From positions 1 through 28,755 of the IMG/VR virus record IMGVR_UViG_3300009183_000284: 28,755 nucleotides of DNA. One strand, 5' to 3'. The notes below the pieces were generated by a model, which had not been told where the DNA came from, ran no database searches, and saw nothing but the letters and a program-made list of their open reading frames with translations. Positions 1-28,755 of this stretch are shown piece by piece. A program made the translations under genes and the position numbers. How positions within the stretch are numbered: the first letter of the stretch is position 1; every line of letters starts with the position of its first letter. This DNA is from a virus.

Positions 1-33
1 AAAGAACAAAGCCTCTGCAACACGCAAAGGCTT
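1..33 (-). terminator. Rho-independent terminator after the Cys-rich membrane protein gene
   Basis: Read on the - strand, the segment forms a stem AAGCCT/AGGCTT (outer arms at 9-14 and 28-33), then a U-G wobble, then TGC/GCA, closed by a 5-nt loop (19-23). It is followed by the U-rich tail TGTTCTTT (8 to 1). It sits about 35 bases past the stop of the leftward gene ending at 69. On the + strand the hairpin has no U-tract, so it should act leftward only. Confidence 0.7.
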
Positions 34-68
34 ATTAAGAAAAAACAAACGAACTAACTTACCATTGA

Positions 69-674
69 TTAGCACAAGAACCAGATGATCACTGCACCAT
101 ACGTAACAACCAAGTACGCACAGAACAAGTAAAACCCCGTCACTAGCACAGGGTTATTGTTCTTCCCCGTAGCGATGTCGATCACTAAACCAAAGAAGCT
201 TAAGATCATCATCACTACCATCAATGATTCGACCCACATAGGTACAACTGCAACAGCTATGGGTTCAACCTTTTCTTGAAAATACTTCCTTTGAAGCATG
301 TCCTGGTACTCTTCATCCGATGCCTTCTCTAAGCAGAACCCTCGTTCATTAGGCCCGTTGCATCCCTGCTGATTGCATGAGTCACAAACATCAACTACAT
401 CTTCTGCATCATATGCATAGATAAAGTCCTCATCTTCTAGCTCTACAGTATCGCAATCAGAAACATTCTCGGCCCAGTCACTCTCGACTAAGTCTATAAA
501 AGCACAGAAGCACTCTTCTTTACCACAACCAGCACACAGCACATCTTCACAGCATCCGCTTACAGAACCTTCACACTCATCTAACACTTCAACTTCTGTA
601 AACTCTGAATTATCTCCGCAATTGCAAAGATAAGATTCGTGATTACAAACCATGCAAACAAATACAATAGACAT
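69..674 (-). CDS. Cysteine-rich membrane protein, function unknown (201 aa)
   Basis: I do not recognise this family. The first ~115 residues carry 16 cysteines, including C7-x2-C10-x6-C17-x-C19 and a cluster C34, C41, C42, C47, C50, C55, C57, so a metal-binding treble-clef or RING-like fold is plausible but unproven. The stretch around residues 64-95 is very acidic. The C-terminus has two hydrophobic helices (about 138-167 and 176-200), so it is probably anchored in the inner membrane. The start at 674 is chosen because an AAGGAG site (682-687, complement) lies 7 nt upstream. The longer start at 704 lacks such a site and falls inside a hairpin. The gene is flanked by two terminator-like hairpins and follows the 814-1341 gene on the same strand. 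Possible roles are a phage membrane protein, an exclusion factor or a moron gene, none shown by the sequence. Confidence 0.6.
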   Translation of the reverse strand: MSIVFVCMVCNHESYLCNCGDNSEFTEVEVLDECEGSVSGCCEDVLCAGCGKEECFCAFIDLVESDWAENVSDCDTVELEDEDFIYAYDAEDVVDVCDSCNQQGCNGPNERGFCLEKASDEEYQDMLQRKYFQEKVEPIAVAVVPMWVESLMVVMMILSFFGLVIDIATGKNNNPVLVTGFYLFCAYLVVTYGAVIIWFLC

Positions 675-689
675 AATAAAACTCCTTGA

Positions 690-730
690 TCTATAAACAA
701 ACACAGCTACCTACAAAGCGTAAGTAGCTG
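690..730 (-). terminator. Terminator or attenuator hairpin in the leader of the Cys-rich gene
   Basis: On the - strand CAGCTAC pairs with GTAGCTG (arms at 724-730 and 704-710), then a U-G wobble, then TAC/GTA around a 5-nt loop. The tail TGTTTGTTTAT follows. The layout matches the hairpin at 9-33. It ends only a few bases before the AAGGAG site at 682-687, leaving no room for a promoter. It therefore either ends the upstream transcript with some read-through or acts as an attenuator for the 69-674 gene. Confidence 0.6.
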
Positions 731-813
731 AATGCCGGACTTGGAACCGTTACATGACCTAGATCAGATCACATAGTGCATTACTCCCCTGTCGAGGAGT
801 CCTCTGCAATTGT

Positions 814-1341
814 TTAGTCAGGGCTAGATACCCACACCCTTACAACTGCACCATCCCCACGTGCAGCATCGCAGTACACACAGCCATCATGGAAAGCACA
901 CGAAAGCATTACTCCAGTCTTTGATGTTTCAGCTACTTGTTTTGGGTAGCAACAAATAACTCGATCTATCTTAACCTCATAGCGATCATTCAATATCCGA
1001 ACTGCATCATCTACAAGCATGTCATCGTCGAAATATTTAATACCTATAATTTTTCCATCTTTACCACCATGAGTAATGAATACAACACCTTGATCTGTAT
1101 CTAACAAAGACCAAAGCGGAACATTGTTTCCATCCTTTAGATCAGCTTCCCCGATCACATGACACACGGTATATGATTCATTAGGTAATTTTAAACCTTC
1201 TTTAGTAACTGGAAACTTATGAGCTACCTTAACTTCAGCTATTACCTTTGGTTCTGACTTGCTAATTAACCAATAAGCCCCACTAGCTTGAGCACTTACT
1301 ACCAACACCAACAACACATTCAAGGCGATTACATTTCTCAT
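814..1341 (-). CDS. Exported protein of unknown function with a His-Gly / Cys-Cys arrangement (175 aa)
   Basis: Residues 3-19 form a hydrophobic signal sequence ending in an A17-Q18-A19 signal-peptidase-I-like site, so export or membrane anchoring is likely. The start at 1341 is preferred over 1353 because GGAG lies 6 nt upstream. The mature part has a predicted strand ending in ITHGG (H91, G92), a helix around 107-119, then a strand ending in VICCYP (C130, C131). This order of a His-Gly after one strand and a Cys after the next recalls clan CD cysteine peptidases (caspase and CHAT types), but the similarity is short and I cannot confirm it. Four further cysteines (60, 148, 154, 157) could form disulfides or bind metal. 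It lies between the 894-residue gene and the Cys-rich membrane protein gene, all reading leftward. Confidence 0.55.
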   Translation of the reverse strand: MRNVIALNVLLVLVVSAQASGAYWLISKSEPKVIAEVKVAHKFPVTKEGLKLPNESYTVCHVIGEADLKDGNNVPLWSLLDTDQGVVFITHGGKDGKIIGIKYFDDDMLVDDAVRILNDRYEVKIDRVICCYPKQVAETSKTGVMLSCAFHDGCVYCDAARGDGAVVRVWVSSPD

Positions 1342-1540
1342 ATCGAACTCCATTATATTTCAATTCAGTACGTAACAATTCAATTCAACACACACCACAC
1401 ACTCAACTACACAAGCAGTTAATAAGGGGGGATGGGGGTGTCAAATCAGTTACATATACAAAGGCAAATATGAGGGCAGGCCCGTTTGAATACGGGGGTG
1501 CTGTAAACTTTGGTAGGAACAAGTAGGAAGTAATTTAGCT
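1342..1540. other. Intergenic region (199 bp) with small repeats, no gene seen
   Basis: It separates two leftward genes. Visible structure includes CAATTCA-type direct repeats around a TACGTA palindrome (about 1355-1387), a CA-rich stretch (1386-1415), a G-rich run GGGGGG-AT-GGGGG near 1426-1438, a small hairpin CCCGT/ACGGG (1481-1496), and a direct repeat GTAGGAA at 1513-1519 and 1523-1529. The promoter of the 814-1341 gene should lie here, but no convincing -35/-10 pair at a usable distance was found. A TATAAT on the - strand near 1352-1357 is too close to the start. Confidence 0.5.
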
Positions 1541-4225
1541 TTAAGAGTTGGGAGTTACACCGGCGGCATTACCTAGCCCTGTTAGTTCATCTCTCCGGTT
1601 TTTTAAAAGGTTGCTAATAGAAGTATCGCCGCTATTTTCTTGAAACTGGTCAAGATGCTCTTTTGGAACGTAGTCATAGATGTGCTGTTCGATTCTGTTT
1701 AAGTCCTCACCATTTTTTGCAGCGTGTATCATCCCGACAAAAGTAAAGCCTTTATACTTTTCATCTAGCGTAGAATTAGGATCTGCTAATCCGTGTACAT
1801 AAGCAAGCTGTTCATGTTCACTTTTCACCCGATCTGCTTTATCTGCATCATATATTCCACCATTTAAACTTGAACCTTCCTCAGTGGATTCTCTTCTCAT
1901 GGGTAAAGGTACAATAACATTTCTTCCGTTTGGCCCTTTCACTGTTTCATACGCTGTGAAGGTAAAAAACTTTTGCGCTCTTTCATACCGACCCAAATAA
2001 AATTCTTCTCTTAAACGTTTATCATAAATTTTGAAGTCTTGTTCACTCATAGACTCCCGAAGCTCTTCAGCCATTAAACCTCGAAGACCTTGTCTTGCAT
2101 GTTCACTTCCCATGTAACGTTGAAAAGCTTTATTTACCCCTCCCGCACTTTCGATCTCACTCGCTTGTCCATTCGCATACATCTGTTTCTTCCACTCTTT
2201 AAAAATCACTCTATATAAATCCGTTTTTATTCTTCCTTGGTGATCAAAGTGCGAACCGCTGTATTTACTTATTACATCTGCTCTAGGCCCATGTTTGTTT
2301 AAGTTAGCTTGATAGTTTCTTAAAGCTTCCCAATCATGTCTACCAGGGTCTGACCATTTAGCTCTACGCTCATCTCCTTTCCCCGATTCTCTTGTGGACT
2401 CACTAGCAATGTCTTGTATGTCCACTCTTGCGACAACCCTATCTAAAGTGCTACCCATTCCACTTGCTGTACTTTCTAAACTAGCCACCATTTCTGTAGC
2501 TGTATTACAAATTGATAGCCAGCTTGTTCTTGCTCGACCTGACAAACTTGCTAGAGATATCAACGCTTTTACATGACGTGCGTTGTAAAAATCATCTTTG
2601 CCATTAATTTTTTTATCAATATCTTTGAGTGCGGCTTTGAATAAATTCCCAAGTAATATGCTATTATCTTTAATTATCAAACCATCTACTGCCGCTTCTA
2701 TTTCTTCTTTTCTTTTATCTCCTTCTTTTCTTACGCTATTACGTAGTAAACGAGAACGGCGAAAATTAGCCTTCAAATTTCCCCCGTGATAGTGCATCAA
2801 ACTTCTAGCTTGTTTAAACGCAGCAGGGTAAATACTTTCATTACTTGCTAATTTATCATCCGCATGTTTCATTCCCGCTTCTCTTAAACTCTTTTCATCC
2901 TTTAGTCGAGTGTCTAAAGCACCTTCTTTTTTTGTATCAATCGGTGTTGACTCAAGAGTTTTTTGGTCTTGTAAAAGTTTCTTGATGGGCTCTACCCCAA
3001 TCCCTGCACTGTATATACCCGGAATCCCAGTAAATACAGGGATGGATAAAAGTCCCTCTTTACTAGAAATGTTGACAAGGTCTAAACTATCTTTAAAAGA
3101 ACCAATTTCAGCCATTGAATGTTTTACAGTCCATGTTCGCATATCTTTAACTAACTCGTCAGGAAGTACGTTATCTCCAAAAAGTCCTTTCCTAGCATCT
3201 GATTGTGTTTTAGTAATATCGTTTCGCACTTTCATCATTACTGAATCTACAAATATATTTTTTAAATTTTTAACTTTGTGAGGGTCGAGGTCTTTTTTTT
3301 GATCTTCAATAAGTTGTGCTGTAGCTTTTTTAATATCCTCTTTCCTTCCTTCAATAGCCCTTTTTAAATCCCCTGACCCTTGTAATTCTTCTAGCCATAA
3401 ACTTACTAAAGATTGTTTGATTCCATCTTCTTTTAGTATGGTTGCCAACTCACTAGCGGAGTATCCTGTTATTCTTTGCATTGCTATTGAGTTATTACTT
3501 TTTAAAAGGTCATACAACTTTTTTATCCCTAGTTCTCCTGAGGATCTAAACATGGATTTAAAGTTTGTATCTCTCACAACATTAGCGTGGATTTTCATTT
3601 GCGCTTCAAAGACACTATCCGCAGTTTTGGTATCCGCTCTAGTTCCGTTTCCAACCATATCAAATAACTCTACGTGACCTTTGCTCCTTAGCTCTTTAGT
3701 AATGCCACCAGAATTAGTTGGGTTAATGTTTTTAGAAATGTACGCTTTTAATGTGCTCACCGATGGCCCACTTGCTAATAAAGACACTAGTCCGGAAACG
3801 AAACGGGAAGGGTCCATGCTTGTTCCGTACTGCGGTTTTTTTGGGCCGTCTAATTTTCCTTCTGGATTTTCAGCTTTATGATTTCTGGTAAAGGTTTTAT
3901 TCTTTGCATCTGCTGAAGCAAAAACCGATTTTACATCTGCTGTAAATCGAGCAATATTTGCAGCACCGGCATGATTATCTCCCGTTATCTCTTTTAGCCA
4001 AGGCTCTAAATGCTTGGCTCTTTTCCCATCACTGTCTGAGTTTAGTAGGTTCTTGATCGCACCTTGTCTACTAACGTTGGCTGTTCTCCAAGCTTCAAAA
4101 GTTTTTTGGTTATATTTATCGGGCATTGCTATTATTTGATTAAGCCTGTTTTTGACCTCAGAAGAGCTATAATTGTCCGAATGTAATGCTCTTACTAACT
4201 GCTCTATTTGGTTTTCATAATTCAT
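1541..4225 (-). CDS. Large basic, mostly helical protein of unknown function (894 aa)
   Basis: No family is recognised. The protein is long, hydrophilic, rich in Lys, Arg, Asp, Glu and Ser, and probably largely helical. It has no clear signal peptide or membrane helix. The N-terminal ~110 residues look like small helical bundles, and the centre (around 290-340 and 490-570) is strongly charged and may form coiled coils. No Walker motif or nuclease motif typical of a terminase was seen, although it lies immediately beside the portal gene where terminase is usual. The ATG at 4225 has GAGG about 13 nt upstream, longer than ideal. It is divergent from the portal gene across an 81-bp gap. It could be a virion or ejected protein, or a cargo gene inserted between terminase and portal, but the sequence does not decide this. 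Confidence 0.6.
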   Translation of the reverse strand: MNYENQIEQLVRALHSDNYSSSEVKNRLNQIIAMPDKYNQKTFEAWRTANVSRQGAIKNLLNSDSDGKRAKHLEPWLKEITGDNHAGAANIARFTADVKSVFASADAKNKTFTRNHKAENPEGKLDGPKKPQYGTSMDPSRFVSGLVSLLASGPSVSTLKAYISKNINPTNSGGITKELRSKGHVELFDMVGNGTRADTKTADSVFEAQMKIHANVVRDTNFKSMFRSSGELGIKKLYDLLKSNNSIAMQRITGYSASELATILKEDGIKQSLVSLWLEELQGSGDLKRAIEGRKEDIKKATAQLIEDQKKDLDPHKVKNLKNIFVDSVMMKVRNDITKTQSDARKGLFGDNVLPDELVKDMRTWTVKHSMAEIGSFKDSLDLVNISSKEGLLSIPVFTGIPGIYSAGIGVEPIKKLLQDQKTLESTPIDTKKEGALDTRLKDEKSLREAGMKHADDKLASNESIYPAAFKQARSLMHYHGGNLKANFRRSRLLRNSVRKEGDKRKEEIEAAVDGLIIKDNSILLGNLFKAALKDIDKKINGKDDFYNARHVKALISLASLSGRARTSWLSICNTATEMVASLESTASGMGSTLDRVVARVDIQDIASESTRESGKGDERRAKWSDPGRHDWEALRNYQANLNKHGPRADVISKYSGSHFDHQGRIKTDLYRVIFKEWKKQMYANGQASEIESAGGVNKAFQRYMGSEHARQGLRGLMAEELRESMSEQDFKIYDKRLREEFYLGRYERAQKFFTFTAYETVKGPNGRNVIVPLPMRRESTEEGSSLNGGIYDADKADRVKSEHEQLAYVHGLADPNSTLDEKYKGFTFVGMIHAAKNGEDLNRIEQHIYDYVPKEHLDQFQENSGDTSISNLLKNRRDELTGLGNAAGVTPNS

Positions 4226-4242
4226 AAGTACACCATTTCCTC

Positions 4243-4300
4243 TTGTATCTAAACTCGTTATATCTCATAATATCAATAATAAGGATCTTTATTATAAGGT
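4243..4300 (+). promoter_or_regulatory. Candidate promoter and ribosome site of the structural operon
   Basis: TTGTAT (4243-4248), a 17-nt spacer and CATAAT (4266-4271) make a plausible sigma70-like promoter, with a good -10 box and a poor -35 box. Transcription would begin near 4278 and read into the portal gene. AAGG (4296-4299) is the ribosome site for the ATG at 4307. If the real transcript starts further upstream, the match would be chance in AT-rich DNA. Confidence 0.4.
4276..4295. repeat. 20-bp palindrome in the divergent gap (operator candidate)
   Basis: ATAATAA (4276-4282) and TTATTAT (4289-4295) are perfect inverted repeats around GGATCT. The element lies at the predicted transcription start of the portal operon and just upstream of the leftward 894-residue gene. 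It could be a binding site for a dimeric regulator, or a weak RNA hairpin in the 5' leader. Confidence 0.45.
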
Positions 4301-4306
4301 ATACAT

Positions 4307-5650
4307 ATGGCAAAACGTAAGCGTAAATTACGGATCCCTCCTGACCAAGCTTCAGACAGGGACCTGTCAACGCTTTTATCCTACGGTCCCTCTTTTCTTC
4401 CGTATGTAGCTGCATGGACTGATTCAAGAATTGAACAGGTCCGGAACTACAAGCATTGGATCTACATTGCTATCCGTACCATAGCCCGCCAAATTGCTTC
4501 CCAAGTCCCTAACGTTTCATGGACATTTCACAACTCCCAGTCAGTCCCCCGTTCCAACTTCCTTAAAAACAAAGCATTAATCCCCCTTCTAACCCATGAA
4601 GACTTAGAACCTGTACCTGACAAGCACCCCCTGCTTCGGCTCCTCAAAGATCCCAATGACCCCGATACTTCCTATGACCTTTGGTACGAAACCATTTTGT
4701 TTCACCACTTAACCGGCATTGCGTATTGGTGGATGCCTAAGAACAAATTTGGACTCCCCGCCGCTATTTGGGTAGTACCCTCCCATTGGATGTGGCCTAT
4801 CGTAGGGCAAGACAAGCTTATCGAAGGATATGAGATCCGTCCTATCGAAGGCAATTACTTCCGTAAGTTTCTTCCTGTAGATGAGATCGTCGTTTTCAAA
4901 GACAAGTCCCCCATTTCAAAGATAGATGGATTCTCCCCCTTAACGGCTGGTGCTCAGTGGGGCGATACGATGGACATGATCAACCGATCCCGTTGGCATG
5001 CCTACAAGAACGGTACGTTCCCTACGGTAGCTGTTCAATTCGATGGAAAGTTTCAAGACCCTTCCGATGAAGACTTGAAAAGGATTGAAGCTAAATTTAT
5101 GTCACGCTACACAGGCGAGACAAGAACCAACCGGCCAATGTTTCTACCTCCTGGTGTTTCAGTTAACCCTTTGTCCTTAGGCATTAACCAAATGCTTTTT
5201 GGTGAAACTGCAACCGAGGTTCGAAACAACATTCTAGCATTGTTTGGTGTACCGTCTTCTGCTGCCGGATTATCTAATGATATGTCTTACGGTTCAGTTA
5301 TGGCTTCCCATGCTGCCTTTATGCAGCAGACCATTAACCCTATCCTTAGATACTTTGGTCAGGTCATCACCGAAAAAATAGCAAGAAACTACGATGATTC
5401 TCTTAAGGTTTGGTGGGAAGACATTACTCCGCACGATCCTGAGTTGGTTGAAAAACAAATTCAAACAGACCTCATGTGCGGCGCAATTACACCAAATGAA
5501 GTGCGTATTATGAGAGGTCGTCAACCCTATCCTACCGACTGGGGTAACACTCCGATCCTTCCTGTTAACGTTGCGAGTAGTCCTATGGGCGGTCAACACG
5601 CCCCTGTCTCCGCTCCTTTATCCAATCCTAATGATAATAAAGAGGTATAG
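4307..5650 (+). CDS. Portal protein, HK97 type
   Basis: This forms the dodecameric ring at the capsid vertex through which DNA is packaged and released. The length (447 aa) is usual for HK97-type portals (Phage_portal, PF04860). Recognisable parts include the N-terminal helical segment with YKHWIYIAIRTIARQIAS (about 46-63), the HPLLRLLKDPNDP stretch, the GFSPLTAGAQWGDTMDMINR segment before the stem, and the late FGVPSSAAGL...YGS region with the following crown helices. The C-terminal tail is Pro- and Asn-rich. It is first in the rightward operon, with AAGG about 7 nt before the ATG. No terminase gene precedes it within the window, which is unusual. The assignment is firm from sequence pattern and from the protease and capsid genes that follow. 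Confidence 0.92.
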   Translation: MAKRKRKLRIPPDQASDRDLSTLLSYGPSFLPYVAAWTDSRIEQVRNYKHWIYIAIRTIARQIASQVPNVSWTFHNSQSVPRSNFLKNKALIPLLTHEDLEPVPDKHPLLRLLKDPNDPDTSYDLWYETILFHHLTGIAYWWMPKNKFGLPAAIWVVPSHWMWPIVGQDKLIEGYEIRPIEGNYFRKFLPVDEIVVFKDKSPISKIDGFSPLTAGAQWGDTMDMINRSRWHAYKNGTFPTVAVQFDGKFQDPSDEDLKRIEAKFMSRYTGETRTNRPMFLPPGVSVNPLSLGINQMLFGETATEVRNNILALFGVPSSAAGLSNDMSYGSVMASHAAFMQQTINPILRYFGQVITEKIARNYDDSLKVWWEDITPHDPELVEKQIQTDLMCGAITPNEVRIMRGRQPYPTDWGNTPILPVNVASSPMGGQHAPVSAPLSNPNDNKEV

Positions 5651-5652
5651 TC

Positions 5653-7458
5653 ATGGGTAAATTTGAACTTCCAAATTCGATAGAAACAGCTAGTCCCGAT
5701 GTAATTCGGTCATTCATAAGGGACCGTAAAAACTACCAAGCTAAGGAAACCCGTAAGCTTGGTGCATTTCCTATGCCTGCCGAATATATTCGAAACATGG
5801 CTCATACTCTAGGGGAGTCTAGCTCTTCTTTACTGGGCCTAGATGCTAATGACGCAGAAGATCCTAAGGTTGATACAACTCGAATGACCGCACGTTTTGT
5901 AATCACAACGGCATCTAAAGATCGTCATGGTGATATCGTATTGCCGAGAGGTTGCGTATCCCATCTTAAAAACTACACCCGAAATCCCCGTGTATTTTTT
6001 GCCCATAAAACGGACGACCTACCGATCGCCTCCGCTAGGGATCCAGACGGCAATCTTGCTTTAGAGATATATGATGACCGGATTTACTCCACCGCTTATT
6101 TCCATGGAGAAACCCGTGAGTCCGAACTAATCTTCCGATTGATTGCCCGCAAAGAATTACAAGCGTCTTCTATTGGCTTTTTGCCTATTAGGGCAACGTT
6201 TATTGAATCAGAGGATGAAGACCTTATCGACTTAGAGACTGGCGAAGACATTATCGACTTCCGTTCGGACAGTACTAGGTCTATGCCTTGCCTCCGATTC
6301 CTTGAGTGGGATATGATCGAATGGTCTGTAGTCCCTATCCCTGCAAACCAAGACGCTTTAGCTGCCCACCTCTCCCGTGGACATATCGAAGGAGAAAAAA
6401 TATCCCCTTCCGTTCGTAGGGCTTTATCTCATTACATGCCCAAAAAAACAAAAACAGTTGTATCGTTTAATGAGCCTTCTTCTCTCCCTACTAAAGCGGT
6501 TGAAGTTAACCACAAAGACACGAATGTGGAATGGGATGGGCCTGTTCAAAAAGAGAACGCTTCGTTATCGGAATACAAACAAATGACCGCATGGTTTAAT
6601 GGGAAAGACTCCAAAGACAAGTCTTCGTTTAAGCTTCCTCATCACGATCATAAAACCCTCGATACCGTTTGGGAAGGTGTCCGAACCGCAATGGCTGCAC
6701 TCTTAGGGACTCAAGGCGGTATTGAGATTCCAGAATTACAGCGGATTGAGGTTTACAATCATTTAGCAAAACATTATAAAGAATACTATATACCCGCTCC
6801 CGAATATCGTTTATTATATTCTATAGAAGAATTAAAAACTTTATTTCCGGACATTGATTTTAAGGAGCTTGTAACCGTGAATACAGAACAACTAAAATTT
6901 AAAAAAGACTTAGAAGCCCTTGTAGCCTCGCCTACCCAAGGTAAGTCTAAGAAAAAAGAAGACGAAGATGAAGACAAGAAAAAAGAAGTAGACGATGACG
7001 ATGAGTCTGCTAAAAAGGGCGAACCCGAAGATGATGATGACGAAGTTGATGTTAAAGACAAAGCTGCCAATGAAGATGAAGACGACGATAGTGAACAAGA
7101 CGGCAAAAAAGCCAAGTCTGAAGATTCTGATGATGACAAAGAAGATGAAGGCAGTGATGAAGATGAAGACGGTGATGACGACAAAGACCCTGACGAAGAT
7201 ACTGAAGTTGATACAAAAGATGTACTGAAATCTATGTCTGAATTAATGCATTCCATGCATGATTGTTCTACCGCTCACACCAATCTTCTTACCAGTCTTC
7301 ACGACAAGATGGATCATTGCATGAACGCTTTGACTCCAAAAGAAGATGAAAAGCCAGAAGAAGATGAAATGAAAACCATCCTCAGTGCTCTTCTTACTTT
7401 GAAATCAAATCAAGACGCTCTTAACAAGCGTTTATTTGAAGCAACAGGTAGAAGGTAA
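5653..7458 (+). CDS. Prohead protease fused to a conserved middle domain and acidic scaffold-like tail (601 aa)
   Basis: The N-terminal part (about 75-245) is an HK97-type prohead protease (peptidase family U35). It has the FFAHK histidine (H118), the serine in ASSIGF (S173) and the acidic residue in MIEWSVVPIPAN (E223). It should cleave the capsid protein N-terminus during head maturation. Residues 290-380 form a second domain with SSFKLPHHDHK and VYNHLAKHYKE, seen in many fused phage head proteases. Residues 431-520 are an extreme Asp/Glu/Lys low-complexity tract. The last ~75 residues are helical and could act as a scaffold or capsid-binding piece. The protein is about three times longer than a bare protease (~200 aa), and no separate scaffold gene is present. 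It starts 2 nt after the portal stop with GAGG upstream, and its stop overlaps the next start as TAATG. Confidence 0.9.
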   Translation: MGKFELPNSIETASPDVIRSFIRDRKNYQAKETRKLGAFPMPAEYIRNMAHTLGESSSSLLGLDANDAEDPKVDTTRMTARFVITTASKDRHGDIVLPRGCVSHLKNYTRNPRVFFAHKTDDLPIASARDPDGNLALEIYDDRIYSTAYFHGETRESELIFRLIARKELQASSIGFLPIRATFIESEDEDLIDLETGEDIIDFRSDSTRSMPCLRFLEWDMIEWSVVPIPANQDALAAHLSRGHIEGEKISPSVRRALSHYMPKKTKTVVSFNEPSSLPTKAVEVNHKDTNVEWDGPVQKENASLSEYKQMTAWFNGKDSKDKSSFKLPHHDHKTLDTVWEGVRTAMAALLGTQGGIEIPELQRIEVYNHLAKHYKEYYIPAPEYRLLYSIEELKTLFPDIDFKELVTVNTEQLKFKKDLEALVASPTQGKSKKKEDEDEDKKKEVDDDDESAKKGEPEDDDDEVDVKDKAANEDEDDDSEQDGKKAKSEDSDDDKEDEGSDEDEDGDDDKDPDEDTEVDTKDVLKSMSELMHSMHDCSTAHTNLLTSLHDKMDHCMNALTPKEDEKPEEDEMKTILSALLTLKSNQDALNKRLFEATGRR

Positions 7459-7676
7459 TGGCTAGTTTAAAAACCAAAAAACCTTCTGGTGATTGTTCCG
7501 CTTGTTCTTTTTGGGAATCCCAAGATAAGCAAGTTGGCGAATGCCGTAGGTTTCCCCCCGTTCTTATTTATTCTGTGCCTGGAAGTCATTTGCTTCCAGA
7601 TGGCAGGATAGGAATTTTTCCTTCAACTTTATCCACCACTACCTGTGGTGAATTTAATTTTTTAACCCCCCTTTAA
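7458..7676 (+). CDS. Small four-cysteine protein between protease and capsid genes (72 aa)
   Basis: The four cysteines C13-x2-C16-x12-C29-x33-C63 suggest binding of zinc or another metal. The pattern GECRRFPP followed by CGEF is a recurring one in small phage and prophage proteins of unknown role. The gene overlaps the protease stop codon by one base (TAATG), so translational coupling is likely. Its place just before the capsid gene suggests a role in head assembly, but nothing in the sequence proves that. Confidence 0.7.
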   Translation: MASLKTKKPSGDCSACSFWESQDKQVGECRRFPPVLIYSVPGSHLLPDGRIGIFPSTLSTTTCGEFNFLTPL

Positions 7677-7686
7677 GGAGCCTTTC

Positions 7687-9102
7687 ATGGCCGCAGAGAA
7701 GAATTTGAAACCTGTACTGGATGCCATCAACACCATTACAGAAACACAATCAAAGTTTAATACCAAGTTGGAAGAAATCGAAGTAGGCTCCAAGTCTGTT
7801 CGAAACAATTCCACCCTCAACGCTCCTCACGTGCGTAAGGGCGAAAACTCCATGGGTTCAAGAGGCTACAGCTTTGTTAAGTTGTTCGGTCTTTTGAGAG
7901 GCGAACTTTCCCCCGAAACCGCAAGGGTTGAATGGGAAATGGCTCAAAACCTTCAGAAACTTTATGTTGATCGCCTTGGCTATGCTAAAGCGCACACCAA
8001 TACCGTAATGGCTCCATTCGGCTCTGCCTATATCGCTGAAATCCCCGGTGAAGAAGGCTTCGCTAAAGAAATCAGGGAAATCGTTTCCGCTGGTATTACC
8101 GGCTACGATAGAGAAGAAGTTCGTGGCATCCGTGCTAAGAACTGGGGCGTTCAAAAAGCCATGTCTTGGATCGACGAAAGTCAAGGCGGTGCATTAGTTG
8201 CTCCTCCTATCCAAGGCGAACTTATTGAACTCTTGCGTAATAACGAAGTGTTCATGAGTGCTGGTGCTCGCACCATTGCTATGCCACCAAATGGACGTAT
8301 TACTTTCCCACGTCAAACCAATGCAGGAACAGCTTACTGGGTTGGTGAATCCAGTGCAGTTCAAGACTCTACCCCTGCAACAGGTGACGTGCTCTTGCAA
8401 GCTAAAAAGCTCGGTATCCTTTGCAAAGTTCCAAATGAACTTTTCCGATTTAGTTCGGTATCGGTTGAAATGTTTTTACGTGAAGACATTAGCCGTGTAC
8501 TTGCTCTTCGTCTGGATAAGTCATTGTTGGAAGCTGTTGGTTCAACCAATGAGCCTAAAGGTTTGATCAATTATGCTGGTATCACCAAGCATACCTCAAG
8601 CACTGTAGGTGCAAACGGTAACACCTTCACACCAGAAGATGTTGCAAACATGATTGGTAAAGTCGAAGAACAAAACGCACAGTTTAAGTCCTTCGTCATG
8701 CGTCCTCTTATGTATGCTGCAATCGCAAATCGTCGTGCTGACGCTGTTAGTGCGAACGACAACAAGGGACCATTTGTGTTCAATATGTTCCGTGAACTGA
8801 ACGCAAATATCGACTTCTCAAGAAGCACCCCTGGCAATTTGTACGGTCACCCCGTATTTAAGAGCACCCAAATTTCTGCTGGTCGTACTAAAGGTAGCGC
8901 AAGCAATCTTTCCTACGTCCTCGGTGGTGATTTTGCTGATTACCTCATTGCTATGTCGGGTGCGATTGAATTCCAAATTTCAACACAAGGTGACACACCA
9001 TTTACTACCGACCAAACGTGGTATCGAGGGATCATGTATTGTGACGGCGCACCACGCCATGAAGCATCTTTCGTAATGTGTGACAACCTTTTGGTATCCT
9101 AA
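7687..9102 (+). CDS. Major capsid protein, HK97 fold
   Basis: This is the main shell subunit (Phage_capsid, PF05065). Residues 1-~165 form a long N-terminal arm with a helical delta-like start (about 5-32), probably removed in part by the protease encoded two genes upstream. The fold proper begins near residue 160, where GGALVAPPIQGELIELLRNN leads to the TIAMPPNGRITFPRQ strand, the spine helix region SVEMFLREDISRVLALRLDK, and EPKGLINYAG. The C-terminal third (GNLYGHPVFKSTQIS, DQTWYRGIMYCDGAP) matches the A domain. The length of 471 aa fits an uncleaved precursor. A strong AAGGAG site lies 7 nt before the ATG, as expected for a highly expressed gene. Tandem TAA stops are followed by a perfect hairpin. 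Confidence 0.93.
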   Translation: MAAEKNLKPVLDAINTITETQSKFNTKLEEIEVGSKSVRNNSTLNAPHVRKGENSMGSRGYSFVKLFGLLRGELSPETARVEWEMAQNLQKLYVDRLGYAKAHTNTVMAPFGSAYIAEIPGEEGFAKEIREIVSAGITGYDREEVRGIRAKNWGVQKAMSWIDESQGGALVAPPIQGELIELLRNNEVFMSAGARTIAMPPNGRITFPRQTNAGTAYWVGESSAVQDSTPATGDVLLQAKKLGILCKVPNELFRFSSVSVEMFLREDISRVLALRLDKSLLEAVGSTNEPKGLINYAGITKHTSSTVGANGNTFTPEDVANMIGKVEEQNAQFKSFVMRPLMYAAIANRRADAVSANDNKGPFVFNMFRELNANIDFSRSTPGNLYGHPVFKSTQISAGRTKGSASNLSYVLGGDFADYLIAMSGAIEFQISTQGDTPFTTDQTWYRGIMYCDGAPRHEASFVMCDNLLVS

Positions 9103-9117
9103 TAACCTTTGATCTTT

Positions 9118-9142
9118 GCCCAGAGACTAATAATCTCTGGGC
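9118..9142 (+). terminator. 9-bp hairpin after the capsid gene
   Basis: GCCCAGAGA (9118-9126) and TCTCTGGGC (9134-9142) pair perfectly around a 7-nt loop. Only TTT follows, so it is a weak terminator at best. A partial terminator or a 3' end protecting the capsid transcript is more likely, because the operon must continue downstream. Confidence 0.6.
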
Positions 9143-9173
9143 TTTACTACCCTAAATATAAGGACCTTTCACA

Positions 9174-9593
9174 ATGCCAGCTACATTTATTGCCGATCTA
9201 AAGAATCAAGGTATGGGCGCAGCAACCATTGCACCCGTTACCGCACCCGCATCTACCGTTACCGGAGCTACTGTTGACATGCAACTATCTGACGGAGTCG
9301 TCAATGTGTTGCTAGTTACCGGAACCCTTTCTGGTGGCACAGCCCCTACCCTTGCTGTCAAAGTACAAGAGAGTTCAGACGATTCCGTTTGGACAGACCT
9401 TAAGTCTTTTGACACCATTTCTGGTGCTGACCTTAGTGGCCAGTTCCAGTTCTTGGGTAAGCTTCTTCGTAACAAACAGTACCTTCGTGCTGTTGCAACA
9501 GTAACCGGTGCTCCAACCGCTTTGCCCTTGTCTGTTGTAATCATTGCAGGCAAGAAAATTGCAGGCACTGGTAATGGTGCGTTAGTTAGCTAA
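9174..9593 (+). CDS. Probable head decoration-type protein (139 aa)
   Basis: A small Ala/Thr/Val-rich protein predicted to be beta-rich, with the pattern LAVKVQESSDDSVWTDLKSF that recurs in small virion proteins encoded just after phage capsid genes. It has no signal peptide or membrane helix. By position between the capsid and connector genes it may decorate the capsid surface, but this is inferred from order and general resemblance. AAGGA lies upstream of the ATG. The preceding hairpin could let this gene be expressed at a different level from the capsid protein. Confidence 0.6.
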   Translation: MPATFIADLKNQGMGAATIAPVTAPASTVTGATVDMQLSDGVVNVLLVTGTLSGGTAPTLAVKVQESSDDSVWTDLKSFDTISGADLSGQFQFLGKLLRNKQYLRAVATVTGAPTALPLSVVIIAGKKIAGTGNGALVS

Positions 9594-9620
9594 GCAGTAA
9601 ACTTCAACCCCGGATATATC

Positions 9621-10289
9621 ATGCTCACTAGCCTCCCACAGCTTAAGGCATTCTTAAATATTCCGGGGTCTGATACTGCCCAAGACCGCCAAATCAAAGC
9701 AATCCAATCTGCTGCCGAATCTATCGTTTTGTCTCGCATCAAACGAAACATAGAAAAAAACACCTACACCGAATACTACGCTGGTAACTCGCAAAGATCG
9801 ATTGTACTTCGCAATCGACCCGTCCTTTCTATTCAAAGTATTAACGAAGATTTTAACGCTTATAACGGAACACGTGAAAGTTCTTTTCTTCCTGCCAGTT
9901 TATTAACCCAAGGTTACCATTACGTTTTAGATGTAGACACGGGAACAACCGAATCTAAGTCTGGGTTAGTCATTCGTATCGGTGGTGTTTGGATGGAAGT
10001 AGGGAGGGTTTACTTCCCCGGCAAATTGTCAGCGGAAATAGGGCCTACCTACGGCAATCTAAAAGTCAGCTACACCGCTGGATTTGAAGAGGTTCCTCAA
10101 GACCTCCAATATGCCGTTTGTCTTTTAGTTTCTTTTATGCGTCGTAATGTAAATGTTGGTGGGGTTTTAGCATCCGAAAAAATTGGGGATTACGAATACA
10201 AGTTATTTGATCCTTCATTGAATGCAACTAATCCTATGATTGCTTCTGTGGATCAAATCCTTACAAGATATAGGGAGCAATCCCTGTAA
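9621..10289 (+). CDS. Head-tail connector (adaptor) protein, HK97 gp6-like (222 aa)
   Basis: It should form the adaptor ring beneath the portal. The N-terminal helices (LPQLKAFLNIPGSDTAQDRQ, then a helix with SAAESIVLSRIKRNI) and the C-terminal FEEVPQDLQYAVCLLVSFM helix match the Phage_connect_1/gp6-like pattern. The middle (YYAGNSQRSIVLRNRPVLSI) is the typical beta insertion. It is somewhat longer than the ~110-180 residues of many members because of extra central loops. The ribosome site before the ATG at 9621 is weak (GGA). Its stop overlaps the next start as TAATG. Confidence 0.8.
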   Translation: MLTSLPQLKAFLNIPGSDTAQDRQIKAIQSAAESIVLSRIKRNIEKNTYTEYYAGNSQRSIVLRNRPVLSIQSINEDFNAYNGTRESSFLPASLLTQGYHYVLDVDTGTTESKSGLVIRIGGVWMEVGRVYFPGKLSAEIGPTYGNLKVSYTAGFEEVPQDLQYAVCLLVSFMRRNVNVGGVLASEKIGDYEYKLFDPSLNATNPMIASVDQILTRYREQSL

Positions 10290-10630
10290 TGTTTTCAACG
10301 CACCTTCTCAACCAATTGATAACTCTTGAACGACCTTTGATAACGATTGACGCTTCAGCCGGATCAAAAAGGGAAGTTTGGGAACCCGTACCCGACGCTG
10401 TAAACATTTATGCATCTATTCAGCCTGTTTCTAGTAAGATTAGACAAGAGTATGCTTCCCGCCAAATAGTAATTACCCACCGTATTTACCTTAGCTCGGA
10501 TCTTAAATCTAAACGTGGGGATCGTATAAGACTTGTAGGCAGCGAAACCTATTATTTAATAACCGGATTTTTTAATCAAGCGGGTAAGAATTCCGTCTAC
10601 ATGATTGAGGGACGGGAGGTTGTTCCCTAA
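10289..10630 (+). CDS. Head closure (head-tail joining) protein (113 aa)
   Basis: A small beta-barrel protein of the head-tail joining family (PF05521-like), which plugs the connector and meets the tail. Visible family features are the N-terminal LITLERP strand, the YASIQPVSSKIRQEYASRQ stretch, and the C-terminal DRIRLVGSETYYLITGFFNQ, which resembles the usual D-R-I-x-x-x-G...Y-x-I-x-G pattern. The length is typical. It overlaps both neighbours by one base (TAATG on each side), pointing to coupled translation with the connector and terminator proteins. Confidence 0.8.
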   Translation: MFSTHLLNQLITLERPLITIDASAGSKREVWEPVPDAVNIYASIQPVSSKIRQEYASRQIVITHRIYLSSDLKSKRGDRIRLVGSETYYLITGFFNQAGKNSVYMIEGREVVP

Positions 10631-11337
10631 TGCCTCTTCCCCTTCCAACCCTCACTCTCTCTCGAACTAACGCTACGTCTTATGGTTGCGCTTTAACTTT
10701 TCCTGCTGGGTATACTTGTGATCTGTATGTTCGCACGACAGATAACCTTAGTAGCCAATATTATTATTTTGCATCTATCTCCGCTTCTGGGGTTATAAAC
10801 GTTACAGGAAGAAACGCATATTCTTACCAGCAAATTTTTGCGATAACTAAAGACGCTCAAGGGTCAATATCTTTACCCGCTTTTTCTTCTATAGACTTAA
10901 ACGAACCTGACTCTATTCTTAGTGCCATAAAAAGTAAGTGGTACTCCAACTCTGCCCTGTTAGCAAAGTTCCCCGGAGGGTTGTTTGCTAACGAAGCTCC
11001 CGAATCAATAGATAAAAAAGCACTTGTGATGCCTTATGTCATTGTTCGAGACAGCGACAGGGACTTTACCTTTTTGATGGAGAGTCTTTATTTTGAAGGT
11101 ACAAACTTAGAATTCATCTGTTTTGCGCCAGGAGCTTTCTTGGCCGATGAGTGTATCGACTTGATCCGATCCCATTTTGATTGGCAACCCATCACTTTTA
11201 AACAAGGAACCACTAAATCGGTTTCTGTCCAGCCGGTGAAGCAATCTGTTGGTTCTGAAAATTTTAGGTATAAAGATGGTAATTTAATCTATCGGGGATC
11301 TGTAACATACGATATTATAGTAACTAGGACATTATAG
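10630..11337 (+). CDS. Tail terminator-like protein with an N-terminal Ig/FnIII-like domain (235 aa)
   Basis: The C-terminal ~145 residues resemble the DUF3168/tail-terminator group. They have a leading helix (SILSAIKSKWYSNSALLAKF), PGGLFANEAPESIDKKALVM with PYVIV, then ESLYFEGTNLEFICFAPGAF and an end strand. This protein would cap the tail tube and join it to the head. The first ~85 residues are an extra beta-rich domain like fibronectin type III or Ig modules found in phage virion proteins (TCDLYVRTTDNLSSQYYYFA). Typical terminators are 110-150 residues, so this is a fusion. The start overlaps the previous stop (TAATG). I am fairly sure of the C-terminal part and less sure of the N-terminal fold. 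Confidence 0.7.
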   Translation: MPLPLPTLTLSRTNATSYGCALTFPAGYTCDLYVRTTDNLSSQYYYFASISASGVINVTGRNAYSYQQIFAITKDAQGSISLPAFSSIDLNEPDSILSAIKSKWYSNSALLAKFPGGLFANEAPESIDKKALVMPYVIVRDSDRDFTFLMESLYFEGTNLEFICFAPGAFLADECIDLIRSHFDWQPITFKQGTTKSVSVQPVKQSVGSENFRYKDGNLIYRGSVTYDIIVTRTL

Positions 11338-11359
11338 TTTTTTACTAAGGAGATTTTTA

Positions 11360-11878
11360 ATGGCTACTTCGCTATCTATTTCTGGAATTAAAGCTGGTTT
11401 TAGCTGGGGTTTTTCAAAAACAACCAATGTTGGAAGTGACACTTCTAATTCCGGTTCTTTTGGCTACAGTGCTAGTCTTTCCCAAGGCACTGGTGCAAAT
11501 GCAGCAAACAAATTTTACGCAGATGAAATCACCATTGCGGGTGGTGCTTCCGTAGATTTAGACCTTGCTGGTGTGTTGGTTGACGTTTTTTCAGCCACAA
11601 CCACTTTTACCAAAATCCGATTAATTTATATTGAGGTTGTAGTTTCCGATGCTAGCACCGGAGACTCTATTTCAGTAGGTGGCTCAACCGCTGCTTTCTC
11701 AAGTTTCTTGGGTGATGCTACTGATAAAATTAAAATTAAGAATGGTGGCTGTTTCCAGCTTGCTTGTAAAGATGCTGCTGCTTATGCAGTGACAGCTACA
11801 ACCGGTGACATTCTTAAAATCATCAACCTCGACAGTACCCTCCCCGTTGTAGTTCGAATTGGACTTGCAGGGGAGTAG
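11360..11878 (+). CDS. Probable virion protein of unknown role (172 aa)
   Basis: A Ser/Thr/Ala/Gly-rich, beta-predicted protein with the core pattern FYADEITIAGGASVDLDLAG followed by FTKIRLIYIEVV. Similar proteins occur in structural modules of several siphophages without an assigned function. AAGGAG (11347-11352) lies 7 nt upstream of the ATG, a strong site suggesting high expression. It sits between the tail terminator and the tube-like genes, so it may be a tail or head surface protein. It is not clearly a copy of the two following tube-like proteins. Confidence 0.6.
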   Translation: MATSLSISGIKAGFSWGFSKTTNVGSDTSNSGSFGYSASLSQGTGANAANKFYADEITIAGGASVDLDLAGVLVDVFSATTTFTKIRLIYIEVVVSDASTGDSISVGGSTAAFSSFLGDATDKIKIKNGGCFQLACKDAAAYAVTATTGDILKIINLDSTLPVVVRIGLAGE

Positions 11879-11920
11879 TTTACTTTTTGATCTTAATCAT
11901 TAACTTTAGGAGTATTTTTA

Positions 11921-12397
11921 ATGGCTACAGCAATTTCCGGTTTTCGTGGTCGTGTAACTGTTGCAGGGATTGCCCCAGCATACGCTGAGAGTAACTTACT
12001 TGCTACCAAATGGTCTGTAACTTACAAAACTGAATTACAAGATTGTTCAAGTTTTGAAGAAGAAACGGGGGGTGCTAACGGTGCTATTACCCCGATTAGT
12101 CGATATGTTCAATCCATGTCGGATCTTGAATTCAATCTAGATGCTTTTTACGACATTGAACTTGGCATTATACCTTCGCTTAAGCCCGGTGCTAGGATTA
12201 AATGCCAATTGTATACTAATAAAGCACCTGAAGCTAAATATGGTAATTTAGCTGCTGCTAATAATCCTTCTATAACTCGTAAATTTGAGTTTGAGGCTTT
12301 GGTTGAAAACCTTACGGTTGATACCGAAGTACGTGGTGTAATCAAATACACCATCTCTGGTAAAGTATCTGGTGGTACAAGTATAACTTTGGCTTAA
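11921..12397 (+). CDS. Tail tube-like protein, first paralog (158 aa)
   Basis: By position just before the chaperone pair and by its predicted beta-sandwich nature it is a good candidate for the tail tube subunit. It shares several spaced motifs with the 158-residue protein encoded at 12456-12932. These are G-x-x-GRV-x-V/L-AG near the start, A-x-KW-S/T-V-x-Y, an Asp/Ser stretch near residue 42, A-F-Y-D in the middle, a PG followed by a hydrophobic strand and K, and VEVRGV/I...SGK near the end. It has a good ribosome site (AGGAG). The tube identity is inferred from order and paralogy, not from a motif unique to tubes. Confidence 0.7.
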   Translation: MATAISGFRGRVTVAGIAPAYAESNLLATKWSVTYKTELQDCSSFEEETGGANGAITPISRYVQSMSDLEFNLDAFYDIELGIIPSLKPGARIKCQLYTNKAPEAKYGNLAAANNPSITRKFEFEALVENLTVDTEVRGVIKYTISGKVSGGTSITLA

Positions 12398-12412
12398 TAA
12401 TGTTTAACTTTG

Positions 12413-12438
12413 TTGAGGAGGCTTAAAAACCTCCTCAA
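12413..12438 (+). terminator. 9-bp hairpin between the two tube-like genes
   Basis: TTGAGGAGG (12413-12421) and CCTCCTCAA (12430-12438) pair perfectly around an 8-nt loop. No U-tract follows, so full termination is unlikely. It may protect the 3' end of the first tube-like transcript or lower expression of later genes. Confidence 0.55.
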
Positions 12439-12455
12439 TAATTGAAGGGGCATTT

Positions 12456-12932
12456 ATGGCCGTATTAATGGGATATGACGGCAGAGTGGTTTTAGCGGGT
12501 CAAGTCATGCGGGCTAATAAATGGACAGTAGACTACTCAGTTGAAACAGAAGATATGACAAGCACTCAAGGTGCTCAAGCTTCCACTGCTCAAAGAGTAG
12601 ACGCTTCGGCTTACAAATTTAATACTAAATATGCCATTCCAAAGGTTTGCGATATTAGCGCAACAATTGAAGCTTTTTATGACACAATTGCCGTGAATCA
12701 AAACGGGGTAGGACGGTTCACTAATTGGATTACAGCAGGACACAGCGTTCAACCCGGCAAGGAATACCCGTTACAATTGTTTCCAAGTAAGACAGTATTA
12801 CCGGGTGCTTATTGGCACTTTCAAAAATTTCTTATTACACAAATAACGATGACGGTAGAAGTTCGTGGAATCGTTAGGATGGTTTTTAGCGGGAAAAACA
12901 ATCATCCAGACTATGACATAATTTTCCTGTAG
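12456..12932 (+). CDS. Tail tube-like protein, second paralog (158 aa)
   Basis: It has the same length as the preceding tube-like protein and shares its motif order (GYDGRVVLAG, ANKWTVDY, IEAFYD, VEVRGIVRMVFSGK), so the pair arose by duplication and then diverged strongly. It could be a second tube subunit, a tube-initiator or a distal tail protein with a tube-like fold, as several siphophages encode tube-like proteins with different roles. AGGGG precedes the ATG. A perfect hairpin separates it from the first copy, which may let the two be made in different amounts. Confidence 0.65.
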   Translation: MAVLMGYDGRVVLAGQVMRANKWTVDYSVETEDMTSTQGAQASTAQRVDASAYKFNTKYAIPKVCDISATIEAFYDTIAVNQNGVGRFTNWITAGHSVQPGKEYPLQLFPSKTVLPGAYWHFQKFLITQITMTVEVRGIVRMVFSGKNNHPDYDIIFL

Positions 12933-12941
12933 GAGTTTAAA

Positions 12942-13385
12942 ATGGCTGAGATTTCGAGAGCTTTGGGATTAGGAAGTAGTTTTGAACATGACGGTAAAAC
13001 GTACACATGTTCCCCGTGGACATACAAAATCCAAGGTGAGTTTGAAAGGTATTTAGAAGATCACGCAGTTCGCATAGCAAAACGTATGCGTCAGTATTTA
13101 ACAGCAGAAGAGTATTCTGACCTTATTGCTAAGACTCAAAAAGACATTGCAGAAGGTTACTATGCATTTGGATCCCCGCCTTGTATGCGAGCCATGCAGA
13201 CGTTGACCCACTTTAAGAAAATCCTTTTTCTTTGTCTTACTCCAAACCATCCTGAGATCGAAATCAACATTGTTGATGAATTGGTACAGAGCCGTTTGGA
13301 AGAGATGATGAATAAGGTTGGGGAAGCAAATAACGACCCAAACCCGAATGGTCCGGAGGCAACTCAGAACCAGGCCGCCGGATAA
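12942..13385 (+). CDS. Tail assembly chaperone, short form (147 aa)
   Basis: It corresponds by position and size to lambda gpG. It should bind the tape measure protein and help recruit tube subunits, and is not kept in the virion. The N-terminus (ALGLGSSFEHDGKTYTCSPW) and the helical middle fit short chaperones seen before tape measure genes. The final residues after 134 are Asn/Pro/Gln-rich, as expected for a dispensable tail past the slip site. AGGAG lies upstream of the ATG. The slip site at 13337-13343 lets some ribosomes continue into the -1 frame. Confidence 0.8.
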   Translation: MAEISRALGLGSSFEHDGKTYTCSPWTYKIQGEFERYLEDHAVRIAKRMRQYLTAEEYSDLIAKTQKDIAEGYYAFGSPPCMRAMQTLTHFKKILFLCLTPNHPEIEINIVDELVQSRLEEMMNKVGEANNDPNPNGPEATQNQAAG

Positions 13386-13672
13386 CTGTAGCAGGTATTT
13401 TTTCCGCTTTAGTTAAAGAGCCTTTCAATCTTAGCATGGAAGAGATTGGTTTATTAACTCCTTATCAGATTAAGAACGTTTTCTTTAGACCAAAAGAAGC
13501 GGACGAACCTATTGGGCAATTGCAAAGCGAAAAAGAAATCTTTTGGAAGGTTCATAGGGACTGGAAAAGTTTATCGGAAGAAGAGACACAAGCATTATGG
13601 ACTAAAGGTCAAGCCGATAATCAAAAGTTCATTGATGAAGCAATTAAGAAACAAAACGAAAAACAGGGGTAA
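12942..13672 (+). CDS. Tail assembly chaperone, frameshifted long form (about 243 aa)
   Basis: This is the lambda gpGT-like product. Ribosomes read codons from 12942 to 13343 (134 residues), slip back one base on CCCAAAC, and continue from 13343 to the stop at 13672 (109 residues). The -1 frame is open from 13334 and encodes a coherent sequence before any ATG (RRITVAGIFSALVKEPFNLS), followed by MEEIGLLTPYQIKNVFF and a helical, charged end. This resembles the T domain of other phages, with its TP-Q-x-x motif. The ATG at 13436 has no good ribosome site, so separate initiation is unlikely. The tape measure gene starts 5 nt after the stop. Confidence 0.8.
13337..13382 (+). promoter_or_regulatory. 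Programmed -1 ribosomal frameshift signal
   Basis: CCCAAAC (13337-13343) fits the X-XXY-YYZ slippery heptamer and is in register, since the zero-frame codons are CCA AAC. After an 8-nt spacer there is a stem TCCGG (13352-13356) with CCGGA (13378-13382). It continues past one A-G mismatch into GGC (13358-13360) with GCC (13374-13376), with a 13-nt loop. Spacing and layout are textbook for -1 frameshifting. Confidence 0.85.
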
Positions 13673-13677
13673 TTGTC

Positions 13678-16600
13678 ATGGCAAGTCAAGGTGACGGACA
13701 CAAGAACCCCAAACTTTCCCAAGTTCCTTATACAGGACAGGAAGCTGTCCGAAAGATATTTGAGAACTTTTCTCAGATGTCCGCTTCTCTTTCCCGCTTT
13801 AGTGTTCAGCTAGATGCTATTCAAGAGTCTGCCAAAACCATTGGCATCGAGTTTTCCCACCTCGCATTTATAATGCATTCCGCTAGGTCACACTTTAGTA
13901 AACCTAGCGGATCTTCATCTCCTCACCGCATGGATCGTCAATCAGATCACGATCACTTTAACCAATTCGCTTTCCGTGAACTTGGTAAAATCCGTATCAA
14001 GCAACAAATCGCAAAAGAAACAGGAACGTCAGATTCCACGAAAGACGATGCTCAGCGCCTTAAAGATCACGAACAGTTTTTACGTGACAAAGCGGAGATG
14101 ACGAAGAACTATTACGAAAAAATAAAAACCGCAAAAACAACTGCGGGTACTGCCGAGTTTGCAGAAGAAGAAAAACGTCGTGCTGAAGACAAAGCCTCAC
14201 ATGAAAAATATCTTGCTGACAAAACAAAACTAACACAAGACTATCACAATGCGGTCAAGGCAAAGAAAGCTACCCCCGGCACACCTGAGAACACAGCGGA
14301 ACAAGCTCGCTTAAAAGATGAAGAGAAGGATCATTTAGCTTACCTTGTTAAAAAAGCTGAGATGACCAAAGCCTATTACGAAAAAATAAAGACCGCTAAA
14401 AATACAATTGGAACGACAGAAAACACAGCGGAACAATCTCGTTTAAAAGACGAAGAAAAAGATCATTTAGCTTACCTTGTTAAAAAAGCGGCAATGACTA
14501 AAGACTATTACGAAAAAATAAAGACCGCTAAAAACACAATTGGAACAGTAGAAAACGCTGAAGAACAAAAGCATCGTAATGAAGATAATAAAGCCCATTT
14601 AGAATACCTTGCCCAAAAATCTAAATTAACAAAAGAATATCATGAAAACATAAAGTTAAAAAAGAGTACTCCCGGCACTCCCGAAAACGATAGTGAAAAA
14701 GATCGTTTAAAAGACGAAGAAAAATCTCAATTAGAATACCTTGCTAATAAGGCAGAAATATCTAAAAACTATTATGAAAAAATAAAAAACGCTAAAAAAA
14801 CCGTTGGGACTGCCGAATTTGCGGAAGAGGAAGCACGTCGTGCTGAAGACAAAGTTGCACATGAAAAATATCTTACGGACAAATCCCAATTAACAAAAGA
14901 GTATCACGCAAGCGTAAAGTTGAAAAAGGCAACCCCCGGTACTCCCGAAAACACTTCTGAAAAAGCCCGCATAGCTGAGGGGGAAAAAGCCCATTTAGAA
15001 TACCTCAATAAAAAAGCTGCCGACACCCAAAAGTATTATGCCGATGCCAAAGCTGCCAAAGCCGCTAGTTTACTAGACCCTACTAGCGACGCTTCTAAAA
15101 CCGCTGCTTCAGACCAAGCGGCTTCTTTAGCCTTGTACACTGCATGGCTTCAAAAAAAGAAGCAACACTCGGAAGAATTTTATGCTGGTGAAACAGCACG
15201 AAAGAAAAAAGAAAGCCTGGTTATTGATTTAGGTACTGGCAATACAAAACAAGAAAACGATGATCTCGAAAAGATTGCTCCGTACCTTGCTTTTTTGCAG
15301 CTAAAAGTAAACAAGGCAAAAACATTTTACGACCTACAAAAAAAAGCCAGAGAATTACAAACAAAGACTGAACGAGACGAGCGTAGAGCAAAGCAAGCTC
15401 CTCTTGCAAAACCGTACCAAGACCGAAAAAACGCTGCTAAAGATGCTGGTGATACGCACACGATGATTGACGAATTTGGGGAAGATCGCATTGCCCCCTA
15501 CGTTGATTTTTTATTCGCTAAAGAAGAAGAATTAAGCGCCCATTTAAGACGTATGCAAGGTATTAAAAAAGGTGGTTTTGCAGAAGATGTAAAACATACC
15601 GGTGCTGGTATCAAGAAGGATAACGATGATAGTGATTGGAAACCAAGAGAACGGATGGCAGAAAAAGAACGAGAGGCTTTAGGAGATACCCTTGGTGTAT
15701 CTGCTTCTTACTCGCAGCCTTTACAAGAGTACATGTCTTACTTAGGTTTAAAAGAATCTGTTTTATCCGCACACTTAACTGCAATGGAAAGTATTAGAAA
15801 CAAAGCTAAGACCCCTGAGCAACTGGAGCGTATCGAGCAAAAAAAGAAAACCAAAGAAGAAAACAAAATTAAAGATGCGGATCCTAATTATAAAAAGTCT
15901 GATGATAAAGATCGAATTGAAGAAGAAAAATCTTATTACGTAAAGTTTATTGAAGACTTACAAACTTTTTATGACAAGAAATATTCCGTTACGATGCTGG
16001 GTGAAGAACGAATGGATGGGCTTTGGTCTTCAATAAAGTCTAAAAGAAAATCCGGTAAAAAAGACGTAGATGCCATTATCAATCCTGACCCCAAAAATCC
16101 TTTAGCCCCAGAAGATAATAAGGTAGGTAAGAAAAAAAAGGGATCAAAGAAAGATAAGCAAGAATTTACTGAGGCTGTCAAACAATCTGATATTTCTGAG
16201 AAATATATCATAGTGGTTGATACCGAAACTGCATCTAAAAGTGGTACTAAGGTGGGCACAGATGAGTATTTTAGATCCGCTGAAATCATACAAGTTGCAG
16301 CTAGTGTCATTGATAAAGCTACGGGTAACGTTGTTAAAAGTCTAAATATTTTTGTGGATAAGCCAGATACTCACTCTCTTGCCGAAAATGATAAGTTTGA
16401 TAATCTTCGTAATGCGTATAACGCTGCCCCTAAGGTTAGTAAAGATGAAGCTGCTACTATCTTAAGTAGTTTTCTTGATGAATTTGAAGGTAAAGAGGGT
16501 GGAATGGTTGGGGTGGCTAAAAGCTCATTTGATCAAAAACTGGGTAAAAATGCAGGCCATGAAGATGAAACTGATCCTTTAAAAAATCAGCTTAAGAGAA

Positions 16601-19600
16601 TACTTCCTAGTACCGAACAAGAACGAAATGATTCTAGTGTTACTAAAACAGTAGATTTAGCTTCTTTATTAAAACAGTTAATTACTTTTCAAAAGAAAGC
16701 TAATGTCCTTCTGGGAAAAGACCCTCACAGCGAAATACAAGACGCTTTAAACGAAGTTCACGCAAAACGATTGGATGATGCTGAGTTTCCAGAAGATGCC
16801 AATGTTGCTAGAGCTAATGCGGCGAAAGATAAACGAAACGACTATGAAGGCAAGACCGACTTTACTATTGAGGTTCTTGCAGAACATTTTGGTGTTGAGT
16901 CCGTAGCTCATGATGCTAGCGGTGACGTAGCAGCAGAAGGGCTGGTCTTTCTTAAAATTTTAGAACAGATGCAAGCTCTTCCCGAGTCATTAGATACTAG
17001 AGGGCCTAAAACTAAAGCGGAAGACAATGCAAAAATAGATTCTAATGTTGGTGCTCTTGCTGAGTTTATGAAGGGTATTAGGGAAAATATTGGTGGTATT
17101 AAATCGCAATCAACACAAAACTTTAAAGAACGTGTTTCGGGAGATGATATTTTTGTTTCTGCTATGAGTGTGTTAGAAAGTATTTTAGCTCCTTTAGTTG
17201 GATCGTTTGCTAAATTTAAACCCGAAGATGTAAAAGATTATTATCCAAACAGTATAGAGGCACGTAATAAAGATGCTATTGAAGAGGGGCAGGAGGAGAA
17301 TTTTGAAGACAATGTTTCAAGTTTAATTGATAGCTTAGGAAAACAATTAGGAATTAGTATTCCAAAACTTTTTAAAGTTATTTCTATTCATGCTGGTGAG
17401 TCAATAGAGGGGACAGGAAAAAATAAAGGTGCTTCTTATTCGGGTGCAGTCCACCGTATAAAAGAAAAAGGTAGCGATCAATTTTCGCAGGGTTTAGAGC
17501 TTGCCGTTCCTCCTAGTGCTTTTGAAAAAGGCAATGAAGCACAACTAGCACAAGTCCGAGCTTCCCTGTTAGAGGAAGTACTTCACGGACTACTGAATAA
17601 AACAGGCTCTCCTGTGAGTCTTGAAGGCGGTCAAAAAGAACTATTACAAGCAATTGTTACGTCTGGTGAAGGCGTTGATGATAATGCGTTTTCGGATACG
17701 ACTACAGATTCTAATGGTAAAAAAGTTAAAAAGGGTTATTTATCCGACCCGCAAGAATTGATTATGGCGGCAGTCATTAAGATGTTTTCCGGAGCCAATA
17801 TACCGGACCTTATTAAAGCTAAAGCCCCTAAAGATAAAAACGTTCAATTTGCTTTATCCACTATTAATGTTACCAAGCCTCTTCAAGCTTTTATAACCAG
17901 AGCATTTAAAAGCCTCAAAGTCCCCGTCATTTCTGCTGCCGTGTTAGGCAGTTTAATGGTAGGCATGGCTGGGGGTGCTGAAAGTAAACCTCTTGAGAGT
18001 CACATTCAAGACTCAAGGGTAGAAGCTCAAGTAGAAAAAGACCGTGTTAGAGATGTAATAGAGAAACAGGAAGAAGAGAGAGAAGTCGCTGGATTACCTC
18101 CGAGAGTAGAACCACAATCAAAGCCTATTTCAACTCCCGCTCAAGTCGAAGCAGCCAAGAAAGCAGCGGCTGCAAAACATTCTGCACAAATCCAAGCAGT
18201 AAGAAACCAGCAGCAACAAGCAGCCGCCCTTGCAGCCTTCAATGCACCTTCAATGCCCCTGACAGATACACAGGCTCCCGCAGGAGGTTTGGGTGGTGGA
18301 GCGGCTGCAAACCAATCTGGTTCTGTTGTTTTTGGTAACACCCCAACTACACCCCCGCCAAATGTAAATAAAAACGTAGCTCTTGCCGACTTACCTTTTG
18401 CCCTTGTCGACAGTGTTACTGACGGCGATACCGTAAAGTTAACGATTAAATTTGCCGACGGTTCTACCCAACAACTTAGTCTTCGTATGTACGGCTACGA
18501 TGCCCCTGAGTCTAAGGGCGACAAGTGGCAAGAACAGCCCGGAGCTAAAGCAGCAAAAGCGGCGCTTGCTAAATTACTTACCAACAAAAAATTAAAGTTA
18601 AAGCTTAAAGGGGTTTCCCATAATCGTAGAGTTGGCGATTTAATTGACGCTGATTCGGGTCAGTCGATAAGTCAGCAGATGGTTGCTGAAGGTCACGGCA
18701 TGCCGTACATGGTAGAGCCTCAAGATGAAGCTGCCTTTGCCGCTGCTAGAAATCAAGCAGCAAAAGATAAAAAAGGACTACACGGTCAAAAGGGCGCAGA
18801 GCCAATAGCCCCCGAAACTTGGAGAAGCCCCCGGTTAAGCCCAGAGTTTCGTCAACATCATATTGAACAATTTAATGCAGCTAACGGTATAGTCCCGACC
18901 CCTGAAGTAGTCCCTCCCCCAATTCCAATAGTCCCGCCTGTTGTCCCAATAGTTCCACCGGAAATACCCGCTGAAGTACCGCCCATAGTTCCTGTAGTTC
19001 CACCCGTAGTTCCAATAGTACCACCAGTAGTTCCAGATATACCTGTAGTAGCACCATCAGCCGTGCCTCCTGTAGTTCCACCTTCGGCTGGTCCTACTGA
19101 AGGCGGTAATTCTTCCATACCGTTTCTTGCCAAATTAATAGCTTCTATTTTTGCGCTTAGTGCGAGTGGAGCAGCATTAGCGGGATTCTACGATGTAGGT
19201 GGTACGAAAAAACAAGACAAGATAAAAGAAAAAATTGAGCTTGCGAATAAAAAACTTAACCGGTTAAGAAAAGATTTTAATGAATTATTAAGTATTAAAA
19301 AAATTAAGGTCGGAAATAAAGAAGACACGACACAAGTGTCTGGGTTGATTCTTACTACCTTAGACGACATGATCAAAGAGGCTACTAGCAAGCTAGGTTT
19401 AGAAAAAGAATTACAAGCCAATATTGACGGTAGTGACACTAGCCCTGGTATTAAAACGGCTAGTACTTATTTAAACAGTTTGATACAAAGAAAAGAAAAA
19501 ACACTCAACAGTATTAATACCCCCGTAGTAAACCCTACAGCTACACCGAAACCAAAAAAGAAACCCGCAGCTACAACACCCGCAGCTAAGCCAGCGGCTG

Positions 19601-22600
19601 CATCTGGGCCAAAACCAGTTTCTCCTTTAGCTTTTAGTTTTCCAACTTCCACATCATCGATAGTTCCACCCGAAGCACCCGCAGCGTCTGGCACAGGAAG
19701 CGGTTCTTCCCCACAAGCTATTTCGGTTACGTGTGGAGCTTGTGGAGCGACGTACAAACTACCTATTTCGGCAGCAGGGAAAAAGGTAAAATGCCCACGC
19801 TGTAGTGCTGCAATAGAAGCATCTACTGGTAAGCCCGTTACCCCAGCTACCCCCGCTTCTACAGCAGGGTCATCGCCCGTTAATCCAGCAGCAGCAGGGT
19901 CTACAGCGGGACCTGTTCCAACAGCGGGAGCTACGACGGAACCCGTAGTAGGAACACCTCCAATAGTCACAGCGGGGTCAACTCCCGTAACCGCACCGGT
20001 AAATACAGCAGAACCCGATTTTGCAACGAAAAGAATAGATTCAAAGCTATTGGAATCTTCTACAGATGACGAGTTGGTTGCATTGCTTGATGGGATTAAA
20101 AAATACGCAAGTGAAATATTAAAAAATGGAAAAGCAACGGCTAACCCTTTGTTCTTAAAGCTTGCCCGTGCTAATGGGAATCTTATAATAGCTCAGTTAA
20201 ATGAAACTCGTAGAGCAGCTAAAGCCGCTTCTGCCGCCGCTGCTGCTAGTGCCAGTGCTACAAAAGCAGACGCTGATAAAGAACCAGAAGTAACTAAAGA
20301 TGCTACTACTAAAGACGCTGCTAAAACTAAAGAAGCTAGTGCCGAAGATAAAGACAAGTTTGAGATTAAGAATCCTACAGTCCCTGCAACAGATAAGTTT
20401 AAAGAGCAAATCCCCCTTACTCTTGGCGAAGCGATTGCCGAAACATGGAATCGTCTTTCGGGTCAAGCCTATAAAGAACCTGTTCAAGAAGACGCTAAAG
20501 AACCTGGTGATGAAAAAGGCTTTTTCCAAAAACATGTTGAGGGTGTAACAACCAAGAAGGTTGAAAAAGCCCATGACGATGCTAAAGACGCAGAAGGGTT
20601 TTCAAAAAATGTTAATGTAAAAGATGAAGAGGATCTTATCCTTTTTGGAAAAGCATTAACCAAAGCTGATGATTCTGTTAATACTGCCATTGATTCGATT
20701 ACAAATCACATAGGTATCTTTGGTGATTCTTTAGACCCCGAAGAACTAGAGTTGTGGAATAAAGAATTACAAGACCTAGAAATCAAAGCTCAGCTTTTAC
20801 GAGATGCTTTAGTTGCTACAGCTAAAGCATTAGAAAAATTTGCAGTTGCTGTAGACAGCGATGATGACGAAGAAGAAACACCCGTTCCACAAAGAGGAGT
20901 ACCAAACAAAGGTTCTACTCCCCCGCCAAAGAAAAAGCCAGCACCGGTTAATCCCGCATCGACAGGAGCACCGGCAAGTCCGACTGCAAACCCTGCTCCA
21001 AAAGGAGGATCAAAACCAACCCCTCGCTATGGACACGATTCGAGTGTTAAAGGTAGTGGTATTTTAGGTGACGATGAGGCTTTTGATTATGCTGCCGATG
21101 AGGCACAAGCTCAAGTCAATAGAAGTCAAGCGTGGGACGATGAAAACCATGCTATTAAGTTAGAGGAAGTAGAAGCAGAACTTGCAGGGGGAAGTGCCCC
21201 AACTAAAAATCCCACAAAAATCGGTGATGATGCTGAGGAAATACCCGATGAGTACATTGAGCAAAATGCTATTGAAGAGCCAGAAGAAGTTGCAGCAGAA
21301 AATATAGCTAATGACGATTATGAACTTGACAGTGACAATTACGAAACTATAAATGCAGATGATTCTTCTGATCTTGACTCGCCCGTTTTTTCTACATCTT
21401 CAGCAACTCCCACTACGTCTAAGCCGAGTTCCACTTCGGTTTCTAAACCTCCTGTTGTAAATGCACCAGAAGAAATTGCAACTCCCGAATTATCAGACCC
21501 CGATTTTTCGGAAGCGTTAGAAGACGAAAATGACCAGGGTCCGCAAGAAGGTTTAGAGATGGGTTCGGAGTGGGATCTAAATACAAATGATTTTGAAGAA
21601 AACCCTTTTGAGTTAGATTTTGACGACTACGATGTAAATAAAGATGACAAAAGAGTGGAAGATGAAGCTGCTGCGCAGAAAGAAGTAGAAGCCAATTATA
21701 CACCAAATCAAAAAAAGTTTTGGGAAGATATAGCTAAGGAAAAAGAAGAGGAGGAGGAAAGGGCAGGGTTGTCGTCAGGTTTAAGTACTGGTGATAGAAC
21801 GAAAGAATGGCTAAGAAATAAATTGATTAACCAATTACTAGGAGAAAGAATAAGGGATGGACTTGAGGGAGAAGATGCGGAAGACAGAAAAGATGAAATC
21901 AGAGAAAGGCTTTCTAAACAATATGATGTTTTAGATGATAATTATGATCTTGCATCGTCGCCACCTTTAGAATTAGACAAAGACCTCGATAAACCAAAAG
22001 ATAGTCTTGATATTTATAAGAGCATGGGCGGTACTATTGGGTACGCTTCAGACGGAACTTCCGTTGAAAAGCCCAGTATTTTTGGTGGCATCTTTAACAG
22101 CATTTTCGGGAAGGCAAAACCAAAAAAGAAATGGAAGCCCCCTACTAATTACCATCCGACCAAAAACAATTGGGACACAGACACCAACTTTGAAAACAAA
22201 TATCGTTCTGGTGGCGGCGATATTGAAAAGAAGGGGTTCTTTGGCAATATATTCGATAACATTTTTGGTGAAGCTAAGCCTAAGAAAAAATGGAAGCCTA
22301 AACCAAACAAAGAGATGGTTAAGAATAATTGGAATACAGATGATACATTTGAAAACAGTTACCGTGCTCTTGGTGGCGATGTAAGCAATAAAAAAGACAA
22401 TAGTAAATCCTTAAGCGACTTGATTTTCAAACCTAGGGGTTCTGATACTGTCCCTGCAATGACCCCTGAGGGTCAACCTTACATGTTAGAAAAGGGCGAA
22501 CGTGTTATTAAACGTTCTGAGTCTGAAAAGAACAAAGACCTTTTAGATAACATCAATGACGGCAAGATTAAAAAACCTCCTGTTTACGCTGCAAGTGGCA

Positions 22601-24639
22601 CAACCGCTGGTGGTAGTAAAGGTGGCTCTTCCAAAGGTGGCTCAAGCGGTTCGTCTAAAGGCGGTTCTTCCAAAGGTGGTTCTGGGGGTGGTACTCCTCC
22701 TCCAGCAACTAGACCTACCTCAATGGGTAGTTCTTCTGGGGATCCTTTAGCTCCCCTCGGAGCATGGGTTAAAGATTTTATTGCAAATTCTAGGGTTGGA
22801 GTTATTGGTGGATCCTTCATGGCTTTGGGTAAAGCCGTTCAAGGAGCCATGTATTCCCTTGGCAATTTTGTTAAAGGTGCTAGTCCCGATACGTTTTCAA
22901 CCCTACAAGGCTCTATCGCTTTATTAACCGGAAGCATTGGCATTGGTTTAATACCCGTGTTCTTAAGAGCTTCTTCTATTATTCAAGGTTGGGCAAAAGA
23001 CATTCAGAACGGCACAGGAGTTATGGGTGGTTTAGTAACAGGAGTTACCAAATTTATTGACAGCATTGATCAAGGGACTCTTGAATTTTTAGTAGGGGTT
23101 GGACTTTTTGTTGCTGGCCTTACCATGTTTGCCCCAGTCCTTGGAATTGTAATTCCAATTATCACAGGATTAGCAGCGGGCTTCTCTTTACTTTCAATGC
23201 CACTGGTAGCGTTTGGAGTTTTAGTTGTAGCCATCTTAGATAAGGCTGGATTATTAGGACCCGCTTTAAACATGTTAGTGAGTGGTGTTTCTTTTGTAGT
23301 TTCTGCTTTAGCTACGGGAGTTGGAATTATTGTTTCTGTCGTTGGAACTTTGCTAGGTGCTGTTACGTCTTTCGTCGGGTTTTTTGTAGGCATTGGTGCT
23401 TCGATTGGTGGTTATATTCTCGGTCTTTTCTCACCATTAGCTCCATTTTTTAATATGTTAGGACAAGTTTTATTTGGTCTTGTTGGAGTTATTGGTGCTG
23501 CCATCGGAATATGGGCTATGTTTGGTGGAACGGTTATGGCAGTTATTGGATTTTTCTCGGGTTTAGTGGGTTCTGTTGTAGCTCTCTTTGGGGCGGTTGC
23601 AGGGTTCTTTACAACCGTAGGCTCGTTAAGTGGATTGTTTACATTGCTTTATACATGGTGTGCAGGGTTAGTTACCTCCTTTGCTGCTGCTGTTGCATCG
23701 ACATGGACCTATGTTGCGAATATGGCAAAGGCCGCTATTGCTGTTATTGCAGCTAATCCTATGCTTGCAGCGTTTGCGTTAGCCTTAGGTGCTGGTATTG
23801 TTGCTATAGGATTATGGGAAAAGGCTGCAATAAAAGCTGCCGAAGCTAAAAGCCAAGGCGATAAAAATTCACGTGAAACAAGTACTGAGAAAAAGTATGC
23901 CGAAGGCATTGCAGATACAGGCGGTAAAACTAAAGAAGGTAGGGTTAACGCTTTAGAAACGGAAGCTGCGAAACAACGTAAAGTAGCTTTAAAATCTAAA
24001 AATGACGCTAACGATTTAGAGTATGGTAAAAACGGCGTGAAGATGGATAAAAAAGCCGCTAAGTCTATGAGAGAAGGAACGGTTCAAGAAGAAGGCAGAA
24101 AGTTAAACGCTTTAGAAAACCAACTCCTTGTTGAACAAGATCCTAATCAAGCCAAGGTTAGAAATCAAGCTGTTACAGATCGAGACAACGGAGTTACTGC
24201 GGAACAAGCTTCTGCTCGGGATAACCCCAAGGGTATAGATACCGGTCTTGGATTTAAACTTCCACCCATGCCAGATTTTAAAGACCTCAAGCTTCCTAAG
24301 TTTGATTTCAAATTACCGAAATTTGAACTTCCCGGACAAAAGAAAAAGACTCCCGAAGAAGAAGCGGAAGCTGCAAAAAAGAAAAAGGCAGATGACATAG
24401 CATCGGCTAAACAAGGTGTAGCGGCTTCGATGGGATCTATGAAATCCCAATCCTCGTTTTCGTCCGTGGAAGAAGCATACAAGAAAATTCAAGTGTCAGC
24501 GTTAGGCGATGACCCTATGACTGTAGAACTCAAAAAGATACAGGAACAAAGTCTTGCAAGAATGTTAATAGAACTACAAAAACTTAATGGTACTAACAAA
24601 GTTATTGCTGAAAAGAAACCCGAAGGTGTAGGCGCATAA
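13678..24639 (+). CDS. Giant tape measure protein with embedded nuclease domains (3653 aa)
   Basis: By position after the chaperone pair and by its makeup this is the tape measure protein, which sets tail length and leaves the virion ahead of the DNA. Order of parts by residue: N-terminal helices 1-120; eight 44-residue repeats 123-474; degenerate helical repeats to ~800; DEDDh exonuclease 843-1100; possible zincin-like domain ~1226-1372; hydrophobic helix ~1415-1433; SNase domain ~1568-1703; Pro/Val tract 1744-1802; hydrophobic helix ~1814-1836; coiled coil ~1844-1945; zinc ribbon 2019-2042; Ala/Pro and acidic linkers; two 53-residue repeats 2800-2905; GSDTVPAM motif near 2921, common in tape measure proteins; Gly/Ser/Lys linker 2972-3005; many hydrophobic helices 3035-3380; charged C-terminus with LPKF repeats. 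Typical tape measures are 700-2000 residues. At ~0.15 nm per residue the upper bound on tail length would be about 0.5 micrometre. No peptidoglycan hydrolase was recognised. Confidence 0.9.
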   Translation: MASQGDGHKNPKLSQVPYTGQEAVRKIFENFSQMSASLSRFSVQLDAIQESAKTIGIEFSHLAFIMHSARSHFSKPSGSSSPHRMDRQSDHDHFNQFAFRELGKIRIKQQIAKETGTSDSTKDDAQRLKDHEQFLRDKAEMTKNYYEKIKTAKTTAGTAEFAEEEKRRAEDKASHEKYLADKTKLTQDYHNAVKAKKATPGTPENTAEQARLKDEEKDHLAYLVKKAEMTKAYYEKIKTAKNTIGTTENTAEQSRLKDEEKDHLAYLVKKAAMTKDYYEKIKTAKNTIGTVENAEEQKHRNEDNKAHLEYLAQKSKLTKEYHENIKLKKSTPGTPENDSEKDRLKDEEKSQLEYLANKAEISKNYYEKIKNAKKTVGTAEFAEEEARRAEDKVAHEKYLTDKSQLTKEYHASVKLKKATPGTPENTSEKARIAEGEKAHLEYLNKKAADTQKYYADAKAAKAASLLDPTSDASKTAASDQAASLALYTAWLQKKKQHSEEFYAGETARKKKESLVIDLGTGNTKQENDDLEKIAPYLAFLQLKVNKAKTFYDLQKKARELQTKTERDERRAKQAPLAKPYQDRKNAAKDAGDTHTMIDEFGEDRIAPYVDFLFAKEEELSAHLRRMQGIKKGGFAEDVKHTGAGIKKDNDDSDWKPRERMAEKEREALGDTLGVSASYSQPLQEYMSYLGLKESVLSAHLTAMESIRNKAKTPEQLERIEQKKKTKEENKIKDADPNYKKSDDKDRIEEEKSYYVKFIEDLQTFYDKKYSVTMLGEERMDGLWSSIKSKRKSGKKDVDAIINPDPKNPLAPEDNKVGKKKKGSKKDKQEFTEAVKQSDISEKYIIVVDTETASKSGTKVGTDEYFRSAEIIQVAASVIDKATGNVVKSLNIFVDKPDTHSLAENDKFDNLRNAYNAAPKVSKDEAATILSSFLDEFEGKEGGMVGVAKSSFDQKLGKNAGHEDETDPLKNQLKRILPSTEQERNDSSVTKTVDLASLLKQLITFQKKANVLLGKDPHSEIQDALNEVHAKRLDDAEFPEDANVARANAAKDKRNDYEGKTDFTIEVLAEHFGVESVAHDASGDVAAEGLVFLKILEQMQALPESLDTRGPKTKAEDNAKIDSNVGALAEFMKGIRENIGGIKSQSTQNFKERVSGDDIFVSAMSVLESILAPLVGSFAKFKPEDVKDYYPNSIEARNKDAIEEGQEENFEDNVSSLIDSLGKQLGISIPKLFKVISIHAGESIEGTGKNKGASYSGAVHRIKEKGSDQFSQGLELAVPPSAFEKGNEAQLAQVRASLLEEVLHGLLNKTGSPVSLEGGQKELLQAIVTSGEGVDDNAFSDTTTDSNGKKVKKGYLSDPQELIMAAVIKMFSGANIPDLIKAKAPKDKNVQFALSTINVTKPLQAFITRAFKSLKVPVISAAVLGSLMVGMAGGAESKPLESHIQDSRVEAQVEKDRVRDVIEKQEEEREVAGLPPRVEPQSKPISTPAQVEAAKKAAAAKHSAQIQAVRNQQQQAAALAAFNAPSMPLTDTQAPAGGLGGGAAANQSGSVVFGNTPTTPPPNVNKNVALADLPFALVDSVTDGDTVKLTIKFADGSTQQLSLRMYGYDAPESKGDKWQEQPGAKAAKAALAKLLTNKKLKLKLKGVSHNRRVGDLIDADSGQSISQQMVAEGHGMPYMVEPQDEAAFAAARNQAAKDKKGLHGQKGAEPIAPETWRSPRLSPEFRQHHIEQFNAANGIVPTPEVVPPPIPIVPPVVPIVPPEIPAEVPPIVPVVPPVVPIVPPVVPDIPVVAPSAVPPVVPPSAGPTEGGNSSIPFLAKLIASIFALSASGAALAGFYDVGGTKKQDKIKEKIELANKKLNRLRKDFNELLSIKKIKVGNKEDTTQVSGLILTTLDDMIKEATSKLGLEKELQANIDGSDTSPGIKTASTYLNSLIQRKEKTLNSINTPVVNPTATPKPKKKPAATTPAAKPAAASGPKPVSPLAFSFPTSTSSIVPPEAPAASGTGSGSSPQAISVTCGACGATYKLPISAAGKKVKCPRCSAAIEASTGKPVTPATPASTAGSSPVNPAAAGSTAGPVPTAGATTEPVVGTPPIVTAGSTPVTAPVNTAEPDFATKRIDSKLLESSTDDELVALLDGIKKYASEILKNGKATANPLFLKLARANGNLIIAQLNETRRAAKAASAAAAASASATKADADKEPEVTKDATTKDAAKTKEASAEDKDKFEIKNPTVPATDKFKEQIPLTLGEAIAETWNRLSGQAYKEPVQEDAKEPGDEKGFFQKHVEGVTTKKVEKAHDDAKDAEGFSKNVNVKDEEDLILFGKALTKADDSVNTAIDSITNHIGIFGDSLDPEELELWNKELQDLEIKAQLLRDALVATAKALEKFAVAVDSDDDEEETPVPQRGVPNKGSTPPPKKKPAPVNPASTGAPASPTANPAPKGGSKPTPRYGHDSSVKGSGILGDDEAFDYAADEAQAQVNRSQAWDDENHAIKLEEVEAELAGGSAPTKNPTKIGDDAEEIPDEYIEQNAIEEPEEVAAENIANDDYELDSDNYETINADDSSDLDSPVFSTSSATPTTSKPSSTSVSKPPVVNAPEEIATPELSDPDFSEALEDENDQGPQEGLEMGSEWDLNTNDFEENPFELDFDDYDVNKDDKRVEDEAAAQKEVEANYTPNQKKFWEDIAKEKEEEEERAGLSSGLSTGDRTKEWLRNKLINQLLGERIRDGLEGEDAEDRKDEIRERLSKQYDVLDDNYDLASSPPLELDKDLDKPKDSLDIYKSMGGTIGYASDGTSVEKPSIFGGIFNSIFGKAKPKKKWKPPTNYHPTKNNWDTDTNFENKYRSGGGDIEKKGFFGNIFDNIFGEAKPKKKWKPKPNKEMVKNNWNTDDTFENSYRALGGDVSNKKDNSKSLSDLIFKPRGSDTVPAMTPEGQPYMLEKGERVIKRSESEKNKDLLDNINDGKIKKPPVYAASGTTAGGSKGGSSKGGSSGSSKGGSSKGGSGGGTPPPATRPTSMGSSSGDPLAPLGAWVKDFIANSRVGVIGGSFMALGKAVQGAMYSLGNFVKGASPDTFSTLQGSIALLTGSIGIGLIPVFLRASSIIQGWAKDIQNGTGVMGGLVTGVTKFIDSIDQGTLEFLVGVGLFVAGLTMFAPVLGIVIPIITGLAAGFSLLSMPLVAFGVLVVAILDKAGLLGPALNMLVSGVSFVVSALATGVGIIVSVVGTLLGAVTSFVGFFVGIGASIGGYILGLFSPLAPFFNMLGQVLFGLVGVIGAAIGIWAMFGGTVMAVIGFFSGLVGSVVALFGAVAGFFTTVGSLSGLFTLLYTWCAGLVTSFAAAVASTWTYVANMAKAAIAVIAANPMLAAFALALGAGIVAIGLWEKAAIKAAEAKSQGDKNSRETSTEKKYAEGIADTGGKTKEGRVNALETEAAKQRKVALKSKNDANDLEYGKNGVKMDKKAAKSMREGTVQEEGRKLNALENQLLVEQDPNQAKVRNQAVTDRDNGVTAEQASARDNPKGIDTGLGFKLPPMPDFKDLKLPKFDFKLPKFELPGQKKKTPEEEAEAAKKKKADDIASAKQGVAASMGSMKSQSSFSSVEEAYKKIQVSALGDDPMTVELKKIQEQSLARMLIELQKLNGTNKVIAEKKPEGVGA
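14044..15099 (+). repeat. Eight tandem 132-bp (44-residue) coding repeats
   Basis: Units begin at residues 123, 167, 211, 255, 299, 343, 387 and 431 with no insertions or deletions. The consensus has H-L-x-Y-L-x-x-K-A, then TK-x-YYEKIK, then a GT-x-EN turn. Units 3 and 4 are almost identical in DNA. Unit 6 resembles unit 1 and unit 7 resembles unit 2, suggesting block duplication. The 44-residue length equals four 11-residue turns, which would suit a helical rod, although the G-T/P turn may break each helix. More degenerate copies follow to about residue 770. Confidence 0.9.
16204..16977 (+). other. DEDDh 3'-5' exonuclease domain inside the tape measure protein
   Basis: Residues 843-1100 match the DnaQ-like exonuclease pattern. 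Exo I is VVDTE (D848, E850) with EIIQVAASVID following. Exo II is SSFDQKL (D952). Exo III is HDASGD (H1078, D1083) in a helix ending in LKILEQM. All five catalytic residues are present, so the domain should be active on single-stranded or frayed DNA or RNA ends. It is in frame with the surrounding tape measure sequence. Confidence 0.85.
17353..17793 (+). other. Possible degenerate zincin-like (metallopeptidase) domain in the tape measure protein
   Basis: Around residues 1226-1372 the layout recalls zincins. There is a strand (LELAVPPSAF), then a helix SLLEEVLHGLL that resembles L-L-H-E-x-x-H with the first His replaced by Glu (E1299, E1300, H1303), then a helix after SDPQEL (E1360) that would supply the third ligand. 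The missing first His argues for an inactive domain or for chance. Low confidence. Confidence 0.3.
18379..18786 (+). other. Staphylococcal-nuclease-type (thermonuclease) domain in the tape measure protein
   Basis: Residues ~1568-1703 contain TDGDTVKL (D1582, D1584, T1585), then R1603 in LRMYGYDAPES with D1608 and E1611, and NRRVGDL with R1650, which matches the second active-site arginine. These correspond to D19, D21, T22, R35, D40, E43 and R87 of staphylococcal nuclease. The later AEGHGMPY and KKGLHG stretches fit the C-terminal helix region. An active, calcium-dependent endonuclease or exonuclease is expected. Confidence 0.88.
18907..19083 (+). repeat. Pro/Val-rich repeat tract in the tape measure protein
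   Basis: Residues 1744-1802 repeat short PPVVPIV-type units at protein and DNA level (gttccacc-like motifs). It probably forms an extended rod or flexible linker between the SNase domain and the following hydrophobic helix. Confidence 0.8.
19726..19815 (+). other. MJ0042-type zinc ribbon in the tape measure protein
   Basis: C2019-x2-C2022 and C2039-x2-C2042 flank YKLPISAAGKKVK, matching the small zinc ribbon often seen in Planctomycetota and Myxococcota proteins. It is bounded by Ala/Pro/Thr-rich linkers, like a stand-alone module. A role in binding nucleic acid or protein is possible. Confidence 0.75.
22075..22392 (+). repeat. Two 53-residue tandem repeats in the tape measure protein
   Basis: Residues 2800-2852 and 2853-2905 share IFG-x-IF-x-x-IFG, AKPKKKWKP, KNNW-x-TD and FEN-x-YR with a GGD end. 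The hydrophobic IFG segment followed by a strongly basic KPKKKWK patch may be a membrane- or DNA-binding unit. It lies just before the GSDTVPAM motif. Confidence 0.85.
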
Positions 24640-24650
24640 AGGAGATTTTA

Positions 24651-25718
24651 ATGCCAGAAGTACAGATTAAAGGTGGTCCAAAAATTACGTATTACGAAAG
24701 ACCTGGTTCTCCTAAAGAGAGCTACGCTGGAGATACGTTTAAAGCGTCTCGAATTTTTGATGTTCCTTACACCTTGCGTTGGGCTTTTATTAAACTTATG
24801 CTTGGGTCTGCTAAATTATCTAATGATAATAAAACCATTTTGCGGAGTTTACCCGACCAATATTATGTTTGGTTTGATGGTACGGCATTAGGTATGAGTG
24901 GTCTTGCTAAAACATTTATGGTTGCAAATGCTTTGGAAGGTATTGAGTGTTTAGGACAGCAAAAAAGTTGGGCATCGGGAGGTTCGGGATCTCTGCTTGA
25001 CGTTGCATTTTATGATGTAGCTCGAATAACGATTGGTTATGAATCTGTTACGTACTTTGTAAAGGGTGATTCGGAGGTTTCGACAGAATACTCTTTAAAG
25101 AGATACGTTACCACTTTCCGACAACCTTCCGCTGAATTTTTAACCCTGCCTTTTGGTGCGTTCAAATGGGTTGAGATGAACGCAGACGACAAAACAGTAA
25201 AGTACGACTATTCTGTAAATCCCCCGCAACCCGCTGGTGTTCGGGTAACAGGATCTAACGGTAAAATATTAGCCGCTTCAGAAATAATTCTAATCCACCA
25301 CAGAGTTCCTAGTATCCCTAAAGCTATTAAAACGCATATTGGGTGTGTTAACAAATACGATTGGCCAGAAATGAACGCATTTAAAGGTCAATTGCTATTA
25401 ACCAATGTAGAGTTAAAGCCGTTTAAATGGTTAGAAGAACAACGGTTATATGACATCACTTTTAAAATGAAGTTTTTAGATCCCGATCCTCAAGCTGCAA
25501 TAGAGGGAAAAGATGCCCGTGGGCATAATCATTTCCTCCAATTCTTCCCTGTTGATACAACCACAGATGTGGGAGCCCAGAGCGTAAATTCCCTTTTACA
25601 AGGCAAACAGTCTTATAAGCTTATAACCCATGATGGAACTCCAACTGGGAAAACAGTTTACGAATACAAGGATTTTAAGGACTTGTTTACGGATTATGAA
25701 GAAGTTAATAAAGGTTAA
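24651..25718 (+). CDS. Probable distal tail / tail-tip protein (355 aa)
   Basis: I do not recognise the family. The protein is globular, mixed alpha/beta with many aromatic residues and no signal peptide. It starts 11 nt after the tape measure stop with AAGGAG upstream, so it is part of the same unit. In siphophages this place is held by the distal tail protein and the tail-associated hub. The length is between them, and neither signature is clear. A beta-rich centre (about 110-160) and a C-terminal stretch with FKMKFLDPDP and GHNHFLQFF may be useful for family searches. The tail-tip role is inferred from position only. Confidence 0.55.
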   Translation: MPEVQIKGGPKITYYERPGSPKESYAGDTFKASRIFDVPYTLRWAFIKLMLGSAKLSNDNKTILRSLPDQYYVWFDGTALGMSGLAKTFMVANALEGIECLGQQKSWASGGSGSLLDVAFYDVARITIGYESVTYFVKGDSEVSTEYSLKRYVTTFRQPSAEFLTLPFGAFKWVEMNADDKTVKYDYSVNPPQPAGVRVTGSNGKILAASEIILIHHRVPSIPKAIKTHIGCVNKYDWPEMNAFKGQLLLTNVELKPFKWLEEQRLYDITFKMKFLDPDPQAAIEGKDARGHNHFLQFFPVDTTTDVGAQSVNSLLQGKQSYKLITHDGTPTGKTVYEYKDFKDLFTDYEEVNKG

Positions 25719-25787
25719 TTTGAAATTATACATTTCTAAATTTTGTCAGTTAGTGTAATATACAATCACTATATTGAAAGGGCAAAT

Positions 25788-26135
25788 ATGGTTGAAATAT
25801 ACGAACTTAACATCGACCAAGGTGCTAATCTATCCTTAGAGATTGCCCTTAAAAACGCAGACGGAACCCCTCTTAACCTTACGGGGTACACTGCTCGTAT
25901 GCAGCTACGAGCTTCCTACACCGCACCCGAAGTTATCTTAGAACTGACCACTGAAAACAGCAGAATAGTCATAACCCCGCTTAGTGGGGTAGTGATGCTT
26001 TTACTGTCCGCAATAACTACTGCAACTCTTATTGCCAAAAGCTACGTTTATGACCTAGAACTTGTAAGCCCAACAGGGTTTGTTTTTCGAGCGTTGCAAG
26101 GAGAAGCCATTGTCTCACCGGAGGTAACCCGCTAA
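25788..26135 (+). CDS. Small beta-rich tail/fibre-associated protein (115 aa)
   Basis: The pattern IDQGANLSLEIALKNADGTP then LNLTGYTARMQLR, followed by YVYDLELVSPTG, is typical of small beta-sandwich proteins and N-terminal domains encoded next to phage fibre genes (BppU-N-like). It probably attaches or decorates the fibre or tip. The ATG at 25788 is chosen because AAAGGG lies 5 nt upstream. An in-frame TTG at 25743 has no ribosome site. Its stop overlaps the next start (TAATG). The 69-bp gap before it (25719-25787) is AT-rich, and no clear promoter was found there. Confidence 0.7.
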   Translation: MVEIYELNIDQGANLSLEIALKNADGTPLNLTGYTARMQLRASYTAPEVILELTTENSRIVITPLSGVVMLLLSAITTATLIAKSYVYDLELVSPTGFVFRALQGEAIVSPEVTR

Positions 26136-26371
26136 TGCCAGACATTACCATCACCCCGCAAACGATACTAGTAACCGTCAACCCGCAAACCACCCAATTA
26201 ACCGTATCCCAAACCGGAACCCAAGGCCCTCCCGGAGCTTCCGCTGCTACCTCTCTTTCTCTTATGAACGATGTAACTATCACCGGCCCAGCCAGCAATC
26301 AGTTTTTGAAATTCAACGGTTCAACGTGGACTAATGTAAACACCGAAACGATTGACGGCGGTAACTGGTAA
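26135..26371 (+). CDS. Short fibre-like protein with collagen-type GPPG segment (78 aa)
   Basis: The N-terminal half is Thr/Val-rich strands (TILVTVNPQTTQLTVSQTG), then GTQGPPGAS, one short collagen-like turn often found at joints of phage fibres. The end, DVTITGPASNQFLKFNGSTW, matches a small motif common in phage fibre and appendage proteins. It is translationally coupled to the previous gene by a TAATG overlap. It may be a fibre adaptor or a trimerising linker for the 609-residue fibre that follows. Confidence 0.65.
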   Translation: MPDITITPQTILVTVNPQTTQLTVSQTGTQGPPGASAATSLSLMNDVTITGPASNQFLKFNGSTWTNVNTETIDGGNW

Positions 26372-26394
26372 CTTAACCTAAAGGATTTCCGATC

Positions 26395-28224
26395 ATGGCA
26401 AACACAATTCGCATTAAACGTAGAGCTTCTAACGGTGCTGTTGGAGCGCCTACAACTTTAGCCCCTGCGGAAATTGCGTACAATGAGGCAGACAATACAT
26501 TGTATTACGGCTTTGGAGATGGTGGTGTTGGCTTTGCCTCTTCCGTAATACCGGTTGCAGGCTCTGGTGGTTTTGTTACCACAGGCAGCACTCAAACTGT
26601 TTCTGGGCCTAAGACTTTTTCCAACATCACCATCACAGGTGGTTCTATCTCAGGCATTACCGACCTTGCTATTGCAGACGGCGGTACGGGAGCTTCCACC
26701 GCTTCGGGAGCTTTAACAAACCTAGGTGCATACCCTGCGACCAACCCAAACGGTTACACTACTAGTGTTGGTACGGTAACTTCTGTTGGTCTTACTGTAC
26801 CTACTGGACTGACTATAACAGGATCTCCTGTTACAACTTCGGGTTCATTGGCGGTGACTTTAACTTCTGGTTACTTTATTCCTACAAACGCTTCCCAAAT
26901 GAGTTGGGATGCTGCATTTACGCAAAGGCTTCAGTGGGATGGTGGTGCGACAAGCCTTATCGCTGCAACAGGTAGAACCTCTTTAGGTGCGACTACAGTA
27001 GGTGCTAGTATGTTTACCCTTACTAATCCTACTGCAATTACATTCCCAAGGTTTAATGTTGATAATACGGTTTCTGCTTTGGATGCTGCAACTTTCAGAA
27101 CTGCAATCGGTGCTGGAACTTCTTCTACAACAGGCACAGTCACTTCTGTTAGCATGATGGTAAACACCAATTATATGACCCTAGACGGCGGGACTGAGAT
27201 TACCACCAGTGGTACGTTTGGGATCGGATTTAAAACTCAAGCAGCAGCTACGGTTTTTGCTGGCCCCGCAACAGGAGCAGCTTCATCCGTTGGGTTCCGT
27301 GCTTTAGTTGCCACTGATATTCCCGCTTTAAACTACGCTTCGACAGGAGCTAACAGCAACATCACGTCCCTCACGGGACTGACCACGGCACTTAGCATTC
27401 CCCAAGGTGGCACAGGGAGCACTACCGCAGCAGCAGCTTTAACTGCATTGGGTGCATACCCTGCAACCAATCCATCAAATTATTCCACAACAGTTGGAAC
27501 GGTAACTTCCGTAGCAGCAGTAACCCTTGGGACAACAGGAACAGATTTAACCAGCACCGTAGCAACAGGAACCATAACTCCTGTTATAACCCTTAATGTC
27601 CCGACAGCATCGGCAACGAACCGAGGGGCTTTAAGTTCAGCAGATTGGACAAGCTTTAATACTTCCTACACCAGTCGTATTTCATCGCTAACCACCTCAG
27701 GGTCAAGCGGTGCTGCAACTTTAACTTCCAATGCATTAAATGTTCCAGCCTACACTTTATCTGGATTGGGTGGTCAAGCATCTTCGGCTAATCTAACTTC
27801 CGTTGCAGGACTTAGTTATGTGTCTTCTTCTTTTGTGAAGATGACTTCCGCAGGAACATTCGCTTTAGATACAACTGCTGGTTACCTCCCGTCTTCCGGT
27901 GGAACCGTTTCGGGAGCCTTGGTAGTTACTGGGAACCTTACAGTTCAAGGGGCTACTACTGCAATTAGCTCTAACACATTAACTGTCCAAGATAAGAACA
28001 TTGAGCTTGCTGTTGGAAATGCTCTGGAATCAGGTGCGACAGGCGGGGGTATCACGCTTCATGGGTTAGTTGACCATACGATTTTATATACTACCGGAAC
28101 ATCTTCGTGGGACTTTTCAGAACACATGAACTTAGTTACTGGAAAAGCGTACAAGATTAATGGTGTGTCTGTTCTTTCTGCAACGGCTCTTGATGGTGTG
28201 GTTGTCGATGGGGGGACATTTTAG
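26395..28224 (+). CDS. Tail fibre protein (609 aa)
   Basis: The N-terminus (ANTIRIKRRASNGAVGAPTT, then LAPAEIAYNEADNTLYYG) is the common start of phage fibre proteins that attach to the tail. The shaft is rich in Gly, Thr, Ser and Ala, with GGTG-x-[ST]T and GTVTSV motifs and a duplicated block (LGAYPATNP). The C-terminal part (LVVTGNLTVQG, TLTVQDKNIELAVGN) is a frequent end region of such fibres. It probably forms trimers and takes part in host binding. AAAGGA lies upstream of the ATG. Its stop TAG shares its G with the GTG start of the next gene. Confidence 0.85.
   Translation: MANTIRIKRRASNGAVGAPTTLAPAEIAYNEADNTLYYGFGDGGVGFASSVIPVAGSGGFVTTGSTQTVSGPKTFSNITITGGSISGITDLAIADGGTGASTASGALTNLGAYPATNPNGYTTSVGTVTSVGLTVPTGLTITGSPVTTSGSLAVTLTSGYFIPTNASQMSWDAAFTQRLQWDGGATSLIAATGRTSLGATTVGASMFTLTNPTAITFPRFNVDNTVSALDAATFRTAIGAGTSSTTGTVTSVSMMVNTNYMTLDGGTEITTSGTFGIGFKTQAAATVFAGPATGAASSVGFRALVATDIPALNYASTGANSNITSLTGLTTALSIPQGGTGSTTAAAALTALGAYPATNPSNYSTTVGTVTSVAAVTLGTTGTDLTSTVATGTITPVITLNVPTASATNRGALSSADWTSFNTSYTSRISSLTTSGSSGAATLTSNALNVPAYTLSGLGGQASSANLTSVAGLSYVSSSFVKMTSAGTFALDTTAGYLPSSGGTVSGALVVTGNLTVQGATTAISSNTLTVQDKNIELAVGNALESGATGGGITLHGLVDHTILYTTGTSSWDFSEHMNLVTGKAYKINGVSVLSATALDGVVVDGGTF
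26674..26790 (+). repeat. Fibre shaft repeat, copy 1 (copy 2 at about 27401-27516)
   Basis: Both copies encode GGTG-x-[ST]T, then ALT-x-LGAYPATNP, then a VGTVTSV strand. The copies are about 727 bp apart in the same gene and remain similar in DNA. They look like a domain duplication in the shaft. Confidence 0.75.
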
Positions 28225-28755
28225 TGGCTAACATAATTAAGCCAAAAAGATCATATACAGCTTCTTCTGTTCCGACAGCTTCTTCTGCTGGGGAAATGTC
28301 TGTAAATGTGACGGATGGTAAAATATGGGTTACTGACACACTTGGTACTAGTCAAATATTAGTGTCGTCTTTGGCATTTTCAAATCATACTGGAACAGTT
28401 ACCAACTCCCAGCTTGATGCTACTGCTGTAATTGCTGCTGCATACACTAACGCAAATATTACTGTTAATGCTCAAGGAAGAATCACCGCTGCATCTAATG
28501 GTAGTGGCGGTGGTGGTGGTACTCTTAATGCAGTATCTGCAGCTACAGCAACCCAAGCTGGTATTGCCAACGCAAACTTTGGTATTCGCTGGAACTGGGC
28601 AAGGACAACAGATACTACATCTGCACTAGAACTAGGCGAAACTACTGCTGCAACTAGTGGAACAAGTACTAGCGGTGTTCCTAACCAAGTGGGGCTGAAA
28701 CTTTCCACGCTTGCTGCTTCTACTATGTCACCGCTATCTGTGTATTCAAGAGGTT
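28224..28755 (+). CDS. Second tail fibre protein, 5' part (cut by window edge)
   Basis: The reading frame starts at GTG 28224, overlapping the previous TAG stop by one base, and stays open to the window end (177 codons). The start MANIIKPKRSYTASSVPT and SAGEMSVNVTDGKIWV is like N-termini of phage fibre or appendage proteins, and ITVNAQGRITAASNG is a very common phage fibre motif. A GSGGGGG linker follows. The end lies outside the window, so length and receptor-binding part are unknown. Confidence 0.75.
   Translation, partial: MANIIKPKRSYTASSVPTASSAGEMSVNVTDGKIWVTDTLGTSQILVSSLAFSNHTGTVTNSQLDATAVIAAAYTNANITVNAQGRITAASNGSGGGGGTLNAVSAATATQAGIANANFGIRWNWARTTDTTSALELGETTAATSGTSTSGVPNQVGLKLSTLAASTMSPLSVYSRG

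What the first reader, a model, noticed from the sequence alone, without database searches (positions are those of the whole stretch)
13678..24639. Giant tape measure protein that carries two nuclease domains, a zinc ribbon and possibly a zincin fold
A 3653-residue tape measure with a complete DEDDh exonuclease (D848, E850, D952, H1078, D1083) and a complete SNase domain (D1582, D1584, R1603, D1608, E1611, R1650) is not a standard tape measure plan. Tape measures are ejected with the DNA, so the phage could deliver nucleases into the periplasm or cytoplasm at entry. They could attack host DNA or RNA, clear competing phages, or prepare the genome. Domain motifs are seen directly. Delivery and targets are inference.
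Basis: partly seen in the sequence, partly recalled or inferred. Interest (0 to 1): 0.92.

Follow-up and report, generated by a model that had tools for sequence, protein, structure and literature searches.

The report
Nuclease-carrying giant phage tape measure
A family of uncultured phages builds DNA- and RNA-cutting enzyme domains into the long "ruler" protein inside its tail, a protein that normally goes into the host with the viral DNA, so these phages may inject a multi-tool enzyme at the first moment of infection.

Summary
Window 13678-24639 is one uninterrupted 3653-aa gene, and a second viral contig carries the same ORF, so it is not an assembly join. It is a tape measure protein (TMP): conserved -1 frameshift (CCCAAAC) G/GT-like chaperone genes lie directly upstream in all seven phages examined, and its hydrophobic C-terminus matches a TMP PHROG. 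The SNase domain passes Pfam's cutoff (5e-9) with all six named catalytic residues conserved. The DEDDh domain escapes sequence profiles, but AlphaFold (pLDDT 80) plus Foldseek return DEDDh exonucleases. Six TMPs at 21-31% identity share ten invariant columns, including D848, E850, H1078 and D1083. Every phage of the family whose sequence reaches the region has the DEDDh or its start, even those with about 1,310-1,330-aa TMPs; three long TMPs add SNase. The "zincin" is degenerate here (EEVLH) but a relative has HESIH; its fold remains unproven. The MJ0042 zinc ribbon is real. Best reading: the TMP is a virion-carried multi-enzyme ("polyvalent") effector, with DEDDh as its core enzyme. Ejection, activity and targets are inference. 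TMPs with peptidoglycan hydrolases, and a TMP-related endonuclease effector in a contractile injection system, are known. I found no report of DEDDh or SNase in a phage TMP.

The parts
13678..24639 (+). tape measure protein gene, 3653 aa, carrying enzyme domains
   Evidence: Continuous ORF; same ORF in a second contig; C-terminal region hits phrog_1068 'tail length tape measure protein' E 5e-4; directly downstream of G/GT-like frameshift genes.
12942..13672 (+). tail assembly chaperone pair (lambda G/GT-like): ORF 12942-13385 continued by -1 frameshift into the frame open 13334-13672; slippery heptamer CCCAAAC at 13337
   Evidence: Heptamer in the correct phase within the overlap; the same CCCAAAC in the same place in six relatives.
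13678..13902 (+). conserved N-terminal segment of the TMP family (residues 1-75, PKLSQVPYTGxEAV)
   Evidence: Alignment A6, 7 TMPs, 31-65% identity to the window.
14290..14952 (+). tandem ~44-aa (132-nt) lysine/glutamate-rich repeats in the N-terminal half of the TMP
   Evidence: Tandem Repeats Finder, 132-nt period; sequence.
16189..17001 (+). DEDDh 3'-5' exonuclease domain (residues 838-1108; D848, E850, D952, H1078, D1083)
   Evidence: AlphaFold pLDDT 80; Foldseek hits 3'hExo/ERI1, CRN-4, TREX2, ExoI, Orn and viral DEDDh proteins; active-site columns invariant in 6 TMPs.
17245..17889 (+). zincin-like region, degenerate (residues 1190-1404; EEVLH at 1299 where relative L042 has HESIH)
   Evidence: Alignment A3; L042 region weakly hits Peptidase_M76, E 0.067; AlphaFold model of the window region pLDDT 52, inconclusive.
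17914..17970 (+). single hydrophobic segment after the zincin-like region (residues 1413-1431), present in L041 and L042 too
   Evidence: Kyte-Doolittle scan; flanking charges.
18367..18855 (+). staphylococcal-nuclease (SNase) domain (residues 1564-1726; D1582, D1584, R1603, D1608, E1611, R1650)
   Evidence: Pfam PF00565 E 5e-9; phrog_452 endonuclease 2.5e-11; profile vs PDB thermonuclease 1.2e-14; all six residues invariant in 3 TMPs.
19123..19179 (+). single hydrophobic segment after the SNase (residues 1816-1834), present in L041 and L042 too
   Evidence: Kyte-Doolittle scan.
19723..19821 (+). MJ0042-type zinc ribbon (residues 2016-2048, CxxC at 2019 and 2039)
   Evidence: TIGR02098 24.8 bits vs cutoff 20.9 on the segment, 15.4 on the whole protein; Pfam Zn_ribbon_4/5 below cutoff.
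22909..23817 (+). C-terminal hydrophobic tape-measure core (residues about 3078-3380)
   Evidence: Multiple hydrophobic segments; phrog_1068 TMP match.
24445..24570 (+). conserved C-terminal motif of the TMP family (SSVEEAYKKIQVSALGDDP)
   Evidence: Alignment A5, 40-80% identity over 5 TMPs.

Best explanation
This is the tail tape measure protein of a siphovirus-like phage family, turned into a virion-borne multi-enzyme effector. A conserved N-terminus and a conserved hydrophobic C-terminal core do the tape-measure work of tail assembly, DNA conduit and membrane insertion. Between them is a DEDDh 3'-5' exonuclease present in every relative that could be examined. In the longer versions a zincin-like module, a hydrophobic segment, an SNase and a second hydrophobic segment follow. 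Shown here by sequence and fold: one protein, TMP identity, two nuclease folds, conserved catalytic residues. Inferred: at infection the protein leaves with the DNA and the nuclease modules reach the cell envelope and/or cytoplasm. There they would act before any phage gene is expressed, most likely against host defence or host nucleic acids (the exonuclease on RNA, ssDNA ends or signalling oligonucleotides; the SNase, if it needs calcium like staphylococcal nuclease, on nucleic acid on the periplasmic side).
For: ORF continuity and a second contig. TMP identity from the conserved G/GT-type frameshift upstream in 7 phages and phrog_1068. DEDDh fold by AlphaFold and Foldseek with active-site columns invariant at 21-31% identity. 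SNase by Pfam, PHROG and PDB profile with 6/6 catalytic residues conserved in three TMPs. DEDDh module more conserved (52-72%) than its flanks (30-42%) between L035 and L037. Precedents: polyvalent injected proteins (PMC5512222); a TMP-related endonuclease effector of a contractile injection system (PMC11126660); TMP peptidoglycan hydrolase motif (PMC1796659); lambda TMP labelled near ManZ at the inner membrane during injection (PMC13190303).
Against: No virion proteomics, ejection data or activity data exist. A folded ~270-aa domain must be housed in or beside a narrow tail tube. Exonuclease and SNase near the phage's own DNA would be a hazard unless restrained. L041 has Glu where the second Asp of DEDDh is expected, so some copies may be weakened. 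Between the window and L041 the DEDDh region is not better conserved than its surroundings.
Confidence: 0.6

Rival explanations
1. The nuclease domains act in the producing cell, not the next host: the TMP is made early enough or in enough excess that its DEDDh/SNase modules degrade host nucleic acid, or they are removed from the TMP by proteolysis during tail assembly.
For: Tape measures of several phages are proteolytically processed during assembly (general knowledge); a zincin-like module sits beside the nucleases and zincins are proposed to process polyvalent proteins (PMC5512222).
Against: The TMP lies in the structural block right after the tail chaperone genes, which is usually expressed late; the nearest HExxH protease motif is absent in two of the three long TMPs.
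Confidence: 0.17
2. The nucleases serve the phage's own DNA during ejection (trimming the leading end, releasing the last stretch, or handling broken ends), i.e. a structural/entry function rather than an attack on the host.
For: The TMP is close to the entering DNA (lambda TMP at the inner membrane, PMC13190303); EndA-type nucleases are proposed to aid DNA passage, as discussed for Tme (PMC11126660). The DEDDh is in every member that reaches the region.
Against: Most siphophages need no such enzyme (general knowledge); an SNase acting on the entering genome would be harmful; SNase is absent from the short TMPs.
Confidence: 0.13
3. The domains are passive length modules or relics: captured folds that add mass to the TMP without enzymatic use.
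For: TMP length varies from about 1,310 to 3653 aa among phages with capsid proteins 81-91% identical to the window's; the zincin motif is lacking in two of three; L041 lacks one DEDDh acidic residue.
Against: Four of the five DEDDh catalytic residues are among the ten invariant columns, and all six SNase residues are kept at about 30% identity; relics would lose these first.
Confidence: 0.08

Closest known systems
Phage-type polyvalent proteins (Iyer et al. 2017, PMC5512222)
   Same: Large multi-domain phage proteins predicted to be injected with DNA, combining unrelated enzyme domains, often with a zincin-like peptidase thought to process them.
   Different: The main text of that survey contains no mention of tape measure proteins, SNase or DEDD exonucleases; here the carrier is the tail ruler, and the zincin motif is intact in only one of three members.
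Tme, the tapemeasure-related endonuclease effector of Streptomyces davawensis contractile injection systems (PMC11126660)
   Same: A TMP-related protein with hydrophobic segments and coiled coils that carries a nuclease domain and is loaded in a phage-tail-like particle.
   Different: Tme has one C-terminal EndA-type (H-N-N) endonuclease in a bacterial injection system; here there are internal DEDDh and SNase domains in a genome-delivering phage.
Tape measure proteins with peptidoglycan hydrolase motifs (mycobacteriophage TM4, PMC1796659; enterococcal phages, PMC10194240)
   Same: An enzyme domain embedded in a tape measure protein and used at entry.
   Different: Those enzymes cut the cell wall on the way in; these domains have folds that act on nucleic acid.
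DEDDh exonucleases (3'hExo/ERI1, CRN-4, TREX2, ExoI, oligoribonuclease)
   Same: Fold and D-E-D-H-D active-site pattern.
   Different: No match above a family cutoff by sequence; a large insertion lies between Exo II and Exo III; embedded in a tail protein.
Staphylococcal nuclease family (PF00565)
   Same: Fold and all six catalytic positions examined.
   Different: Other phage SNases that resemble L042's are small stand-alone genes in the three cases checked (about 190-240 aa), not part of a tail protein.

Membership tests
Tail tape measure protein | Large ORF directly after tail assembly chaperone genes with a -1 programmed frameshift | tested here: met
   CCCAAAC heptamer in the G/GT overlap, in correct phase, in 7/7 phages, ending just before the TMP.
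Tail tape measure protein | Hydrophobic C-terminal region and similarity to known TMPs | tested here: met
   phrog_1068 E 5e-4 over residues 325-536 of the C-terminal 712; hydrophobic segments at 3078-3380. The similarity is weak.
Tail tape measure protein | Present in the virion and sets tail length | not testable with these tools
   Needs EM and mass spectrometry.
DEDDh exonuclease | RNase H-like DEDD fold | tested here: met
   AlphaFold pLDDT 80, pTM 0.78; the top Foldseek PDB hits are nearly all DEDDh exonucleases, probability 1.00, best E 1.6e-5, with modest TM-scores of 0.4-0.5.
DEDDh exonuclease | DxE, FD and HxxxxD motifs | tested here: met
   D848, E850, D952, H1078, D1083 present; DxE and HxxxxD invariant in six TMPs.
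DEDDh exonuclease | 3'-5' exonuclease activity | not testable with these tools
   Needs an assay.
Staphylococcal nuclease (PF00565) | Profile score above the curated cutoff and catalytic D, D, R, D, E, R | tested here: met
   37 bits vs 21; L042 52.8 bits, L041 31.3 bits; six residues invariant.
Zincin metallopeptidase | HExxH zinc-binding motif | tested here: not met
   Window EEVLH at residue 1299, L041 EEAFIH; only L042 has HESIH.
Zincin metallopeptidase | Zincin fold | tested here: inconclusive
   AlphaFold pLDDT 52 with 3 sequences; L042 weak Peptidase_M76 match, E 0.067.
Phage polyvalent protein | Multiple unrelated enzymatic domains in one phage protein | tested here: inconclusive
   Two nuclease folds are solid; a third, proteolytic activity is doubtful here.
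Phage polyvalent protein | Delivered into the host with phage DNA | not testable with these tools
   Follows only from general TMP biology.

The most novel reading that the evidence does not exclude
Phage tape measure proteins can be a delivery chassis for enzymes that act inside the host before gene expression. In this family a DEDDh exonuclease is a core part of the ruler, and an SNase bracketed by two membrane segments is held at the inner membrane on the periplasmic side, so one polypeptide would work on both sides of the membrane against host defence or competing DNA.
Probability: 0.3. Interest if true: 0.88.

Novelty: new variant of a known kind. Interest (0 to 1): 0.72.

Why it matters
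If the ruler of the tail is also an enzyme carrier, then the first protein to reach the cell can act on nucleic acids before any phage gene is read. That is the moment when defences such as SNIPE or restriction systems act. It would make TMPs a place to look for early anti-defence enzymes. It would also link phage tails to the nuclease effectors of contractile injection systems, and it raises a structural question of how a folded nuclease is stored in a tail.

Tried and rejected
Assembly artefact: rejected, since a second contig has the same ORF. Chance motif match for DEDDh: rejected by fold and column conservation. Sequence-only proof of DEDDh: failed. Pfam RNase_T E 0.16, PDB phmmer and hmmsearch not significant, NCBIfam weak (PRK09145 3'-5' exonuclease 0.002, far below cutoff). 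Zincin fold by AlphaFold: low confidence, so no Foldseek was run on it. Distant TMP relatives: scans with the gene after the portal, MCP, TMP N-terminus and TMP C-terminus all returned the same small set of phages; no phage in the INPHARED set matched the window's DEDDh-to-SNase-start region or the L042 TMP C-terminus. Phage SNases found elsewhere: the three inspected are stand-alone genes. Host identification: no close MCP relative in 84,980 species genomes; the phage ribonucleotide reductase gave only one 50% match, in a contig of a Thermoplasmata MAG, which is not informative. Membrane topology by flanking charge: the first segment is consistent in three TMPs, the second is not, so the topology stays a guess.

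Full report
WHAT IS THERE. Window 13678-24639 is a single open frame of 3653 codons. The window is itself an IMG/VR virus record of 28,755 bp. A second record, IMGVR_UViG_3300027759_000077 (70,945 bp), matches it over 20,804 bases with 4 mismatches and no gaps and contains the same 3653-aa ORF. All residue numbers in the finding are correct.

IT IS A TAPE MEASURE PROTEIN. The gene follows portal (PF04860), major capsid (PF05065) and head-completion genes in order. Directly upstream, ORF 12942-13385 overlaps a -1 frame open from 13334 to 13672, with a CCCAAAC slippery heptamer at 13337 in the right phase. The same heptamer sits in the same place in six relatives. This is the lambda G/GT arrangement that precedes the tape measure gene (established knowledge). 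The C-terminal 712 residues hit phrog_1068, tail length tape measure protein, at 5e-4, over a stretch rich in hydrophobic segments. A 'SDTVPAM...GERVI' segment at 2922 resembles a motif I recall from other TMPs (from memory, not tested).

THE FAMILY. Scans with the gene after the portal and with the capsid protein found about 20 related contigs each, with capsid proteins 81-91% identical to the window. Scans with the TMP ends added no new phage. Complete TMPs were read from L041 (3134 aa), L042 (2594 aa), L035 (1327 aa) and L037 (1307 aa), and partial ones from L008, L029, L030 and L034. Phages with closely similar capsid proteins thus have TMPs from 1307 to 3653 aa. The ends are conserved and the middle is modular.

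DEDDh DOMAIN. No profile search passes a cutoff. D952 is Asp or close to an Asp in most and Glu in L041. AlphaFold gives pLDDT 80 and pTM 0.78. Foldseek's best PDB matches are 3'hExo, CRN-4, TREX2, ERI2, ExoI and oligoribonuclease, probability 1.00, best E 1.6e-5. TM-scores are modest (0.4-0.5), as expected with the insertion between Exo II and Exo III. The best viral match is a protein named DEDDh. L008 is cut off by its contig end after the DxE motif, and L034 shows both DxE and HxxxxD. The domain, or its start where the contig ends, is therefore present in every TMP of the family that reaches the region. Between L035 and L037 it is more conserved (52-72%) than its flanks (30-42%), though not between the window and L041.

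SNase DOMAIN. Pfam SNase 5e-9, PHROG endonuclease 2.5e-11. L042 and L041 also pass the Pfam cutoff. In the short TMPs I see no SNase in the sequence (L035, L037), and no Pfam or PHROG hit.

OTHER MODULES. Between DEDDh and SNase lies a region that in L042 has HESIH and in the window EEVLH, so it is at best a degenerate zincin here; the structure model is too weak to judge. A single hydrophobic segment follows the zincin-like region and another follows the SNase, in all three long TMPs. Flanking charges suggest the side before the first segment is cytoplasmic, which would put the SNase on the periplasmic side, but the second segment gives no clear signal. The zinc ribbon (residues 2016-2048) is an MJ0042 type by NCBIfam on the segment; I did not see it in L041 or L042.

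MECHANISM. Shown: one polypeptide, TMP position, two nuclease folds with conserved active sites. From established knowledge: siphophage TMPs leave the tail with the DNA and contact the inner membrane; the lambda TMP was labelled there during injection (PMC13190303). Inferred: the enzyme domains travel with it and act in the host early. I put 0.6 on this reading. Rivals are action in the producing cell or removal at assembly (0.17), handling of the phage's own DNA (0.13) and inert relics (0.08).

COMPARISON WITH WHAT IS KNOWN. Peptidoglycan hydrolase motifs inside TMPs are known (PMC1796659, PMC10194240). A TMP-related endonuclease effector, Tme, is loaded by Streptomyces contractile injection systems and has EndA-type activity (PMC11126660). 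Injected multi-enzyme 'polyvalent' phage proteins with zincin processing are a described class, but the main text of that survey mentions no tape measure, SNase or DEDD domain (PMC5512222). My literature searches found no paper describing DEDDh or SNase domains in a phage TMP (judged from titles, abstracts and the passages read); the library holds only open-licence papers and supplements were not searched. The gene, at 10,962 bp, exceeds the 9-kbp TMP genes of Gordonia phages called among the largest (PMC4919401). I call it a new variant of a known kind.

LIMITS. The family has few members, the host is unknown, the zincin is unresolved, and no experiment exists. All functional statements beyond fold and active-site conservation are inference.

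Noticed in passing
window 12942-13672: Conserved CCCAAAC -1 frameshift site joining two tail chaperone ORFs, identical heptamer in seven related phages.
   Followed up: yes
window 14290-14952: 132-nt (44-aa) tandem repeats in the TMP N-terminal region; copies up to 91% alike, so repeat number could vary between phages and change TMP length.
   Followed up: no
window 1 and contig IMGVR_UViG_3300027759_000077 position 70945: By coordinates, the window's first base corresponds to the last base of the longer contig (the 5653-7458 gene lies at the same offset from both ends, L007), so both contigs stop at the same place: a possible physical genome end or an assembly break at a repeat.
   Followed up: no
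L004:1522-3534 (-): The phage encodes a class II (B12-dependent) ribonucleotide reductase (Pfam RNR_Alpha, lgC and RNR-II insertion domain); the only close relative found is in a contig of a Thermoplasmata MAG.
   Followed up: partly
window 1541-4225 (-): 894-aa ORF on the strand opposite to the structural genes, with no Pfam match at E 0.01.
   Followed up: no
L010, L013, L016, L026 (ORF after the portal; window 5653-7458): The homologue of the window's 601-aa gene varies from about 605 to 924 codons (stop to stop) among relatives, so it also seems to carry variable insertions.
   Followed up: no
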